From: Eggerthellaceae bacterium
Lineage (GTDB): Bacteria > Actinomycetota > Coriobacteriia > Coriobacteriales > Eggerthellaceae
Direction of reading: 5' to 3'
DNA length: 64,000 nt
Assembly: GCA_017431165.1 (NCBI GenBank)
Contig: JAFRLO010000040.1
Coordinates: forward strand, 1-64,000
This document shows positions 1-64,000 of this stretch, one piece after another; within the stretch, counting starts at the first letter, position 1, and each line of letters begins with the position of its first letter. The notes under the pieces were generated by a model. That model searched no databases. It had not been told where the DNA came from and saw only the letters and a program-made list of their open reading frames with translations. The position numbers and the translations under genes are program-made.

Positions 1-273
1 GGAAGTAACGGCCGGAATCAGGCTGTCGAAATCCATGTTGACGATTTCGAGCTTGAGACCGAGCTTGTCAGCAACCAACTTGGCAAGATCCATGTCGTAA
101 CCGACGATTTGGTCGCCCTCGATGTACTCGAATGGCTCATACTCGGGGTTGGTCAGCACGGTGAGCGTACCATCCTTGACGAGCTTCTTGGAGCTGGAGC
201 CGCATCCCACGAGCATCAGCGATAACGCTGCGATGCATGCGATGACAACGATTCCGATTTTCTTCATATTCAT
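1..273 (-). CDS. Amino-acid ABC transporter substrate-binding lipoprotein (N-terminal part, cut by window edge)
   Basis: The reading frame runs off the left edge, so only about 91 N-terminal residues are visible. It begins MNMKKIGIVV, has a hydrophobic signal segment and a lipobox ending in Cys (LMLVGCGSSS), then the sequence KDGTLTVLTNPEYEPFEY and a GYDMDLAKLVADKLG segment. These are typical of the SBP_bac_3 family, periplasmic-type binding proteins for polar amino acids in ABC importers. It would be tethered outside the membrane and hand its ligand to a permease/ATPase that lies outside the window. Start choice is between the ATG at 273 and a second ATG two codons later. The specific amino acid cannot be told. 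Confidence 0.9.
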   Translation of the reverse strand, partial: MNMKKIGIVVIACIAALSLMLVGCGSSSKKLVKDGTLTVLTNPEYEPFEYIEGDQIVGYDMDLAKLVADKLGLKLEIVNMDFDSLIPAVTS

Positions 274-488
274 AGCCTCCCTTTTCTGTGTTGGATAGCG
301 TTCTTTATCGTTTCACATTCGTCTTAAATCGCTATCCTTTCGTATTTTGGTAGCCTATCCGATTACGCATATAAAAGCAATGATTATTACTGTGATATAG
401 CCTGATAAGCGCGTGAAAACCAATATTTATGCAGTATTTTATGCAGTTTATGCATTTTACTTGACCAAATGCGTAGGCGCATAAAGAG
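274..488. other. Non-coding upstream region of the binding-protein gene with TTTATGCA repeats
   Basis: No convincing gene is seen. The region is AT-rich compared with its neighbours and should contain the promoter of the leftward lipoprotein gene. Three copies of TTTATGCA (426-433, 438-445, 447-454) lie close together; the first two extend to TTTATGCAGT at 12-bp spacing. Similar TTTATGCA words recur near 50.70 and 50.83 kb in another promoter region. They may be regulator sites, but this is inference. Confidence 0.4.
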
Positions 489-511
489 AAGCGCCCCGAT
501 TAGGGCGCTTC
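489..511 (-). terminator. Rho-independent terminator after the LCP gene
   Basis: GAAGCGCCC at 489-497 pairs with GGGCGCTTC at 503-511 around a 5-base loop. On the minus strand the hairpin is followed by TCTTTAT, which fits the 3' end of the leftward gene ending at 574. Confidence 0.7.
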
Positions 512-573
512 ATCATGTAGTCATTCTGATCACGTGAGCCTAAAAGGTGACCCGCACGACACATTCAGGAACG

Positions 574-1749
574 CTATTGCGACCCTGAACCGTTGTGCGC
601 TTCAACTGCCTCCTCGTCGACATAAGCGCTATGCGCAGCTCCATAGACTTCGGCAGTACCAGGATCGCCGCCTGAATCGACAATCGACATCATGTTCGCC
701 AAACCATAGGTATCGCAAATCACGTAGGAAACCTCATCGATCATGTCGGTCGTAGACGGGACCATCGCGGAATACATCTTCATCTCGCCCTCATCTTGGA
801 ATTGTTTAGCGAGACTGTAGATGTCTTTCACGGACATGTCGGTCGCAACGTATTTCGAGGCAGCCTGAATCACAGCAGGCAGCTCGCCAGGCGAGAGCGC
901 GAAAACGCGGGAGATAAGCGCCTTCACCAAAGTGCGCTGATTCATCGTGCGCGTGAAATCGCCATCGGGATACTTGCGAGAGCGCGCAAAGGTCAATGCT
1001 GCAACGCCATCGAGATGCTGTTCGCCAGCGGAAATGGTAACCGGTCCCGCTTCCCAGTCGTCGATATCGAATGGGACATTGACGTCAACGCCGCCAACCG
1101 CATCGACAAGATCCTCTAAGCCGGCAAAATCGATTTCTGCATAATGGGCAATCTGAACATTGCACAGCTTGGCAGCCTCTTCGATAACTTGGGCAGCTCC
1201 GCCGACGCTGTACGCCGCATTGAACTTGCACGTTCCGTAGCCGTAGATCGTGATCATGGTGTCACGCGGAATGGAGATGAGCGTAATCTGCTTATTCGGA
1301 GCATCAACGCGAACGAGGATGTTGGTATCGGAGCGCTCGCCCATGGACTCATCGCTCGCACGCTTGTCCGAACCGATGAGCATCATGTAGAACGGCTCAT
1401 CATAGCTGGTTGTAGCAACGAGCTTCTCCTTGATGGCAAGCTGCTCTTCTTCGGTTTTCCCACCTGACAGATTGTCATCGATCGTGCTTAAGAAGAAGTA
1501 GCCACCAACGCAGACACCGATGAGGGCAACGATGAGGAAGACGAGGACGCCGGTGAGCACCTTTCCACTCTTGCTCCCCTTCTTTTTCTTCTTCCCCTCA
1601 TTTGATGCAGCACCATCCGCATTCGGCTGAGAATAGCCATACGTTGCAGCACCTGACGAAGTAATCGTAGCCAGGGAACCCGACTGCGTCTGTTGATCGG
1701 TATCGTATTGCTCTGTCATATTGATCATTCCGTAGAATCGCTTTTTCAC
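574..1749 (-). CDS. LCP (LytR-CpsA-Psr) family cell-wall glycopolymer ligase
   Basis: Predicted to transfer undecaprenyl-linked glycopolymers to peptidoglycan at the outer membrane face, the known role of LCP proteins. The 391-aa product has a Lys-rich cytoplasmic stretch (about 53-63), one membrane segment (about 65-87) and an LCP domain (about 120-290). Family motifs seen are LIGSDKR, ERSDTNILV, ISIPRDT, the KFNAAYSVGG segment and FARSRKYPDGDFTRTMNQR, with the conserved Arg/Asp residues. The first start at 1749 is GTG; ATG codons eight and eleven codons in are alternatives, and none has a strong ribosome site. It stands alone, followed by the terminator at 489-511. Confidence 0.9.
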   Translation of the reverse strand: MKKRFYGMINMTEQYDTDQQTQSGSLATITSSGAATYGYSQPNADGAASNEGKKKKKGSKSGKVLTGVLVFLIVALIGVCVGGYFFLSTIDDNLSGGKTEEEQLAIKEKLVATTSYDEPFYMMLIGSDKRASDESMGERSDTNILVRVDAPNKQITLISIPRDTMITIYGYGTCKFNAAYSVGGAAQVIEEAAKLCNVQIAHYAEIDFAGLEDLVDAVGGVDVNVPFDIDDWEAGPVTISAGEQHLDGVAALTFARSRKYPDGDFTRTMNQRTLVKALISRVFALSPGELPAVIQAASKYVATDMSVKDIYSLAKQFQDEGEMKMYSAMVPSTTDMIDEVSYVICDTYGLANMMSIVDSGGDPGTAEVYGAAHSAYVDEEAVEAHNGSGSQ

Positions 1750-1862
1750 CCTCGAGCTGCCTATATTACCACGTCTGAGCCGATTTCATAGAAAACTCAA
1801 GCATGGCAGCAGTTAAGCGCGCAACAAAGCGTCGCTTTGGAGCACGAATTGTGGCGTAAATC

Positions 1863-3098
1863 CTAATAGCGTTCGTCGTAGACGCGCTTGGTTTTCTTCT
1901 CGCTACGCGGCAGGAAGCCCAGCTCAACGATCTTCACTAATGGCGTGAAGCCGATCTTGCTCTTCGCACGCGCTGCGAAATCCTTCGAGGCCTTCGCCCA
2001 GTCGACCGAACCAGAAGCCTCGATGTAGATGCGCATGCTGTCGCGACCGTCCAAATGCGAAATACGGATCTGGTACTCGCTCGACAACTCGGGGAACTCT
2101 TGGATGAGCTCTTCGATTTGCGCCGGGAACACATTGACGCCATGAATCTTCATCATGTCATCGGAACGGCCAGTCAAGGTATCGAGACGCGGATGCTCGT
2201 TATGGCCGCATGCGCATTCGCCAGGGATGATGCGCGAGAGGTCATGCGTGCGGAAGCGGATGAGCGGAGCTCCCTCCTTCTGTAATGTGGTCAACACGAT
2301 CTCGCCCCACTCGCCATCAGGCAGAACCTCTCCCGTGTTCGGATCGATGATCTCGACATACACGTAATCGCTCCAGATATGCATGCCATGACCGTATTGG
2401 CAGTTGATGCCGATGCCCGGGCCGTACACCTCGGTAAGACCATAGATGTCATAGAACTCGACGCCCAGTCCGTCTATGATGCGCTGGCGGATCTTCTCCC
2501 CTGAACGCTCTGAGCCCGTGACGAGCTTCTTCAGCTTCAGTTGATCTTTGATGCCGCGCTTCTCCACTTCCTCAGCAATCAGCAAAGCATAGCTTGCTGT
2601 TGCGGTGAACACCGTCGTCTGCATATCGATCATGAACTGCAATTGCTTTTCGGTATTGCCCGGACCCATGGGGATAGCCATCGCGCCTAAGCGCTCACAG
2701 CCAGCTTGGAAACCGATGCCAGCAGTCCACAGGCCATATCCCGGGGTTATCTGGATGCGGTCCTTGTCGGTTATGCCCGCATATTCGTAGCAGCGTGCGA
2801 ATTGGATTGCCCAATCCTCGACATCTTTTTTGGTATACGGGATGATGACCGGTGTTCCCGTCGTACCTGATGAGCTATGGATGCGCACAATCTTCTCTTC
2901 CGGCACAGCAGCCAATCCCAAAGGATACGCTTCGCGCAGATCGCCCTTGTCCGTGAAGGGCAGCTTCTCGAAATCCGCCTGCGTTACAACATCGCCTAAA
3001 TCGATGCTATCGAATTTCTTCGCATAGAACGGGCTGCGGTCCTTCAAGTCCTTGAACTGCTTTTTGATGAGATTAAATTGCGTATCGGTTAGCTGCAT
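1863..3098 (-). CDS. Phenylacetate-CoA ligase family protein
   Basis: AMP-forming acyl/aryl-CoA ligase of the PaaK family (about 411 aa against a usual 430-440). The phosphate-binding loop SSSGTTGTP lies near residues 76-84, followed by the adenylate-binding region DIYGLTEVYGPG and a C-terminal PaaK-type domain with TGRSDDMMKIHG and NVFPAQIEE. It lies downstream of iorA/iorB, separated by barnase and barstar. That suggests it works on aryl acids or aryl-CoA made from aromatic amino acids, either activating the acid or releasing CoA in the reverse sense. ATG at 3104 directly abuts a GAGAGG sequence, so the ATG at 3098, six bases from it, is the better start. Substrate is inferred only. Confidence 0.88.
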   Translation of the reverse strand: MQLTDTQFNLIKKQFKDLKDRSPFYAKKFDSIDLGDVVTQADFEKLPFTDKGDLREAYPLGLAAVPEEKIVRIHSSSGTTGTPVIIPYTKKDVEDWAIQFARCYEYAGITDKDRIQITPGYGLWTAGIGFQAGCERLGAMAIPMGPGNTEKQLQFMIDMQTTVFTATASYALLIAEEVEKRGIKDQLKLKKLVTGSERSGEKIRQRIIDGLGVEFYDIYGLTEVYGPGIGINCQYGHGMHIWSDYVYVEIIDPNTGEVLPDGEWGEIVLTTLQKEGAPLIRFRTHDLSRIIPGECACGHNEHPRLDTLTGRSDDMMKIHGVNVFPAQIEELIQEFPELSSEYQIRISHLDGRDSMRIYIEASGSVDWAKASKDFAARAKSKIGFTPLVKIVELGFLPRSEKKTKRVYDERY

Positions 3099-3135
3099 GG
3101 TCATCCTCTCTATTGCAATCTATTGAATCGTCATT

Positions 3136-3459
3136 CTAACAAACTATCATCACGCTAAGTGATGGATTGTAGCGAGCGCTGCGCATGAGGACGCGGCAGA
3201 TCTTCGTGAAATCATCCCAATCGATTTGGTCGGGATTCCCTTCCCTGTCCATCTCCTCGTTTCGCTCGGCTTGGTCGAAATCTTCCGCACAATCGCGGAC
3301 GACCGTGATGATCACCGGTTCGCTTATGTCGCCAAGGCAATCAGAGAGCGCCGCGTAATTCTTTCCGTAGTGCGCAGGAAACGAAAGCGCCTTTGCCAAA
3401 TAGGTATGGACCTCTTTTAAGCTGGCGAACTGGTCCTCGTTGAGAATGACTTCTTTCAT
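3136..3459 (-). CDS. Barstar-family ribonuclease inhibitor
   Basis: Short acidic protein of 107 aa resembling barstar, the cytoplasmic inhibitor that plugs the active site of barnase. The match is clearest at SFPAHYGKNYAALSDCLGDI, which parallels the barstar helix carrying the inhibitory Tyr and Asp. The Trp next to that Asp in classical barstar is Ser here. An extra acidic insertion (about 58-82) makes it longer than the 89-aa Bacillus protein. AAAGGAG lies five bases before the start. It follows the barnase gene by 32 bp, so the toxin and inhibitor are probably co-transcribed. Inhibitor function is inferred from family and neighbour. Confidence 0.85.
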   Translation of the reverse strand: MKEVILNEDQFASLKEVHTYLAKALSFPAHYGKNYAALSDCLGDISEPVIITVVRDCAEDFDQAERNEEMDREGNPDQIDWDDFTKICRVLMRSARYNPSLSVMIVC

Positions 3460-3491
3460 CGTGGCTCCTTTTATGTGGCCTAGGTTGCCCG

Positions 3492-4019
3492 TCAGTACAG
3501 CCGCTCGAACGTTTTGTAATGATCTCCCGTATAGTAGATCAAGCCGTCATTCGAATAGACAAGGCGTTTGGCGTTGCGGTAACCGCCTTCATAATCGATA
3601 TCCGCTTCGAACCATTTTCGACCAGGCGCATCGGGCATCATCCCATCATCGTTGGAAAAACCACCGCCACCGATGCTCATGCCGGGGAGCACGTCCCATA
3701 GATTGCCCTTATCTTGGACCCAGCCGGCTTTTCGCGCCTTGGTCTTCGTGATGTAGTTCGATGGTACATGGCCATATAGGTGTATATAGAGCGCTACCTC
3801 TTCCTTCGAGGTGTACTTGCCGTTTTCGGTCACCGTGACGGTGGTACTTGGCGTCTCGGGTTTCTGCGGTTGGGGCTGGACGATAGTGGGGTTATCCCCT
3901 CCGCCCCCTTGAGGTGCCTTTTTCGTGCAGCCCGCAAGCAAACCAGCACCTACAACAAGCGAAAGAACGCATACGAAAACGATCAGTTTCTTAACGATGT
4001 TCCCTGTTAGCTTACTCAT
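3492..4019 (-). CDS. Barnase-type ribonuclease carried as a surface lipoprotein
   Basis: Guanyl-type ribonuclease of the barnase family, 175 aa. Residues 1-31 form a lipoprotein signal (LVVGAGLLAG followed by Cys31), then a Pro/Gln/Thr linker (about 40-62) and the RNase domain (about 65-175). Barnase landmarks are present: PSNYITK, KGNLWDV, PGMSIGGGGFSN, EADIDY with catalytic Glu138, YRNAKR with Arg148 and Arg152, and GDHYKTF with catalytic His167. Classical barnase is freely secreted; the lipobox here predicts membrane anchoring on the outside. The next gene encodes the barstar-like inhibitor. It may serve RNA scavenging or contact-dependent antagonism. The gene pair sits inside an otherwise catabolic cluster. 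Confidence 0.92.
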   Translation of the reverse strand: MSKLTGNIVKKLIVFVCVLSLVVGAGLLAGCTKKAPQGGGGDNPTIVQPQPQKPETPSTTVTVTENGKYTSKEEVALYIHLYGHVPSNYITKTKARKAGWVQDKGNLWDVLPGMSIGGGGFSNDDGMMPDAPGRKWFEADIDYEGGYRNAKRLVYSNDGLIYYTGDHYKTFERLY

Positions 4020-4045
4020 GGCTTCCTCGAAACACTCTTTTTATG

Positions 4046-4633
4046 CTACGCGCCTGCGACGATATCGATCGCGCGTTGATTAAGCTCAATAAACCGCGGC
4101 TTCACGCAAATCTCGATGGCATGTCTCAAATCATCGAGATTCAAATCGATGATCTCTGCAAAAAGAGCGCTTGCCAGAAGAACCGTATTGAGTACTTTGC
4201 GGGATCCGACTGCTTCGGTGATGGCCGCATCGTCAACCACGATGAGGCGCTCACCCAATTTCGCACGCAATGATGCGATCACGTCACTGGCGCGATATGC
4301 CCCACCTGAAAGGGCCACGGTCACCGGCTGCACCGCGCTCGAAGCCGTTACCACGATGCCGTCTGGAGCAAGATACTCCAAAGCACGCGCCGCCTCCGCA
4401 GGCTCGAACGCGATGATGAGCTGGGCGGTTTTCTTCGCAATCAGAGACGAATGCACCTGTTCGCCTTCGTTTCCCATGCGAACGTGGCTCGTCACATTGC
4501 CGCCACGCTGCGCCATGCCAATGGTCTCAGCGGTACGAACCTGCCAGCCTTTGCTCTGGGCTGCTTGAGCAAGCACTTTCGCTGCTAGCACGGTGCCTTG
4601 TCCCCCGACTCCTGCTAGGAGGATGTTGATCAT
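4046..4633 (-). CDS. iorB: Indolepyruvate:ferredoxin oxidoreductase, beta (gamma-type) subunit
   Basis: Second subunit (195 aa) of the enzyme that oxidatively decarboxylates aryl pyruvates to aryl-acetyl-CoA with reduction of ferredoxin. The N-terminus MINILLAGVGGQGTVLAAK and the following TAETIGMAQRGGNV are the hallmark of the gamma/beta domain of 2-oxoacid:ferredoxin oxidoreductases. The ATG at 4633 overlaps the stop of iorA in an ATGA arrangement, which fixes the start and implies translational coupling. A longer upstream frame exists but would run through iorA coding sequence. Barnase follows 26 bp downstream. Confidence 0.93.
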   Translation of the reverse strand: MINILLAGVGGQGTVLAAKVLAQAAQSKGWQVRTAETIGMAQRGGNVTSHVRMGNEGEQVHSSLIAKKTAQLIIAFEPAEAARALEYLAPDGIVVTASSAVQPVTVALSGGAYRASDVIASLRAKLGERLIVVDDAAITEAVGSRKVLNTVLLASALFAEIIDLNLDDLRHAIEICVKPRFIELNQRAIDIVAGA

Positions 4634-6552
4634 CGCGCACCCCCTTCGCAAGCCGAAGCAGCGGGTATCTTGAGCGCACCGACTGCGCACAGTTGCACGC
4701 ACAATCCGCAGCCATTGCATAAGCTCGCATCCACGAACGCCTGCCCACGCGATCCGCTCTTTATGCCTTTCGCATCAGGATCGAACCCGATGCCCGGACA
4801 GCCGATTTGGGTGATGCAGCGCTTACAGCCTGTGCACAAATCCGTATCGACCGTAACCTGGGGTTTCGGCTTGATAAGTTGGACGCAAGGCGAGCGGAAC
4901 ACGACAGCGCTCGGGCCAGCGAAGCCTATCGCTTGCGTTACTGCCGCACATGCCTCGTCGATGTTAAGCGGATCCGCCTCCACCACGCATTCGAAGCCGA
5001 TGGCGCGTAAGAGCCCCGCGATGTCTATACCCTGATGGTTGGCTCCCATAAGCGTCACTCCGGTTCCCGGATGCGGCTGGGAGCCCGTCATGGCCGTAGT
5101 CGCGTTGTCGAGAACGACCACGGTGATGTCATGTTGGTTATACACGGCGTTGACCACACCGGTAAGGCCGCTTGCGAAGAAGGTCGAATCCCCTACGAAG
5201 GCGATGTTCTTCTTGTCGGGTTGCGTTACCGCAAAACCCTGCGCCATCGTGATGCCCGCACCCATGCACAGGCAGGTATCGATGGCATCAAGCGGCATCG
5301 CATTGCCTAAGGTATAGCAACCGATATCGCCACAGAGAATCGCCGGAGTCTTGCCAAGCGCTTTTTTCACGGCATAGAAGCTGCCACGATGCGGACATCC
5401 TGCACACAAAACGGGAGGACGTACCGGTAAAGGCTCATCGAATGTAAGCGGCGAGGCTTCATCGGAAAACGAAAGGCCAAGGAAGGACTGAATCCGGGCG
5501 AAGGCATCGTCGACGGAGTTCTCGCCCCGTGCGAGCGCATCCCCTGAAAGCTTGCCGCATATTTCAAGCGGCAAGTGCTCTCGACCAGCAAGTGCCGCGA
5601 GCTCGTCTTCTATGACATAATCGAGCTCTTCAAGCACTAAAACCTTCTCGAGCGGTTTAACGAATGATGAAACGCGTTTTTGCGGGAACGGATATGGCGT
5701 TCCCACCTGCAAAAACGATATTGATGGAAGGGAAATGCCCTGTCTTTTTGCTGAAGCCTCGAGCATGCTTAATGCCTCACGGGCATACGCCGCGGAGACC
5801 CCTCCTGCGATGATGCCGACCTTGGCGTCGTCACTGGCAATGGCTTCAGTCGGATTGAAGCCTATATACGGCTCTTCTGCTCCAAACGTATCGGCAATGC
5901 GCACAAGCCGCTCGTTGATCTCGGCATGAGCCTGATACGAGCGCCCTGGAAAGATCACCCAACGAGCATCGCGCTCGAAACCTTCCTCGGGAATCGCACG
6001 GGCAATCGTCTGGTCAGGGATGTCGAAGAAAGCCGAAGCATGACAGACGCGCGTGGTGGGGCGCACGATAACGGGAGTCTTATAACGCTCGGATAACTCG
6101 AATGCTGCCTGCATCATGGCAAAGCCCTGTTCAGGCGTTGCCGGGTCGAGAACCGGAACTTTAGCGAATGCCGCAAAGCGGCGCGTATCCTGCTCGGTTT
6201 GCGACGAAATCGGGCCTGGGTCATCAGCGACGAACAGCACGCAGCCGCCCTTCACGCCGATGTAGTTGAGGCACTGAAGCGGATCGGAAGCGACGTTAAG
6301 CCCCATCTGCTTGCACGTGAATAGCACGCGCGCTCCGCTATACGCCGCGCCGGCAACCAATTCGAGGGCAGCCTTCTCGTTGGCAGACCATTCGACATGC
6401 ACGCCCTGGGCAACGCCTGAGGCGCGCAGCTTCGCAATGGTCTCGATTACTTCAGAGGAAGGCGTCCCGGGATATCCCGCTGCCACGTTCACCCCAGCCT
6501 GCAAGGCCGCATACGCGAACGCCTCGTTTCCCATCAGCAGTTTCTTCGGCAT
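4630..6552 (-). CDS. iorA: Indolepyruvate:ferredoxin oxidoreductase, alpha subunit
   Basis: Catalytic subunit (640 aa) of the oxygen-sensitive, thiamine-diphosphate enzyme acting on indolepyruvate and related aryl pyruvates from aromatic amino acid transamination. An N-terminal pyrimidine-binding domain starts MGNEAFAYAALQAGV with GYPGTPSSE. A thiamine-pyrophosphate domain in the second half shows CAGCPHRG, GDIGCYTLG and GDSTFFASGLTGVVNA. A C-terminal two-cluster ferredoxin segment carries CTGCKRCITQIGC and CNGCGLCVQLC. Length matches the family. It overlaps iorB and lies 35 bp after purE. With the aryl-CoA ligase nearby it suggests fermentation of Trp, Phe or Tyr. Confidence 0.96.
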   Translation of the reverse strand: MPKKLLMGNEAFAYAALQAGVNVAAGYPGTPSSEVIETIAKLRASGVAQGVHVEWSANEKAALELVAGAAYSGARVLFTCKQMGLNVASDPLQCLNYIGVKGGCVLFVADDPGPISSQTEQDTRRFAAFAKVPVLDPATPEQGFAMMQAAFELSERYKTPVIVRPTTRVCHASAFFDIPDQTIARAIPEEGFERDARWVIFPGRSYQAHAEINERLVRIADTFGAEEPYIGFNPTEAIASDDAKVGIIAGGVSAAYAREALSMLEASAKRQGISLPSISFLQVGTPYPFPQKRVSSFVKPLEKVLVLEELDYVIEDELAALAGREHLPLEICGKLSGDALARGENSVDDAFARIQSFLGLSFSDEASPLTFDEPLPVRPPVLCAGCPHRGSFYAVKKALGKTPAILCGDIGCYTLGNAMPLDAIDTCLCMGAGITMAQGFAVTQPDKKNIAFVGDSTFFASGLTGVVNAVYNQHDITVVVLDNATTAMTGSQPHPGTGVTLMGANHQGIDIAGLLRAIGFECVVEADPLNIDEACAAVTQAIGFAGPSAVVFRSPCVQLIKPKPQVTVDTDLCTGCKRCITQIGCPGIGFDPDAKGIKSGSRGQAFVDASLCNGCGLCVQLCAVGALKIPAASACEGGAR

Positions 6553-6587
6553 GGCGATCCTTCGTTCTTTGTGGCGCTCACGCGCGA

Positions 6588-7055
6588 TTAGCGAGCCATC
6601 TGCTCCTTGAAATCGACAATCGTGCGATACATCTCCACGTCGCCGGTTCCGAGCATTTGCACCGCTAAGATGGCAGCGTTCTTAGCTCCGTTGATGGCAA
6701 CACACGCAACGGGCACTCCGCTCGGCATCTGAACCATCGAAAGCAGCGAGTCCAACCCGCCCAAATCGCTCGTCTTCATCGGAACGCAAATGACTGGATT
6801 TGCTGTATATGCCGCAACCACGCCACCCAAATGGGCAGCTTTGCCTGCTGCAGCGATGATGACGCGGATGCCGCGATCGTATGCGCTTTGCGCCCACTCG
6901 TGTACTTCGGCGGGCTTGCGATGCGCGCTCGCGACCTTCACCTCATAGGGCACGCCGAAAGCATCGAGTTGCGCCATGCACGGCTCCATCGCTGGCATAT
7001 CTGATTCGGATCCCATGATGATTCCGACAATCGGCGTTCCATTTTGATCAGCCAT
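6588..7055 (-). CDS. purE: 5-(carboxyamino)imidazole ribonucleotide mutase, PurE class I
   Basis: Converts N5-CAIR to CAIR in purine synthesis. The 155-aa product has the family signatures GSESDMP near the N-terminus, VASAHRKP, and GKAAHLGGVVAAYT with the catalytic Ser/His positions. Size matches stand-alone PurE. It sits between the AAA-methyltransferase gene (30 bp upstream) and iorA (35 bp downstream) on the same strand, so it is likely part of one long transcript, although it has no functional link to its neighbours. purK is not seen in the window. Confidence 0.97.
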   Translation of the reverse strand: MADQNGTPIVGIIMGSESDMPAMEPCMAQLDAFGVPYEVKVASAHRKPAEVHEWAQSAYDRGIRVIIAAAGKAAHLGGVVAAYTANPVICVPMKTSDLGGLDSLLSMVQMPSGVPVACVAINGAKNAAILAVQMLGTGDVEMYRTIVDFKEQMAR

Positions 7056-7084
7056 GTGTTCCCACCTTCCGTATATAAGCTCGC

Positions 7085-9793
7085 TTACAAGCTGCGATCG
7101 ACCGCGCCGCCATTGAAGATGGCACGTGGCAAAACGTTCGCCTTCGGCTTAGCAACGTGCGCTACCACGGCGCGGAATTCCACATCCTCGTTGCTCTCAA
7201 CCGCATCAACAGTATACCCTTGGATATACCCATCTGTCGGATTGACCTTGTGGACGTCACGATAACTCAAACCGACCATGGAGAATCCCGCTTCAGCAAG
7301 CATAGCCTCGAATTCCTCTTGGCTTAATGCCGATTGCACGCTATTGCCCATCGCACGGGCTTTGGCAACGACATCCTTATCGCGAGGACCCGTCGCAACA
7401 ACCGTTTCGCAAATCAACATGCCGCCGAAACGCAGCACGCGGAAAATCTCACGAATCGCCTGCTTCGTATCATATGCCAAGTTCAGGATGCTATTGGTAA
7501 AGACGAGATCCATGCTGTTTTCACGCAGGCCGAGCGATGCGAGATCCTCGGGGAAGCCCCAATGGAATTCCATGTTGCTCTCGGGAAGACCAGAATCCTG
7601 CCAAGCACGATCCATGTCGCGCATTGCCTCGTTGATATGCTCACGGGACCAATCGATACCCACGACATGACCCGTAATGCCTACACGATCAGAAAGTTTG
7701 AAAACGCCTCGACCGCGACGGCAGCCGATGTCGAGGATCATCTTGCCCGTCAAGAACTCGGGAAGTGTCATCTTGCACATGCTATTGAAACCGTATTCGA
7801 AGGTTTTGTTAGCGTAATAGGATACGAGCTTGTCATGATATGCCTGTGTACCGACCGCTGCTTCCGGTTCGGGGTCGCTCGTTGGCTCGCCCGTCTCCAC
7901 TATCGCAGGTTCAACCGATTCTGGTTCGGAGAACTCCGCAACTATCTCGTCGACTGCAGCCTTCACTTCGTAAACCGCCTCGGAGATTATCTCTTCGATC
8001 TTCGCGCTCTCCGGAGAGGGAGCCTCGTCTACGACAGATGCCATGACGGTTCCCCCCTCATCAGCCTCAGGCACTTTTTTCTCAACAGGCGCCACAGGCA
8101 CAGGCGGCACTGGCTCTGGCTTACGTTCTTGCGAGACCTTTTCCGCTCCGTCTTCGCTCGAAGGTGCTGCATGGCGAGCATGGTTTGCTGATTTGCCTGG
8201 TGAAAGCGAGATCGGTACGACGTTTATGCCAGACCCTCCTTGAGAGCCCAAGCCCAACGGGTCTTGCTTCGCCTCGGCCGTTGCTGTGATGCGCTCCATG
8301 GGAAGCTCGCTGATGCGCTCGGCGATCTTCTGACGGTTATCCTCGACCAGAAGATCCTGATTGTGCGCGAAGTAGCTGTCGCTTCCGAAACGATTGAGGA
8401 ACTTCATCGTCGTAGTGCGCGCGGTCAGCTCGGTCACGAACACCAATAGCTCGCGCTTCTGGTTGAACGCCTCGTCGATGAACGCGAATGCGTTGTCCAA
8501 ACGAAGTTGCGCATCCTCGATATCCTGATTCAGGTTCTCGGCATGATGACGATACACCTGGTTGATCGTTGCGTAATCCTGGTAGTTCTCCCCCGCAGCC
8601 GTAGTCGACATCATCTCACGCAAGACGCCGTCGGCAAGTCGCAAGCTGCGCGTCGCTTGCGCAGATGCGGTACCGATGTCCTTGCTATGAGCGAGCCTAC
8701 CCTCTATCTGCTGAGCTGCATTGCTCACATAAGCGAACAGGTCATCACCTGTGCGCATCTTCTCCTTCAAGTCGGAAAGACCCTCGCGCACCATGTTGAG
8801 CGCCTCGTCCTTCTTCACGATTTCGAACATGTCGCCGCCCAGCGAATCGAGCAACAGCCCGAGCAAAGCCAAGCGCTCATCGAAGCGCGCGGCCTGCGCG
8901 CGCTCCACGATGGAGGCGTCCACGTTACCTGCCAGGATTTCATCGATCTGATAGTCCGACCGATATTTGTTGAACAAGTCGTAATACGCTGCGAATCGCT
9001 CGGCAATCTCCGCATCCTGCAGGAATTGTTCGACAAGCGCCGCGTTCACCGGCGTTTCCTGCTGCTCGAACAGCGTGATGGTCTTAGCCAAATCCTCCCA
9101 GCCACGAGCCGTTACGAAGCTCTTGCCGCCAAGCTTCGCCTCGACCATATAGAAATCGCTATGGCGAACCTCGAGATACGAGGTAACTGCCGGGTGCAAA
9201 CCTTGGTCGAGCGCGTAACTCTTCCATGCAGCATAATCCGGCTCGATGTCGATACGACGTAGACGATCCATGGTAACGATATCGAACTCATGCACCGAAC
9301 GGTTATATTCGGGAGGATTGCCTGCGCACACCACGATCCAGTCCTCGGGAATGCTATGGCGACCGAAGGTTTTGAATTGCAGAAACTGCAGCATGCTCGG
9401 ATAAAGCGTCTCCGAAACGCAATTGATCTCGTCGAGGAAGAGGATGCCCTTTTTAAGCCCCGTCTTCTCCATGTAATCGTACATGGATGCGATGATCTCG
9501 CTCATGGTGTATTCGGAGACATCGAATTCCACATCACCGTACTTCTTGTGCTCGATGAACGGCAATCCGAGTGCGCTTTGGCGCGTATGATGGGTCATCG
9601 AATACGAGACGAGTCCGATGCCCATCTCGGATGCCACCTGCTCGACGATTGCCGTCTTGCCGATGCCGGGTGCTCCAATCAAGAACAACGGACGCTGATG
9701 CGCGACATCGATGCAATAGGCGCCGGTGTCGTCCTTGCTCATGTACGCACGGACGGTTTCGGTGATTTGGTTCTTTGCTTCAGAGATGTTCAT
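7085..9793 (-). CDS. MoxR-like AAA+ ATPase fused to an ArsM-like methyltransferase
   Basis: A 902-aa two-enzyme fusion. Residues about 1-300 form a MoxR/dynein-type AAA+ ATPase: Walker A GAPGIGKT (40-47), Walker B ILFLDE (117-122), sensor AGNP (157-160) and Arg residues near 178-180. A helical region and a Pro/Glu-rich linker (about 520-640) follow. The C-terminus (about 645-880) is a SAM-dependent methyltransferase with DIGCRRGRG and VGIDWS. It resembles arsenite methyltransferases around TNSILNL and the GNSVQSAL segment. The Cys expected at both ArsM arsenic-binding sites is Ser here (768 and 818), so arsenic is an unlikely substrate. It is preceded by a VWA gene (6 bp) and an LRR gene. ATPase confidence is high; the methyl acceptor is unknown. 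Confidence 0.85.
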   Translation of the reverse strand: MNISEAKNQITETVRAYMSKDDTGAYCIDVAHQRPLFLIGAPGIGKTAIVEQVASEMGIGLVSYSMTHHTRQSALGLPFIEHKKYGDVEFDVSEYTMSEIIASMYDYMEKTGLKKGILFLDEINCVSETLYPSMLQFLQFKTFGRHSIPEDWIVVCAGNPPEYNRSVHEFDIVTMDRLRRIDIEPDYAAWKSYALDQGLHPAVTSYLEVRHSDFYMVEAKLGGKSFVTARGWEDLAKTITLFEQQETPVNAALVEQFLQDAEIAERFAAYYDLFNKYRSDYQIDEILAGNVDASIVERAQAARFDERLALLGLLLDSLGGDMFEIVKKDEALNMVREGLSDLKEKMRTGDDLFAYVSNAAQQIEGRLAHSKDIGTASAQATRSLRLADGVLREMMSTTAAGENYQDYATINQVYRHHAENLNQDIEDAQLRLDNAFAFIDEAFNQKRELLVFVTELTARTTTMKFLNRFGSDSYFAHNQDLLVEDNRQKIAERISELPMERITATAEAKQDPLGLGSQGGSGINVVPISLSPGKSANHARHAAPSSEDGAEKVSQERKPEPVPPVPVAPVEKKVPEADEGGTVMASVVDEAPSPESAKIEEIISEAVYEVKAAVDEIVAEFSEPESVEPAIVETGEPTSDPEPEAAVGTQAYHDKLVSYYANKTFEYGFNSMCKMTLPEFLTGKMILDIGCRRGRGVFKLSDRVGITGHVVGIDWSREHINEAMRDMDRAWQDSGLPESNMEFHWGFPEDLASLGLRENSMDLVFTNSILNLAYDTKQAIREIFRVLRFGGMLICETVVATGPRDKDVVAKARAMGNSVQSALSQEEFEAMLAEAGFSMVGLSYRDVHKVNPTDGYIQGYTVDAVESNEDVEFRAVVAHVAKPKANVLPRAIFNGGAVDRSL

Positions 9794-9799
9794 AAACGA

Positions 9800-11491
9800 T
9801 TACTCCTTTAACGTAGCGATATCGTCTTCATCCAAGATTATCTTCAATGCCCATGGTGGAACACGAGGGTGATTCACTTTCGGGTCTAAGAATACGAATG
9901 CCGTATCATAGTCAGGTGCCTTCTCCGGGAAGATGCCGTAGCCATCTGTAAAGTAGATCAATCCTCTCAGATTGATGAATTCTTTTTTCTCGATGAGTTT
10001 ATCCACATACTCGAATACGGGTCTGAAATCGGTTCCTCCGAAGCCGCGGATTTGGACGTTGTCAGCATATTCGCTCATCTCATCGAGTGAAGTGATGACC
10101 GTATCCAGCTGAACGCGCGCATCGCATTGGATGATATGGATATTAACGCGATGGTCGAACTGGTTGGCATCGCCAAGTATCTCGCAGGTGCGCGATACGA
10201 AGGCTTTCACCAAGTCTCCCGAACATGAGCCAGACGTGTCGATGGCGATGGCGAATTCACGCACGCGATTGCATTCCTGGTATTCGAGCGGCTCAATGAG
10301 CGGCATGTTGCCGTACAGGTCAAGACCGTACGTATAGAAGATGTAGTCGAACTCGTCATGGTTGACTTGGATGTCTTCCGCCAATACGCAGAAACGCTGA
10401 AGGAAGTCGCGGTAGTTCACGCGACGACGGTTGGCAACGGCAAGATTCAACAGAAACATGCCGGCTTCGTCACCCATCTGGTGCGCAAAGGTCTCGAGGT
10501 CAACCTCCAACTGCTTTGCGATCTCCTCCCACTGTCGAGCGATCTCCTCTTCGTCGAAATCCTCTTCGTCCTCATCGAGGCCGCCGTTGAGCGCATCGAG
10601 CACGTCTTCGAGAGAAAGCTCTCCATCGTTTTCGGCCGTATCTTCCCTCTCGTCGTCTTCGTCTTGAGAGGAGTCTGAGTCCTGACTTTCCTGATTGGGA
10701 GAAGCATCATCATCTTGCGATCCTTGACCGCCATCGCTCTCTTCGACCGTATCGACGGATAGCTCTTTGACTTCTTGGTTTTGGATTGGATCTTCGTCGG
10801 GATCGGGTTCGCCATCGGGATTCGGTTCGCCCTTTTTCGCGTTATTCGCCCAATAATCATGGGAATCGCGGATGAATATCTCCTCCAGTTGGCGCATGTA
10901 CAGAGGACTCAGTCCCATTTCCTTCGCTGTAGCGAAGCTACTTCCGGCATCCGCGAAAGCGCGGTAAAGGTTCTGTGGTGTGATGCGTCCGATATGCTCG
11001 GATAAATACTCGATTGCCTCTTTGGCTGCTGCATCGTATGCGCCAGGGAAACGCCGTGAGCACATCTCGACGGCAATGCTCTCGACCACGATATCGCACG
11101 CAAGACCCCACGAATAGGCATCCGTATGCTCGACATCGAGCGGATGGCGGAACACGCAATGCAAAAGCGTGTGGAGATAGTCGCGGATCGTCTCGTTCGG
11201 CGAACTCTCGAAACGCATGATGAGTGCAGAAGGAGAGAAGAACATATCGCGCCCGTTGCTGCCGAGTGCCACATACGAGTAGGCGATGCGGAATGGCAAC
11301 TGCCACAAGGCGCGATCGAGGAAGCGGAATGCCATCATGAGCGAGATGCGGCAATCTTTGAGAATTTCGACGCACAGTTCGAGAATGCGTTCATCCAGCT
11401 CTGCAGACCCCACGATGTAATCGTGGTCGGTGCGTTTGAGCACAAACGAAGGGTCCTGCATTGCGGTCGTATTGCCGAGAGCCGATGCCAT
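9800..11491 (-). CDS. VWA-domain protein, DUF2201-type partner of a MoxR ATPase
   Basis: A 563-aa protein without signal peptide or membrane segment. The N-terminal half (about 1-200) resembles the putative metallopeptidase/DUF2201 region found in VWA proteins encoded beside MoxR ATPases. The middle (about 225-310) is a strongly acidic Asp/Glu/Ser stretch. The C-terminal VWA domain has an intact MIDAS start AIDTSGS (Asp418), a later GGTDF and IYFTDGYG. MoxR/VWA pairs are thought to act as remodelling or metal-insertion machines, by analogy with magnesium chelatase. The chosen ATG at 11491 starts just after the stop of the LRR gene; an upstream in-frame ATG at 11515 would overlap that gene. 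Confidence 0.87.
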   Translation of the reverse strand: MASALGNTTAMQDPSFVLKRTDHDYIVGSAELDERILELCVEILKDCRISLMMAFRFLDRALWQLPFRIAYSYVALGSNGRDMFFSPSALIMRFESSPNETIRDYLHTLLHCVFRHPLDVEHTDAYSWGLACDIVVESIAVEMCSRRFPGAYDAAAKEAIEYLSEHIGRITPQNLYRAFADAGSSFATAKEMGLSPLYMRQLEEIFIRDSHDYWANNAKKGEPNPDGEPDPDEDPIQNQEVKELSVDTVEESDGGQGSQDDDASPNQESQDSDSSQDEDDEREDTAENDGELSLEDVLDALNGGLDEDEEDFDEEEIARQWEEIAKQLEVDLETFAHQMGDEAGMFLLNLAVANRRRVNYRDFLQRFCVLAEDIQVNHDEFDYIFYTYGLDLYGNMPLIEPLEYQECNRVREFAIAIDTSGSCSGDLVKAFVSRTCEILGDANQFDHRVNIHIIQCDARVQLDTVITSLDEMSEYADNVQIRGFGGTDFRPVFEYVDKLIEKKEFINLRGLIYFTDGYGIFPEKAPDYDTAFVFLDPKVNHPRVPPWALKIILDEDDIATLKE

Positions 11492-11492
11492 G

Positions 11493-13442
11493 CTACAAAT
11501 CCTCCACCACGGCACGCTTCGTCGAGAAACGCTTATGCTGCTCGTTGAGCAGGTAGCTCACGAGCTTGACGTCTTTCTGCTCACCGAGCAAGTCGATGAC
11601 CCTTGCAATATTCTGCTCGTTGATGAAACCGAGATCGACCAGCATCTTAATGAATTGGATATCGTTCTGCCTGCTGCATGCGATGATGAATTCATCCATG
11701 TGCCGCTCGACGCTTTTCACGAACATGTCGCGACCCGATTCGTCAAGGAAACGCCCGTCGGTCAGGCGCAGAAGAATCAATCCCGTACGCTCGATGGTCT
11801 GATAGCAATGGCGAATGCTCAAGTCAGCAAAGGCGAAGATGGTCGCCGGATCCATTATCGAGGTGTTCTTCTTCACGATTCCATCAGGGGTCTTTCCTCT
11901 CGGAACCAAATCCTCATCGCCCGCACCCGCAGTCGTCGGACCACCGAATGCTTGAGAGAAGCACTGTCCGCTATACGAGGAAGATGGGAAATGCGACGAG
12001 GGGAAATATGCCTCGTATCGATGCTCGACACCATCTATGTCGTTCGTCACGATGGTCACGCGAGGGACCACCGCAGAAATGAAAAATGCACCGAGTCCAA
12101 CACCGAGGATGTCGGTATGTACGGTCAAATGGGTTATCGAATCAACCCCTCCGAAGCAGAAGCCGTCGATGTAGATGACCCTTCGGGGAATCACCACGTC
12201 GGTCTGCGGTCCGACGTATACGACGGCATGGTCGCCCTCCTCGTCGCGGCGGCATAAAATCCCCGACTCCATATAGAACAATTCGTTTTCGGGATCGACC
12301 TCGATATCATGCAAGGTCGGTTGCGAAAGCGAGCTGCCACGGCTACAGGTGGAAAGCCCGTACATGCCCAGATACTGGAACCCCGCCGGAATGCGGAAGT
12401 TTGTGAGCGCTGTGCTGCGAAACGCCTCCTCGCCAATTGCAGTTAGGCTGTCAGGAACGACGATGTATTTAAGGCTTCGACAAAATTTGAACGAAGCGTT
12501 GCCGATTGTCTGCAAGCCCTCGGGTAACACGAGGCTTGCAATCGAGGGATGGTACAAAAACGCGCGGTCGGCAATGCGAAGCGTGCCGGGCATCACGATG
12601 TAATTGACGACTGAAAGCCCGAGCATCTCAACGAGGACAAGACCCTTGGTCGCCTTGCGGTACAAACCACCTTGGACGTCCGCTATAAACGGCGAGCCAA
12701 ATCCGAACGAAAGCGCTCCGAAAAGGCCGTTATCGACAAGCGGTGTCTGCCTGAACACTTCCCTACCCATTTTGACAACAGAGCCGGGAATCCGGATGCT
12801 TTCGATTGCGGTACCGTAGAAAGCTCCTTCACCAATGGAAGCAAGGCCGTCATTGAGATTGACGGTCTTAAGGCTCGCACAGTGGAAGAAGGCCTTCATC
12901 CCAAGGTTGCGCAAAGAAGGCGGCGCATCGAAAGACTTGATCTTCGTATTCGAGAATGCGAATCCGCCGATGCTTTCGAGTTCTTGACTTAAACCTATCG
13001 CTTCAAGATGCAGACAGCGATCGAATGCATGCCCTCCTAAATCCCGCACATGCTTGGGAAGCACCACTGAATTGAGGTTTTGCGAATGCGAACACACATG
13101 AGGAGCAAGCACAGTGACGACGCAGTCATCGATCTCATCGGGGAAAATGACTGCCTCCCGATCGGTTATGCACGCATCGATGCACACAGTGCCGTCTTCG
13201 AGCACGTGTGCCTCATAGCGCACGCCCTCATCATCGACCGTGAATTTCGAACCCCGATCGGACTTGTTGACCTGCGTATGAACCTTTGATGCTGAAGCGC
13301 CAGGAGGCGCAACGGAAATGTTGTTCACAGATAGCGCTTTCGCGGATTCACGCGTGACGAGCTCCTTGATGCCGACACCGCGCACAAGCTGCGCAGCAGC
13401 AGAGACCTGGCTGAACTGTTTATCCAAACCGTTTTCCACCAT
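11493..13442 (-). CDS. Intracellular leucine-rich-repeat (LRR_5/BspA-type) protein
   Basis: A 649-aa protein with a run of BspA-type repeats in roughly residues 120-430. Recurrent patterns are LxxVxLPxxLxxIGxxAFxxC, for example SIGEGAFYGTAIESIRIPGSV, IGNASFKFCRSLKYIVVPDS and IGEEAFRSTAL. No signal peptide or membrane segment is seen, unlike surface BspA proteins, so it is probably cytoplasmic and may be a recognition scaffold. The C-terminal 120 residues are helical, with an ankyrin-like look (FIIACSRQNDIQFIKMLVDLGFINEQN). It is the first gene of the LRR-VWA-AAA/methyltransferase set, and its stop is adjacent to the VWA start. Precise role unknown. Confidence 0.85.
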   Translation of the reverse strand: MVENGLDKQFSQVSAAAQLVRGVGIKELVTRESAKALSVNNISVAPPGASASKVHTQVNKSDRGSKFTVDDEGVRYEAHVLEDGTVCIDACITDREAVIFPDEIDDCVVTVLAPHVCSHSQNLNSVVLPKHVRDLGGHAFDRCLHLEAIGLSQELESIGGFAFSNTKIKSFDAPPSLRNLGMKAFFHCASLKTVNLNDGLASIGEGAFYGTAIESIRIPGSVVKMGREVFRQTPLVDNGLFGALSFGFGSPFIADVQGGLYRKATKGLVLVEMLGLSVVNYIVMPGTLRIADRAFLYHPSIASLVLPEGLQTIGNASFKFCRSLKYIVVPDSLTAIGEEAFRSTALTNFRIPAGFQYLGMYGLSTCSRGSSLSQPTLHDIEVDPENELFYMESGILCRRDEEGDHAVVYVGPQTDVVIPRRVIYIDGFCFGGVDSITHLTVHTDILGVGLGAFFISAVVPRVTIVTNDIDGVEHRYEAYFPSSHFPSSSYSGQCFSQAFGGPTTAGAGDEDLVPRGKTPDGIVKKNTSIMDPATIFAFADLSIRHCYQTIERTGLILLRLTDGRFLDESGRDMFVKSVERHMDEFIIACSRQNDIQFIKMLVDLGFINEQNIARVIDLLGEQKDVKLVSYLLNEQHKRFSTKRAVVEDL

Positions 13443-13505
13443 ACTCCCCTTGTATCACGCGCATGCCCTGCCTGTTTTCCTAAGGATATAACAGATGTGC
13501 TTTCC

Positions 13506-14600
13506 TTAATAATATCGATAATATGCCGCGCATGAGCCTTCGGAGGACACCATACAAGGTCCGACAGGATTCTCGGGCGAACATACCGTACGGAATAAAG
13601 GACATTCGCTCGGGGCCATGATACCGCGCAAAACGTCGCCGCAGCGACAACCCTTTGGGTCTTGCGTGGGTTCGACGACAGGCTTGAAGCGGCGCACCGC
13701 ATCGAAATCGGCATATTGCTCACGGATGCGATATCCCGAACCATCGATCATACCGAGTCCGCGCCAGAGTGCTGGACAGGTCTCGAACACCTCGTCGATA
13801 GCGGCACGCGCAATGGGATTTCCCTGCGGCATCACACCACGAGCATAGGCGATTTCGATTTCAGCGCGACCTTCGTGCAGCTGACGCAGAAGCATCGCGA
13901 TGCCCTGCAATACATCGACCGCCTCGAAGCCGGTAATCACGCCGGGGATGCCATACTGTTCTGCCAGGAAGCGATACGGTTCGATGCCGATGATGGTGCT
14001 CACGTGACCGGGAAGGATGAGGGCATCGAGCTTGAGCTTCGGATCGTTGATGATCGCCTCAAGGGCGCCTGGCATATTCTTATGAGCTGTGAACACGCTG
14101 AAATTGGTTAGTTTCGCATCGGCAGCACGCTTGATAGCGCGCGCAACAAGCGGCGTCGTGGTCTCAAAACCGACACCGACGAATACGACTTGCCGTTCAG
14201 GATGCTCCTGAGCAAACCTAAGCGCATCAAGCGGTGAATATACGATTTCGACCGAGCGTCCTTTTGCTTGCTCTTTGAGAAGCGAGGATGTCGAACCGGG
14301 CACACGCGTCATATCTCCGAAAGTCGTGATGGTAACCCCATCGATCCGCGCAAGCGCGATGACCGTATCGATATCGCGATTCGACGTCACGCACACCGGG
14401 CATCCTGGACCAGAGCTCAAACGAATGCCCGATGGCATCAAGTCACGGATGCCGTTGCGAGCGATAGCGACCGTATGCGTGCCGCACACTTCCATGAGCG
14501 TCGCTTGCTTCGGCGCGTATGCCTCGATGGCGGAGATAAGCCCCCGAGCAAGCGTCGGGTCTTTGAAAGATGCGAAAGGAGTATCGAGAGCGCTCATCAT
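13506..14600 (-). CDS. hypD: Hydrogenase maturation protein HypD
   Basis: Iron-sulfur scaffold that, with HypC, assembles the Fe(CN)2CO moiety of [NiFe]-hydrogenase. The 364-aa product contains MEVCGTHT, GPGCPVCVT with thiol residues, GVGFETTTP and GHVSTIIG, plus a Cys-rich C-terminus (CRCGDVLRG, SECPLF, CSPENP, SCAAYY) that binds the [4Fe-4S] cluster. It lies 8 bp after hypC on the same strand and ends 63 bp before the LRR gene. Structural hydrogenase genes are not in the window. Confidence 0.97.
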   Translation of the reverse strand: MMSALDTPFASFKDPTLARGLISAIEAYAPKQATLMEVCGTHTVAIARNGIRDLMPSGIRLSSGPGCPVCVTSNRDIDTVIALARIDGVTITTFGDMTRVPGSTSSLLKEQAKGRSVEIVYSPLDALRFAQEHPERQVVFVGVGFETTTPLVARAIKRAADAKLTNFSVFTAHKNMPGALEAIINDPKLKLDALILPGHVSTIIGIEPYRFLAEQYGIPGVITGFEAVDVLQGIAMLLRQLHEGRAEIEIAYARGVMPQGNPIARAAIDEVFETCPALWRGLGMIDGSGYRIREQYADFDAVRRFKPVVEPTQDPKGCRCGDVLRGIMAPSECPLFRTVCSPENPVGPCMVSSEGSCAAYYRYY

Positions 14601-14608
14601 GACGGCCT

Positions 14609-14848
14609 TTATGCGAAGAGGTCTTCGCCAGCAAGCTGTGGCAGCTCCTTGATGAGCTCAATGGTCTCGAGAGCGTAATCCGCATCGACGACCTCGATTG
14701 CGAAACCTGCATGAACGAGCACGTAATCGCCTAAACCGGCTTGAGGTGTAAGATCAAGTGCAACCTCTCGGGTAACACCGAGAATGTCGACCGTCGCAAG
14801 ACTATCCTCACCGATCTCGATGATCTTTCCCGGTATCGCAAGGCACAT
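14609..14848 (-). CDS. hypC: Hydrogenase maturation chaperone HypC
   Basis: Small chaperone (79 aa) that partners HypD and carries the iron centre to the hydrogenase large subunit. The N-terminal MCLAIPGKI with the essential Cys2 is diagnostic, followed by GDYVLVHAGFAIE, another family signature. It lies between hypF (31 bp upstream) and hypD (8 bp downstream) and is clearly part of the same transcript. Confidence 0.97.
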   Translation of the reverse strand: MCLAIPGKIIEIGEDSLATVDILGVTREVALDLTPQAGLGDYVLVHAGFAIEVVDADYALETIELIKELPQLAGEDLFA

Positions 14849-14879
14849 AGAGCTGATCCTTCTATCTTGTGTTTAGTAA

Positions 14880-17288
14880 TTATTCCCGACCCTGACGATT
14901 GTAGCGTACAACCGCCTGCCCGAACGATATGCATCCGTCATGAGGCGGCAAGTCCCTGCCAACCGCCACCGTGAAACCTGCCTGGGCAAGCGCAGCAAGA
15001 GCGTGCTCGGTAAGATAGCGGTTGAGGAACACGCCTCCCGAGAGCACCACAGTACGAATGCCATAAAGCATGTCTACAAGCTGCGCGCCCTGCACGATGG
15101 CTTTGACGAATGCATCGTGGAAGCGTCGCGCGATTACCGATGCGGGCACACCCGCATACGCATCATCAAGCAGTGCCTTGAAAACCCCTGCTGCATCGAA
15201 AAGCATGACCGAAGTTTCCTGAGCAGTACTGGAATCGGTCGCAGTGTTCTTCTGGACTTCGATGGTATAGCGATCGTCATCATCTGCTTCTTTCGCACGG
15301 TCCTCGGCGTCGCACATGGCTGCTTCGAGAAGAATCGCAGGCTCCCCTTCATAGGTAGGGTCTGTGCAGATGCCCAAAAGCGCGCTTGCCGCATCGAAGA
15401 GGCGGCCGACAGAAGATGTATATGGGGTATTCAAGCCACGCTCGATCATCTGGTCGAGCACTGCGGGCATATCACCAAGAGAAGAAAGCGCTGAAAGAGC
15501 AAACGGATGCTCTAGCAAATCAAACGCCCACAAAACCCCATATGCCATGCGCAAAGGTTCGCGGATGCATGCTGCGCCGCCAGGCATGGGAACATATGCG
15601 AAGTTAGCGAATCGTTCATAATCCTTATTGTTGGCGAGAAGGACCTCTCCTCCCCAAATCGCACCGTCAGGACCATACCCCGTGCCATCGAACGCAATGC
15701 CGCATACAGGATCTTTTATACCGTGCTCGCCGAGTACGCTCGCGATGTGCGCATGATGGTGCTGCACTAACAAAAGAGGCATGCCTTGCTCGTGCGCCCA
15801 TTTCGTGGAAAGGTATTCGGGATGGAGATCGCACACCAGTTCTTTTGGTTGCACTTGGAAAAGAGTCTGGAACCGATTCTTGGCCTCAAGCCATGCGTCG
15901 AACGTCTCGGCATGTTCCAAATCGCCGATGTGCTGCGACACGAACACCTCGCTACCGCGCACTACGCAAAACGTATTCTTCTGCTCGGGTCCCGTGCAGA
16001 GAAACTCCTCTTTAGACGCATCATCTGGGACAAGCTTCAAGGGAACGGGGCTATAGCCTCGCGCCCGCCTCACCATCTGTATGGCTTCTTCGCCATCAGC
16101 ATCGATTACGCGCACGACCGAGTCATCATAGCGTGCGCGGATCGGACGGTTGTTTCCTAAAAAGGCATCCGCAATACTGCCAAGCGCTTCACGAGCATGG
16201 TCGTCATCGATCTCAATCGGAGCATCGTGGACATTACCCGATGTCATGACGAGCATCTGCCCACCTGCTTCTACGAAATCATGCATGAGCAGATGCTGCA
16301 ACGGCGTGTATGGAAGCATGACGCCGAGTTCGGGTAGATAGTCTGCCAATCCTTGGGCAAACTGTGCGCCAGAAAGTTTTCGCAACAGCACGATGGGGTG
16401 CTGTGCCCCGCTCAAGACGCACTTCTCGACATCATTGATATGGCAGAACTTCCGTATGGTTTCAACGTCTTTCATCATGACCGCGAAAGGCTTGCCCTCG
16501 CGTCGCTTCCGTGCGCGCAGAGTCGCTACCGCCGAATCGTTTTCAGCATCGCATACAAGGTGGAAACCTCCGAGACCCTTGACTGCCAAGATGCCGCCTT
16601 CGAGCAGTACGCGAACGCATCGGGCGATAATAGCATCGCTTTGCTCTCGGGTATGCCCCCATATGGTCTTCGAAACGATGCCGTCTTCCGCATCCTTGCG
16701 TATCGATGGATTCTCCCAATACGAAATCGATGGTCCGCATTCGAAGCACGCGTCAGGCTGCGCATGGAAACGGCGGTCCGTCGGGTCGGCGTACTCGGCT
16801 GCGCACGCTTCGCACATCTCAAAGCCCGCCATCGACGTACGCGAACGGTCATAAGGCAGTTCTTCGATAATCGTGAAACGCGGACCGCAATTCGTGCAGT
16901 TGATGAATGGATAGCGATATCGTCGGTCATTCGGGTCGAACAATTCGCGTACGCAGTCGTCACACGTTGCAAGATCGGGAGATACCAGAGTTACCTTATT
17001 GGTTGATTGCTCATCAGAGAAACGTATCGTGAAGCCCTCGAAGTCTTCGAGCGGTACTTCCTTTAAATCGATTTCCGTAACGCGCGCAGCTTCGGGATGA
17101 TTCTGCGCGATCTCCATCACGAATTCGTCGACGAGACGCTCGTCACCTTCCGCATGGATATCAACGCCCTCCTTGGAATTAAGGACCCATCCGCTAATCA
17201 GATACCTTTTCGCAAGACGGTAGACAAAGGGGCGGAAACCCACCCCCTGCACTATTCCTTGAACATGGATGCGAAGCGCGGTTCTCAT
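14880..17288 (-). CDS. hypF: Carbamoyltransferase HypF
   Basis: Makes the cyanide ligand precursor by transferring a carbamoyl group to the C-terminal Cys of HypE. All domains are present in an 802-aa protein. An acylphosphatase domain (about 1-90) carries GIVQGVGFRPFVYRLA. Zinc fingers follow with CDDC, CTNC, CEAC and CFEC pairs (about 105-190). A YrdC/Sua5-type domain has GGILAVKGLGGFHL, and a Kae1-like carbamoyltransferase domain has VQHHHAHIASVLGEHG and GIAFDGTGYG with LSGGVFLN. Its first codon overlaps the end of pgi (ATGA), which sets the start and suggests coupling to that unrelated gene. Confidence 0.97.
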   Translation of the reverse strand: MRTALRIHVQGIVQGVGFRPFVYRLAKRYLISGWVLNSKEGVDIHAEGDERLVDEFVMEIAQNHPEAARVTEIDLKEVPLEDFEGFTIRFSDEQSTNKVTLVSPDLATCDDCVRELFDPNDRRYRYPFINCTNCGPRFTIIEELPYDRSRTSMAGFEMCEACAAEYADPTDRRFHAQPDACFECGPSISYWENPSIRKDAEDGIVSKTIWGHTREQSDAIIARCVRVLLEGGILAVKGLGGFHLVCDAENDSAVATLRARKRREGKPFAVMMKDVETIRKFCHINDVEKCVLSGAQHPIVLLRKLSGAQFAQGLADYLPELGVMLPYTPLQHLLMHDFVEAGGQMLVMTSGNVHDAPIEIDDDHAREALGSIADAFLGNNRPIRARYDDSVVRVIDADGEEAIQMVRRARGYSPVPLKLVPDDASKEEFLCTGPEQKNTFCVVRGSEVFVSQHIGDLEHAETFDAWLEAKNRFQTLFQVQPKELVCDLHPEYLSTKWAHEQGMPLLLVQHHHAHIASVLGEHGIKDPVCGIAFDGTGYGPDGAIWGGEVLLANNKDYERFANFAYVPMPGGAACIREPLRMAYGVLWAFDLLEHPFALSALSSLGDMPAVLDQMIERGLNTPYTSSVGRLFDAASALLGICTDPTYEGEPAILLEAAMCDAEDRAKEADDDDRYTIEVQKNTATDSSTAQETSVMLFDAAGVFKALLDDAYAGVPASVIARRFHDAFVKAIVQGAQLVDMLYGIRTVVLSGGVFLNRYLTEHALAALAQAGFTVAVGRDLPPHDGCISFGQAVVRYNRQGRE

Positions 17289-19003
17289 GAACGCTCGAAA
17301 GTTATTTCGGTCAGAATCTGCTGGATCAACTGAGAAAGAGCGCGCAGGGTCACACCCGAATTATCGGGTAGATGCACATGCACGCAGCGGCGCCCGCGCT
17401 CGGAAAGCGTCAGCAAATCACCGATAGCTTGAGCTTTCGCGAGACTGCCAAGGCTTTCCGCCTCTTGCGGAAGCGGGATGTCCTTAAGCTCATCTGCCGA
17501 CAAGATCAAAAACACACCCTTGTTGGGTCCGCCCTTATGAAGCTGTCCCGTGGAATGTAGATAGCGAGGGCCGACCTCGAGGCACGAGGCCGCGCCGCAT
17601 GCATTCGCAACGCTGTGACGAATCTCTTCTAGCGCTTCACGGCGATACTCACCGGTAAAGGGCAAAAACGCATTGAGCGCGAAATAATCCCCTGGCTCGA
17701 TGCTGGCAAGCAAGGAATAAAGCGCATCATGCAAGCTGGTGCAGTCAGTAAACTGTTTCGAGAGATGAACCTCGACCGTACCGATTGGGACGTTGCCGAT
17801 GCCATCCTCGCAGAAATCGCTTTCGGGTTGACCATCCTTCAGGATTTCGAGCACCTTTTCTTTCGCAGCGGAGACATCGGGTTGGTCGAATGGGCACACC
17901 TTCATCAGAAAGCCCAACATGGCGATGGCATATTCCCACATCACGAAGTGCTCGGCGAGCTCTTCAACGGAATCGATTCGATAATTCAATCGTGGGATAT
18001 GGCGATCAATGTAGGCTAGGCTCATCTCGAAGTTGTTCTGTTCGTCCCACAAATCGTTCTTCGTCTTGTAGATGATGACGCAACGGTCACCCGGATCGCT
18101 TGCCAAAAGCAGCGAGTCGACCTCGATGTTCGGAAGGATGCCCTTCCCTTCTTTGCCAACGCTCTCGGCAACGAGTTGCTCGATCCAAAGTCCCAAGACG
18201 CGTCCGCGCTTCGGCGTAAGGAAGCAGAACTTGTCGCGACCGTTGATGTAGTTGCCATAGAGAAACGATGCCAAGGCGATTGCGGGGTTATCGATTGCAT
18301 CTTCGCTGCACTGCTTCTCGGCAACGACCGCGTGCTTCATAGCATTTTCGATATCGATGCCCACCAACGCTGCAGGAAGCAACCCGAAAATGGAAAGAGC
18401 AGAGAAGCGGCCTCCCACGGTCGGCTCACCCAAGAACACCGCACGCCAACCTTCTTCTTTCGCCTGCTTCTCAAGCGCAGAACCTGGATCGGTGATGGCA
18501 ACCAGATGCTTCACAACCTCGTCTGGAGCAAGCCTTTGCTCAAAAGCCGCACGCACCACGCAGAGCATAAGGCGCGGCTCAATGGTGCCACCGCTCTTGG
18601 ATGAAACGATAACCAATGTTTTCTCGGGAGAGGAAAGGGAAAGGGTCTCGCGCACGCGTACTGGCGAATCCGAGTCGATGGTGCGGAATTCCACGCGATT
18701 GGAATCAATCTTGTTGTATTTGGTGATGGTCATGGGCGCTTGCGTCGAACCACCTTGTCCGAGAAGCACGACCGTATTGATGCCATCTGCAACCACTTCA
18801 TCAGCAAAATCCTTGATTGCCGCAAGGTCGTACGGCGGATTGGTCGCCAAGTCGGCCCATCCCATGAAACCGCTCGCGCATTCCTGCGCTTTTTGGGAAA
18901 AGGCATAGAGGCTTGCGTCCTTCTTATGGATTCGGCTTGCAACCTTTTTCCTTACGAGAACTTTCGCGCTTGGATGCAGTTCTCCCATCTCGCCAGAGAT
19001 CAT
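17285..19003 (-). CDS. pgi: Glucose-6-phosphate isomerase
   Basis: Interconverts glucose-6-phosphate and fructose-6-phosphate. The 572-aa protein belongs to the divergent bacterial type related to the isomerase half of transaldolase-Pgi fusions. Seen are LLGQGGSTQAP, SSKSGGTIEPR (sugar phosphate binding), GGRFSALSIFGLLPAALVG and the near-C-terminal HSTGQLHKGGPNKG segment with the catalytic His/Lys. No transaldolase part is attached here. It is the first gene of an apparent pgi-hypF-hypC-hypD run and overlaps hypF by four bases. Confidence 0.9.
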   Translation of the reverse strand: MISGEMGELHPSAKVLVRKKVASRIHKKDASLYAFSQKAQECASGFMGWADLATNPPYDLAAIKDFADEVVADGINTVVLLGQGGSTQAPMTITKYNKIDSNRVEFRTIDSDSPVRVRETLSLSSPEKTLVIVSSKSGGTIEPRLMLCVVRAAFEQRLAPDEVVKHLVAITDPGSALEKQAKEEGWRAVFLGEPTVGGRFSALSIFGLLPAALVGIDIENAMKHAVVAEKQCSEDAIDNPAIALASFLYGNYINGRDKFCFLTPKRGRVLGLWIEQLVAESVGKEGKGILPNIEVDSLLLASDPGDRCVIIYKTKNDLWDEQNNFEMSLAYIDRHIPRLNYRIDSVEELAEHFVMWEYAIAMLGFLMKVCPFDQPDVSAAKEKVLEILKDGQPESDFCEDGIGNVPIGTVEVHLSKQFTDCTSLHDALYSLLASIEPGDYFALNAFLPFTGEYRREALEEIRHSVANACGAASCLEVGPRYLHSTGQLHKGGPNKGVFLILSADELKDIPLPQEAESLGSLAKAQAIGDLLTLSERGRRCVHVHLPDNSGVTLRALSQLIQQILTEITFERS

Positions 19004-19042
19004 GTGAATACTCCTGCTAGTGAAAATGGATATGCGAATCTA

Positions 19043-19756
19043 TTACAGGCCAAGTGCCTTCTTGAGCGCGGAAACGCGACGACGAGAAACCGGAATCTTC
19101 TCCTCGACTCCGTTGAGCGTGAGTAGAAGCGTTCCACCCGAAACCGATTCGACTTCCTCGACCATCTGCAAGTTCACCAGATAACCGCGATGCACACGGA
19201 AGAACCCATGGCCATCAAGACGCTTTTCAAGTTGAGCTAGGCTTACGGTTGAGAAATAGCGGTCTGCATCAGTCTGCAAGTAGGCATAATCATCGCGCGC
19301 CATAACAAAACGGATCTTGTCGATGCCGATGAGGATCTTCTTGCCGCCCTTCTCAACGGGGATACGCTCGGATTTCTGAGCCTTCGCATGGAGTGATACA
19401 TGCTCGCGAACACGAGCGATGGCCTGCGCCAGACGATCAGTCTCGACCGGTTTGACCAGATAATCGATGGCATTCACCTTGAAGGCATCGAGGGCGAATT
19501 CGCTGTATGCGGTAACGAACACGACCGCTGGCGGGAACTTGAGATGCTGCAGCGCGTCTGCGAACTGCAAACCTGTTGCCTCGGGCATGTTCACATCAAG
19601 GAACATGACATCGCATGGGTATTCTTTGAGCTTCTCGATGGCCTCACGGACACTTGCAGCCTCAGCTACGACTTCGGTCTGTCCAAGCTCATCGAGCAGA
19701 AAACGCAATTCAGAACGCGCAGGGGCTTCGTCGTCAACGATAATCGCCTTCAGCAT
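19043..19756 (-). CDS. LytTR-family response regulator
   Basis: DNA-binding response regulator of 237 aa. The receiver domain starts MLKAIIVDDEAPARSE, with phosphoacceptor Asp54 in VMFLDVNMP and a conserved Lys in YLVKPVE. The C-terminal LytTR domain (about 140-235) has the typical FFRVHRGYLVNL segment and ends in the ISRRRVSALK type of motif, here IPVSRRRVSALKKAL. GGAGG lies six bases before the ATG at 19756, which selects this start over an upstream in-frame ATG at 19816. The kinase gene lies 250 bp upstream with a gap between them, so the pair may have separate promoters. Confidence 0.93.
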   Translation of the reverse strand: MLKAIIVDDEAPARSELRFLLDELGQTEVVAEAASVREAIEKLKEYPCDVMFLDVNMPEATGLQFADALQHLKFPPAVVFVTAYSEFALDAFKVNAIDYLVKPVETDRLAQAIARVREHVSLHAKAQKSERIPVEKGGKKILIGIDKIRFVMARDDYAYLQTDADRYFSTVSLAQLEKRLDGHGFFRVHRGYLVNLQMVEEVESVSGGTLLLTLNGVEEKIPVSRRRVSALKKALGL

Positions 19757-20006
19757 CTTTTTCCTCCGCCTTACACAATCCTTCGTTTCATACGTACGCT
19801 TCACATGGGGCTCCACGTACGAAAAATAGTCTTACTCGAATCTAGTAGTATACCTGATTGTCGTGCGGTTTTCGAGAGTGTTCAGGGTGTTTTTATTTGC
19901 GTGTGGGCAACAAAGGCATTCTGCCGCACATAATGTAATTGCAGCAACGTTTGAGCAAATACGCTGTATCGCGTTTTATTTGGCAACTCGTAAACGCAAG
20001 CGAACG

Positions 20007-21365
20007 CTACACGTAGCGCTCGATCTCGGAGAGGCTTAGCGACAGCGTCACCTGCGTACCCTCGCCAAGCTTGCTTTGCACATCCATTCCGGACTGCGGC
20101 CCGAAATAGCCGATGATGCGGTCGTGCACATTCTTGACTGCAATGCCCATGCCAGTCGATGACTCAGGATGCATGATATTGTCGCACGTCTCCTGCGACA
20201 TGCCGACACCATTGTCCGCAACACGAATCTTCAGATACGTCCCCTCTACCCATGCGGACAAAACGATGGTGAGTTTACCTTCGGAAGGCATCGCATGGCG
20301 TACTGCGTTCTCGACAAGGGGCTGGATTAGGAACGGAGGGACGAGCATGTCTTGCACGCCTTCTTCCTCGTCGAGAATAAGTTCGAGGCGATCCGCGCCG
20401 AAACGCGCCAACTCGAATTGGAAATAGCGCACGGTCTGCTCCGCCTCACGGCTGAGCAGAATCAGACCGTCGGAGTCCTCGAGCGTACGGCGATAGAATA
20501 CTGCGAACTCCCGTAACAACTCGCGAGCCTTCATCGGGTCGGTTCGGATGAGCGAAGCAATCGTATTGATCGTATTAAACAAGAAATGCGGGTTAATCTG
20601 GTTTTGAAGAGCCTTAAGCTCCATGGTCGTCGCCAACTTCGTCTGCTCTTCGAGCGCCTGCGCAGCAATTTGCGTGGAGATGAGCTGTCCGAGACCTTCG
20701 GCGATGGATTTTTGCAACGAGCTGATCTTGCGCGCCGAGGAATAGTAGAAACGTAACGAACCGACGCTATTGTCCGATAAACGAAGAGGAACGAAGACAG
20801 CCGCCTTGATGAGGCGATTCCCCCTGAATGCCGAAGAGGGCACGTTTTCGATGATGACCATTTCGTCAGCGGTTTGGAACTTGAGCTCCTCATCGTTTTT
20901 AATCGATTTCGCGGCATCACGATTCAACGCAGGGGAATCGCTTGTGAAGCCGAGCATCTTCTCGCTATCGCAAATGGCAACCGCGACTGCATCGGTCGTA
21001 GGAAGCAGAAGCTCGCAGATCTTCTGGGCCGCCGCCTCGTCGAGACCACCTGTTAAGCACTCGAAGACTTGACGTGAGAGTCGGAGCATCAAATCGCTTT
21101 GGTGGGCGCGAATCGATTCGGGATCGAGAAGAAGACGCATGCTCAGGACAGCAGAAAGGACGAAAATCACGATCATGGCCGCCAGAAGAGGCACTGAGCG
21201 GTTGGTCTCGAATAGCTGCCAAACCACCATGATCGCCGAGATGATCGTGATGATGGCGATCAGGAGCTTGAATAGGAAAAGCTTATCGTACGCATTGCGG
21301 CTCGATTGTGCGGCTTCCTCAACGCGCGTCTCGAACGACGTCGATAATCCCTCTCTTATTGCCAT
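20007..21365 (-). CDS. LytS/YehU-type sensor histidine kinase
   Basis: Membrane kinase (452 aa) likely to phosphorylate the LytTR regulator encoded next to it. Two close membrane segments (about 28-75) are followed by a GAF-like domain (about 90-225), a His_kinase domain with NQINPHFLFNTINTI and phosphorylated His260, then a HATPase domain with N-box LVENAVRHAM, VADNGVGM and GMGIAVKNVHDRI. There are only two membrane helices and no 5TM or periplasmic sensor, so the GAF-like region is the probable sensing element. The signal is not evident; the next gene downstream is a TauE-type permease and may be part of the same unit. Confidence 0.92.
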   Translation of the reverse strand: MAIREGLSTSFETRVEEAAQSSRNAYDKLFLFKLLIAIITIISAIMVVWQLFETNRSVPLLAAMIVIFVLSAVLSMRLLLDPESIRAHQSDLMLRLSRQVFECLTGGLDEAAAQKICELLLPTTDAVAVAICDSEKMLGFTSDSPALNRDAAKSIKNDEELKFQTADEMVIIENVPSSAFRGNRLIKAAVFVPLRLSDNSVGSLRFYYSSARKISSLQKSIAEGLGQLISTQIAAQALEEQTKLATTMELKALQNQINPHFLFNTINTIASLIRTDPMKARELLREFAVFYRRTLEDSDGLILLSREAEQTVRYFQFELARFGADRLELILDEEEGVQDMLVPPFLIQPLVENAVRHAMPSEGKLTIVLSAWVEGTYLKIRVADNGVGMSQETCDNIMHPESSTGMGIAVKNVHDRIIGYFGPQSGMDVQSKLGEGTQVTLSLSLSEIERYV

Positions 21366-21392
21366 CGTTTTCTCTCCCCGCCTCGTTAGCGC

Positions 21393-22226
21393 CTAGAAAG
21401 CTACGAACTCGTTTATTACTAGGATGAACGCAACGATAATCAACATCACACCGAAAAGCAAACGCAAACCCCGATCGGTAAAGCGAGAACAGAGCTTGGA
21501 ACCGATTATCGCACCTGGTATGGTACCGATGCACATCGCGATTGCAATGAGATATTGCACATTACCAAGGATGATATGCTCGATGACACCCGGAATCGCG
21601 AGAATGGCGATACCTACAAGCGACGTTCCCGAAGCCTGATGCATGGAAACGCCAAGCACGGCGACCATGAGCGGCACCATGATGAATCCGCCCCCGACGC
21701 CGATGAAGCCTGCAACAAGACCGGCGATAAGACCGATGGCAAAACCGAAAAGGCATTTCTTCGGCGTAGGACGGTCAGCGAATGCTTCCGTTTTCGCTCC
21801 GTCGGATCTGCCATCCTCCTCTTTTGCGTCGGCGGCTTGAGGTTTCCTGTATTGCTTGATGGCGCCACGCAACATATTGAATGCCGAATAGCCGATGACG
21901 GCCGCAGCTACGCACATCACAACGGCCGACGGAGCAATCGTTGCCAGATACGCGCCAATCGCCGAGGTGCATGCACCCCCAACACCCATCGAGACGCCGA
22001 GCCACACGATACACGTTTTCTCTCGGATATGGGAAAGCGCACCTGTTATGGCTGTAGGGATGATGACGAGCAGCGAGGTCGCCGTCGTCGATACGGCAGT
22101 AAGACCGAGCGCAAGCCGAAACGTGGGAATCGTCAGCATGCCGCCACCGATACCCAAAAGCCCGCTAAGCACGCCGAGAACGAAGCCGGTGGCTACGAGA
22201 ATGACGAACAAGCCCACGCTTTCCAT
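21393..22226 (-). CDS. TauE/SafE (TSUP) family permease
   Basis: Integral membrane protein of 277 aa with about eight hydrophobic segments and the duplicated family signature GLLGIGGGMLTIP near the N-terminus and GFIGVGGGFIMVP near residue 175. TSUP members export or import sulfite, sulfoacetate, thiosulfate or other organic anions. A charged cytoplasmic loop with many Asp, Glu and Lys (about 128-155) separates the two halves. It lies 82 bp from rsgA and 27 bp from the kinase gene on the same strand. The substrate is not deducible. Confidence 0.88.
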   Translation of the reverse strand: MESVGLFVILVATGFVLGVLSGLLGIGGGMLTIPTFRLALGLTAVSTTATSLLVIIPTAITGALSHIREKTCIVWLGVSMGVGGACTSAIGAYLATIAPSAVVMCVAAAVIGYSAFNMLRGAIKQYRKPQAADAKEEDGRSDGAKTEAFADRPTPKKCLFGFAIGLIAGLVAGFIGVGGGFIMVPLMVAVLGVSMHQASGTSLVGIAILAIPGVIEHIILGNVQYLIAIAMCIGTIPGAIIGSKLCSRFTDRGLRLLFGVMLIIVAFILVINEFVAF

Positions 22227-22308
22227 GTTTTTAATCCTAGATGCCGACTATTAAGCTGCCGTTTTGCATCGGCAGCAACGGGGAAACAGTAGAAACCATT
22301 ATCGTCTT

Positions 22309-23325
22309 TCAGCGATGTTTTTTAAAGTGGCGAGAGCGATCCTTCGCCTTCCAGCGGGCTTCCTCGCGTTTTTGTTGAACCTTCGCCGTTTCGTCCATCA
22401 ACGCTCGATACGAGGAGAAGCGCTCTTCGCTGATACGGCCATCCTCAACCGCTTTACGCACGGCGCAACCAGGCTCTTGCCCATGGCGGCAATCATCGAA
22501 ACGGCATTCCTGCGCGATTTCCTCTATATCGGCGAAAGCCGCTTGAATGCCAGCTTGGGCATCCCATATGCCAAGTCCGCGAACACCTGGCATGTCCATG
22601 ACGCGGCCTCCGCTTGGAATTTCGACGATCTGGCGGCTGACCGTGGTATGCCGGCCCTTCCCGTCACTCTCTCTCACTTCGCCGATCTGCTGCACGTTTC
22701 GGCCGACAAGCAAATTAATCAGACTCGATTTGCCCACACCGCTACGACCGATGAGAACGGCACATCTATCAGGTGCGAGCAATGCACGGACCTGGGCCAA
22801 GCCTTCTTGATCATCTTGGGCGACGACGATGACTGGCACAGTGCGCTCTATGCGGTTGCTCACCTGTTCGCGGATGCGCTCTACCGTTTCCACGTCTGCA
22901 GCCAAATCCGCTTTCGTAAGAATGACCGCGATGTCGGCACCGGTTTCGTATGCGAGAACAAGCTCGCGTTCAAGCCGTTTGATATTGACTTGCGAAAGCG
23001 GCTGTGCGATCAGTATGAGATTGAAATTCGCTGCAAGCACCTGCGGTACCGTACGTTCCGTTGGATCCTTGCGAATAAGCTCCCGGGACCTAGGCTCGAT
23101 AGCAGAGATGATTGCCTTGTCGTGGCCTTCGGGCCACGAAAGCTGCACGATGTCTCCTACGACAGCACGCTGCTGGCCGCCTTTCTGCAATTCGGTCGCA
23201 TGCTCGCATCGGACTTCTCTGCCGTCATCAAGGCGTACGAGAGGAAAGCCCCTGTCGAGCTTCACAACCTCAGCGCGAACCAAATCGGATGATGTTTCCA
23301 TAGATTGCTCGAGCGAGCCAGACAT
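22309..23325 (-). CDS. rsgA: Ribosome small-subunit biogenesis GTPase RsgA
   Basis: Circularly permuted GTPase (338 aa) that checks late 30S subunit maturation. An N-terminal OB domain (about 15-90) is followed by G-motifs in permuted order: LTKADL (G4), GRSGVGKSSLIN (G1), a switch segment with GRHTTVSRQ, then DMPGVRGLG (G3). The C-terminal zinc region shows CRFDDCRHGQEPGCAV. It starts three bases after the stop of the upstream OB-like gene, so it belongs to the trkH transcript. Confidence 0.96.
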   Translation of the reverse strand: MSGSLEQSMETSSDLVRAEVVKLDRGFPLVRLDDGREVRCEHATELQKGGQQRAVVGDIVQLSWPEGHDKAIISAIEPRSRELIRKDPTERTVPQVLAANFNLILIAQPLSQVNIKRLERELVLAYETGADIAVILTKADLAADVETVERIREQVSNRIERTVPVIVVAQDDQEGLAQVRALLAPDRCAVLIGRSGVGKSSLINLLVGRNVQQIGEVRESDGKGRHTTVSRQIVEIPSGGRVMDMPGVRGLGIWDAQAGIQAAFADIEEIAQECRFDDCRHGQEPGCAVRKAVEDGRISEERFSSYRALMDETAKVQQKREEARWKAKDRSRHFKKHR

Positions 23326-23328
23326 GCG

Positions 23329-24093
23329 TTAGCGTTCCTTCTCGCGCAAGCGACGATACACCAAGACAAGAGCGCCGGCACAGGCAAGAACGATGATGCC
23401 GGGCAAGAACGATGCAAGTTCCAAGGTGTCGTCCATAGTCACACCTGGCTGAACAACGCTCACATAGTCAGCATGGACATCGCTGATACCTTGATGCTCG
23501 CTGCAAGCCAAATGATAAACGCCTCGCACCTGAAGCATTGTGCCTCGCGTCTTGTATTTACCATAGGTATCAATCATCTGGGCGGATTCGGCTGTCATAT
23601 AGACTGCAATTACCTCGTCGAGCTCGGTGGAAGGTGCATCAAGCGTAATCCAGCAGTGCGTCAGATCAGCCGTTTCAAAGATGCGGTCGCCGACTACTTC
23701 TCCAAGCACCTGCACAATCTGATTGTCGTAATAGCTATCCGCAGCAGCGAGGTCCACAATCGATATATCGTAGATGAATGAGCTGTCAGGCAACTGTTGC
23801 GTATTGACCCGGTTCGCTTCACTCTCCAAAAGTGCCGCTTCCTGCGATTCCTCGGCACTGCCCTTGGTAACGTCTTGGGTCTTACCGGAAAGCGCATTGC
23901 CAGATTCGATAGTGCCGCCCTCTCCGTTTTCAACCGACGAACCGTTTGCGTTCGCGTAAGGCCGCTCTTCAATCGGCTTAACCTCAGTCGCTTCGTCAGC
24001 GGCGTAGGCGAAAAGCACCCCCGGACGATCCAAGAGCATGCCAGACCAGGCACAGGCAACCACGAGAAAGATGGTGAGTAGAATCCGTCTCAT
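23329..24093 (-). CDS. Membrane-anchored exported protein with an OB-like domain, function unknown
   Basis: A 254-aa protein with a signal peptide (about 1-30), a Glu/Asn/Ser-rich stretch (about 36-105), a globular domain (about 105-215) and a C-terminal membrane helix followed by basic residues (VYRRLREKER). The globular part runs YYDNQIVQVLGEVVGDRIF, HCWITLD and GTMLQVRGVYH. This beta-barrel-like pattern resembles OB-fold proteins of the cell envelope; the assignment is by eye. Its start overlaps trkH by four bases, and rsgA follows by three bases. Topology suggests a domain outside the cell tethered by its C-terminus. Confidence 0.75.
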   Translation of the reverse strand: MRRILLTIFLVVACAWSGMLLDRPGVLFAYAADEATEVKPIEERPYANANGSSVENGEGGTIESGNALSGKTQDVTKGSAEESQEAALLESEANRVNTQQLPDSSFIYDISIVDLAAADSYYDNQIVQVLGEVVGDRIFETADLTHCWITLDAPSTELDEVIAVYMTAESAQMIDTYGKYKTRGTMLQVRGVYHLACSEHQGISDVHADYVSVVQPGVTMDDTLELASFLPGIIVLACAGALVLVYRRLREKER

Positions 24094-25613
24094 CGTGAGC
24101 TCCTCGAACGGTGTCTGCGAGGATTGAGCGAAACGACGATTTCAACGACTAAGGCGAGTAAGGTCACGAATTCGAGACGTCCAGCCCACATCATAAAGAT
24201 ATAGATTATCTCGAGACCGCCAGGCATATTCGGGGAGACGATAGTCGCAAGACCACCATTGCTTGCCATGGCAACTGCATCGAAGATCGCTTGCGTAGCC
24301 TCGTAGCCATATGCGATACCAGCAAGAGAGCCGATTGCGTAAGTGACGACGAACAGCATGAAAACGGTCAGGGCCTCCTTGACGGTACTTTGCGTAAGCT
24401 GCTGTTGACCGATATGCGTATAGGTGACCGTCACGCGCGCTGAATCGGGAGCAAGTGTCTCCTTGATGGTTGCAACTATCGATTTCGCAATGATACCGAC
24501 ACGCTGAAGCTTGACGCCGCCAGCCGTCGAACCGCCGCCACCGCCAACTGCCATCAAGATTGCGAGCGACAAGAACGCACCGGACGAGAACACGGTCACC
24601 AATTCATTGGAAGTCACATTCATGAAGCCCGTCGTCGAGAATGCGCTGACGATCATGAACAAGCCGCGGCGAAGCATGCCTGGCAAATCGCTGAACGATG
24701 CAGATGCCGAAAGCGAAGCGGCGATCACGATGGCCATCGCGCACAGCCAAATGACCATCGTCTTGATTTCGAGATCGCGGAAGAAATCACGCAGATGCCC
24801 TTTCCAGATCTCAACATGGAGGGCAAAGTTCACGGCTCCGCATATCATGACGACCATCAAGACGAATTCGACAGGGAACGAATGGTAATACATGATGCTT
24901 TGGCTCGTTGGCGTGAATCCGCCTGTCATGAAGCCCGAAATCGCTATCCAGAAAGCGTGCAAAAGCGCGTGCGTCGCTTTCATGCCCATGATCATGCACA
25001 TGAAGGTGAGAATCAGGGTGATGATGAGGATGAAAATGAGTGAAATGCGCGAAATGAGACGGGTGGTCTGCATAACGTTGGGCACTACGTGTTCGCTACG
25101 TGCTTCGGATGTATAGAGGCTGTTGCCGTTCTGCTTGCCAAGAAGGCCCAACGACAATGCGACGACGATGAGTCCCAAGCCTCCGAGCAGGTGCATCATG
25201 AAGCGGAACATGTTGTCGGCATACGATAAGTGCTCTAAGTCGGTGATGACTGTGGCACCTGTCGTCGTCAGACCTGAAACACCATCGAATAGCGCGTCAA
25301 GATAGGTCTGATAGTGACCTGACATGAACAGCGGAATGCTCGCGAAAAGAGCGAGAACGATCCACGCGAGGCCTGTTACTGCAAGTGCCTGCTGCCTATT
25401 GAGTCGCGCCGGTTGGATGCGCGCGAACCGAAGCGCCTGCCCAGCAAGCAAGCTGATACCTGCTGCTAGTAAATACCGCGCTGCAGGCTCCCATTCGCCG
25501 AACACGATGGCGGTAATGAGCGGAAGAACGTACATGAGCGCGGAGAACATGACCAGCACACCGAGATAGTGGCCGATTACGCGCACGTCTTTCAATGTGA
25601 AGTATTGCCACAC
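24090..25613 (-). CDS. trkH: TrkH-type potassium uptake channel subunit
   Basis: K+ translocating membrane protein (507 aa) with the four-fold membrane-pore-membrane plan of the Trk/Ktr family. Pore-type segments visible are DGVSGLTTTGATVI, WIAISGFMTGGFTP, FSTTGFMNVTSNE and AVAMASNGGLATI. The gating partner TrkA is encoded away at 56.5-57.2 kb. The start is a GTG at 25613, only four bases after the stop of a 47-codon frame, with an AGGA eight bases upstream, so translation is probably coupled to that small gene. An ATGA overlap links it to the following exported protein. Confidence 0.93.
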   Translation of the reverse strand: MWQYFTLKDVRVIGHYLGVLVMFSALMYVLPLITAIVFGEWEPAARYLLAAGISLLAGQALRFARIQPARLNRQQALAVTGLAWIVLALFASIPLFMSGHYQTYLDALFDGVSGLTTTGATVITDLEHLSYADNMFRFMMHLLGGLGLIVVALSLGLLGKQNGNSLYTSEARSEHVVPNVMQTTRLISRISLIFILIITLILTFMCMIMGMKATHALLHAFWIAISGFMTGGFTPTSQSIMYYHSFPVEFVLMVVMICGAVNFALHVEIWKGHLRDFFRDLEIKTMVIWLCAMAIVIAASLSASASFSDLPGMLRRGLFMIVSAFSTTGFMNVTSNELVTVFSSGAFLSLAILMAVGGGGGSTAGGVKLQRVGIIAKSIVATIKETLAPDSARVTVTYTHIGQQQLTQSTVKEALTVFMLFVVTYAIGSLAGIAYGYEATQAIFDAVAMASNGGLATIVSPNMPGGLEIIYIFMMWAGRLEFVTLLALVVEIVVSLNPRRHRSRSSR

Positions 25614-25617
25614 GGCG

Positions 25618-25761
25618 CTATCCTACCAACAACCTGGTAACGATGATCAATGCCCACATCACGATGAGTAGGCACACGATGGATAAGAGCACAATGCCGA
25701 TGCATAGCGCAGATACCGTGAAATCATGCTGCTTCGTTTTTTTCAGCTTCAAGGCACACAT
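25618..25761 (-). CDS. 47-residue single-helix membrane microprotein leading the trkH transcript
   Basis: Reading the minus strand from 25761 gives 47 residues: a basic N-terminus (MCALKLKKTKQHDF) and one long hydrophobic helix (about 16-43, TVSALCIGIVLLS onward), ending LLVG. The stop TAG at 25618-25620 is four bases before the GTG of trkH. A TTGACT/GATAAA promoter (17-bp spacer) ends about nine bases before the ATG, so the mRNA would be nearly leaderless, and no Shine-Dalgarno site is seen. Position and topology recall small accessory subunits of K+ transporters such as KdpF. This is analogy, not homology. Confidence 0.6.
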   Translation of the reverse strand: MCALKLKKTKQHDFTVSALCIGIVLLSIVCLLIVMWALIIVTRLLVG

Positions 25762-25769
25762 ACGCGCAT

Positions 25770-25798
25770 TTTATCACTCAAAAGATACGCATAGTCAA
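25770..25798 (-). promoter_or_regulatory. Predicted promoter of the trkH transcript
   Basis: On the minus strand TTGACT (25798-25793) and GATAAA (25775-25770) are separated by exactly 17 bp. The expected start of transcription falls at or within a few bases of the ATG at 25761, implying a leaderless message. Confidence 0.6.
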
Positions 25799-25983
25799 CA
25801 GACGCCCCCATCTGTGAATCTCTTGTGAACGACCGCTTTGACCTCGTATTCCCGCACATTCGTTTCTTGGAGATTCACAACGGTTTTCCCTGCGCAAGAA
25901 AAACCCTAAGCAAGACTGTCTATACTGTACGGCAGTTTGGCGCCGCAGGGCTTTAATGCGCACATGACAACGAAGGGATTCAC

Positions 25984-28278
25984 ATGGGTTTGCAATTCAC
26001 ATTGGCAAAGGGAATCGGCGCGATCTCAACATGGGGACTCAAGAATATTTTCAAACGTCCTGCAGGCAATTTCCCTGGCAAAATCGCTTTGTATGTGGAC
26101 CCCACTCTCCTTGCCGGACTGCGCCCGAAGATGCGCAAGGGCTCTGTGCTCGTCGTCGGAACGAACGGCAAGACCACCACTACCAACCTTATCGCCGATG
26201 CACTCGAAGCCGATGGGAAACAGGTCATCTGCAACCGCGGTGGCGCAAACCTGGATTCGGGTGTCGCAACTTCGCTATTGCAGGCAGACGAGGCGGACTG
26301 GGGCATCTTCGAAACCGACGAGCTCTGGCTTGCAAAGATCCTTCCGCATCTTAAATGCACGTACGTGGTGCTCCTCGACCTGTTCCACGATCAGATGGAT
26401 CGCATTGCGGAGATCGACACCATCCAAAACAGCATCATCGTTGCCTTGGCAACCTCGCCCGACACAGTACTTCTCTACAATGCTGACGACCCGAACTGCA
26501 CGTATATCGCCAAACGATCTGCCAATCGATCGATTGGCTTCGGCGTACGCGGAGCGCTCACACCGCATGATGGTGAGACGAAAAACGCTCCTATGCAACT
26601 CTGCCAAATATGCGGTAATCCGCTCGATTACGACATCCGCCAATACGACCAGCTCGGAGATTATCACTGCACCTCATGCGATTTCGAACGTCCCGCCAGA
26701 GAGTTCGAAGCTCACGACGCCTCTGTTGAAAGCGGGCATGTTTCCTTCAAACTGGACGGGCCAACAGGCACATGGCCCATTTCTACGAATGCCAGTGGCG
26801 CGTATATGGTGTACAACCTGACCGCAGTTACTGCATGCTCCTATCTTCTCGGATGTTCTCAAGAGGCAGTATCGCAAGCAATCGGCGCGTTCAACCCTAC
26901 TAATGGACGGCTGGAAACCATGCAGGTGCAAGGCTTGAGCGTGCTCACCAACCTTGCAAAGAATCCTGCAGGGTTCGCACAGAACATCGATATCGTCGTG
27001 CAAGGAAAAGGTCCCGCCAAGGTCGCGTTTTTCGTCAACGACAAGGAAGGCGACGGACGCGACACCTCTTGGCTGTGGGATATCGACTTCGAAGCTTTGG
27101 CGAAGCGCTCGGGATTGTCGGTCTTTGCGGGAGGCATACGAGCTCGAGATCTTCTTCTTCGCATGAAATACGCAGGTGTCGACGCACATATCGCCAACTC
27201 CGTCGCCGAGGTATTCAACGCACCTGACCCGCGATTGCAAGATCCAAAGGTTACGCTTCTCGATGCTGCGATCGCTCAAAACGATGAGCGCGCTATCGAT
27301 GTATACCTCATCGCCAACTACACGGCACTGCCCCCTGTCCTAGCCGAAGTTCGCGAATTGGCGAAACAAACTCCAACGAGCGCGCAACAGCCAACACCGC
27401 AAGCAAATTCGCAAAACGGCATGCTCGCCGAACGAGCTAGGAAAGCCGCTGCCGAACGCGAAACGCCAAGCACTCAGGCATCCGGAACTAACGATGTGCA
27501 GCCGATAGAGCCAGTACTTATCGTTGAGGTGCTCCCCGATGTGCTCAATCTGTTCGGCGATGCGAAAAATGCGCTCATACTCGCAAAGCGCCTTGAATGG
27601 CGCGATATCCCAGTCGATGTCGCACAAATCACCCATAGCTGTGCCGTTGATGAAGCAGTGGCGCTCATCGAAGCCGCAGATATCCTCTGCATCGGCACCG
27701 GCGGCGTCCGCGAAACCCGCTTAGCGCTTGCCGACCTGCGTCCGCTTGCCCCTGCGTTGCAGGCTTTCCTCGCAAAGCGTGGAGTTCTTTTAGCCGTGGA
27801 CTCAGGTTTCCAACTATTGGGTAAAACGTGCGCTATCGGCAGCGAAACCATCGAGGGACTCGGATTTATCGACATGACCTCGACTGGAAGCGATGCTTCA
27901 AACCGCATGGTTGGCGACATCGCGGGTAGCTCGAAGCTTGCCCAACTTCCTGTCATCGGTTACGAAAACCATGCCACGCGTACGCACCTGGCGCAGACGC
28001 TTTCACCATTCATCACGCTTTCCACGCGCGGCAAACATGGTAACAACGACTCCGATACCGATGATCGCGATGGCGTGCTTTTGGGCACCTTGGTAGGAAC
28101 ATACCTGCACGGACCCGTGCTTGCAAAGAACCCCGAGATTGCCGACGCCCTGCTTTCGAGCGCACTCGATCACTTCCATACACGCACCGGTTACCCCGAG
28201 CCCGCACTCAACCCGCTTAACGACGAAATCGAGCGCGACGCGAACTCCTTCATGGCGCAACGCCTGAACGCGAAATAG
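25984..28278 (+). CDS. MurT-GatD fusion, lipid II isoglutaminyl synthase-like, with the glutaminase cysteine replaced
   Basis: Single 764-aa chain combining two proteins that are normally separate. Residues about 1-470 are MurT: ATP loop GTNGKTT (59-65), the ETDELW segment, LLDLFHDQMDR, a CxxC/CxxC zinc ribbon (LCQICG, HCTSC) and a C-terminal ligase domain. A Gln/Ala-rich linker (about 465-500) leads to GatD (about 505-755) with TGGVRE, EGLGFID, NRMVGD, YENHATRTH and GTYLHGP (His709). Staphylococcal GatD has its nucleophile in ICGGYQFLG; here this reads VDSGFQLLG, so Asp606 replaces Cys. The ligase half should amidate D-Glu of lipid II, perhaps with free ammonia. It stands alone with its own upstream region. 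Confidence 0.92.
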   Translation: MGLQFTLAKGIGAISTWGLKNIFKRPAGNFPGKIALYVDPTLLAGLRPKMRKGSVLVVGTNGKTTTTNLIADALEADGKQVICNRGGANLDSGVATSLLQADEADWGIFETDELWLAKILPHLKCTYVVLLDLFHDQMDRIAEIDTIQNSIIVALATSPDTVLLYNADDPNCTYIAKRSANRSIGFGVRGALTPHDGETKNAPMQLCQICGNPLDYDIRQYDQLGDYHCTSCDFERPAREFEAHDASVESGHVSFKLDGPTGTWPISTNASGAYMVYNLTAVTACSYLLGCSQEAVSQAIGAFNPTNGRLETMQVQGLSVLTNLAKNPAGFAQNIDIVVQGKGPAKVAFFVNDKEGDGRDTSWLWDIDFEALAKRSGLSVFAGGIRARDLLLRMKYAGVDAHIANSVAEVFNAPDPRLQDPKVTLLDAAIAQNDERAIDVYLIANYTALPPVLAEVRELAKQTPTSAQQPTPQANSQNGMLAERARKAAAERETPSTQASGTNDVQPIEPVLIVEVLPDVLNLFGDAKNALILAKRLEWRDIPVDVAQITHSCAVDEAVALIEAADILCIGTGGVRETRLALADLRPLAPALQAFLAKRGVLLAVDSGFQLLGKTCAIGSETIEGLGFIDMTSTGSDASNRMVGDIAGSSKLAQLPVIGYENHATRTHLAQTLSPFITLSTRGKHGNNDSDTDDRDGVLLGTLVGTYLHGPVLAKNPEIADALLSSALDHFHTRTGYPEPALNPLNDEIERDANSFMAQRLNAK

Positions 28279-28340
28279 CGGGGCAGGGCACCCCCGCGGG
28301 TGCTACGGCGCTCCTGCGAATCGTTCCTTTGAAAAACTTC

Positions 28341-28369
28341 TTGCGTGACGCCTTGCGAGAAGGTATCAT
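28341..28369 (+). promoter_or_regulatory. Promoter of the tRNA-Leu gene
   Basis: TTGCGT (28341-28346) and TATCAT (28364-28369) are separated by 17 bp, about 35 bp before the tRNA. Confidence 0.6.
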
Positions 28370-28403
28370 GTACTTCGCTTTTCGCGTTGCGCGAAGCGCA
28401 CAT

Positions 28404-28490
28404 GCGGGTGTGGCGGAATTGGCAGACGCGTACGGTTCAGGTCCGTATGGGGGCGACCCCGTGAAGGTTCAAGTCCTTTCACCCGCACCA
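28404..28490 (+). tRNA. tRNA-Leu (CAG)
   Basis: An 87-base class II tRNA including an encoded CCA. The acceptor GCGGGTG pairs with CACCCGC, the anticodon loop TTCAGGT carries CAG, there is a long variable arm, and the T-loop reads GGTTCAAGTCC. It has its own promoter and a downstream terminator. Confidence 0.95.
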
Positions 28491-28502
28491 CTTATCATCG
28501 AG

Positions 28503-28530
28503 CAGGCCGCATCGGCCTGTTTCTTTTTTT
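28503..28530 (+). terminator. Terminator of tRNA-Leu
   Basis: CAGGCCG (28503-28509) and CGGCCTG (28513-28519) form a 7-bp stem with a 3-base loop, followed by a T-rich run. Confidence 0.85.
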
Positions 28531-28584
28531 GCGATAACATACGCATGATGCGAAACCGTCTCGAACAATGAAGGAAACATTGCC

Positions 28585-29181
28585 ATGAAAAGAAGAATCA
28601 TCTTAACAATCGCATTAGCGGCATTCGTGGCATTCGGCCTATGCGCATGCAAGCAGCAAAGCTCACCCACACAATCGCATGGCACGTTCAAGACGATGGC
28701 AGACGTCTTCTCGGCAAACAGCAGCGATGTCAGATGGGTATATGACGAATCGCATTTCTTCTACGCCCTCAAAAACGATGGCAAGTATATGCGCATCATC
28801 GTCGATCTCCCAGAAGGCATGAAAGACAAGCTGGATGCAACGAATTACGATGAGGCGAAAATCAAGGAACTGCTCGGCTCTCTTCCGATTGCTAAGAACG
28901 AAGTCTTAGCAGATGAAGCCACCGCCAAGAAGGAACTCGACGCCCTCAAAGGAAAGACAGGAGCAGAAGTAACCGCTGCAGGTTATACGATTATCAACCG
29001 TTCAGTAAACGGAAGCACAACCGATTGCATTGCAGAGAAAGAACCCCTTGCCTATCTAATCACGTTCGAGGGCACCGCTGACAGGAATGCAACCAATCCC
29101 GAAGAATCCGTAAAAGACCTGAAAGTGAAATCAGCTGTCATCCAAGGCATATCCGCTAAAGCATTTGGACTCGGTGAATAA
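28585..29181 (+). CDS. Lipoprotein of unknown function
   Basis: A 198-aa protein with a lipoprotein signal (MKRRIILTIALAAFVAFGLC, lipid-bearing Cys22). The mature part has no family I recognise. It contains DVRWVYDESHFFYALKNDG, a mixed alpha/beta pattern with many Lys and Glu, and a second half with TGAEVTAAGYTIINRSVNG. It follows tRNA-Leu and its terminator by 54 bp and ends 228 bp before sstT, so it is probably monocistronic. Likely anchored on the outer face of the membrane. Confidence 0.8.
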   Translation: MKRRIILTIALAAFVAFGLCACKQQSSPTQSHGTFKTMADVFSANSSDVRWVYDESHFFYALKNDGKYMRIIVDLPEGMKDKLDATNYDEAKIKELLGSLPIAKNEVLADEATAKKELDALKGKTGAEVTAAGYTIINRSVNGSTTDCIAEKEPLAYLITFEGTADRNATNPEESVKDLKVKSAVIQGISAKAFGLGE

Positions 29182-29230
29182 TAGCTGTCGTTTAGCCCTT
29201 TCGATTTGCTTTTAGACAGACGAGGAAATG

Positions 29231-29259
29231 TTGCATTAGCTGGTTTATTGCGGTATGCT
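29231..29259 (+). promoter_or_regulatory. Predicted promoter of the sstT leader
   Basis: TTGCAT (29231-29236) and TATGCT (29254-29259) are spaced by 17 bp. Transcription from here would pass through the terminator-like hairpin at 29348-29386 before reaching sstT. Confidence 0.5.
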
Positions 29260-29347
29260 ACCTAGCCGTTACGCGAGCGTTAAAGACAAGCTTTGAACAC
29301 TCGAGAATCCATAAATGAAAGAGCGCCATGCTATAACGTCACGCAAT

Positions 29348-29386
29348 CAAGACAGGCCAAAAGTCACTTTGGCCTGTCTTGTTTTT
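29348..29386 (+). terminator. Strong intrinsic terminator 24 bp before the sstT start (possible attenuator)
   Basis: CAAGACAGGCC (29348-29358) pairs perfectly with GGCCTGTCTTG (29371-29381) over 11 bp and is followed by five T. It may simply end the lipoprotein transcript. However, the only clear promoter seen for sstT lies upstream of it, so it may work as a conditional terminator. A 31-codon frame beginning at 29315 crosses it and ends in TAATG at the sstT start. Confidence 0.75.
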
Positions 29387-29409
29387 GACGAAGGCATAAA
29401 GGGGAGATA

Positions 29410-30711
29410 ATGAAAGACATCATCAACAAGTATACCGAGATGAACCTTGTCATCCGCATCGTTATCGGCTTGATAGTCGGCATCGCAGTAGCGCTCGCCC
29501 TGCGACCGTTCATCATCACTGCGGACGGCTCTGAGCCAGCGGTTATCGCAGGCTTTATGGGAGGCATCGTCAATGCGTTCGGCACGCTATTCGTCGGCGC
29601 GCTTAAGGGCATCGCCCCTATCCTGGTTTTCTTCCTCGTCGCAACCTCACTCGCCAAGACGAAGGTCGGTCAGGGTGCCACGCTTAAGCGCGTGCTCGTG
29701 CTCTATATCATCGGAACGGTTCTCGCAGCGCTGCTCGCCGTTGGCATGAGCAACCTGATCGTTGTCGACATGGTATTCCCGAAAGATACTGACCTTTCTT
29801 CCTTTGCTCCGCCTTCGGGTCTTGGTCAGGTCATCACGAACCTGTTGGCCAACGTCGTCACCAACCCGCTCGCTTCCATGGCGAACGCGAATTATCTGGG
29901 AGTTTTGTTCTGGGCGGTATTGACCGGCATCGCTTTGCGTGCATGGGCAACTGAAGGCCTCCAGAAGGCACTTGTCTCGATCTCCAATGCCCTGACCTGC
30001 ATGGTCCGCTGGATCATCCAATTCGCACCCTTCGGCATCATGGGTTTGATCTATGCGGCAGTCATCGAGAACGGTCTCAACATCTTCATCGATTACGGTA
30101 TGTTGCTCATCGTTCTCGTCGGCAGCATGCTCGCGATGTTCTTCATCGTCAATCCGCTCATCGTGTTCCTCAACACGCGCCAGAATCCTTATCCGCTCGT
30201 TTGGAAGTGCATTTCCCGTTCTGCCATCACGGCGTTCTTCACGCGTAGCTCTGCCGCAAACATCCCCGTCAACATGGAGCTTTGCGAAGAGCTCGGATTG
30301 GAAGAGGATAACTACTCGATCTCTATTCCGCTCGGCGCGACCATCAACATGGAAGGTGCCGCGATTACCATCACGGTTATGACCTTGGCGGCATGCCACA
30401 CGCTCGGCATCGAAGTCGATTTCGCCTCCTCGATTCTTCTGTCCATCCTCGCCGCAGTCGGTGCGTGCGGTTCTTCGGGCGTTGCAGGCGGTTCGCTTCT
30501 GCTTATCCCGATGGCCTGCTCGCTGTTCGGTATCCCGGCAGACATCTCGGCTGGCGTCATCGGCGTCGGTTTCATCGTAGGCGTCATCCAAGACTCCATG
30601 GAGACCGCACTCAATTCCTCCACGGATGCATTGTTCACGACAACTGCTGAGATCGCCCACAACAAGAAGGTCGGCAAACCGATTCCGAAGGGCGTTCCTG
30701 GAATGAAATAG
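29410..30711 (+). CDS. sstT: Serine/threonine:sodium symporter SstT
   Basis: Na+-coupled amino acid importer of the dicarboxylate/amino acid:cation symporter (DAACS) family, 433 aa. Features are multiple membrane segments, KGIAPILVFFLVATSL, the Ser-rich hairpin FTRSSAANIPVNMELCEELG, PLGATINMEGAAITI and a late GVAGGSLLLIPMACSLFG. These match SstT more closely than glutamate carriers. AGGGGAGAT lies just upstream of the ATG at 29410. The gene is separated from its likely promoter by a terminator-like hairpin. Downstream is a shared terminator with the convergent CDF transporter. Confidence 0.94.
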   Translation: MKDIINKYTEMNLVIRIVIGLIVGIAVALALRPFIITADGSEPAVIAGFMGGIVNAFGTLFVGALKGIAPILVFFLVATSLAKTKVGQGATLKRVLVLYIIGTVLAALLAVGMSNLIVVDMVFPKDTDLSSFAPPSGLGQVITNLLANVVTNPLASMANANYLGVLFWAVLTGIALRAWATEGLQKALVSISNALTCMVRWIIQFAPFGIMGLIYAAVIENGLNIFIDYGMLLIVLVGSMLAMFFIVNPLIVFLNTRQNPYPLVWKCISRSAITAFFTRSSAANIPVNMELCEELGLEEDNYSISIPLGATINMEGAAITITVMTLAACHTLGIEVDFASSILLSILAAVGACGSSGVAGGSLLLIPMACSLFGIPADISAGVIGVGFIVGVIQDSMETALNSSTDALFTTTAEIAHNKKVGKPIPKGVPGMK

Positions 30712-30740
30712 ACGCGCGTGCGCACGCTGTAAACGACCCG

Positions 30741-30772
30741 AAAGCCGCCTGCATCGTCGGGCGGCTTTTAGT
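30741..30772. terminator. Bidirectional terminator between sstT and the CDF transporter
   Basis: AAAGCCGCC (30741-30749) pairs with GGCGGCTTT (30760-30768), with T-rich sequence after it on the plus strand and A-rich before it. It ends sstT and overlaps the very end of the convergent gene. Confidence 0.75.
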
Positions 30773-31949
30773 TTTCGGGAAGAGCCGTGTACGCTGAATC
30801 GATTTTTACGATCGTGTTGTACGAGGGGTTATACTCACGCACAAGCATTTGAATGCGAGAAGTCAGCTCTTCTGATGTCATATCAAGCTCGAAGGGCTTC
30901 ACACAATCGAAAAGCACGTTGGTGTGGCCTTCCCCCGGAACCATGCGCACGTCATGGACGGTCAGGCGAGGATCGATGGTTTTGATGCTGTCAGCAATCC
31001 ATAAACGGAACGTTTGCGCGACGGGGTCAGATGTGACGATCGGGTCGAGATGGATTATCACTTCCATTCCGTCATCTCGCAAAAACTCTTCTTCGATATC
31101 ATCGATGATTTCGTGGCTTTGCAGCACCGGTACTTCGGCTGGGACTTCCGCATGCACGCTCGCGAACAGGCGGCCAGGACCATAGTCGTGCACCATCAAA
31201 TCGTGAATGCCCAACACGCCCTCGTGCTCCATGATCTTCTTTTCGATATGCGCGACCACCTCGGGATCCGCTGGACCACCAAGTAATGGATCGATGGTGT
31301 CGCGCACCAAGCCGATGCCGCTCCACAAGATGAAAAGCGCGACAGCAACACCCATCCATGCATCGAGCTCATAACCCATAAAATGCGAGATTAGCGCAGC
31401 GATGAGCACGGCGCTTGTAGAGATGGCGTCGTTACGTGAGTCAGCTGCCGTGGCGATAAGCGTTTGAGAATTGATGAGTTTGCCCAGCTTATTGTTGAAC
31501 GCCATCATCCACAGCTTCACGGCAATGGCAAGCAGAAGCACGATGACCAGCACCCAGCTGAACTCGACAGGTGCAGGCGTGATGATCTTCTCGATGCTGC
31601 TCTTCAAGAGCTCGACACCGATGACCAAGATGAGCACCGCAACAATCAGGCCTGAAAGATACTCGAAACGGCCATGCCCGTAGGGATGGTCTCTGTCTGC
31701 CGGCTTTCCTGCAAGCTTGAATCCGAACAGGCTGATGATATTGCTTGCCGCATCCGATAGGTTGTTCACGCCATCGGCGATGATGGAAACAGAACCCGCA
31801 ACCGCACCGATTAAAATCTTCGCAGCACACAGAATCACGTTGCAGACGATACCGACAGCGCCCGCGAATGCACCTATGCGAGTACGAACTTTGGGGTTCT
31901 TCGTGTCGGCATTATCCGGAACGAAACGATTCAGCATCCATTGAATCAT
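30768..31949 (-). CDS. Cation diffusion facilitator (CDF) metal transporter
   Basis: Metal/proton antiporter of 393 aa, longer than the typical 300 because of an extended cytoplasmic C-terminal part. Six membrane segments lie in about 27-235. Metal-site residues are visible as DGVNNLSDA in the second helix and ATAADSRNDAIST in the fifth. The cytoplasmic domain contains HDLMVHDYGPGRLFASVHAEV. Such proteins export Zn, Mn, Fe or Co; the ion is not clear here. Monocistronic and convergent with sstT. Confidence 0.92.
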   Translation of the reverse strand: MIQWMLNRFVPDNADTKNPKVRTRIGAFAGAVGIVCNVILCAAKILIGAVAGSVSIIADGVNNLSDAASNIISLFGFKLAGKPADRDHPYGHGRFEYLSGLIVAVLILVIGVELLKSSIEKIITPAPVEFSWVLVIVLLLAIAVKLWMMAFNNKLGKLINSQTLIATAADSRNDAISTSAVLIAALISHFMGYELDAWMGVAVALFILWSGIGLVRDTIDPLLGGPADPEVVAHIEKKIMEHEGVLGIHDLMVHDYGPGRLFASVHAEVPAEVPVLQSHEIIDDIEEEFLRDDGMEVIIHLDPIVTSDPVAQTFRLWIADSIKTIDPRLTVHDVRMVPGEGHTNVLFDCVKPFELDMTSEELTSRIQMLVREYNPSYNTIVKIDSAYTALPEN

Positions 31950-32070
31950 CGTACGGCCTTCCTCGGTTTTTTATCAGAATCCTTCGATAATGGGGTTACG
32001 TATAGGCGCTATTATAGGCAGCTTATTTGCCGTATGGCCAAATATTTTCCCTGCTGGAACTATTTTTCTC

Positions 32071-32099
32071 TTGACCAATGAAGCGCACAAGGGTACAGT
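32071..32099 (+). promoter_or_regulatory. Promoter of tRNA-Ile/tRNA-Ala
   Basis: TTGACC (32071-32076) and TACAGT (32094-32099) are 17 bp apart and lie just before the tRNA-Ile start. Confidence 0.55.
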
Positions 32100-32115
32100 A
32101 TTACAGCACTTTCAT

Positions 32116-32192
<77 letters not shown>

Positions 32193-32201
32193 TGGGTAGA
32201 T

Positions 32202-32241
32202 AAACGCTCCACCGTGAGCCGAGTTAGCCGGTGGAGCGTTT
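32202..32241 (+). terminator. Hairpin between tRNA-Ile and tRNA-Ala
   Basis: AAACGCTCCACCG (32202-32214) and CGGTGGAGCGTTT (32229-32241) form a perfect 13-bp stem. The following T tract is short (TTTATTAATT), so it could be a weak terminator or a processing signal between the two tRNAs. Confidence 0.6.
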
Positions 32242-32268
32242 ATTAATTGACTGACGAAGTGCGCATTT

Positions 32269-32344
32269 GGGGTATTAGCTCAGCTGGGAGAGCGCGGGCT
32301 TTGCAAGCCTGAGGTCAGGGGTTCGATCCCCCTATACTCCACCA
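32269..32344 (+). tRNA. tRNA-Ala (TGC)
   Basis: 76 bases with an encoded CCA. The acceptor GGGGTAT pairs with ATACTCC, the anticodon loop carries TGC, and the T-arm reads GGGTTCGATCC. Its 3' half and terminator are duplicated at 33580-33656. Confidence 0.96.
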
Positions 32345-32380
32345 ACTACTTCAGCCGTCCATCGTTGGACGGCTTTTTGT
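32305..32380 (+). repeat. Direct repeat copy 1 (att-like): tRNA-Ala 3' half plus terminator
   Basis: From the anticodon-stem AAGCCTGAGG through the CCA and terminator, about 75 bp recur at 33580-33656 with two substitutions and one extra T. Sequence similarity stops near the anticodon loop, a usual crossover zone for tRNA-targeting integrases. Confidence 0.8.
32354..32380 (+). terminator. Terminator of tRNA-Ala
   Basis: GCCGTCCA (32354-32361) pairs with TGGACGGC (32366-32373), followed by TTTTTGTTTT. Confidence 0.85.
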
Positions 32381-32475
32381 TTTCGTCGAAATTTCAGGGG
32401 AAATATTGGGAGATATTCTCCAGCTGGCCCACTACAGATCTTGCTGGTTTTCATGCTGTCGGGGAAAACAGGATA

Positions 32476-33474
32476 CTAGTAGAGCACTGCCCCAAAGAAC
32501 GTGACCGTACGCGGCCCGTTGCTGTAGCGCACGTTCGATAACATGGCGAGCTCACTCACGATGAAGCCGTAGCCCTCTATCGCAGGATGCATCTTGTCAG
32601 GGAAGCGACATGGGGCATCGGGCCATGTGCAGTTTACGCAGCGTGAGCAACCTTCGTTGGATAGAATGAGGCTCTCTGGCACGATGTCGCGCACAGCGCT
32701 TCCGAATAGTTCGAATTTATGCTCGAAATCCTTCACACAGCGCGCCATTCCTTCGAAATCGAATTCGTCGTCAAGCATATACGCGCACGATGCCACCTGC
32801 ATGTGCGTGAACGCGAGACACTGCTCGCGGCACGCGTGCAGGTCGCCCACCGCCGGAGGACATGCCCACGTTTTGTTGTAGGCACCACACGAATTGCTTT
32901 CGCAGATGGCCCGCACCGATTCGTGGAACGTGAGCTTGTCAACGTCGACCATGCCGATTTCGAGCAGACCGGCATCAAAGGCCGCTCGAGCGATACGCGC
33001 CGCAACATCCCCGTGTTCTTGGGCATATGCTTCGACGCTTCGTTCGGTCAGCGCATCCCAATCGCTCATCGGCAAGCACGCACACATGCCGCACGTTACG
33101 CTATCGTTCTTGATTGGACAAAAGTACGTTGCAGCACCATCGCGCACGAATGACCGGATGCCCGTCGACTCCACAGGATGCATCGGCTCACGCAGCACGA
33201 ACGTAAGCCCCAGGCACGAGGCAATTATGAAGCGATGCGCTTCTGGCTTTTCCGGCAGCTGCTCCTCAAGATAGCTCTCCAGCATCGTGCGCAAAAGCTC
33301 GACATCCTCGATGCTCGCCTCGCCGTCCGCTGGCTCGAACTCGTACAAACGCAGCAACACCGAACGGTTGAACTCGTTGACGGGAAACATATGCTCATCG
33401 TCTTCGAGCTCGATCCATTCGGCGGGATCGATGCGGGATATGATGCGATCGAGAAGCTCGCTTCTGCTTATCAT
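32476..33474 (-). CDS. DUF2284-type metal-binding protein
   Basis: A 332-aa Cys-rich soluble protein. The C-terminal half (about 175-310) carries the DUF2284 pattern: CGAYNKTWACPPAVGD, CREQC, and CSRCVNCTWPDAPCRFPDKMHPA, an iron-sulfur or metal binding array of unknown role. An N-terminal domain (about 1-160) has another Cys set around TCGMCACLP. GGAGG six bases before the ATG at 33474 selects this start. It is the only gene between the two copies of the tRNA-Ala 3' repeat, and it lies antisense to the tRNA direction. It may be the remaining cargo of an integrated element. Confidence 0.75.
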   Translation of the reverse strand: MISRSELLDRIISRIDPAEWIELEDDEHMFPVNEFNRSVLLRLYEFEPADGEASIEDVELLRTMLESYLEEQLPEKPEAHRFIIASCLGLTFVLREPMHPVESTGIRSFVRDGAATYFCPIKNDSVTCGMCACLPMSDWDALTERSVEAYAQEHGDVAARIARAAFDAGLLEIGMVDVDKLTFHESVRAICESNSCGAYNKTWACPPAVGDLHACREQCLAFTHMQVASCAYMLDDEFDFEGMARCVKDFEHKFELFGSAVRDIVPESLILSNEGCSRCVNCTWPDAPCRFPDKMHPAIEGYGFIVSELAMLSNVRYSNGPRTVTFFGAVLY

Positions 33475-33579
33475 GCGTATCCTCCAGAATGCCCTGATTG
33501 GATATAAAGGATTGTAGCGCAAGGTAGATAACTGATGCGGCTTTCCCTCATTTCTAAAACTGGGGAAATAGAGTTTTCT

Positions 33580-33656
33580 AAGCCTGAGGTCAGGAGTTCG
33601 ATCCCCCTATACTCCACCAACTACTTCAGCCGTCCATCGTTGGGCGGCTTTTTTGT
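33580..33656 (+). repeat. Direct repeat copy 2 (att-like), partial tRNA-Ala pseudogene plus terminator
   Basis: Matches the 3' half of tRNA-Ala, the encoded CCA and the terminator hairpin. Changes are GGGTTC to GAGTTC in the T-stem, TTGGAC to TTGGGC in the hairpin, and one additional T in the T-run. The 5' half of a tRNA is absent, so it cannot make a functional tRNA. Confidence 0.8.
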
Positions 33657-33721
33657 TGTTTTGAAATTCAGCTGCATATGGGCTCTTCTAGCAATAATGG
33701 ACCCCGCATGCGTTACACTTA

Positions 33722-33739
33722 TCCATACGACAGTATGGA
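33722..33739. promoter_or_regulatory. 18-bp palindrome upstream of the carotenoid-type gene
   Basis: TCCATAC-GACA-GTATGGA is a perfect inverted repeat lying about 30 bp before the ATG at 33770 and just after a TTACAC hexamer. It looks like a repressor or MerR-type operator. No dedicated regulator is adjacent except the HTH gene at 35523. Confidence 0.45.
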
Positions 33740-33769
33740 TGTCCCCGAAATGCGGGAGGAGTCAGCGCG

Positions 33770-34639
33770 ATGAACGCTTATGGTTCCACCTCAGCACGAA
33801 AGATCGATCGATCCAGCACGCTTCCCATCATCGTATCGTTTGCTCTGCTTGTCGTGGTGGCAGTCATCTTGAATCTCGCCGGCGTTTCCCGAGGAATAGT
33901 GCTGCTCATCTCGGTGTTGCTCGTCGATGCGTTCTTCTTCTCGCATGCCTGCTTGATTATCGGTCGCGCAGCCGCCATCAAAATGTTTCTTATAGGCATC
34001 ATCGGCGCATTTCTGTTCGAGGATTTATTGGGATTGCGGAGCGGTCTGTACGAATTCACCGACCTCATGGGGCCTAAGCTCGACTATGCACCGCTTTCCA
34101 TCGGATTGGCTTGGATGGCCGTATTTTACATGGGATGGTTCATGGCCAATCTCGTGTGCGATGGGACACCTTCACCGCGCAACAATTCGATTCCGCGCAT
34201 CATCGTGAAATCCCTTGTGGCAGCGTTCATCGTTTCCGCAACGGATTTGGCTGCCGACCCGGTAAGCGTCGAAGAGGGCCTATGGGTTTGGTATGACGGC
34301 GGACCCTTCTTCGGCGTACCGTATTCCAACTACATCGGCTGGATCGTCGTGGGAACCGTTATTCTGAGCATCATCGGCATTGTCAACAAATCGAATTGCG
34401 ATGCGAGCATCGATTCCGCACCATCCGGCGCCCGGATCCTCTCGATTGTGCCACTAGCATGTTTTGGCCTGTTGGGCATCGCATTCATCGTCCAGAACTA
34501 CGCCGGCGTCATGGGAATCATCGAGCTATATGCCATGGGCGCAACGTTCCTTATCGCCTTGGTCAGATGGGTTGACTGGTTGCGACGTGAAGAGAAAGAA
34601 CCAGCGGAAATCGCATCGCATACTCAAGGCGCAGCATGA
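33770..34639 (+). CDS. CruF-like carotenoid biosynthesis family membrane protein
   Basis: Integral membrane protein (289 aa, about seven helices) of the DUF422/carotenoid hydratase family. The clearest signatures are LMGPKLDYAPLSIGLAW, ATDLAADPVSVEEGLWVW and GGPFFGVPYSNYIGW, which match the Asp/Pro/Trp motifs of CruF and bisanhydrobacterioruberin hydratases. GGGAGGAG precedes the ATG. No phytoene synthase, desaturase or cyclase is nearby, so it may act on an imported or unusual polyene or another isoprenoid. It overlaps the next membrane gene by four bases (ATGA). Confidence 0.8.
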   Translation: MNAYGSTSARKIDRSSTLPIIVSFALLVVVAVILNLAGVSRGIVLLISVLLVDAFFFSHACLIIGRAAAIKMFLIGIIGAFLFEDLLGLRSGLYEFTDLMGPKLDYAPLSIGLAWMAVFYMGWFMANLVCDGTPSPRNNSIPRIIVKSLVAAFIVSATDLAADPVSVEEGLWVWYDGGPFFGVPYSNYIGWIVVGTVILSIIGIVNKSNCDASIDSAPSGARILSIVPLACFGLLGIAFIVQNYAGVMGIIELYAMGATFLIALVRWVDWLRREEKEPAEIASHTQGAA

Positions 34640-35319
34640 AAAACCCTGCCGACAAATTCAAGCAACTAGCCCAACCGATCTTGCGTATCGGGGTCGTGAA
34701 CAGATTCCTTCATGACCAATCCTTTGCAGATCTGGTCACGCTGTGCTTAGGCGCATTCGGCAACCTCGTGTTCGTGATATTCGATGCCGTGTTGTGGTGG
34801 ATGAATCCTTCTCCATGGTACGCAGCTATGACGATATATTTCGCTGCGCTCGTGGTCATGGGCTCGCTCGTTGCTGCCAGCACGGGAAGCAACGGCAAAC
34901 TGTCGTGGCGAACCGCCGCAGCGGCGTGCGGAGTGACGCTTATAGCCTTGGCTATCATTATCGCGGTTGTCATGTACCTAGGTATTGTTAATGGTTATGT
35001 CGACCCTCCGCACGAATTCCTCGTGATTGGTATTGCCGCATTCACGTTCTACAACGCAATCGTCGCAGTCATAACTGCCACAAAAACAAGGAAGGGAGAC
35101 TTGCGCCAGCAAACGCTTTTACGGGTTTCGGTTGCAAGCGCGATAGGCGCAATGCTCATCCTGGAAATGCAGATGTTCGGAACGTATGCCGCTATCGCCG
35201 ACCCTATGGCCACGGTAATCATCGAATCCATTTCCGGAGGTGTGGGAGCTTTGCTCATACTGCTCATGGGTTGCTCGCTCCTCAGGAAGCTACACATCGA
35301 GAGTACTCGTTCAGTGTGA
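34636..35319 (+). CDS. Multi-spanning membrane protein of unknown function
   Basis: A 227-aa protein with about six hydrophobic segments (near 33-55, 66-82, 94-118, 128-146, 160-180 and 195-215). An amphipathic N-terminus (KFKQLAQPILRIGVVNRFLHDQ) comes first. No known motif is recognised. The start overlaps the CruF-like gene by four bases, so the two are translated together and may act in one membrane process. Confidence 0.75.
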   Translation: MKNPADKFKQLAQPILRIGVVNRFLHDQSFADLVTLCLGAFGNLVFVIFDAVLWWMNPSPWYAAMTIYFAALVVMGSLVAASTGSNGKLSWRTAAAACGVTLIALAIIIAVVMYLGIVNGYVDPPHEFLVIGIAAFTFYNAIVAVITATKTRKGDLRQQTLLRVSVASAIGAMLILEMQMFGTYAAIADPMATVIIESISGGVGALLILLMGCSLLRKLHIESTRSV

Positions 35320-35522
35320 TATGCACACGGATAATGAACAACGAGCTTGAACTCGAATACGTCTGCGCGAACATGACTATCGACACAGACGGTATCATAC
35401 ACTTGCAAAGACAACTCGCACGACATGCACAACGCGAGGCAACAAGCTGTTGCTCGACTGCGAATGCGTACTGAACTACACTGCAACTGAAAACAGCTTC
35501 CTAAAGAAGAAAGGGTTTTATC

Positions 35523-35978
35523 ATGGCAATCAACGACGTACTTCCCGCACTGCGCCAAGAGAAGAATATGACTCAACAAGAACTCGCTACCAGGCTGTTC
35601 GTTACCCGTCAAGCCGTAAGCCGCTGGGAGAACGGCGAGACCACTCCAAGCATTGACATGGCAAAACTCATCGCCAACGTCCTTGATGTGCCCATCATGC
35701 GCGTCCTCGATCTACCTCAAGAACCTTCGTGCCAGTGTTGCGGCACGCCGTTCTCAGTCCCGAACATGCCTAAGGGCACGGATGCCGACGGCACAGAGAA
35801 CCCGAACTACTGCAAATGGTGCTATGACGAGGGTGAGTTCGCAAGCGCAACCATGGATGACGTTATCGAGAAATCAGCTCCCTATCTTATGCAAGCTACT
35901 GGCGTGAGCCTAGATGAAGCCGTATCATTCATGGGCGCCTTGCTTCCCTCTCTGGCACGATGGAAAGCCGAACAATAG
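35523..35978 (+). CDS. XRE-family regulator with C-terminal zinc ribbon
   Basis: A 151-aa protein. Residues about 4-60 are a Cro/C1-type helix-turn-helix (EKNMTQQELATRLFVTRQAVSRWENGETTPS). Residues about 64-110 form a putative zinc ribbon with CQCCG and YCKWCYDEGEF. The remainder is helical. This HTH plus zinc-ribbon layout is common in Firmicutes and Actinobacteria and its ligand is usually unknown. AAAGGG precedes the ATG. A radical SAM gene follows 96 bp later, so it may regulate that unit. Confidence 0.88.
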   Translation: MAINDVLPALRQEKNMTQQELATRLFVTRQAVSRWENGETTPSIDMAKLIANVLDVPIMRVLDLPQEPSCQCCGTPFSVPNMPKGTDADGTENPNYCKWCYDEGEFASATMDDVIEKSAPYLMQATGVSLDEAVSFMGALLPSLARWKAEQ

Positions 35979-36074
35979 CAGAACAGGCCAAAGAACAGCA
36001 ACTAACGAACCTCCTCGTGTCTGATACAATCGAAGCGTTACTGCGAGCGAGTGCGTTCGGAGGTGCCTTGATTG

Positions 36075-37457
36075 ATGAACTGTTCACGATATGTTGTCGA
36101 AGCAATCGGAAACGACGGAGAGCATCTGCTCTACAACACTGAAAACGGCGCATTCGTACAACTTAATGAGGCTGCGTATGCCGCATGGAGCAACAAGGAC
36201 TGCGCGGGCGAACTAGCCGATGCGCTCGCAGCGCGCGGCTACCTAACCGAGCGATCACCGGAAGAGCAACTCGGCATCCAGCAAAGGCTCTTCGCACGTG
36301 CACGCGCACAAACCGAGAGCCTCGAGCTCAGCATCGTCCCAACCTACGCATGCAATTATCGTTGCCCCTATTGCTACGAACTCGGTCACAACAAGATCAA
36401 GGGGAAGATGGACGAGCGCACTGCAGACGCGATCGTATCGTTCGTGCGGTTCCAACTTGAGCGGATAGGTTTCAATCGCATGAGAGTGCAATGGTACGGG
36501 GGCGATCCGTCTCTCGCACTCGATGAGGTCGCGGAGCTCTCCCGTCGGTTGATCGCTTGGTCGGAAGAGCATGGTATAACTTACAGTGCAACGATGCTGA
36601 CGAATGCAAACGTCATCGGCGAGAAGGAAGCGATAATCGTCGCAGACTGCCGCATCTCGTCCGTGTATTTGACCATCGATGGCCCGGAAGAGCTGCATAA
36701 CAAACGGCGTATCGCTGCCAACGGATCGAATTCTTACGAGCGGACGATCGAAGCCGCCCGGCATCTGCGCGCGAACGGCATTGCTCTCACGGCAGCCATG
36801 AATACCGACAAGGTAAACGCGCTCCGTTACGAAGAGCTCCGCAGCAAGCTGCTCGAGGAAGAGGGCATTTCGCTTTCGATGGTCAAGCTGAACGACTACG
36901 GACACTTCTACGGCGAGGCGCCGTTCTGCGCACCGGACTTCGACCTGTACACGCATGAAGAGTTCTTCCACGCGCAGTTCGAAGAGTTCACGAAATACGC
37001 GCACACAGCTGTCGAGCTGCGCGACATGCTCCGCCCAATCAGGCGTTTCTGCACCGGACAGCTTGACAACTATTACATCATCGACCTGCTCGGCGACGTA
37101 TACAAATGCGACGGCAGGGTCGGCGAAACTCCCTATGTGCTGTTCAACTTGTTCGAAGACCAAGCAACGTGGAAGTTCGACAAAATCACGTTCGACGCGA
37201 CGCACGATGAGAAATGCTCGGCATGTGAGCTCCTCCCCGTCTGCCAAGGCAGCTGCTTCTGGGAACGTTCCTGCTCAGACATGCCCTGCCATCCATTCAA
37301 GACGACCATAGCCGATTACCTGCGACTGTACCGCGAGCTAATCGGCGATGCACCAGAGCAGATTGGTGGCATGACCGTCCTCGCGGAACCCTTTACTCCC
37401 ATTGAGCTTGGCTGGACCGAGCTCGCAGACCCAGACGAAATAGGGAAACTGGCATGA
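36075..37457 (+). CDS. Radical SAM/SPASM domain peptide-maturase-like protein
   Basis: A 460-aa radical SAM enzyme. The cluster motif is CNYRCPYC (Cys93, 97, 100), preceded by a 75-residue N-terminal domain beginning SRYVVEAIGNDGEHLLYNTENGAF, typical of ribosomal-peptide maturases. The C-terminus is a SPASM-type domain for auxiliary iron-sulfur clusters (CTGQLDNYY, YKCDGRVG, CSACELLPVCQGSCFW, CSDMPC). GGAGG eleven bases before the ATG at 36075 favours it over the preceding in-frame TTG. No conventional precursor peptide is obvious nearby. It overlaps birA by four bases. Confidence 0.88.
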   Translation: MNCSRYVVEAIGNDGEHLLYNTENGAFVQLNEAAYAAWSNKDCAGELADALAARGYLTERSPEEQLGIQQRLFARARAQTESLELSIVPTYACNYRCPYCYELGHNKIKGKMDERTADAIVSFVRFQLERIGFNRMRVQWYGGDPSLALDEVAELSRRLIAWSEEHGITYSATMLTNANVIGEKEAIIVADCRISSVYLTIDGPEELHNKRRIAANGSNSYERTIEAARHLRANGIALTAAMNTDKVNALRYEELRSKLLEEEGISLSMVKLNDYGHFYGEAPFCAPDFDLYTHEEFFHAQFEEFTKYAHTAVELRDMLRPIRRFCTGQLDNYYIIDLLGDVYKCDGRVGETPYVLFNLFEDQATWKFDKITFDATHDEKCSACELLPVCQGSCFWERSCSDMPCHPFKTTIADYLRLYRELIGDAPEQIGGMTVLAEPFTPIELGWTELADPDEIGKLA

Positions 37458-38299
37458 GCGTCAAAAGCGACATCCTTGCGTATTTCGAAGGGCATCGGGG
37501 CATAGACGTTTCGGGGCAAGAGCTTGCGGAAGCGCTCGGCGTTTCCCGCAATGCCATATGGAAAGCAGTTGAAGCACTGCGCGCCGATGGATACGCCATC
37601 GATTCGGGAACGAATCGCGGCTATCGCTTTGCCGAAGAGAACGACATCCTCTCACGCGAAGGCATCAGATGCGCCCTCGGCACGCAGCTTGCCGATGTCG
37701 ACATCATCGTATATGACGCAATAGACTCCACGAACAACGAGGCGAAGCGCATGCTGTCTTCCGGCTATGCCGGTGAAGCTCTTTTGGTGGCAAATAGCCA
37801 GATTTCCGGACGCGGCCGTCGGGGTCGCAGCTTCGAGTCGCCCGCTGGCGGCCTGTACATGACGCTTATCTTGCAGGAAGGCGCGATTGCAGGCGAACCC
37901 GCCAATGTGACCATGGCCGCCGCCGTTGCGGTCTCTCATGCGCTCGCGGAGCTTTGCCACGTTGATTCGGCTATCAAATGGGTGAACGACGTACTCGTCG
38001 ATGGGCTCAAGGTATGCGGCATTCTTTCGGAAGGCACGTCCGATCTGGAAACGGGAGGCATGCAGAACATCGCTGTCGGTATCGGCGTTAACTTAGGTCC
38101 TGCAGTGTTTTCCAAAGAACTGGACGGCATCGCTGGCACAGTTGCGCTTACAGACGGCAACACTCGAAACGGGTTCGCCGCACACGTAGCTTGCGAACTT
38201 AAGCGACTCGTTGCAGACGATGCGACGATCGCAAAGATGATTGCAGAATATAAGCGCCTGCTGATTGCTCCCGCACCCGAAGGCGCCTTTTCAGCCTAA
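37454..38299 (+). CDS. birA: Biotin-protein ligase/biotin repressor BirA lacking the C-terminal domain
   Basis: Attaches biotin to carboxylase carrier domains and, through its N-terminal winged helix (about 1-60, QELAEALGVSRNAIWKAVEAL), can repress biotin genes. The catalytic domain (about 75-265) has DSTNNEAKR, the biotinyl-AMP loop GRGRRGRSFESPAGGLYMT, and KWVNDVLVDGLKVCGIL. The protein stops at 281 residues, just after the catalytic core; the usual SH3-like C-terminal domain of about 45 residues is missing. ATGA overlap with the radical SAM gene. bioY converges from the other side, behind a BirA-type operator. Confidence 0.93.
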   Translation: MSVKSDILAYFEGHRGIDVSGQELAEALGVSRNAIWKAVEALRADGYAIDSGTNRGYRFAEENDILSREGIRCALGTQLADVDIIVYDAIDSTNNEAKRMLSSGYAGEALLVANSQISGRGRRGRSFESPAGGLYMTLILQEGAIAGEPANVTMAAAVAVSHALAELCHVDSAIKWVNDVLVDGLKVCGILSEGTSDLETGGMQNIAVGIGVNLGPAVFSKELDGIAGTVALTDGNTRNGFAAHVACELKRLVADDATIAKMIAEYKRLLIAPAPEGAFSA

Positions 38300-38314
38300 C
38301 GTAAGATGGCTTAA

Positions 38315-38905
38315 CTAATTTTTACGGCTTGCCAGAAAACTATGCGTCAGGCGCGTGCCGCCCGCAGCAAGTCCCATCTTGATCGCATCGGGAACAATAA
38401 ATGGCATGATGCAGACCTCGAGCACATGCGCCAGCTCGACGCCAGTGAATGCCGCACCTGAGACAACCATGAACCAAGCGGTGCCGAACGCATAGCAAAC
38501 CAACAGTCCGACAATCATCGATGCGCACAGGGCGGACATGCCCTTCCCAAAGCGCTCGATGAGCTTGCCGGTTATGAGAGCCATGCCCAAAAAGCCGATG
38601 ACGTAACCGCCCGTAGGTCCTGCAAGATACGGAAGGCCGCCGACATATCCCGCAAACACAGGCGCGCCCGCAAGGCCGATCGCCAGCCATGCGATGATTG
38701 CTACGAACCCACGCTTGGTGCCAAGGATGCCAACGGTAAGCCCAACGGCAAACGTTTGCAGTGTCACAGGAATCACGCCAGGTATCTTGACCCATGAGCA
38801 CACGGTCATGAGTGCGACGAATGCCGCAATGAGCAGCACATTCGCACAAACCCCGTTCCTCGAGAAGATGTTGCTGCGTTCGATGGTCGCTTCCCTACTC
38901 TGCAT
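38315..38905 (-). CDS. bioY: Biotin transporter substrate-binding protein BioY
   Basis: S-component of a biotin ECF transporter, 196 aa with about six membrane segments. Family signatures seen are PVTLQTFAVGLTVGILG, GGLPYLAGPTGGYVIGFL and the C-terminal FIVPDAIKMGLA segment. GGAGG precedes the ATG. The gene is convergent with birA (15 bp between stops). A near-ideal BirA box lies about 40 bp upstream of the start, so biotin-dependent repression is expected. Energising EcfA/T genes are not in the window. Confidence 0.95.
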   Translation of the reverse strand: MQSREATIERSNIFSRNGVCANVLLIAAFVALMTVCSWVKIPGVIPVTLQTFAVGLTVGILGTKRGFVAIIAWLAIGLAGAPVFAGYVGGLPYLAGPTGGYVIGFLGMALITGKLIERFGKGMSALCASMIVGLLVCYAFGTAWFMVVSGAAFTGVELAHVLEVCIMPFIVPDAIKMGLAAGGTRLTHSFLASRKN

Positions 38906-38942
38906 GTTTGCCTCCTGATCGAAACGTGAAATGACAAAACAA

Positions 38943-38973
38943 TTGTCACCTGTTTTCTAAAAAACGGTGACAA
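38943..38973. promoter_or_regulatory. BirA operator upstream of bioY
   Basis: TTGTCACC (38943-38950) and GGTGACAA (38966-38973) form a perfect inverted repeat with a 15-bp spacer, matching the known BirA box architecture (TTG-type half sites 14-16 bp apart) in front of the biotin transporter gene. Confidence 0.8.
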
Positions 38974-39023
38974 TGCTAGCACACACGATCTGAGAAGAGG
39001 AAAACGAAAATGCATGCGGGCAT

Positions 39024-39055
39024 AAAAAAACGAGTCGGGAGCATATCCCGACCCG
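39024..39055 (-). terminator. Terminator of tRNA-Ser (GCT)
   Basis: On the minus strand CGGGTCGGGA pairs with TCCCGACTCG (one G-T pair), followed by seven T (39030-39024). Confidence 0.85.
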
Positions 39056-39065
39056 TGCAACTTCG

Positions 39066-39156
39066 TGGCGGAGAGCCGGGGATTCGAACCCCGGATACCC
39101 TTTTGGGGTATACTCGCTTAGCAGGCGAGCACCTTCGGCCTCTCGGTCAGCTCTCC
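39066..39156 (-). tRNA. tRNA-Ser (GCT)
   Basis: 91-base class II tRNA with an encoded CCA. The acceptor GGAGAGC pairs with GCTCTCC, the anticodon loop CTGCTAA carries GCT, and there is a long variable arm. Confidence 0.95.
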
Positions 39157-39218
39157 ACGATTTAAGAAACGCAGGAAGTCATAATACCTGCAATACGTTC
39201 AGTTTGCAAGCGACCAGC

Positions 39219-39578
39219 CTATTTGCTCCACGGCCAATTCCGTATCACATGAGCCTTCGTCGCCTTCGTACGATACGCCGGGTTATGCTTAAGGAAAATG
39301 GCGCGGCATAATAGGGTAACGAGCAAACCAACGACAGCAGTTGCAAAGAAGCAAATCATCAATTCGAACACATCTGAATTGCCTTCGAAGAGCGCATATG
39401 CAGATGCCAAACCGAACCCAACGCACAAGATGCCGCACAATACCAAGAAGCATTTGATGACGATCTCCTTTGCGCGCGGAGGCGAAGTGAGAACAAGCGC
39501 AATGGCATACACGATACCTGCGGCAACAGCCAACACCGCAATCATAGGCAAAACACGATACAGTCTCACGAAGAACAT
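39219..39578 (-). CDS. Small membrane protein, function unknown
   Basis: A 119-aa protein with three hydrophobic segments (about 10-30, 42-65 and 72-95) and a basic C-terminus (YRTKATKAHVIRNWPWSK). It starts ten bases after ispE and is probably the last gene of the tadA-ispE transcript. No family is recognised. Confidence 0.7.
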   Translation of the reverse strand: MFFVRLYRVLPMIAVLAVAAGIVYAIALVLTSPPRAKEIVIKCFLVLCGILCVGFGLASAYALFEGNSDVFELMICFFATAVVGLLVTLLCRAIFLKHNPAYRTKATKAHVIRNWPWSK

Positions 39579-39588
39579 ATCTGCCTCC

Positions 39589-40680
39589 CTATCGACTTGG
39601 CACCACAGCAGCGCTCAACGACGAAAACGTCGTCGTACGCGCCCACCAGCCTTGCTGCTTAGCACCTGCTGCAAGCTTTCGCGCTTGTTCGAACGTACCG
39701 CACACGACGAAGACCGCCGAGCCGCTTCCCGAAAGCAATGCCTCCATTGCTTGCGGTTGCTTCTCTATCCACGAGAACACCTGCGAAAGCTCGGGTAGCA
39801 GCATGCATGCCGGAGCTTGAAGGTTATTATATAGCGTCACCTCAGATGCTGCTTCTGCCTGGCGCGCACGTTCACACACCTGCTCATCGAGCGGATCACC
39901 CATGGCATCGAACGAATGGTAAACTTCCGCGGTCGATAGACCTGCATCAGGTCTAATAAGGACCACGCTTTCGTTACGCGGAGCCAAAGCGCGCTCGAAG
40001 ATATCGCCCGAACCGCTCAGTCGGGCACACCCTCCATACAAGAAGAACGCAACATCGGCTCCTATCGAGCGAGCAGCACGGACGATTGCTGGATGATCGG
40101 CCCCTATCCCCCATAGATATGCTGCACCAACGAGGGCGGCAGCAGCATCAGACGAGCCGCCACCGAGGCCAGCTTGACTCGGGATATGTTTTTCGACCTT
40201 GATTTCCACAACCTGCTCGACAAGAGACACATTGTCTGCTGCAAGTTCATTAGCAAGAGAGAACACCGCTTTTGCAACCAGATTATCTTCGGGAGCAACG
40301 TCAGGCGCTTCGATCTGGGCAGAGCCCGTGCACGACACACGAACGCGAAGCGCTTCCGTACCCGGCATGTCAGATGTTGCCTCCAGCTCTGCATCAACGA
40401 GCACGCCGCACGTCGAATCGGAAGGAGCGCAGGAATGCATGTACAGTACATCGTGCAGCATAAGCGCATGCATGATCGTAAAGACATCGTGGTATCCGTC
40501 ATCGCGTCGATTGCCGATACCCAATAGCAAGTTGACCTTTGCGGGAGCGACAAGTTTTATGGTGCCTTGAGGCAAGCGCTTCATATCTTTGATCGTCGTC
40601 TCGCGGGCATAGTTTACTAAGTCGATCGGCTGATCGGCCTGTTGCGCGGCAAGAGGTTGTTGACGACCGGAAAGGTTCAT
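39589..40680 (-). CDS. ispE: 4-diphosphocytidyl-2-C-methyl-D-erythritol kinase
   Basis: GHMP kinase of the non-mevalonate isoprenoid pathway. Seen are APAKVNLLLGIG near the true domain start, the ATP loop GLGGGSSDAAAAL, and a late LLSGSGSAVFVVCG. From the first ATG (4-bp overlap with tadA) the protein is 363 aa with about 38 extra N-terminal residues. An internal ATG at 40584 gives a more usual length and could be the real start. It is linked to tadA upstream and a small membrane protein downstream. Confidence 0.94.
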   Translation of the reverse strand: MNLSGRQQPLAAQQADQPIDLVNYARETTIKDMKRLPQGTIKLVAPAKVNLLLGIGNRRDDGYHDVFTIMHALMLHDVLYMHSCAPSDSTCGVLVDAELEATSDMPGTEALRVRVSCTGSAQIEAPDVAPEDNLVAKAVFSLANELAADNVSLVEQVVEIKVEKHIPSQAGLGGGSSDAAAALVGAAYLWGIGADHPAIVRAARSIGADVAFFLYGGCARLSGSGDIFERALAPRNESVVLIRPDAGLSTAEVYHSFDAMGDPLDEQVCERARQAEAASEVTLYNNLQAPACMLLPELSQVFSWIEKQPQAMEALLSGSGSAVFVVCGTFEQARKLAAGAKQQGWWARTTTFSSLSAAVVPSR

Positions 40681-41204
40681 TGCTCGTCCTCCAAGACAGC
40701 GTTTTTCGCAGCTTTACGCTGAGCACGTCGTTTTGCAAAGAAGTTCGTCAGAAGATCGGCGCATTCCTCCTCGCACACGCCCGCACTCACATCGAACGTA
40801 TGGTTGAGACGCTCATCGCAATGAACGCTATAGAGGCTACCCAACGCACCAGCCTTCGGATCTTTTGCGCCATACACGCAGCGATCGATACGCGCTTGGT
40901 GCATAAGCCCAGCGCACATCACGCACGGTTCGAGCGTCACGTATACCGTGCACCCCGTAAGACGCCAGCAGCCTAATTCGGCGGCAGCTTGCTTCATAGC
41001 TAAGAATTCGGCATGTCCTGCAGGGTCCTGCGTTGTTTCGCGAAGATTGCATTCCTGCGCGATGACACATGGTTCGGCTAAGGGTTTTCGCGTTGCTGGA
41101 TCAATCGGTGCGTACACGACGACAGCGCCGATGGGAACCTCTCCCAGCGACTCGGCACGACGCGCTTGCTCAAGCGCCAACTGCATGTATTCTTGATCAT
41201 CCAT
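40677..41204 (-). CDS. tadA: tRNA-specific adenosine deaminase TadA
   Basis: Converts A34 to inosine in tRNA-Arg(ACG). The cytidine/deoxycytidylate deaminase fold shows zinc ligands GHAEFLAM and EPCVMCAG, followed by RIDRCVYGAKDPKAGA typical of TadA. The ATG at 41204 begins MDDQEYMQLALEQA, the usual TadA N-terminus (about 175 aa); a longer frame starting at 41237 is less likely. The internal GCWRLTGCTVYVTLEPC stretch confirms the family. Coupled to ispE through ATGA. Confidence 0.95.
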   Translation of the reverse strand: MDDQEYMQLALEQARRAESLGEVPIGAVVVYAPIDPATRKPLAEPCVIAQECNLRETTQDPAGHAEFLAMKQAAAELGCWRLTGCTVYVTLEPCVMCAGLMHQARIDRCVYGAKDPKAGALGSLYSVHCDERLNHTFDVSAGVCEEECADLLTNFFAKRRAQRKAAKNAVLEDEQ

Positions 41205-41239
41205 GGCTTCGATTATATGGTATCCTATGCCCTGCATTA

Positions 41240-41270
41240 CGCGAGTCTACGTTTTTTCTTAAGACTCGCG
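41240..41270. repeat. Inverted repeat between tadA and tRNA-Ser (TGA)
   Basis: CGCGAGTCT (41240-41248) and AGACTCGCG (41262-41270) form a perfect 9-bp inverted repeat with a T-rich 13-base loop in the divergent region. It could be an operator or a 5' hairpin; no regulator is implied by neighbours. Confidence 0.4.
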
Positions 41271-41302
41271 GATGTCGGTTTCATGACCGATGTGTTTCGC
41301 GC

Positions 41303-41390
41303 GGAGGATTGGCCGAGTGGTTGAAGGCGGCAGTCTTGAAAACTGTTGAGCCGCAAGGTTCCGTGGGTTCGAATCCTACATCCTCCGCCA
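41303..41390 (+). tRNA. tRNA-Ser (TGA)
   Basis: 88-base class II tRNA with an encoded CCA. The acceptor GGAGGAT pairs with ATCCTCC, and the anticodon loop CTTGAAA carries TGA. Confidence 0.95.
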
Positions 41391-41406
41391 TTCTTTCTCT
41401 AATTAC

Positions 41407-42099
41407 CTAAGCAGAAGGCTCGAGTTTATGGTAGGCACGCAAAGTGCGTATCGCTTCGTCTACCTGGTCGGGCTTAAGCACATTCGGCTCGTTACCCGAC
41501 GCAAGCGCCTGGATGTACAACCGACAGCAGAATTCTATATCGGCAGCCATCGTGTAGGCCTCATACACGGAATCCCCGCACACCACAAGCCCGTGATGGC
41601 CTAAAAGCACCGCACGATGACGTTCGTCTAGCGCTTCTGCAGCGGCATGAGCCAGCTCATCGCTTCCGAATGGATAATAGGGAATGCAGGGAACGTTCTC
41701 TCCAGCCGAACAAACTAGATAATGAATTGGCGGAAGGGCCTTTTCCATGCATGCAAGCGTTGTCGCATAGGGTGAATGCGTATGGATGACCACCTGCGTT
41801 GCCGGTAGCGCGCGATACGCAGCTAAATGCATGCCAAGCTCACTTGATGGCGTATGACCATATCGGCTGGGTGCAACCGAAGCACCTTCGGAATCCACTA
41901 TAGGGACATCCTCAACAGTCATCAGACGGTATTCGACGGCAGACGGCGAAATCGCGAATTCCTCCGTGCCGGCCACGCGGACACTGATATTGCCGCCCGT
42001 CGCATGCGTAAGCCCATCGTCAACCATCTTCTTGCAAAACGCTACAACCTGCTCGGCAGCCTTTAAACGTTGTTGGCCCAATTTCCTATTCATGAGCAC
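41407..42099 (-). CDS. Class II aldolase/adducin family protein, likely sugar-phosphate aldolase
   Basis: A 230-aa zinc-dependent class II aldolase of the FucA/AraD type. TGGNISVR (phosphate loop), SSELGMHLAAYR, the zinc motif HTHSPYATT and the later GHHGLVVCG are visible. It overlaps mtnA by ten bases. MtnA beside a FucA-like aldolase is the arrangement of the DHAP shunt, which cleaves 5-deoxy- or 5-methylthio-ribulose-1-phosphate to DHAP plus an aldehyde. Alternatively it could be a fuculose-phosphate aldolase or MtnB dehydratase; the neighbour decides for the first. Confidence 0.82.
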   Translation of the reverse strand: MLMNRKLGQQRLKAAEQVVAFCKKMVDDGLTHATGGNISVRVAGTEEFAISPSAVEYRLMTVEDVPIVDSEGASVAPSRYGHTPSSELGMHLAAYRALPATQVVIHTHSPYATTLACMEKALPPIHYLVCSAGENVPCIPYYPFGSDELAHAAAEALDERHRAVLLGHHGLVVCGDSVYEAYTMAADIEFCCRLYIQALASGNEPNVLKPDQVDEAIRTLRAYHKLEPSA

Positions 42100-43145
42100 A
42101 CCACTTTCCTCAATGAATCTTCAAACGGCGGATACGCAACGCCATCTTCGGTGATGATGGCACTGATGAGTTTTGCATCCGTCACATCGAACGCTGGATT
42201 GTAACATCGGACTTCTTCAGGAGCCATAGGTTGCTCGTACCACATCGTTTTGATCTCGTCGCCCGATCTCTCTTCAATCGGTATGTCTTCGCCCGTTGCG
42301 CAGGCAATATCAATCGTGCTTTTCGGCGCTAGTACGTAGAAAGGAACGTCGAAATGGTTAGCAAGCACGGCAACTCCAAATGTGCCGATCTTGTTGGCGG
42401 TATCCCCATTGGCCGCAATGCGGTCGGCACCCACCATGACAGCGTCGATTTTCCCTTGCGCCATAACCGCCGCAACCATGTTGTCGCAAATCAACGTTAC
42501 ATCAACACCTGCTTGCGAAAGCTCGAACGTCGTCAAGCGCGCACCTTGCAACAGGGGTCTTGTTTCATCGGCATACACCTTGATGGGCTTGCCTTCTGCC
42601 GCCCCGAGAATCGCAGGACCCAACGCAGTTCCTGGCCAGCCGCAGCCAAGCGGACCAGCGTTGCAGTGTGTCAGAATCGTTGCTCCCGGATTTAGAAGAC
42701 TAAGCCCAAAACGAGCGATAGACCCGTAGATAATCTCTTCGTTATCCTCAATATGGTGCGCATAATCGCAAAGATGCTGCGCGAGCTGCCAAGCATCCTG
42801 AGCAGGTTGCCCGCAGATCTCCCTTGCACAATCGAGCTCATATGCCAGATTAACTGCCGTGGGACGGCTGGATTGCAGGTAGTCTGCCTGATCGTATAAC
42901 CTGTCGCGCGTTTCCTCAAGAGAACAGCCCTCTAGCGCTGCCTGCCGTGCGAAGCACGACATGGCAAACGCTGCTGTCTTGCCAATGCACGGAGCCCCGC
43001 GGACAGCGAGCGTAGCTATCGCATCGAAAAACTCTTCCGGTGTCGAGAGAGTGCGATGCACTAGCTCTCTCGGCAAACGGGTTTGGTCAATGATGGTGCA
43101 GCTTACACCACCCTCATCGATACGGATGTTTTCCAAGCGCGCCAA
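42090..43145 (-). CDS. mtnA: S-methyl-5-thioribose-1-phosphate isomerase (or 5-deoxyribose-1-phosphate isomerase)
   Basis: Aldose-ketose isomerase of the MtnA/eIF2B-like family, 351 aa. Signatures are RGAPCIGKTAAFAM, TILTHCNAGPLGCGWPGTALG, YADETRPLLQGARLT with the catalytic region, and GADRIAANGDTANKIGT. The glycine-rich CNAGPLGC version differs from the usual CNTGSLAT. With the class II aldolase it fits salvage of methylthioadenosine or 5'-deoxyadenosine, the by-product of radical SAM enzymes. The nucleosidase/phosphorylase and kinase are not in the window. Confidence 0.9.
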   Translation of the reverse strand: MARLENIRIDEGGVSCTIIDQTRLPRELVHRTLSTPEEFFDAIATLAVRGAPCIGKTAAFAMSCFARQAALEGCSLEETRDRLYDQADYLQSSRPTAVNLAYELDCAREICGQPAQDAWQLAQHLCDYAHHIEDNEEIIYGSIARFGLSLLNPGATILTHCNAGPLGCGWPGTALGPAILGAAEGKPIKVYADETRPLLQGARLTTFELSQAGVDVTLICDNMVAAVMAQGKIDAVMVGADRIAANGDTANKIGTFGVAVLANHFDVPFYVLAPKSTIDIACATGEDIPIEERSGDEIKTMWYEQPMAPEEVRCYNPAFDVTDAKLISAIITEDGVAYPPFEDSLRKVVCS

Positions 43146-43168
43146 TTACACACCCTCCGGAAACCTCA

Positions 43169-43717
43169 TTACTTATCAAGCGCACGGCGCACACGCTCGA
43201 AATGCAGGAAGATGCCCTTATCGTTGAGCGCAACGATGTCTTCCCAAGTCGCAAGCTTGAAATCAATAGCCTCGGAAGCAAGCAGCGTCACATCGCCTTC
43301 GTCAAAATCAAGTACGCAGCGGTACATATCAACGAAGTAATTGTCACCGCCTTCTAAGTCATCGTTGCGGTAGGTGTAAATCAGCTCAGGATCGCAACCA
43401 TCTGACGCAAGGCCCGTTTCCTCGGTAATCTCTCGCAGCACCGCATGGTACGAATCTTCGCCGGCACGCACACCGCCACCCGTGATCTCCCACCAGCCTG
43501 CAGCCCAATGCTTATCGAGGGCGCGCTGCGTTACGAGATACTTCCCTTCGGTGTTCTGGATGATAGCCAACACATACATGAGATACTCGCCCTCATGCAT
43601 GAATGCTTCAGCTCGCTCAACGCGCTGCCCGGTAGGCACTTTCTGCGCATCGTAGACGTCCATCGGCTCGATCATTGCACAAACATCCTCTGCCGCGTTT
43701 TCCAGCAGGTTTTCCAT
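43169..43717 (-). CDS. NUDIX hydrolase
   Basis: A 182-aa protein with a complete Nudix box (GGGVRAGEDSYHAVLREITEETGL), which coordinates Mg2+ for cleavage of nucleoside diphosphate-linked compounds. An N-terminal segment with YDAQKVPTGQRVERAE and YVLAIIQNTEGKYLVTQRA resembles Nudix proteins of the YfcD or isopentenyl isomerase-like group, so the substrate stays open. It lies three bases after the upstream 177-aa gene and 23 bp before mtnA. Confidence 0.88.
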   Translation of the reverse strand: MENLLENAAEDVCAMIEPMDVYDAQKVPTGQRVERAEAFMHEGEYLMYVLAIIQNTEGKYLVTQRALDKHWAAGWWEITGGGVRAGEDSYHAVLREITEETGLASDGCDPELIYTYRNDDLEGGDNYFVDMYRCVLDFDEGDVTLLASEAIDFKLATWEDIVALNDKGIFLHFERVRRALDK

Positions 43718-43720
43718 CGA

Positions 43721-44254
43721 TTATTCGTCCTCGTCGTGGCAACCGCAATCACAGTCATCGTCATGGACGTATTTCTCGTCGATCTCTTCGTCGGAATACT
43801 CGGAAGCAGCCTTCAGACCAGCCATGAAGTTCGGTGCCTCACCGATATACATCGGCTCGTCTTCGAAAACGAGCGTCCCATCTGCTTTCAGGGTATACAG
43901 ATAGCCAACCGCATAGCCCACATCCTCACCCGGAAGGCCACCTTCTGCAATCAGCATGTCCTTCTGGCCAGCATCCGTATCCGCATATCCGTCATAGCAG
44001 AACGCATACGCATCGGCCCCACGGGCGCCTGCAACGGTACGCTGCGCCTGTGCGAAACACATCTCCGGATTTTCTCCCGGATGCGTCTCGATGAAGATGT
44101 TGTCTTTGATGACGAGCACCGAGAACGGAACGACCTCACCCTCCTGCTCGATCTTCTCCTTGGCTTCGTCGAGGGTAAAGAGCAGCACTTGTTCGAGCAA
44201 CTCGGGGAAATCGGGAATCTCGGTCGAATTGTTTTCAATAAGTCTTTCTGCCAT
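43721..44254 (-). CDS. Acidic soluble protein with Asp/Cys/His-rich tail, function unknown
   Basis: A 177-aa acidic protein without membrane segments. The body alternates strands and helices (FSVLVIKDNIFIETHPGENPE, GADAYAFCYDGYAD). The tail reads DDDCDCGCHDEDE and may bind metal. It starts the Nudix-mtnA-aldolase group with three-base spacing to the Nudix gene. No family recognised by eye. Confidence 0.7.
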   Translation of the reverse strand: MAERLIENNSTEIPDFPELLEQVLLFTLDEAKEKIEQEGEVVPFSVLVIKDNIFIETHPGENPEMCFAQAQRTVAGARGADAYAFCYDGYADTDAGQKDMLIAEGGLPGEDVGYAVGYLYTLKADGTLVFEDEPMYIGEAPNFMAGLKAASEYSDEEIDEKYVHDDDCDCGCHDEDE

Positions 44255-44322
44255 GGCTAGATGGTCCTTTCGGATGGTTGCGTAGCTTGATATCGTTGCG
44301 GCGATCTGTGAATCGACAAAGC

Positions 44323-44342
44323 GACGGCGCAGTCGCGCCGTC
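44323..44342 (-). terminator. Possible terminator downstream of the winged-helix gene
   Basis: GACGGCGC (44323-44330) pairs with GCGCCGTC (44335-44342). On the minus strand it is followed only by GCTTTGTC, so termination is uncertain. Confidence 0.4.
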
Positions 44343-44389
44343 GTCGGATACGTCCCGCCAACACGTGGTGCACTATACCACTTCGCGGA

Positions 44390-44728
44390 CTATTCTTGAA
44401 TCGCCTTCCCTGCTTTGCGGCCACGAGATTCTACTGTGTATTCGAAATCTTCGACGACTCGATAGGCGTTCGCGAGCTGACCGCCATCTTCATCGTAACG
44501 GGGAACTACAACAATCGCCTTTGCGCGAAGGAGCTTCTGTATCGAGCGCGTAATCGTCTTTTCGCTGGTTCCAAGCAGCAAAGCTAATTCGTGCTTGGCA
44601 TATATCGAAAGCCCATCGTTGCCCACGTGTTTTTTGAGAAACACCAGCAAACGACTTGTAGAGGTGCTAAGTTTGATGGTCTCTTGTGCTGTATTTTCGC
44701 TTTCTTTTTTCTCGGACGACAATGCCAT
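44390..44728 (-). CDS. Winged helix-turn-helix transcriptional regulator
   Basis: A 112-aa DNA-binding protein from the ATG at 44728. The central region (KHELALLLGTSEKTITRSIQKLLRAKAIVVVPRY) is a Crp/MarR-like winged helix without the sensory domain of Crp family members. A longer frame from 44779 adds a stretch that does not look like the family. It is divergent from the PrsA-like gene, and related 20-bp repeats sit in the shared region, so autoregulation and control of the foldase are plausible. Confidence 0.78.
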   Translation of the reverse strand: MALSSEKKESENTAQETIKLSTSTSRLLVFLKKHVGNDGLSIYAKHELALLLGTSEKTITRSIQKLLRAKAIVVVPRYDEDGGQLANAYRVVEDFEYTVESRGRKAGKAIQE

Positions 44729-44822
44729 AAGTAATAGCCCCCCCTTCCGGCCTGTAGAACATATCAATGGGAGAAGCATTTGTGCCTAAAGTGCAGGCAA
44801 GATGATGCAGACTTTAAAGTTC

Positions 44823-44872
44823 ACTTCATATAAACCTGCTCATTTAATATACATTTCACATAAACTTACTCA
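44823..44872. promoter_or_regulatory. Two 20-bp direct repeats between the wHTH gene and the foldase
   Basis: Copies at 44823-44842 and 44853-44872 share TTCA-ATAAAC-T-CTCA and are 30 bp apart (start to start, about three helical turns). A palindrome TTCATGTGAA lies further right near 44943. Likely operator sites for the adjacent regulator; inference only. Confidence 0.45.
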
Positions 44873-45063
44873 CAAGTCAAGAACAATATCAAAAACGCGC
44901 AAAAACCCAGATGATGTGCATTTTTTCGCTACGCTTTTCCATTTCATGTGAATCGAATGTGGTCACATTGTGCATGATGCGCGAGCGGCATCAGGCTGTG
45001 GCACAATTCATCCGTATGCTTTTGCAGAGCAGATACTTCTATGAAGTCGCGAGAAAGGCAACC

Positions 45064-46080
45064 ATGAAGGCTAAGGGCGTAAGGCGCTTTTTGTGCACCA
45101 TCGGCGTAACAGCACTGTGCGTGTTGGGATTGACTGCGTGCTCGGGGGGTTTGACGGGCGGCACCGCCGCAACCGTTAATGGAGTTGCAATCCCGGAAGA
45201 CAAGGTCACCACGTATATCGAGCAATTCCGTGAAGCGTACGGTTTGACCAAGGATTCTGACTGGAAGAACTGGATGAAGTCCTCAGGTTATACCCCCGAA
45301 TCCTTGCGCAGTGCCGTTATAGACATTTACGTAGAGCAAGAAGCTATCAAACTCGCTGCCACCGAAAGGGGCATCTCCATCGCGCCCGACGTCATCGACG
45401 GATACGTAAACGACGTCAAGTCGAAGTACAGCTCCGATGAGGAATGGAAGAAAGCGCTCGACGCGGTCGGCATGTCCGAAGACGAATATCGCGAGAACAT
45501 CGAACGCTCACTTCTAGCAGAAGACCTGACCAAAGCAATCGAAGCTGAAACGCCTGCTTCGGAGGAAGATCAGCTTCTTAATTACTGCAACATGTATCTG
45601 AACCGCTTCGATGGGGCAAAACGCAGCTCGCACATCCTTTTCAGCAGTGAGGATACCGACACGGCGAAAACCGTACTCGAACAGCTCAACGACGGCTCGC
45701 TCGATTTCGAGACAGCAGCACAGACCTACTCCATCGATGGTTCGGGAGCAAATGGCGGCGATGTTGGTTGGGATAAGGCAAGTCGCTTCATCACCGAATA
45801 CACCGATGCACTTGACAAGCTGGAAGTAGGAGAAATCAGCGGTCTGGTAAAGAGCGTATACGGCATCCATATCATCAAATGCACCGACAAGTTCACAAGC
45901 CCCGAAAAGATCTCGAGCATCGACGAGATGCCAGAAGGGCTCGTTGATTATGTCCGCTCAACAATGACCGCAAACAGCTCCTCGGATGCGCTCACCAAGT
46001 ACCTTACCGCCTATGTCGCATCGCTCGATGTCGTGAAAAATAATATCCCTAAGAGCGTTCCGTACTATGTAAGCCTCTAG
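45064..46080 (+). CDS. Parvulin-type peptidyl-prolyl isomerase lipoprotein (PrsA-like foldase)
   Basis: Extracellular folding factor, 338 aa from the ATG at 45064. The lipoprotein signal ends LGLTAC (Cys26). A SurA-type N-terminal chaperone region (about 35-180) contains AATVNGVAIPEDKVTTYIEQF. The rotamase domain (about 190-290) has RSSHILF, FETAAQTYSIDGSGANGGDVGW and VKSVYGIHIIK, the core parvulin motifs. An upstream in-frame ATG at 44911 would add 51 residues that lack signal-peptide character. AGAAAGG precedes the chosen start. Expected to help secreted proteins fold after Sec export. Confidence 0.9.
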   Translation: MKAKGVRRFLCTIGVTALCVLGLTACSGGLTGGTAATVNGVAIPEDKVTTYIEQFREAYGLTKDSDWKNWMKSSGYTPESLRSAVIDIYVEQEAIKLAATERGISIAPDVIDGYVNDVKSKYSSDEEWKKALDAVGMSEDEYRENIERSLLAEDLTKAIEAETPASEEDQLLNYCNMYLNRFDGAKRSSHILFSSEDTDTAKTVLEQLNDGSLDFETAAQTYSIDGSGANGGDVGWDKASRFITEYTDALDKLEVGEISGLVKSVYGIHIIKCTDKFTSPEKISSIDEMPEGLVDYVRSTMTANSSSDALTKYLTAYVASLDVVKNNIPKSVPYYVSL

Positions 46081-46144
46081 CACACGACGGTTCGCTACAG
46101 CCAGGCCGATGCTTCATCGGAATGTTTTTGACAGGAAAACGAAA

Positions 46145-46168
46145 ACGGCGCCTCTCTTGGGGCGCCGT
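46145..46168 (-). terminator. Terminator of the two tRNA-Ser genes
   Basis: ACGGCGCC and GGCGCCGT form an 8-bp stem, and on the minus strand TTTCGTTTTCC follows. Confidence 0.75.
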
Positions 46169-46176
46169 AGCATATC

Positions 46177-46269
46177 TGGCGGAGGGATAGGGATTCGAAC
46201 CCTAGATACCGAGAATATCGGTATAACGATTTTCGAGACCGCCGCATTCGACCACTCTGCCATCCCTCC
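46177..46269 (-). tRNA. tRNA-Ser (CGA)
   Basis: 93-base class II tRNA with an encoded CCA. The acceptor GGAGGGA pairs with TCCCTCC, the anticodon is CGA within CTCGAAA, and there is a long variable arm. Confidence 0.94.
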
Positions 46270-46306
46270 ATATGTGGCACAACCTATGTGCTATTGAGTG
46301 GAAAAG

Positions 46307-46398
46307 TGGCGGAGAGATGGGGATTCGAACCCCAGATACGCTTTCGGCGCATACACGATTTCCAATCGTGCTCCTTCGGCCAGCTCGGACATCTCTCC
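46307..46398 (-). tRNA. tRNA-Ser (GGA)
   Basis: 92-base class II tRNA with an encoded CCA. The acceptor GGAGAGA pairs with TCTCTCC, and the anticodon is GGA within TTGGAAA. Confidence 0.94.
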
Positions 46399-46498
46399 GC
46401 GTAAGTCGTCTGCTGCTTGCACCCGTATGCCGAGCGCGCAGCAATAGTGAAGTATATATCAGCATGCCCTCGGTAACAAGAGCAAACTTGCCTTTCCG

Positions 46499-48334
46499 CT
46501 AGGCCTTGTTCGCTTTGCGACGATCGCTCGCGCTCAGCAAACGCTTCCTCAACCTGATGTTTTTCGGCGTGATTTCGACCAACTCATCATCCTCGATATA
46601 CTCAAGCGCCTCTTCAAGCGTAAACGTAATCGGCGGAGTCAGCTGAATTGCCTTATCAGCACCGCTTGAACGCTGATTGCCCAACTGTTTGCTACGTGCG
46701 ACATTAACGACCATATCGCCTTCTTTGGCTGACTCTCCGACGATCATGCCCTCATAGCAGTCTTCACCAGGTCCAATGAAGAGACGTCCGCGTTCCTGTA
46801 GCGTATCGAGCGCATATGCGACGCTCTTTTCCGTCGTCATGCTTATCATCGACCCGTTCTTGCGACCCGACATCTCCCCGCGTACAGGGCCATATTCGCT
46901 GAAGCGATGGAACATGGTCGCTTCCCCATGCGTTGCGTTCATCAGGCGCGTGTTAAGGCCCATCGTGCCGCGCGTGGGAATCTTGAATACAAGGTGTGTT
47001 TGCTCATGCTTTAAGTGCATGTCGAGCATCTCGCCGCCCGCGTTGCCAAACACCTCGATAGCCTTGCCGGCATACTCTCCCGGCACGTCAACAGTCGCTT
47101 CTTCGATGGGTTCGAGCTTGTTGCCGTTCTCATCTTCGCGGATGATGACGCGCGGTCTGCCGACCTGGAACTCGAACCCCTCGCGACGCATGGTCTCCAT
47201 CAAGACCGAAAGATGCAAGACACCGCGCCCTGCAACCTCGATGCCAGTCGAATCTTCGAGCTCGGTAATGCGCATGGAAATGTTGCTCTCCTTCTCGCGC
47301 ATCAAACGTTCCCGCAGCTGACGCGACCCGACGATGTCTCCCTCGCGGCCGACAAGCGGACTTGTCGATGCCTCGAACACAACGGCCATCGTAGGCTCCT
47401 CGACCTTGATCGGCGCAAGCTCGACTGGGTTATCTTTGCTTGTAACCATATCACCGATATCCGCATCGTCAACGCCTACGACAGCAACGATGTCGCCCGC
47501 CGTAACGGTCTTCTGCTCCTTTTTGCCAAGTTCCTCGAACGTGAACACCTGTTTAATCGGAGCCCCGTATCGGTTTCCATCGTTTTTAATGACCAAAACC
47601 TGCTGGCCTTTGCTGATTGAACCAGAAGATAGGCGGCCAACGCCAATGCGACCAACGAAACTGCTGTGATCAACCGTGCAGATCTGCAAGGCAATAGGAC
47701 CGTCAGGATCGCACTCGGGTGCTGGAACCTCATTGACGATGGTGTCGAGCAACGGAATCATGTTCATGTTGTCATCTTCCGGCTCGAAACGAGCATATCC
47801 ATGCATGGCACTTGTGAACACGATGGGGAAATCGAGTTGCTCGTCGGAAGCATCGAGCTCGACCATCAGGTCGAACACCTCATCGACAACTTCTTGAGGA
47901 CGAGAACCGGGACGATCGATCTTGTTCACCACGACAATGATGCGCAGGCCTTGCTCGAGCGCGTGACGCAGCACGAAACGTGTCTGCGGCATCGGCCCTT
48001 CGAACGCATCGACGATAAGCAACGCGCCATCTGCCATATTCAGCACGCGTTCGACCTCCCCGCCGAAATCCGCATGGCCGGGAGTATCGATGACGTTGAT
48101 TTTCACGTCCTTATACGTGATGGAGATGTTCTTCGAAAGGATTGTGATACCGCGCTCTCGCTCTTGGTCGTTGCTGTCCAGAAACTGAGCAGCAACCTGT
48201 TGGTTTTCGCGGAACACGCCTGCAGTGTAAAGCAAACGATCGACGATTGTCGTCTTGCCATGATCAACATGGGCGATAATCGCAACGTTGCGGATATCTT
48301 CTCGTTTCACAGATTTCTTCTTTCCGATGCTCAT
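46499..48334 (-). CDS. typA: Translational GTPase TypA/BipA
   Basis: Ribosome-associated GTPase (611 aa) involved in 50S assembly and stress growth. G1 is AHVDHGKTT, switch I is RGITI, G3 is [17 protein letters not shown]4 is [10 protein letters not shown]. Later EF-G-like domains and the TypA-specific C-terminal region ([32 protein letters not shown]) follow. No Shine-Dalgarno site is visible before the ATG. Instead a GGAGCTT/AAGCTCC hairpin and a TTGTTTTTGT tract directly precede the start codon, which is unusual and may be regulatory. Confidence 0.97.
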
Positions 48335-48345
48335 ACAAAAACAAT

Positions 48346-48361
48346 GGAGCTTTCAAGCTCC
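48346..48361 (-). promoter_or_regulatory. Hairpin abutting the typA start codon
   Basis: A perfect inverted repeat TGGAGCTT-AAGCTCCA (no central spacer) is followed on the minus strand by TTGTTTTTGT and then the ATG at 48334. A TATACT (48382-48377) upstream may be the -10 element, giving a leader made mostly of this hairpin. Confidence 0.5.
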
Positions 48362-48458
48362 ACGATACGCATGAGCAGTATAGCGCGTTTATTGCAAAAA
48401 GCATTGATGAGAGGCCTGACTGGCGCTATGCAATATGCGTAATCCCCCAAACAGCAAA

Positions 48459-48481
48459 GGAGCTGGATAGAATCCAGCTCC
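48459..48481 (-). terminator. Hairpin between typA and the next gene
   Basis: GGAGCTGGAT (48459-48468) pairs with ATCCAGCTCC (48472-48481) over 10 bp with a 3-base loop. Minus-strand TTTGCTGTTTGG follows, so it could end the gene at 48584. The T tract is imperfect. Confidence 0.6.
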
Positions 48482-48583
48482 TCGCTTGTGTTTTAGACTG
48501 CCACAACTATAAGACTATATCTACTAATTGTCAATTATTTTTTTCTCTTGCGCCACCCTGGTTTGACAATCGTTTTACAACCC

Positions 48584-49360
48584 TTAAGCCTGTTCGATTA
48601 CCTCATCGGCGGCCTGATCAACGACATCTTCTGCCTCATCGTAGGCAGCAGCAGCATCTTCACCGCCTTCGCTGTCTTCTTGCGCCACATACACTTCGCG
48701 CTTTTGCCCGAACTCGGCTTCGGCATCCTGCTCAATCTTAACGAGAGCCCTCTGAAGAGCGATTGCATCGAGATAATTCAGCAAGTTGAACAAGAACATG
48801 ACGAACGCTATCACTGCAACAACAAAGACCGCAGCGACGAGTAGCAGCGAGGTAAGGCTTTGCGTGAGGTGCGCACTCGTCGAGAACAGATATATTCCGA
48901 CAGCTACAGCGATGATCGTCACGCCAGCATAGAGCAGCGTTGCCCTGGAATAGTCTCCTGGAACGCCAGCAACCCTGTCACGCGCCTGGCGAGTACGAGC
49001 AGAATAGTCCTCCGGAAAGCGGAACCCTGAAGCCTGGCGCGCCATTGCGACCTCTTCCGCCATGTGGTGGTACTGGTTGTACTGATAGATGCACAATGGC
49101 ACGAGTACGATTCCGACCGCCACGTTTATTCCGAGAAGGAGCATGTTGTTTCCACCAGCGACGAATACCCAGATCGTCGCCCCCACCACAAGAACAACCG
49201 CCAACAAGAAGCACACGAAGTAGATGTTGCACGTACGGGCAAGTGCCTTTTCGACGTACTTTTCCCGTTCGAGCACTTGACGATGACGGACAACGCGCTC
49301 GTAACGTGTTCTTTCGTTTTTGCGAACCTTTTTCTTAGCGGCATTAACTTTGTTTGCCAT
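48584..49360 (-). CDS. Four-helix membrane protein with charged ends, function unknown
   Basis: A 258-aa protein with a very basic N-terminus (about 1-40, many Lys and Arg), membrane segments at about 45-70, 75-95, 140-160 and 168-195, and an acidic C-terminal tail (about 220-258, many Asp, Glu and Ala). The loop after helix two contains QYHHMAEEVAMARQASGFRFPEDY. No family recognised. It sits between murB and typA on the minus strand as a probable single gene. Confidence 0.75.
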   Translation of the reverse strand: MANKVNAAKKKVRKNERTRYERVVRHRQVLEREKYVEKALARTCNIYFVCFLLAVVLVVGATIWVFVAGGNNMLLLGINVAVGIVLVPLCIYQYNQYHHMAEEVAMARQASGFRFPEDYSARTRQARDRVAGVPGDYSRATLLYAGVTIIAVAVGIYLFSTSAHLTQSLTSLLLVAAVFVVAVIAFVMFLFNLLNYLDAIALQRALVKIEQDAEAEFGQKREVYVAQEDSEGGEDAAAAYDEAEDVVDQAADEVIEQA

Positions 49361-49475
49361 AATCGATTCTTTTCCTCTTGCCTTATGTCGCCGTTAATTC
49401 ATTAACTTGCTTATTCTATATTGACAAACGTGCTTTGCATACAACATTTTAGCTCTTTGCCCCGCGATTCTCTGA

Positions 49476-50405
49476 CTAGCACCAGAACTTGACTTCGGGT
49501 TCGAGATTAACTCCAGAGTTCTTTTTCACGGCATCCATCACATCGCTGATGACCCAGCAAACATCTTGGGCGGTTGCACCACCCGTGTTCACGACGAATC
49601 CCGCATGCTTCGTTGACACTTGAGCGCCTCCATGAGAATGCCCTTGCATACCCGCATCTTGGATAAGCGCTCCGGCATAGTACCCCTCAGGGCGCTTGAA
49701 TGTGCTTCCTGCGCTTGGCAATTCAAGCGGCTGTTTTTCGGCACGCCGTTTCGCCAGATCATCCATGCGCGCCTGAATCTCATCGGGATCCCCTGGTGCA
49801 AGCTGTAACCGAACACCAAGCACAATATAGCCCTCATCGGCCATCATGCTATGGCGATACGACCACTTTGCCTGCTCAGCCGAAATCTCGACGATGCTCC
49901 CATATGGAGCGAGACAAAGCACAGATATAGCGACTTGTGCGAACTCGCCATCGTAGGCACCCGCATTCATGATTGCAGCTCCACCGACAGTTCCGGGGAT
50001 TCCGCTTGCGAACTCATAGCCCGTCAATCCTGCCCGCTGAGCAGCTGCTGCCACATCTTCGTTGCTCGCACCTGCGAGCGCATGCACTACAGTGCCTTCC
50101 ACATAAATCTGCTTGAAATGAGCGGCGGTCTGCACCACAACGCCGAGCATGCCCTCATCACATACGAGAACATCGCTACCCAAACCCATAACATGTACGG
50201 GAATGCTATACCCGTTGCAGAAGCGCATGATGCTTTGTATCTGGTCGATCGATTGAGGCTCTACGAACCATTCGACAGGACCGCCGATCTTGAACGTAGT
50301 GTGCGCGCTCATGGGCTCATTGACTTTAACGCTGTTGACCCCGACGATTTCGGCCAAGCGTTCGGTGATGTCAAAGTCGAGTGTTTCGTATGATTGCTCT
50401 GGCAT
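49476..50405 (-). CDS. murB: UDP-N-acetylenolpyruvoylglucosamine reductase
   Basis: FAD enzyme making UDP-MurNAc for peptidoglycan, 309 aa. FAD-binding segments are NGYSIPVHVMGLGSDVLVCD and GYEFASGIPGTVGGAAIMNAGAYDGE. Catalytic Ser lies in PSAGSTFKRP and catalytic Glu near the C-terminus (EPEVKFWC). Start at 50405 ATG. The 5' side faces the long repeat-bearing non-coding block shared with the 58-aa membrane protein, which diverges from it. Confidence 0.96.
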   Translation of the reverse strand: MPEQSYETLDFDITERLAEIVGVNSVKVNEPMSAHTTFKIGGPVEWFVEPQSIDQIQSIMRFCNGYSIPVHVMGLGSDVLVCDEGMLGVVVQTAAHFKQIYVEGTVVHALAGASNEDVAAAAQRAGLTGYEFASGIPGTVGGAAIMNAGAYDGEFAQVAISVLCLAPYGSIVEISAEQAKWSYRHSMMADEGYIVLGVRLQLAPGDPDEIQARMDDLAKRRAEKQPLELPSAGSTFKRPEGYYAGALIQDAGMQGHSHGGAQVSTKHAGFVVNTGGATAQDVCWVISDVMDAVKKNSGVNLEPEVKFWC

Positions 50406-50513
50406 GATAAAGATTCCTATCCTCGCTGGCGATTGACTTCATTATACGTCATGCGCCACACGTGGCACACGCCACGGTGTAAGCTTGCAGGTCGTATTTC
50501 GATAGCGTTCAAT

Positions 50514-50553
50514 CTAATACTATGCAGTACTATGTCATACTATTCGGTATTAG
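50514..50553. repeat. 10-bp-spaced TACTAT triplet within a palindrome
   Basis: TACTAT occurs at 50518, 50528 and 50538. The outer arms CTAATAC (50514-50520) and GTATTAG (50547-50553) are complementary. One-turn spacing puts all three words on one DNA face. Confidence 0.6.
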
Positions 50554-50612
50554 TGGTGCATCAGCAGGCTTCTGAACTGGGAAAATACCATTTTCTTGCG
50601 CCACATTTATCC

Positions 50613-50696
50613 CGGTGAACGGCATACTCTTCCAGGCGAACGATACTATTTAGGCTGTGAATGGCAGAACGTCTACGGCGAACGGCCTCTTTCTTG
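50613..50696 (+). repeat. Four tandem 21-bp units sharing CGGYGAACGGCA
   Basis: The GAAC/GAAT core begins at 50617, 50638, 50659 and 50680, an exact 21-bp step. Only the first 11-12 bases of each unit are conserved, and the remainder varies. This pattern resembles spaced protein-binding sites more than a decaying satellite. Confidence 0.75.
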
Positions 50697-50730
50697 CAAT
50701 TTTATGCATTTTAGCATTTTAGACAATTAT

Positions 50731-50798
50731 GCCGTTTATCCCCATTTTCTAGCCGTTTATACCTCTGAACTGCGGTTTTTCGTACTTTTGCCGTTTAT
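50731..50798 (-). repeat. Inverted relatives of the 21-bp array (ATAAACGGC on the minus strand)
   Basis: GCCGTTTAT occurs at 50731, 50752 (again 21 bp apart) and 50790. The reverse complement shares AACGGC with the direct-repeat units on the left. Confidence 0.65.
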
Positions 50799-50842
50799 TT
50801 CATGCCACTCGGATTGCTAATACGTCATACATTTATGCATTT

Positions 50843-50852
50843 TTGCTATACT
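50843..50852 (+). promoter_or_regulatory. Extended -10 promoter of the 58-aa gene
   Basis: TTGCTATACT gives TG-N-TATACT (TATACT at 50847-50852). No good -35 hexamer lies 16-18 bp upstream, consistent with an extended -10 or activator-dependent promoter. Confidence 0.5.
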
Positions 50853-50892
50853 AATATGCAGTTAAAGCACATCACTCACGGAAGGAGATCCC

Positions 50893-51069
50893 ATGACCGC
50901 AGTAATCGCATTTTCAGTTATCGCTTTCTTTTTCGTGCTCGCAATCGTTATGATGCATCACACCTTCGTCAAGAACGCAAATGGCGAAGAAGCCATCATC
51001 ACCCGCGCCGCACTTGGTACTTGCCTGGCTGTCTGCCTCGGCGTCATCGCCATCGTTCCGATGCTGTAG
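50893..51069 (+). CDS. 58-residue two-helix membrane protein
   Basis: A short gene with a near-perfect ribosome site (GGAAGGAGAT five bases before the ATG). The product starts MTAVIAFSVIAFFFVLAIVM (helix 1), then a short polar loop with HHTFVKNANGEEAIITR, then helix 2 (LGTCLAVCLGVIAIVP) and ends ML. Both ends hydrophobic with a polar centre suggests a hairpin in the membrane. A terminator follows at 51137-51160, so it is a stand-alone unit. No family recognised. The elaborate upstream region implies tight regulation of this tiny protein. Confidence 0.8.
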   Translation: MTAVIAFSVIAFFFVLAIVMMHHTFVKNANGEEAIITRAALGTCLAVCLGVIAIVPML

Positions 51070-51136
51070 ACACATCTGTTTTTGTGAGTTCGCCCGCATG
51101 TTTGCGGGTGACTCACCCGAACGGAGAAAAGAATCG

Positions 51137-51160
51137 AGCGCCTCTGGCGCTTTCTTTTTT
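51137..51160 (+). terminator. Terminator of the 58-aa gene
   Basis: AGCGCC (51137-51142) pairs with GGCGCT (51146-51151), followed by TTCTTTTTT. A weaker GC hairpin (CCCGCA/TTGCGGG) lies just upstream near 51089-51105. Confidence 0.8.
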
Positions 51161-51181
51161 CCCATTTTCCATATTGAAAAG

Positions 51182-51209
51182 AAAGGGGAGCTCATCACAG
51201 CTCCCCTTT
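51182..51209. terminator. Bidirectional terminator before the esterase gene end
   Basis: AAAGGGGAGCT (51182-51192) pairs perfectly with AGCTCCCCTTT (51199-51209). On the minus strand it follows the esterase stop and is trailed by CTTTTC. Confidence 0.8.
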
Positions 51210-51232
51210 GCTTGTATCTTTAGCTGGCTTCT

Positions 51233-52120
51233 TTAATACGTTTCAAGCACTTCAAGAACTTGTTTGAAAGCGGTTTCCGCTTCCGGAATCGGAAAGAACG
51301 GCCAGATGTGATTCATCTCCTGTCCGATGATAAGCCGAACGTTAATGCCTGCCTTTTCAAGCTTGTCACGAAATGCCGTAACGTCAGCATAGAAAATCTC
51401 ATGGGTTCCCACGAAGAGCGTTGTCGGGGGCATCGATGCCATGTCGCCGAACAACGGACTCACGCGCCAATCCGTTGTTGGCGTCTCCCCTGCCCACGCT
51501 TCTCCAATACAACGCAACCCGTCTACGCCGAGCATCGGATCAACCTTTAAAAGCTCATCGTAATCGCCCGACATCGAAACATCGACCCATGGGGAGAAGA
51601 GCACTGCGCATGTCGGCTTTGGAAGATGCTCTTGCGCTAAATACATGCAAAACGAAGCGGCAAGACCCCCGCCAGCCGAATCCCCCATAAGAACGACAGG
51701 CTTGCCCGACGCGAGCGCCGCGTTATATAAATGACCAAGCTGCAGGAAAGCCTCTTGATACGTATGGTTTGGAGCAAGGGGATACACAGGAGAGAGAACC
51801 GTTGCGTTTGCTTCTGCTGCTAGGCGATCGCAGAAGGCAACATGATATGGAGAAACCTGGCTGATGAACGCTCCGCCATGGATTGAGATCACGATGTGCC
51901 GTGTCGACTGGGAGCCCTCGAATACGATTGTCTGGCGACCATCATCAACATCAATGCGAACATCGCTTTCATAGTCGCCCTCAGGAATCACGTATGGCTC
52001 TTCTTTCGCCGCCGCGCATTCCCGCAAGCGCGCCATTGCTGCAGGCACACTGGTGAAGTGGTCGTTGCCAAGCGCCCTCAAAGCAGCTTCGAATTTACTC
52101 GCTTCTTCGGATCTACTCAT
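51233..52120 (-). CDS. Alpha/beta hydrolase, acetyl-esterase/HSL type
   Basis: A 295-aa soluble hydrolase of the hormone-sensitive-lipase group. The oxyanion motif HGGAF is in ISIHGGAFIS, the nucleophile elbow is GDSAGGGLA (Ser), and a later acidic residue and the catalytic His in QEMNHIWPFF complete the triad. No signal peptide, so intracellular hydrolysis of short-chain esters is likely. It is next to the fumarate-reductase-like gene on the same strand, with 70 bp between. Confidence 0.9.
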   Translation of the reverse strand: MSRSEEASKFEAALRALGNDHFTSVPAAMARLRECAAAKEEPYVIPEGDYESDVRIDVDDGRQTIVFEGSQSTRHIVISIHGGAFISQVSPYHVAFCDRLAAEANATVLSPVYPLAPNHTYQEAFLQLGHLYNAALASGKPVVLMGDSAGGGLAASFCMYLAQEHLPKPTCAVLFSPWVDVSMSGDYDELLKVDPMLGVDGLRCIGEAWAGETPTTDWRVSPLFGDMASMPPTTLFVGTHEIFYADVTAFRDKLEKAGINVRLIIGQEMNHIWPFFPIPEAETAFKQVLEVLETY

Positions 52121-52190
52121 CGTCTTACCTATTTGATATTTTGTGTCGAAGCCTACATAGCAAACTGTCTCTTATGCTTTCCGCTTGCAC

Positions 52191-53750
52191 CTAATTAAGC
52201 GCACGGGCAGCATCGATAGCGGCCAAATACGCGAACGTAGTCGCAAAACCGCAGGCGCATCCTGCATAGTACCAAGGATAACTCATGCCGAAATAGCCAC
52301 CGGCATCGTTTCCTGCAGCATAGAGCCCTTCGATAGGAACCCCTTCGGTGTTGAGTACTTGGATACGTTCGTTGATGCGCAACCCATCTAGATTGCAGAT
52401 GGCAGAGCCTCCAACCCATACTGCATAGTAAGGCGGCTTCTCAATCGGCAGCAGACGGCGCGGAAGCTTCCCGAAATCTTCGTCGACGCCCTTATGGGCC
52501 AACTCGTTATAGCGCTCAACGGTTTTCTTAAGCGTTGCGGCATCCATACGGTCGTCAACTGAGAGCATAGCTTCGGCAAGTTCCTCGATACTTTGCGCCG
52601 TCACCATGAAGCCTTTCTTGAGCACTGGCTCCATGAACCGATGATAGAACTCCTCGGCGCTCTGCGCGACTTTCTCCGAATTAATCGCTCCCGCTTTGGG
52701 ATACGCTCGCGAGCAGATGGTTGTCTCGAAGCTTCTCATTTGCGCCCAATAATCAGAATCGAAAATCTCCCAGAAACGATGGCTCGGCAGAAGAGAGCCG
52801 ACATACGCGCCGTAGTCGTAAGGGACATCCTCGTTACAGAAACGATTGCCATAGCAGTCGGTACGCAACCACGGTTGGCTTCCTGGTGTGAAATTCGATC
52901 CGTCGGGCAGACCTCGATCGTTGTCCATCCACCAATGCAGTTCGCTCATACCTGCCCCTACCCATGTTGCCATCTTGATGCCATCGCCAACGTGGCGATC
53001 GGTAGCACCCCTAAGCGCCGTCGTTGAGGCATCCTGGATCGGATTAAGATCGTGGCGCATCTCGGCATTCGCGATATAGCCTCCCGTGCACAGGATGACG
53101 CCCCTGCTTGCGTTGATTCTCAAGTAGTTCCCATCTGCGTCCTGTGCGATGACGCCGCCGATGCGGGCATCCTCATCTTGGAGAAGCTGAACGGCGCGAG
53201 TGCTCCACCGGAGGTCGAGTCCAAGCTCGATAGCATGATCGAGAAGAATGTTGCTTGCACGCCATAGCCCCGTTTCATTCGGACCCATGGTAACGAACGG
53301 AGCGAGACATGGTACGTGCCCCGTTGCCGGGCTCATATGAAGGCCGCCTGTATCCTTTTGGGCGGTTTCAATGGCAACGACAAGCTCGCCTGTCGATTCG
53401 ACGAGGTCGGTATACCAATCCATCATCTCGCCACTGCGATCGAACCATAGCTGGATGAGACGCTGGTCGGCACAATAATTCGCATGCCACATGAGATCGT
53501 TGACCACCGTAGCCCTATCGTGGATGATACCGGCCTCGCGCATCTTGCGCGAATTGAATGCACCGATCCAGTGAGGACCACGCGACATGATGCTGCGGGA
53601 GTCGATTGCCACCGTTTTAAGACCGAGCTCTGTGGCTTTGGTTGCCGCAATGGCACCCGCCACACCAACGCCGACCACCACGAAATCGGCTTCTATGGTT
53701 TCTGCTATGAGGTCTTGCGCGATAGGTTGCGGCGTATCTTTCCAACTCAT
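52191..53750 (-). CDS. FAD-dependent oxidoreductase, fumarate reductase/3-ketosteroid dehydrogenase superfamily
   Basis: A 519-aa flavoprotein with a dinucleotide-binding start (VVVGVGVAGAIAATKATELG) and closing FAD segment (GLYAAGNDAGGYFGMSYPWYYAGCACGFA). Family members reduce alpha,beta-unsaturated acids or steroids. There is no Tat signal, heme domain or FMN-binding domain, unlike the many exported reductases of Eggerthellaceae. It is therefore a cytoplasmic enzyme needing an external donor, perhaps the two-cluster ferredoxin encoded 155 bp upstream. The substrate is unknown. Confidence 0.85.
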   Translation of the reverse strand: MSWKDTPQPIAQDLIAETIEADFVVVGVGVAGAIAATKATELGLKTVAIDSRSIMSRGPHWIGAFNSRKMREAGIIHDRATVVNDLMWHANYCADQRLIQLWFDRSGEMMDWYTDLVESTGELVVAIETAQKDTGGLHMSPATGHVPCLAPFVTMGPNETGLWRASNILLDHAIELGLDLRWSTRAVQLLQDEDARIGGVIAQDADGNYLRINASRGVILCTGGYIANAEMRHDLNPIQDASTTALRGATDRHVGDGIKMATWVGAGMSELHWWMDNDRGLPDGSNFTPGSQPWLRTDCYGNRFCNEDVPYDYGAYVGSLLPSHRFWEIFDSDYWAQMRSFETTICSRAYPKAGAINSEKVAQSAEEFYHRFMEPVLKKGFMVTAQSIEELAEAMLSVDDRMDAATLKKTVERYNELAHKGVDEDFGKLPRRLLPIEKPPYYAVWVGGSAICNLDGLRINERIQVLNTEGVPIEGLYAAGNDAGGYFGMSYPWYYAGCACGFATTFAYLAAIDAARALN

Positions 53751-53849
53751 CAGAACCCTCCTCGTATTCGGCTTTAAAGCTCCCTGAATGGCAAATCAGA
53801 CACCATGTACTACGCATTATGATAGCTAATAATCCGTGAGCATAAAAAC

Positions 53850-53876
53850 AGAAACGGCGCGTAAAGCGCCGTTTCT
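53850..53876 (-). terminator. Terminator of the ferredoxin gene
   Basis: AGAAACGGCGC (53850-53860) pairs perfectly with GCGCCGTTTCT (53866-53876). On the minus strand GTTTTTATG follows. It implies the ferredoxin and the downstream flavoprotein are not simply co-transcribed. Confidence 0.85.
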
Positions 53877-53905
53877 CACTATATTGTCGAATATGTAGCG
53901 GAGTT

Positions 53906-54094
53906 TTAATCCTCGATGATATCCGTGATCGCGCCCATGGGGCATTCTTCCATGCAGTTGCCGCATGCGATGCACAAATCGTCGTTCACGACATCGGCAA
54001 CGCCGCCAACGATCTCCAGAACGCCTTCTTCGCAGCTGTCAACGCAAATGCTGCAACCAATGCACTCGTCGGTATCGATAATCGGATGGGACAT
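53906..54094 (-). CDS. 2[4Fe-4S] ferredoxin
   Basis: A 62-aa electron carrier with two cluster motifs, CIGCSICVDSC and CIACGNCMEECP, matching clostridial-type ferredoxins. The first motif is followed by EEG rather than the usual Pro, seen in some family members. It probably serves ferredoxin-dependent oxidoreductases such as IOR or the nearby flavoprotein. Confidence 0.95.
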   Translation of the reverse strand: MSHPIIDTDECIGCSICVDSCEEGVLEIVGGVADVVNDDLCIACGNCMEECPMGAITDIIED

Positions 54095-54244
54095 GATACG
54101 CTCCTATCGCTCGGTAATGATTCTCCCTAGTTCATTCTGCGCGCAAGATACCATATATCGACGTGTTTGCAAGACCATTTATCAACTTATGTGAAATTAC
54201 CGTTTAATCAACCGACCAACGGCAAGAACCACGCGATTTCGCGC

Positions 54245-55267
54245 TTAGCAGATACGCGGAAGCTGCTCTCCAACAAGCATGTCGAGGATGCTCTTGCCGC
54301 CAAACGCATTACGCAGAAACACTTTCGGACCGCGCTCGGGTTGGGCTTCAGACACCGTTCCGATAATGGCCGCATCAATGCCATAAGGATCGCTCTTCAT
54401 GGCCTCGAGCGCCGCCTTTGCCTCGTCTGAGGAAACGATGCACACCATCTTTCCTTCGTTGGCAACTTGCATGACGTTGTATCCGAGCATCTCGCATGCT
54501 CCGCGTACGGCATCCTTCACAGGTACCGATTCCTCTTCTATCGTCATGTCGACATGAGCTTGCCCGGCAAGCTCGTTGAGCGTACTCGCCAATCCTCCCC
54601 TCGTAGGATCGCGGAAGACGCGTGTATGGGGCGCTGCTTCAAGTACGCGCGCAATAAGATGATTCAAAGGAGCGGCATCGCTTTGTATATCGGCGCTGAA
54701 TCCGAGGTTTTCTCGACAACTCATGATCGTAATACCATGATCGCCGAGTGTACCGCTGACCAGAATCGAATCTCCAGGCTGAATGCAGGCGCCACCGAGC
54801 TCGATTCCTTCATCAATCAGCCCGACACCGCTCGTGTTGATGAACACGCCGTCACCATGGCCTTTGTTAACCACTTTGGTATCACCCGTCACGATGGCCA
54901 CACCCGCCTCGCGTGCGGCCTTTGCCATGCTTTCGCAAATGCGACGCAGATCCTCAATAGGATAACCTTCTTCTAAAATGAACCCGCAGCTAAGATATAG
55001 CGGCTTCGCACCGCTTGTTGCCACATCGTTTACGGTTCCGCATACGGCCAAACGCCCAATATCGCCACCTGGGAAGAAATGGGGCGTGACAACGAAGCTG
55101 TCGGTCGAGAATGCCAAGCGCTGTCCAGGGGCAGGAACGGGCAGGACAGCGGCATCGTCACCTTTAAGCAGATAATCATCTCCATAGGCAGCGAAGAACA
55201 CTTCGTCGATAATGCGCTTCATCATGATTCCGCCACTGCCATGGCCAAGCATGACCGTCGTATCCAT
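54245..55267 (-). CDS. hypE: Hydrogenase maturation protein HypE
   Basis: Dehydrates the carbamoyl group received from HypF into the cyanide ligand. The 340-aa AIR-synthase fold shows LGHGSGGIMMKRII, GDDAAVL, FSTDSFVVTPHFFPGGDIG and DPTRGGLASTLNELA. The last residues are PRIC, giving the essential C-terminal Cys that is carbamoylated. It is located apart from hypFCD, in an operon with nikR (12-bp gap) and an 84-aa protein. Confidence 0.97.
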   Translation of the reverse strand: MDTTVMLGHGSGGIMMKRIIDEVFFAAYGDDYLLKGDDAAVLPVPAPGQRLAFSTDSFVVTPHFFPGGDIGRLAVCGTVNDVATSGAKPLYLSCGFILEEGYPIEDLRRICESMAKAAREAGVAIVTGDTKVVNKGHGDGVFINTSGVGLIDEGIELGGACIQPGDSILVSGTLGDHGITIMSCRENLGFSADIQSDAAPLNHLIARVLEAAPHTRVFRDPTRGGLASTLNELAGQAHVDMTIEEESVPVKDAVRGACEMLGYNVMQVANEGKMVCIVSSDEAKAALEAMKSDPYGIDAAIIGTVSEAQPERGPKVFLRNAFGGKSILDMLVGEQLPRIC

Positions 55268-55279
55268 GATCAGGCTCCC

Positions 55280-55702
55280 TTAGATGTGTCCACCGGTAGT
55301 TGTAACAACCAGCTTTCCGTTTTTGACGCCCTTGGTGCCCAAGATCAGGTTCGCGATATCTTGGACCAGGCCCGTTTCGCCACGCAACACGATGACCTCG
55401 AGGCAATTGTGCGCATCGAGATGCACGTGCATGGACGAGATGATGTATTCGAAATAATCATGCTGAATAGCATGCAATTTTTCTTGAAGGTCGCTTGAGT
55501 GATGGTTGAAGGTTATCGTCAACGTACCGAGAACCTCGGTTCCCGGAATCGCGCAATCCTCCTCGACGAGGGCATCGCGAACAAGGTCGCGTACGACCTC
55601 GCTACGATTTTTAGCCAACCCACGTCGAGCGACCAAGCTGTCGAAGCGAATCAATAGGTCCTCGGGCATAGCCACCGAAAACCGCATCAGCTCATTACTC
55701 AT
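55280..55702 (-). CDS. nikR: Nickel-responsive regulator NikR
   Basis: Ribbon-helix-helix repressor of 140 aa. N-terminal DNA-binding part MRFSVAMPEDLLIRFDSLVARRG and RSEVVRDLVRDAL. C-terminal ACT-like nickel domain with FNHHSSDLQ and SMHVHLDAHNCLEVIVLRG, which provide the His/His/His/Cys nickel ligands. It sits one base after an 84-aa gene and 12 bp before hypE, suggesting nickel-dependent control of hydrogenase maturation. No clear GTATGA/TCATAC operator pair was found nearby. Confidence 0.96.
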   Translation of the reverse strand: MSNELMRFSVAMPEDLLIRFDSLVARRGLAKNRSEVVRDLVRDALVEEDCAIPGTEVLGTLTITFNHHSSDLQEKLHAIQHDYFEYIISSMHVHLDAHNCLEVIVLRGETGLVQDIANLILGTKGVKNGKLVVTTTGGHI

Positions 55703-55703
55703 G

Positions 55704-55958
55704 CTACACCAAATTCACCGTCACGCCGGCTACTGCTTCGGCGTCGTCTTCCAAGGCGTCCTTCGCGTCATCAAGCAAAGCACGCACGTCATCGAGCAGG
55801 GCTTGTGCTTCATGCAGCTTGTCGGACACATTTTGGAAGCTTGCGTCTTCGGCTTGATGGGCCAGCGTATGCGTCCAACGGCGCTCTAATTTGATATGGT
55901 CGCTGATCTGATCGATCATCTGCTCGAATTGTCCCGTGTTCACTCCATTGGTGCACAT
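55704..55958 (-). CDS. Small helical protein in the nikR-hypE operon, function unknown
   Basis: An 84-aa acidic, fully helical-looking protein. Residues about 9-75 show heptad-like patterns (FEQMIDQISDHIKLERRWTH, HEAQALLDDVRALLDDAKDALEDD) with several His and Glu. Immediate coupling to nikR (one base between stop and start) and hypE suggests a link with nickel or hydrogenase assembly, but no known Hyp protein matches. A two-helix coiled coil is the simplest structural reading. Confidence 0.75.
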   Translation of the reverse strand: MCTNGVNTGQFEQMIDQISDHIKLERRWTHTLAHQAEDASFQNVSDKLHEAQALLDDVRALLDDAKDALEDDAEAVAGVTVNLV

Positions 55959-56043
55959 GGCAACTACTCCCTTCTAGAAGCCGTTTGTTGTTTGCTATTA
56001 TGATAGGAAACCGACCGCATGAACAGACGCATTAAGGAGCGGT

Positions 56044-56514
56044 GTGAATAATTCCGCAAACAGTAACATGTATTATCATGCCATTGATAGAGCATGGACC
56101 CTATACGCGCGTCATTTGGACGGTAATCGCGATGGTTTCATATGCGTCGTTGGCAATAATGATCTTTCCGGAGTGGCACGAAACGCCCTTGAAGCGTCCA
56201 TGGAAAAACTTGGCTACGGCTCTCGCGCATGCACGTTCATCGCTCTTGTCGACGCATCAGCGGAGGCAGGCGCGCCCCTTTCGGCGCAACAACTGCTCGA
56301 GCTTATAGAGCTTCTCGATCCGGCGATTCTTATCGCAGCCGATGAAGAATCCGCACGCGCTCTCAGCGAGGCGTTTCGCACGAAAATACCCTTGTTCGAC
56401 CTTTCGCGCATAGCAGGACGAGCCACTGTGGCATTTTCCTCGTTTCAGGGGATGCTAGACTCAATGCCGGACAAGCAGAAGGCGTGGGCAACCCTCAAGC
56501 GCTTAGCGCGCTAG
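56044..56514 (+). CDS. Soluble protein of unknown function
   Basis: A 156-aa protein starting at GTG 56044 (AAGGAG just upstream), or at the ATG eight codons later (MYYHAIDRAW). The fold looks alpha/beta: GFICVVGNNDLSGVARNALEASMEKLGYG, then ACTFIALVDA, then ELLDPAILIAADEESARALSEAF. The last two blocks recall uracil-DNA-glycosylase-like proteins, but no catalytic motif is sure. Its 3' end overlaps the convergent trkA gene by four bases. Confidence 0.7.
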   Translation: MNNSANSNMYYHAIDRAWTLYARHLDGNRDGFICVVGNNDLSGVARNALEASMEKLGYGSRACTFIALVDASAEAGAPLSAQQLLELIELLDPAILIAADEESARALSEAFRTKIPLFDLSRIAGRATVAFSSFQGMLDSMPDKQKAWATLKRLAR

Positions 56515-57170
56515 TCTTGGATGAGCTTAGAGAAATCCTCGATATAGTTATGGTGCACACATGCAAGCACGGTGTCTCCATGGTATAGGACCGAATCCAT
56601 ACCAGGAATGGAGTTCGCCGAACCATCCGAACGCTCGAACGCGATGATGCGAACGTCATGGTCATGTTCGATATCGGCTACGCGGATGCTGTGCCTGTCC
56701 GTCCAGCTCAAATCGAGAGAGAATCGGAGAACTTCGTAATCACCGAATGTGTCCAGATGCGATCCGCGACCCGAGATGATTTTCGAGAAAACCTCTTCTG
56801 CAACAAGCGAGGTGCCGCACACATAATCCATACCGAGTTGCATGTAGGCACGCTCATGATCGGGGTTGTAAAGGCGCACGATGACGTGCTCCACGCCGAA
56901 CAGGCGCTCGGCGACTTCGGCAATCATCAGATTCGTATTGTCGGATTGAGTGACTGCAGCTACAACATCGCAGTCCAGCACGCCCGCCTTGCGAAGGGTA
57001 GCCTCGTCAAAGCCCGTGCCCGTGATTATCGAGCCATTGAAATTACGGCCAAGATTCGTGAAAGATTCGGGATCCCTGTCGACGACGCTGACGTTATCGC
57101 CATTATCGGAAAGCATGCTTGCGAGCTGCGAACCGACCCGTCCACATCCGACAACGATTACATTGCTCAA
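56511..57170 (-). CDS. trkA: TrkA/KtrA-type potassium uptake regulatory protein
   Basis: Cytoplasmic gating subunit of the Trk/Ktr K+ channel, 219 aa. The RCK_N domain has the nucleotide loop VVGCGRVGSQLASML, VVDRDPESF and TGFDEATLRKAGV. The C-terminal RCK_C part (about 140-215) ends PGMDSVLYHGDTVLACVHH. Its membrane partner TrkH is encoded 31 kb away. It carries a single RCK unit, like KtrA and unlike the tandem E. coli TrkA. Confidence 0.94.
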   Translation of the reverse strand: MSNVIVVGCGRVGSQLASMLSDNGDNVSVVDRDPESFTNLGRNFNGSIITGTGFDEATLRKAGVLDCDVVAAVTQSDNTNLMIAEVAERLFGVEHVIVRLYNPDHERAYMQLGMDYVCGTSLVAEEVFSKIISGRGSHLDTFGDYEVLRFSLDLSWTDRHSIRVADIEHDHDVRIIAFERSDGSANSIPGMDSVLYHGDTVLACVHHNYIEDFSKLIQD

Positions 57171-57202
57171 GATAGCCCCCTATACGCTCCGCGAACGCAA
57201 GA

Positions 57203-58036
57203 TTAGATGCGGGACATTTCAGATAAGGTATTGGAGAACCAGTTGGAATAATTCGGCGGGCAATACTTCTGTGCGGCCCACACGGAAATGGTATATCCAT
57301 AGCCGGATGCCAAGCCGGCAACGTGAGCATTGATGGCATCCTCCCAACAAGAGAAGCTCGAAGAGCCCCAGCCCCACGCGTTATATGGCAAGAAGCAATT
57401 CGAGCCCTTGGAACTCTCGGTATTGGAGATGGCGGGCGACCAGCGGGGATCAACACCGTTCTCCCATGCGGCAGCCGCGAAGGTCACACCCTGACCTGCA
57501 AGAGGCGAGCCGGAAAGGTACGCATCGATGCGCTCTGCCCACTCTTCGATGAACGCAGTCTTGCCGATGCTCCAATCAACGTCGGAAAGTGCGCTTAAGC
57601 CTTCAGCAGCAGATTGCGCCTTCGCCGCTTCGGCTGCGGCAATGCGCTCCTGCTCGGCTATGCGAGCGGCCTCCTCGGCAGCGCGACGCTCGGCTTCCTT
57701 CTTCTCGATAATGGATTGCACGCCATGCGAGATGCTACGTGTAGTACCATACGTCAAAGAGATCGATTCCGAAATGCTCGCTTCCTCGCACTTCTGCTGT
57801 ACGGGACGAGCAAGTACTGCAACTGAAGATGTCGTTGAGACCTGCGCATCACCGATGCCGAACGTGGTGCTTTCGGAACCTGCATGCGCGGAAACGGAAT
57901 TGAACAACAAAAGGCAACCCAGCACTGCTGCCAGGCACACCGCGCATGCGATAGCGACTACCACGCTGACATGCGATTTTGTATGTTCACGCTCTGCCAA
58001 GCTCCCCCGCTTCCTAAAAAAGGAATGGAAACACAT
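57203..58036 (-). CDS. Exported glucosaminidase/lysozyme-like cell-wall protein
   Basis: A 277-aa secreted or N-terminally anchored protein. A membrane segment (about 23-50) is followed by a low-complexity domain and an Ala/Glu-rich coiled coil (about 110-145, KKEAERRAAEEAARIAEQER). The C-terminal domain (about 155-277) contains GQGVTFAAAAWENGVDPRWSPAISNTESS, YNAWGWGSSSF and a WAAQKYCPPNYSNW segment. This resembles glucosaminidase/lysozyme-like hydrolases of actinobacteria with a Glu in the SNTESSKG loop. The coiled coil may span the wall. It precedes trkA by 32 bp. Confidence 0.75.
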   Translation of the reverse strand: MCFHSFFRKRGSLAEREHTKSHVSVVVAIACAVCLAAVLGCLLLFNSVSAHAGSESTTFGIGDAQVSTTSSVAVLARPVQQKCEEASISESISLTYGTTRSISHGVQSIIEKKEAERRAAEEAARIAEQERIAAAEAAKAQSAAEGLSALSDVDWSIGKTAFIEEWAERIDAYLSGSPLAGQGVTFAAAAWENGVDPRWSPAISNTESSKGSNCFLPYNAWGWGSSSFSCWEDAINAHVAGLASGYGYTISVWAAQKYCPPNYSNWFSNTLSEMSRI

Positions 58037-58469
58037 TTAAGCCGCGCATTGCTGCGGCTGACAGCGTGGGAAGTTTAGAGTAGAGATGCTGCCAAAATGG
58101 CTGAAATGTTGGTTCCGCTATTGTAGCGTAGTTGGCGCGCTAAAGGCAAAAAATCCAAAATCTTTTTTACGTTTTTGCAACCTTCCACGAATGATCATCG
58201 TCAAGCGTGACCGTTTACGGACGCATCAGGCACGCCTAGCCGCCCAAAAACCCGGGAAACGGGTTTTCTCCGCCTCTTTTTTTGGTTATCAGGATGCTTT
58301 TAGCCTCCCCGCAGTGCCCAGCCGTCCATGTTAGTGCGCATAGAAACGCCGCTTCATGGAGATTCCGATGGCAAACCGTAGGTTTTACGTGGGAATTGCA
58401 TAGAGTGAGAGCTCCAAAACGCACAAGTATGGCAAGATAAGTTTTTGAAGTGTTGTATCGTTCAGAGGA
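58037..58469. other. 433-bp divergent non-coding region
   Basis: No gene is seen between the divergent cell-wall protein and the FHA cluster. A hairpin AAAACCCG/CGGGTTTT (58247-58254, 58260-58267) is followed by a pyrimidine run ending in TTTTTTT (near 58277). It resembles a plus-strand terminator, possibly of a small RNA or leader. The regulatory elements of both transcripts must lie here; no known riboswitch consensus was recognised. Confidence 0.45.
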
Positions 58470-59300
58470 ATGGGTATGGGACTTTTCTCAAAATTCGAAG
58501 ATAAAATGGAAGACGCGTTCGACAACGCAGCAGAAAAAATGTTCGACGTACCAATATCTCCTGTTCAAATCGCCAAAAAAGCCGAAAAGCAAATGAAGCG
58601 CGAGCGGATGGTCGGTGCGGGGAAGCAATATGCTCCCACCTTGTACACGGTCTTGGTCAATCCCGACGACGATGAGCGCTTCTTCGGCTATTACCCGACG
58701 CTTGCCGGCGAAACCGAAACCTATCTTGCCACCAAAGCGGCAGATGCAGGATTGATCACCGATGGAGCGCCTCTTGTCCGCTTCATCGTCGATAACGATT
58801 TGCGTCGCGGAAAATTCGAGGTCATAGCAGAAATCGTCGCCGCGCCCATCGTCGAGCAGCTTCGCAAGGAAGAATACGAGCGCTACGGAATTCCCCTTCC
58901 CCAAGCAAAAGCCAGTGCAGCGGGACAAGCTCCTGCTCAGCAAAAGCAGCCGTTATGGCAAGGTGAGCCTGCTCCAGCGGCCCCAGTTGGCAAGGCTCCC
59001 ATAGATACATCGCAAGCGCGCTTGATCGACATGGCGACAAACCAAACGTTCCTGCTTTTGGACGACAAGCCTTCCATTACCGTCGGCCGCGACACCACGA
59101 ACGACATCATCGTGAACGACATCAACGCCAGCCGTCAACATGCCGAGCTGCGCCTCGAGCCACAGGGTTTCTGGTCGATTACCGACCTTAAGTCAACCAA
59201 CGGAACCTTCGTGAACGGTTGCGAGATAAGCGCCTGCGCTCTAAGCGACGGCGACAGCATCACCATTGGACTGAGCAACTACGTTTTCCGCTTTGCATAA
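58470..59300 (+). CDS. FhaA-type protein (DUF3662 plus FHA domain)
   Basis: A 276-aa cytoplasmic adaptor. The N-terminal DUF3662 domain (about 1-125) starts GLFSKFEDKMEDAFDNAAEKMF. A Gln/Ala/Pro-rich linker (about 140-180) follows. The C-terminal FHA domain (about 195-276) shows TVGRDTTNDIIVNDINASRQHAEL and TNGTFVNG, the phosphothreonine-binding signature. In Mycobacterium the equivalent FhaA links PknB signalling to MurJ and cell-wall synthesis. It is the first gene of a cluster with FhaB, PP2C phosphatase, SEDS-PBP and PknB. Confidence 0.92.
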   Translation: MGMGLFSKFEDKMEDAFDNAAEKMFDVPISPVQIAKKAEKQMKRERMVGAGKQYAPTLYTVLVNPDDDERFFGYYPTLAGETETYLATKAADAGLITDGAPLVRFIVDNDLRRGKFEVIAEIVAAPIVEQLRKEEYERYGIPLPQAKASAAGQAPAQQKQPLWQGEPAPAAPVGKAPIDTSQARLIDMATNQTFLLLDDKPSITVGRDTTNDIIVNDINASRQHAELRLEPQGFWSITDLKSTNGTFVNGCEISACALSDGDSITIGLSNYVFRFA

Positions 59301-59321
59301 CGAGCACAGAACGGCAAGATA

Positions 59322-59735
59322 ATGATTGATATCGCTCTGCTAATCGGCCGCCTTTTACTCGTCGCCCTTCTCTATCTTTTCCTGTTTGCCATCATGAAAA
59401 CGGGAATTGGCCTCGTTAAAGGCCAGCGTGCGAAAGAGAAGGCGTGGACGATCTCCGTTGAGCAAGGTCCCAAGGAACTGCGCGGCGTCTCCATCGGCGT
59501 CAACGGTCCGGTCATCGTCGGTCGCAGTCCCGGTGCCGACATCGTCATCGCAGCGAGCTATGTTTCCGGCCGTCACGCACGTTTCACGCTCATGGGCCAG
59601 GATTTGTTTGTGGAAGACCTTAACTCCACGAACGGCACGGCAGTCAACGGTCGCCGCATCACCAGTCCTGTCGCTCTTCGCGACCGCGATGTCGTCAACG
59701 TCGGCGACGTCTCGATTCGAGTCAGGTTCGCCTAG
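59322..59735 (+). CDS. FhaB-type membrane-anchored FHA protein
   Basis: A 137-aa protein with one N-terminal membrane helix (about 5-27) and an FHA domain (about 55-135) showing VGRSPGADIVIAASYVSGRHA and NSTNGTAVNGRRI. In actinobacteria FhaB (FipA-like) is phosphorylated by PknA/B and helps division. Its TAG stop shares a base with the GTG start of the phosphatase gene, implying coupling. Confidence 0.93.
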   Translation: MIDIALLIGRLLLVALLYLFLFAIMKTGIGLVKGQRAKEKAWTISVEQGPKELRGVSIGVNGPVIVGRSPGADIVIAASYVSGRHARFTLMGQDLFVEDLNSTNGTAVNGRRITSPVALRDRDVVNVGDVSIRVRFA

Positions 59736-60898
59736 TGACCCAGCATATCGAAAGAACACACTCCTCCAGCAGGATCAGATTCGGAAGCTGCACGCATGTC
59801 GGTTGCGTTCGAGACCACAATGAGGACAGCTTGCTTGCTTCTGCTCCCCTGTTTGCCGTCGCAGACGGCATGGGAGGACACGAAGGCGGCGAAATCGCTT
59901 CCGAAATCGCCATCCAAATGCTTCGCCAGCACGCACCTCGCACACCCGATGCCCAAGCACTCGGTGCAGTCATCGAGGATGCGAACATGGAGATCATCAA
60001 AGCGGCGCAAGACGGGCGCGGGCGAGAAGGCATGGGCACCACCATGACCGCAGCCATTCTCAAAGACACCCGGCTCGTCATCGCCCAAGTAGGGGACTCG
60101 CGTGCATACCTTTTCAGCCAAGGAACGCTCCATAAACTCACACGCGATCACAGTCTGATGGCCGACATGATCGATTCGGGACAAATCACGCCGGAGGAGG
60201 CGCGCATCCACCCCAACCGATCGGTCATCACGCGAGCACTTGGCAGCAGCCTGTATACGCAGCCGGACCTATACGAGCTGAACGTGCAAGACAACGATCG
60301 TTTGCTATTATGCTCCGATGGCTTATCGAGCGTTGTAGAACGATCTGCTATAGAACAGGCGCTCGCCCGCTACGATGACCCGCAGATATGTGCCGAGCAG
60401 CTTATCCAAGAGGCGCTCGATGCAGGAGGTCCCGACAATATCACTGCCATCGTCATAGACATCGGTTCGGACTCCTCACACCATGATCGTGCCCGAAAAA
60501 AGTCCCGGCGTACGGCAATCATCGTATTCCTCGCCTTTATTCTCGTGCTTGCAGGAGCAGGATTCGGCGTATTCGCATGGATCGATAACTCCGCGTACCT
60601 CGCAGATAACGAGGGTAAGGTTGCCATTTACAAGGGCGTGAACGGAGAGTTGTTCGGACATAGATTCGACCATCTCGAACGCGTCACGGCCATTAATACG
60701 CACGATCTCGCCCCCGGCGTTGCCGCGCGTCTCTCTGGCGAAGGCATCAAGGTCAACGGCCTCGATGCAGCTGAGGACCTGGTAGCGACATACGAGAAGG
60801 AGATAGAGAGCAAGAAGAACAACGTGGTCAGTTCGGGAACGCAGACCTCTTCGGAGAATTCTAGCGTTGCATCTTCTGTTGCCGAGGATGCCTCATGA
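59735..60898 (+). CDS. PP2C-family Ser/Thr protein phosphatase
   Basis: A 387-aa phosphatase opposing PknB (PstP role). The metal-binding PP2C core is intact: VRDHNEDS, VADGMGGHEGGEIAS, GDSRAYLFSQG, LLCSDGLSSVV and GGPDNITAIVI. A membrane helix lies at about 258-285 and is followed by an extracellular Ser/Glu-rich tail with a second small domain. Start is GTG at 59735. It overlaps the following SEDS-PBP gene by four bases. Confidence 0.93.
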   Translation: MTQHIERTHSSSRIRFGSCTHVGCVRDHNEDSLLASAPLFAVADGMGGHEGGEIASEIAIQMLRQHAPRTPDAQALGAVIEDANMEIIKAAQDGRGREGMGTTMTAAILKDTRLVIAQVGDSRAYLFSQGTLHKLTRDHSLMADMIDSGQITPEEARIHPNRSVITRALGSSLYTQPDLYELNVQDNDRLLLCSDGLSSVVERSAIEQALARYDDPQICAEQLIQEALDAGGPDNITAIVIDIGSDSSHHDRARKKSRRTAIIVFLAFILVLAGAGFGVFAWIDNSAYLADNEGKVAIYKGVNGELFGHRFDHLERVTAINTHDLAPGVAARLSGEGIKVNGLDAAEDLVATYEKEIESKKNNVVSSGTQTSSENSSVASSVAEDAS

Positions 60899-63657
60899 CA
60901 CGCCGCACCCAGGAACTGCTGCTGCTTTGCGCAGCGGCCCCTATTGTCATCCTCATGTTCGTTATGCTCGCCATAACGCAAGGCGGCGAACTTGGCATTC
61001 GTACGTTCGCTGTCCCTGTGGGGATCTTCGCAGCCTTCGTTTTGGCTCATATATCAATCCGCTATCTCGCTCCCGGAGCCGATCCCGCAATCCTTCCAAT
61101 CGCCTTCGCGCTTTCGGGGATAGGCATTGCCTTCATCACGCGTCTCGCACCCGAGCTAGCAGCACGTCAGGTGCTCTGGTTCTTTGTCAGCGTCATCTGC
61201 ATGATCATCGTCCTTGCTGTCGTACGCAACCTGGATAGGCTCGCATCGTACAAATACACCCTCATGCTCGTCGGTCTCGTGCTTTTGCTCGCACCGATGA
61301 TTCCGTTCCTCGGTCAGGAGATTTACGGAAGCCGCATTTGGATCTCTATCGGTCCTGCCTCATTCCAGCCAGGCGAGGTGGCGAAGATAGCCATTGTGCT
61401 TTTCTTAGCCTCGTATTTATCGCAAAACCGTGAGATGCTTTCAGTGTTCACTTGGAAGGTCGGTCCTCTCCACCTTCCCGACATCCGAACACTGCTCCCC
61501 TTGCTCGTCATGTGGGGCATTTCCATGGTCATCGTCGTCTTCGAGAAAGACCTTGGAAGCGCACTAGTCTTCTTCCTCGTGTTCTTGTCCATGCTCTACA
61601 TCGCTTCGGGAAAGAACTCGTATCTGCTCATCGCATTTGTTCTGGCAACCATCGCGGCCGTCGTTCTGTATTCCTCGTTCTCGCATGTGCAGGTGCGCGT
61701 GCAGACATGGCTCGACCCCTTCGAAGATCCCACGGGAACTGGCTATCAACTCGTCCAAGCGCTCTACAGCATGGCAGATGGGGGCCTTATCGGCGTCGGC
61801 ATCGGAAAAGGGCTCTCGACGCTCATCCCCGTCGTTGAAAGCGACTTCATCTTCGCAGCCATCGCCGAGGAGATGGGTTTGCTGGGTGGCGGTGCCGTTC
61901 TGCTTCTGTACCTATGCTTCGCTATCAGGGGCTATGTCACTGCTTCTCGTGCTCGCACCGATGTTAGCTCGCTTGCCGCAGCCGGCTTGACAACGACGAT
62001 CGTCCTGCAGGCATTCATCATCGTAGGCGGCGTCACGAAACTCATTCCCCTCACGGGCCTGACGCTTCCCTTCGTAAGCCAGGGCGGTTCATCGCTTCTT
62101 GCCGGTTTCATCTCGCTTGCACTGCTCTTGCGCATCGGCGACCAAGCAACAGGCATTGAAACCGAGATGCGCGTTGTCGATGCCTCCTCGCACCCGAATA
62201 GCGTGCTCGGACGCATTTCGCTCGGAAAGCGCCTGACCCGCACCATGATCGTGTTCTCACTTTTGTTCGCTGCCTTGGTCGCCAACTTGACCTACATCAT
62301 GATCATCCGCGCAGACTACTATCAGAACCTTCCCGGCAACAATCACACGCTGATTCATGAGCAAGAAAACGAACGCGGCACTATCTCGACTTATGACGGA
62401 GTAGTGCTCGCACGCAGCGTGATGACCGATTCGGGCATCTATGTTAGGGAGTACCCCTCAGGTGACCTGGCGAGCCACGTAGTTGGATATGCATCCATGC
62501 AGTACGGCACGAGCGGCATTGAAAACGCCTACAACGACGTGCTGAAAGGCAAGGCAAGCTTCGCTAGCTGGGATGACGCAATCGATTCCCTGAGTGGTTC
62601 AGGCACTCCCGGAAACGACGTGACGCTCACCATCAACTCCACCATCCAACAAGCAGCCCAGGATGCCTTAGAAGGCCGCACGGGCGCGTGCATCGTGCTC
62701 GATCCGAACACGGGTGCCACGCTTGCCTTAGCAAGCGGTCCAACATATAACGCAGCAGACGCAACGGATATCCTCGAGAAAAGCACCCACGAGACCGGCT
62801 CCGCCGATTCCTCCTTATTCAACCGTGCAACACAGGCTCTGTACGCCCCTGGTTCGACCTTTAAGATCGTCACGCTTGCGATTGCCTTGGAAAACGACAT
62901 CGCAGCCGAAGACACGTTGTTCGACTCCCCTGGTTCTATGGATATCGGCGGAGCAGAGGTTTCCAACTTCGATTACGTCGGTTACGGCGCGATAACCCTC
63001 GCTGAGGCTACCGAGGTCTCATCTAACACCGTGTACGGACAGCTGGGTGTTGAAATCGGCCGCGAACTGCTTGTGAAAGGCGCTGAGAAATTCCTATTCG
63101 GCACCGACGTCGAATACAATCTGCCCCTCGTGACCTCGCTTATGCCCAGGGCAAGCGAGATGACGCAATGGGAGACAGCATGGGCGGCGGCAGGCATGCC
63201 CGTTGGATCGCATCCGAGCCCAGCAGGTCCTCAGGTAACGGTTCTCGAGATGGCGCTCGTCGGATGTGCTGTTTCCAATAACGGCACTATCATGACACCC
63301 TATCTTGTCGACAGCGTCAGCAACAGTAACGGCGAACCAAGTTACACAGCACAAAGCACCGTGCTCACGCAAGCGATGAGCAGCCAGACAGCGAACCGCG
63401 TGAAAGATGTTCTCCGCGGTGTCGTTGAGCATGGAACGGGCTATGCCGCGCAAATCGACGGTGCTGACGTATTCGGCAAGACCGGTACTGCGGAGAAGGA
63501 CGATGGCAACGAAAACGTCTGGTTCGTGGGAACCGCAAGCGTTGACGGCCATAGCATCACGATTGCCATCGTCATTGAAGATGGAGAAAGCGGAGAGGCT
63601 GCCGAAAAGGCAGAAAAAGTATTAAGAACGGCACTTGAGGTGCAAGGATTGCTCTAA
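60895..63657 (+). CDS. SEDS glycosyltransferase fused to a class B penicillin-binding protein
   Basis: A 920-aa single chain that joins a RodA/FtsW polymerase to its transpeptidase partner. Residues about 1-430 have multiple membrane helices with SEDS features (GQEIYGSRIWISIGPASFQPGE, and ESDFIFAAIAEEMG with Asp317). After a further membrane helix (about 445-465), the PBP part shows SxxK (Ser654-Lys657 in PGSTFK), SxN (Ser709-Asn711) and KTG (862-864). In Mycobacterium rodA and pbpA are separate adjacent genes. The long PBP dimerisation domain is short here. The next gene is pknB. Confidence 0.94.
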   Translation: MTRRTQELLLLCAAAPIVILMFVMLAITQGGELGIRTFAVPVGIFAAFVLAHISIRYLAPGADPAILPIAFALSGIGIAFITRLAPELAARQVLWFFVSVICMIIVLAVVRNLDRLASYKYTLMLVGLVLLLAPMIPFLGQEIYGSRIWISIGPASFQPGEVAKIAIVLFLASYLSQNREMLSVFTWKVGPLHLPDIRTLLPLLVMWGISMVIVVFEKDLGSALVFFLVFLSMLYIASGKNSYLLIAFVLATIAAVVLYSSFSHVQVRVQTWLDPFEDPTGTGYQLVQALYSMADGGLIGVGIGKGLSTLIPVVESDFIFAAIAEEMGLLGGGAVLLLYLCFAIRGYVTASRARTDVSSLAAAGLTTTIVLQAFIIVGGVTKLIPLTGLTLPFVSQGGSSLLAGFISLALLLRIGDQATGIETEMRVVDASSHPNSVLGRISLGKRLTRTMIVFSLLFAALVANLTYIMIIRADYYQNLPGNNHTLIHEQENERGTISTYDGVVLARSVMTDSGIYVREYPSGDLASHVVGYASMQYGTSGIENAYNDVLKGKASFASWDDAIDSLSGSGTPGNDVTLTINSTIQQAAQDALEGRTGACIVLDPNTGATLALASGPTYNAADATDILEKSTHETGSADSSLFNRATQALYAPGSTFKIVTLAIALENDIAAEDTLFDSPGSMDIGGAEVSNFDYVGYGAITLAEATEVSSNTVYGQLGVEIGRELLVKGAEKFLFGTDVEYNLPLVTSLMPRASEMTQWETAWAAAGMPVGSHPSPAGPQVTVLEMALVGCAVSNNGTIMTPYLVDSVSNSNGEPSYTAQSTVLTQAMSSQTANRVKDVLRGVVEHGTGYAAQIDGADVFGKTGTAEKDDGNENVWFVGTASVDGHSITIAIVIEDGESGEAAEKAEKVLRTALEVQGLL

Positions 63658-63723
63658 AAGGAGTATCCTGTAAAATGTATGCGCGCCATGCGCGTAGTAC
63701 AGCATGGTGTATAAGGAGAGAGC

Positions 63724-64000
63724 GTGAACGATTCAATGATCGGCAAGTTGATTGCCAGTCGCTATCAGATAACCGAAAGGCTCGGCATCGGCGGAATGGC
63801 CGAGGTCTTCAAAGCTCAGGATATCGTTTTGGGTCGCACCGTCGCTCTCAAGATCATGCTTCCCCAATACGCCGCCGATCCCGAATTCACGCAGCGCTTC
63901 CGTCAAGAGGCTGCATCCGCTGCCAACTTGCAGAATCCCTACATCGTCAACATCTACGACTGGGGCCAAGATGACGGTACGTATTTCATCGTCATGGAAT
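63724..64000 (+). CDS. Ser/Thr protein kinase, PknB type (N-terminal part, cut by window edge)
   Basis: Begins GTG at 63724 after an AAGGAG site; about 92 residues are visible. Kinase subdomain I ERLGIGGMAEVFKAQD, the ATP-binding Lys in VALKIM, and the IVNIYDWGQDDGTYFIVME segment are typical of actinobacterial Hanks-type kinases. Position after FHA, PP2C and SEDS-PBP genes matches the conserved pknB cluster that controls growth and division. Any PASTA repeats would lie beyond the window. Confidence 0.95.
   Translation, partial: MNDSMIGKLIASRYQITERLGIGGMAEVFKAQDIVLGRTVALKIMLPQYAADPEFTQRFRQEAASAANLQNPYIVNIYDWGQDDGTYFIVME

Follow-up and report, generated by a model that had tools for sequence, protein, structure and literature searches.

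The known MoxR-VWA machines are chaperones made of two parts, and the way in which they choose their clients is poorly understood. Where the function of such a pair is known, it consists in maturing or remodelling metalloenzymes (PMC13036017; PMC9976466), and the finger of NorD enters the pore of NorQ (PMC13036017). The catechol dehydroxylases, which are related to the MopB protein described below, need accessory genes and were inactive in E. coli, whereas Gordonibacter urolithinfaciens serves as an expression host (PMC11887054). DUF2201 and an LRR component are both absent from the main text on the MoxR-vWA ternary conflict systems (PMC7159879). The initial annotation of the locus analysed here supposed that three adjacent genes, encoding a leucine-rich-repeat (LRR) protein, a VWA protein and a MoxR-type ATPase fused to a methyltransferase, belong to no described system, and this view held: no DUF2201-AAA-LRR account was found in the open-licence literature, and the three-part AAA-VWA-LRR system appears to be undescribed.

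The window is the whole stretch of 64,000 nucleotides of an Eggerthellaceae bacterium that was analysed, contig C48 of a metagenome-assembled genome (1.2 Mb, 67% complete). Its features are as follows:

7085..9793, minus strand: MoxR-like AAA+ ATPase with a fused methyltransferase-like domain, 902 aa (P0001; Pfam; fusion in 39 of 64 operons)
7124..7765, minus strand: ArsM-like class I methyltransferase domain, invariant RRGxG loop, no arsenic-site cysteines
7844..8293, minus strand: fast-evolving linker of P0001, residues 501-650 (dN/dS 0.29 versus 0.02-0.03 in the flanking domains)
8294..9793, minus strand: AAA+ core of P0001, residues 1-500 (alignment A1, 28 sequences, Walker A and B kept)
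9800..11491, minus strand: VWA protein (DUF2201), 563 aa (P0002; PF09967; adjoins the AAA gene in 64 of 64 operons)
10226..10240, minus strand: MIDAS motif DTSGS, residues 418-422 (sequence and homologue alignment)
10280..10351, minus strand: segment before the VWA domain, the EFDYIFYTYGLDLYGNMPLIEPLEY region, residues 381-404 (many invariant residues; pLDDT below 50 in part)
11159..11173, minus strand: HxxxH pair (H107, H111) of the DUF2201_N domain, a metallopeptidase-like site without the catalytic Glu
11493..13442, minus strand: LRR protein, 649 aa (P0003; LRR_5/BspA; AlphaFold2 pLDDT 82.6)
11496..11855, minus strand: tail domain at the C-terminus of the LRR protein, which would dock on VWA/AAA (tail profile)
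13506..14600, minus strand: hypD, context (PF01924, 494 bits)
14609..14848, minus strand: hypC, context (ORF starts MCLAIPGKI; identity from sequence)
14880..17288, minus strand: hypF, context (domain search)

The gene order and the short gaps first reported were confirmed by the ORF coordinates, since the LRR gene (13442-11493), the VWA gene (11491-9800, starting with ATG at 11491) and the AAA-methyltransferase gene (9793-7085) follow each other on the minus strand with gaps of 1 bp and 6 bp, respectively. The same reading of the ATPase as MoxR-type and of the VWA protein as carrying an intact DTSGS MIDAS motif also proved correct, as detailed below. The minus-strand order in the window is hypF, hypC, hypD, LRR, VWA, AAA-methyltransferase and a purE-like gene, so that the operon lies directly downstream of hypF-hypC-hypD, with 63 bp between hypD and the LRR gene; this hyp neighbourhood is known from three genomes of one genus only. 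The hypE gene is found about 40 kb away from these three genes, at 54245-55267, and its displacement through insertion of the operon was rejected, as hypE is also separate from hypD in three relatives. A promoter scan of the window gave fewer sites than in shuffles. A small lipoprotein-like ORF at 3492-4019 of the window carries a barnase-type ribonuclease domain (PF00545, 60.8 bits). Within the genus, dN/dS was 0.022 for the AAA part, 0.027 for the methyltransferase, 0.03 for the VWA protein and 0.09 for the LRR protein, compared with 0.03 for the neighbouring HypD; values for every folded part ranged from 0.02 to 0.12, and every part of the operon is under strong purifying selection.

Pfam searches placed AAA/AAA_5 domains at residues 35-173 of P0001, both above cut-off (PF07728, 29 bits with a cut-off of 22; PF00004, 32 bits with a cut-off of 21.2). 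The Walker A (GAPGIGKT) and Walker B (FLDE) motifs are intact in the window protein and conserved across the 28 aligned sequences, and the conserved block MTHHTRQSALGLP is a candidate helix-2 insert. Among the relatives found in a search of 138 family genomes, the conserved part of the window protein was the AAA core (1-500), which a linker of about 150 residues separates from the methyltransferase. Among solved structures, sequence search for the AAA gave nothing close, the only match being the midasin P-loop. At L042 (3228-3893), a separate methyltransferase gene is preceded by a gene for 221 aa whose weak similarity (about 23%) to a portion of the AAA core makes it look like a split-off piece, and at L035 (4120-6851, genome G092) the AAA-methyltransferase frame is broken in two near residue 430, by a frameshift or an assembly error.

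The VWA protein matched PF09967 (DUF2201) with 49 bits (cut-off 26.4), and its AlphaFold2 model, in which the VWA domain forms the C-terminal end of the protein, matched VWA folds in the PDB; sequence search for solved relatives of this protein returned none. Residues D418, S420, S422, T487 and D516 of the MIDAS site are invariant in 46 homologues. The N-terminal part scored under the cut-off for DUF2201_N (PF13203, 21.9 bits versus 23.2), and it reads HTLLH in the window where a peptidase would have HExxH, the consensus of the 46 homologues also being without the Glu. However, H107 and H111 are invariant in these homologues and H116 and E137 nearly so. Because the histidines are invariant while the peptidase Glu is missing, a metal-binding and non-proteolytic N-terminal site is plausible. 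The conserved EFDYIFYTYGLDLYGNMPLIEPLEY segment may, by analogy with the NorD finger, be a candidate finger into the AAA pore.

Relatives of the window protein were found in 107 of the 138 family genomes, many of which have several AAA copies (up to five per genome), and most of the named relatives whose AAA proteins come closest belong to Eggerthellaceae. In a sample of 396 genomes from the phylum, the AAA occurred in members of Eggerthellaceae only, and a scan of named genomes showed the AAA core encoded at 593 loci at least, many of them clostridial. About 60 neighbourhoods, drawn from the top of the match list for the window protein, were fetched and yielded 64 AAA operons with the genes LRR-VWA-AAA in line (type A). 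In these, the VWA gene adjoins the AAA gene in 64/64 and the LRR gene is upstream on the same strand in 59/64. Three of the five operons without an upstream LRR gene lie at contig ends (L006, L036, L079), and the other two have a tail-bearing LRR gene that is reoriented. In type B, a VWA-AAA pair is accompanied by a divergently transcribed LRR gene, and a RecN-like gene is near the operon in 11 of 18. In Clostridia, the AAA-VWA pair shares its operons with between one and eight LRR genes. In a tree of 95 AAA sequences, the Clostridia and most of type B separate from type A, within which the window AAA forms a deep lineage. A mobile or plasmid origin was rejected: the VWA protein had no plasmid match, and its best phage-collection matches are short, unverified contigs of faecal origin, the two that were checked being also unannotated.

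The initial annotation held that a joint system would be unlikely if homologues of the three genes rarely co-occurred. LRR, VWA and AAA were found together almost without exception, which supports a joint remodelling system, and we are highly confident that LRR-VWA-AAA is a real and recurrent three-component system. Chance adjacency of three unrelated genes is virtually impossible, being already refuted by co-conservation, since these genes are found linked at dozens of loci that are independent of each other and dN/dS is low; nothing was found in its favour.

The LRR protein is made of a disordered region (1-57), LRR_5 repeats (about 60-480; PF13306, 163 bits with a cut-off of 27.7) and a C-terminal helical tail (530-649), and inspection revealed no evident signal peptide. 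When only the repeats of the model were searched, the best PDB folds were LRR proteins (for example 6mlx, Z 24.6, rmsd 2.5 over 194). The tail, about 105 residues that are helical and outside the repeats, was modelled with a pLDDT of about 90 (AlphaFold2, window protein). A tail profile grown over the fetched loci marked 61 proteins at 59 of 60 type-A loci, as well as 20/20 type-B and 41/51 clostridial loci, so that it marks LRR partners in three phylogenetic groups. Comparison of the positions of tail matches with those of the AAA matches in the family genomes showed that, across 25 whole genomes, 31/31 tail matches are at most 6 kb from an AAA copy; the profile had no match in five genomes that lack the AAA (G016, G046, G070, G078, G079). 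The tail is conserved while the LRR repeats vary, and these repeats are without sign of an arms race (dN/dS 0.09 within the genus). Some tail proteins in the clostridial arrays have no recognisable LRR repeats.

Many type-A operons stand beside a block of genes for a molybdopterin protein. The gene c4 was present in 27 sampled loci, most of which read MopB - c8 - c4 - c3 - LRR - VWA - AAA::methyltransferase (fused) on one strand, with trigger factor and/or an FKBP isomerase near many of the MopB-block loci; in a second type-A clade, a trigger-factor-like gene is found between AAA and methyltransferase. The block MopB has acetylene hydratase as its nearest relative (2e7z, E 7e-69), and its conservation from genus to genus is strong (77-100%). 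Its Fe-S cysteines are missing in 14/14 readable N-termini (RSNTWSPPGSHPVGYG against TCAWSPPGCHPVGCG), and c8, the small MopB partner, resembles by inspection an Fe-S subunit without cysteines; such cysteine-less pairs were seen at L043 (2-2161 and 2173-2541), L039, L094, L096 and L103. Since both proteins have lost the Fe-S cysteines, they may not be ordinary enzymes, and the MopB and c8 with the small uncharacterised proteins c4 and c3 are possibly a cofactor scaffold or an Fe-S-free enzyme. Radical-SAM genes recur beside type-A operons that lack the MopB block (L048 13919-14932, L061, L068, L074, L076, L080).

General maturation of Mo-enzymes as the universal function was rejected, because AAA copy number does not follow molybdopterin gene number in genomes with AAA (rho -0.07, with first-look candidates as a proxy for MopB counts and AAA copies tallied by hand), some molybdopterin-rich genomes have no AAA, and no MopB neighbour was found at clostridial loci. 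The MopB block was also present without the AAA operon in six genomes inspected.

The AAA, the VWA protein and the tail-bearing LRR protein are inherited as a unit with intact nucleotide and MIDAS sites. What MoxR-VWA pairs are known to do, together with the links to MopB and chaperones and the hyp operon in the window, speaks for a machine of maturation or assembly, and we give an even chance to the reading that the operon encodes an ATP-driven remodelling or maturation machine of the MoxR/VWA kind with the LRR protein as its client-recognition subunit. In such a machine, the LRR surface would bind a specific client protein, and either the VWA protein or the AAA ring would receive the helical tail. 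The VWA protein would couple to the AAA pore, possibly via the segment preceding its VWA domain, in the manner of NorD and NorQ, and ATP hydrolysis would reshape the client to allow the assembly of an enzyme complex or the insertion of a cofactor. In this family, metalloenzymes would be the likeliest clients: for most type-A lineages molybdopterin proteins and, in the genus of the window, perhaps [NiFe]-hydrogenase maturation. The tethered methyltransferase-like domain would be an accessory of particular lineages, with the client or a cofactor as what it may modify or hold; arsenite methylation is unlikely. Against metalloenzyme clients, the type-B operons are beside recN instead of metalloenzymes. 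As the MopB link is not absolute, we regard the machine as general and the metalloenzyme client as a putative one at the level of the family.

The conserved tail and variable repeats could also mean that the LRR proteins are themselves the clients, which the AAA-VWA pair would fold, assemble or disassemble via their common tail, the LRR proteins doing the work. Clostridial operons with up to eight LRR genes for one AAA-VWA pair would suit this arrangement; tandem arrays of this kind surround the pair at L128 (5760-19739), L133, L131 and L145. However, the 25 Eggerthellaceae genomes have mostly one LRR gene per AAA copy, and the chaperone and MopB context would be left unexplained, which makes LRR clients rather unlikely.

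The same tandem arrays, together with paralogous AAA copies (up to five per genome), a C-terminal domain swapped in an effector-like manner, a weak bpMoxR match (22 bits) and the core couple with a third component that Kaur et al. 2020 described in MoxR-vWA ternary systems, would be expected of an anti-phage conflict system in which the LRR protein senses the invader and the MoxR-VWA couple sets a threshold and releases the methyltransferase-like effector. We regard this as unlikely, since the LRR protein shows no diversification within the genus (dN/dS 0.09), PADLOC on the window returned no match of note and the neighbours are metabolic, type B is fixed in place beside recN, and the VWA protein has no plasmid match and, as its best phage-collection matches, only short unverified faecal contigs. 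The published systems also have another gene order, other motifs at the MoxR N-terminus and a VWA protein that is built differently.

The third alternative depends on the methyltransferase, detected as Methyltransf_31 at residues 683-836 of P0001 (69.8 bits, Pfam). This METHYLTRANSFERASE domain is fused in 39/64 type-A operons and nearby in 11/64 (50/64 in total), a rate that is valid for that branch only because the sample came from the top of the match list. It was absent from the 18 type-B operons inspected and from 51 clostridial loci, the sole exception outside type A being L123. The domain is closest by sequence to ArsM (8xt7, E 1.5e-21), but it scored 93 bits where the ArsM NCBIfam cut-off is 263. 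Its arsenic-site cysteines are replaced (NS/NN and GNSIQ) in nearly all of the alignment rows listed, one row reading GNCIQ. Its SAM loop is CRRGxG rather than of the GxGxG type, and neither arginine varies in 50 sequences. Arsenite methylation was rejected, as both C-terminal arsenic-site cysteines are replaced. Strong constraint (dN/dS about 0.03) indicates that the domain is functional in some sense. At L189 (2173-6971, genome G058), the order MopB - c8 - c4 - c3 - stand-alone methyltransferase - FKBP without LRR-VWA-AAA shows that the methyltransferase can belong to the MopB block alone.

A methylation-centred operon, in which an active SAM-dependent methyltransferase acts on a client presented by the AAA or on a small molecule such as arsenite, could draw on the fused or adjacent domain in 50/64 operons, on its constraint and on ArsM as nearest relative. 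It is nevertheless clearly improbable, given the lost cysteines, the altered SAM loop, a score far under the ArsM cut-offs and the absence of the domain from type B and Clostridia. Coupling to the methyltransferase is real in one branch, where it is a clade-specific add-on. The initial annotation had also taken absence of the methyltransferase from nearly all orthologues as a sign against a joint system; here the outcome was mixed, the domain being absent in type B and Clostridia, L123 excepted, and fused or adjacent in 50/64 type-A operons. The remodelling part of its proposal thus stands, while a remodelling-plus-modification system is only possible, since the methyltransferase loop is altered in sequence.

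The remodelling or maturation machine that we prefer can be extended, with what we consider a low probability, to a new three-component AAA+ class in which tail-docking LRR receptors would be exchangeable client adaptors and one branch, together with the cysteine-less MopB and the repurposed methyltransferase, would form a scaffold-and-modification station for the Mo/W cofactor, functionally like NifEN for nitrogenase. Such a station, if true, would help explain why gut dehydroxylases are inactive in E. coli. If the maturation reading is true, the operon provides candidate host factors for gut molybdoenzymes that resist expression in E. coli. A dedicated, co-inherited LRR subunit would offer a modular answer to client selection, for which the tail is a direct experimental handle, and hundreds of loci of gut Clostridia and Eggerthellaceae encode the AAA core.

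Comparison with BspA-type surface proteins showed that the LRR protein shares their LRR_5 repeats (6mlx, 4cp6) but has no evident signal peptide, and that its tail is found only beside AAA copies in the genomes tested. The methyltransferase-like domain belongs with ArsM to a common Rossmann methyltransferase branch, but lacks the arsenic cysteines, has an altered motif I and is fused to an AAA.

The MoxR-vWA ternary conflict systems (PMC7159879) resemble the window system in having the couple, a variable third protein and several paralogous copies per genome. The window system differs in that it has no VMAP or beta-propeller, has the order LRR-VWA-AAA and a VWA protein without an effector tail, is found in Eggerthellaceae and Clostridia and evolves slowly. 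VMAP ternary systems are recognised by the order VMAP-MoxR-vWA and by W motifs; the Pfam search gave no VMAP match, and there is no Trp among the roughly 39 residues preceding Walker A in the window AAA. As for the beta-propeller type, PF20030 (bpMoxR) scored 22.2 bits, under the cut-off of 27, and the VWA protein has no C-terminal beta-propeller.

The catechol dehydroxylase clusters of Eggerthella and Gordonibacter (PMC7028382, PMC11887054) come from the same bacterial family and likewise combine an acetylene-hydratase-like molybdopterin subunit and a small partner with accessory maturation genes. However, the MopB and partner linked to our system have no Fe-S cysteines, and the accessory genes reported for the dehydroxylases include a TorD-like chaperone and not AAA, VWA or LRR genes.

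The window system is like NorQ/NorD, CbbQ/CbbO and RavA/ViaA (PMC13036017, PMC9976466) in its MoxR-like AAA partner, here a putative ring, and VWA protein with a full MIDAS. It further shares with these pairs a separate N-terminal domain of the VWA protein and a disordered acidic linker, client remodelling or metal insertion being proposed. The N-terminus of its VWA protein is, however, a DUF2201_N metallopeptidase-like domain without the Glu, and some copies of the system have a methyltransferase. Finally, while NorQ/NorD, CbbQ/CbbO and RavA/ViaA are two-component, the window system adds a co-inherited LRR subunit with a conserved tail.
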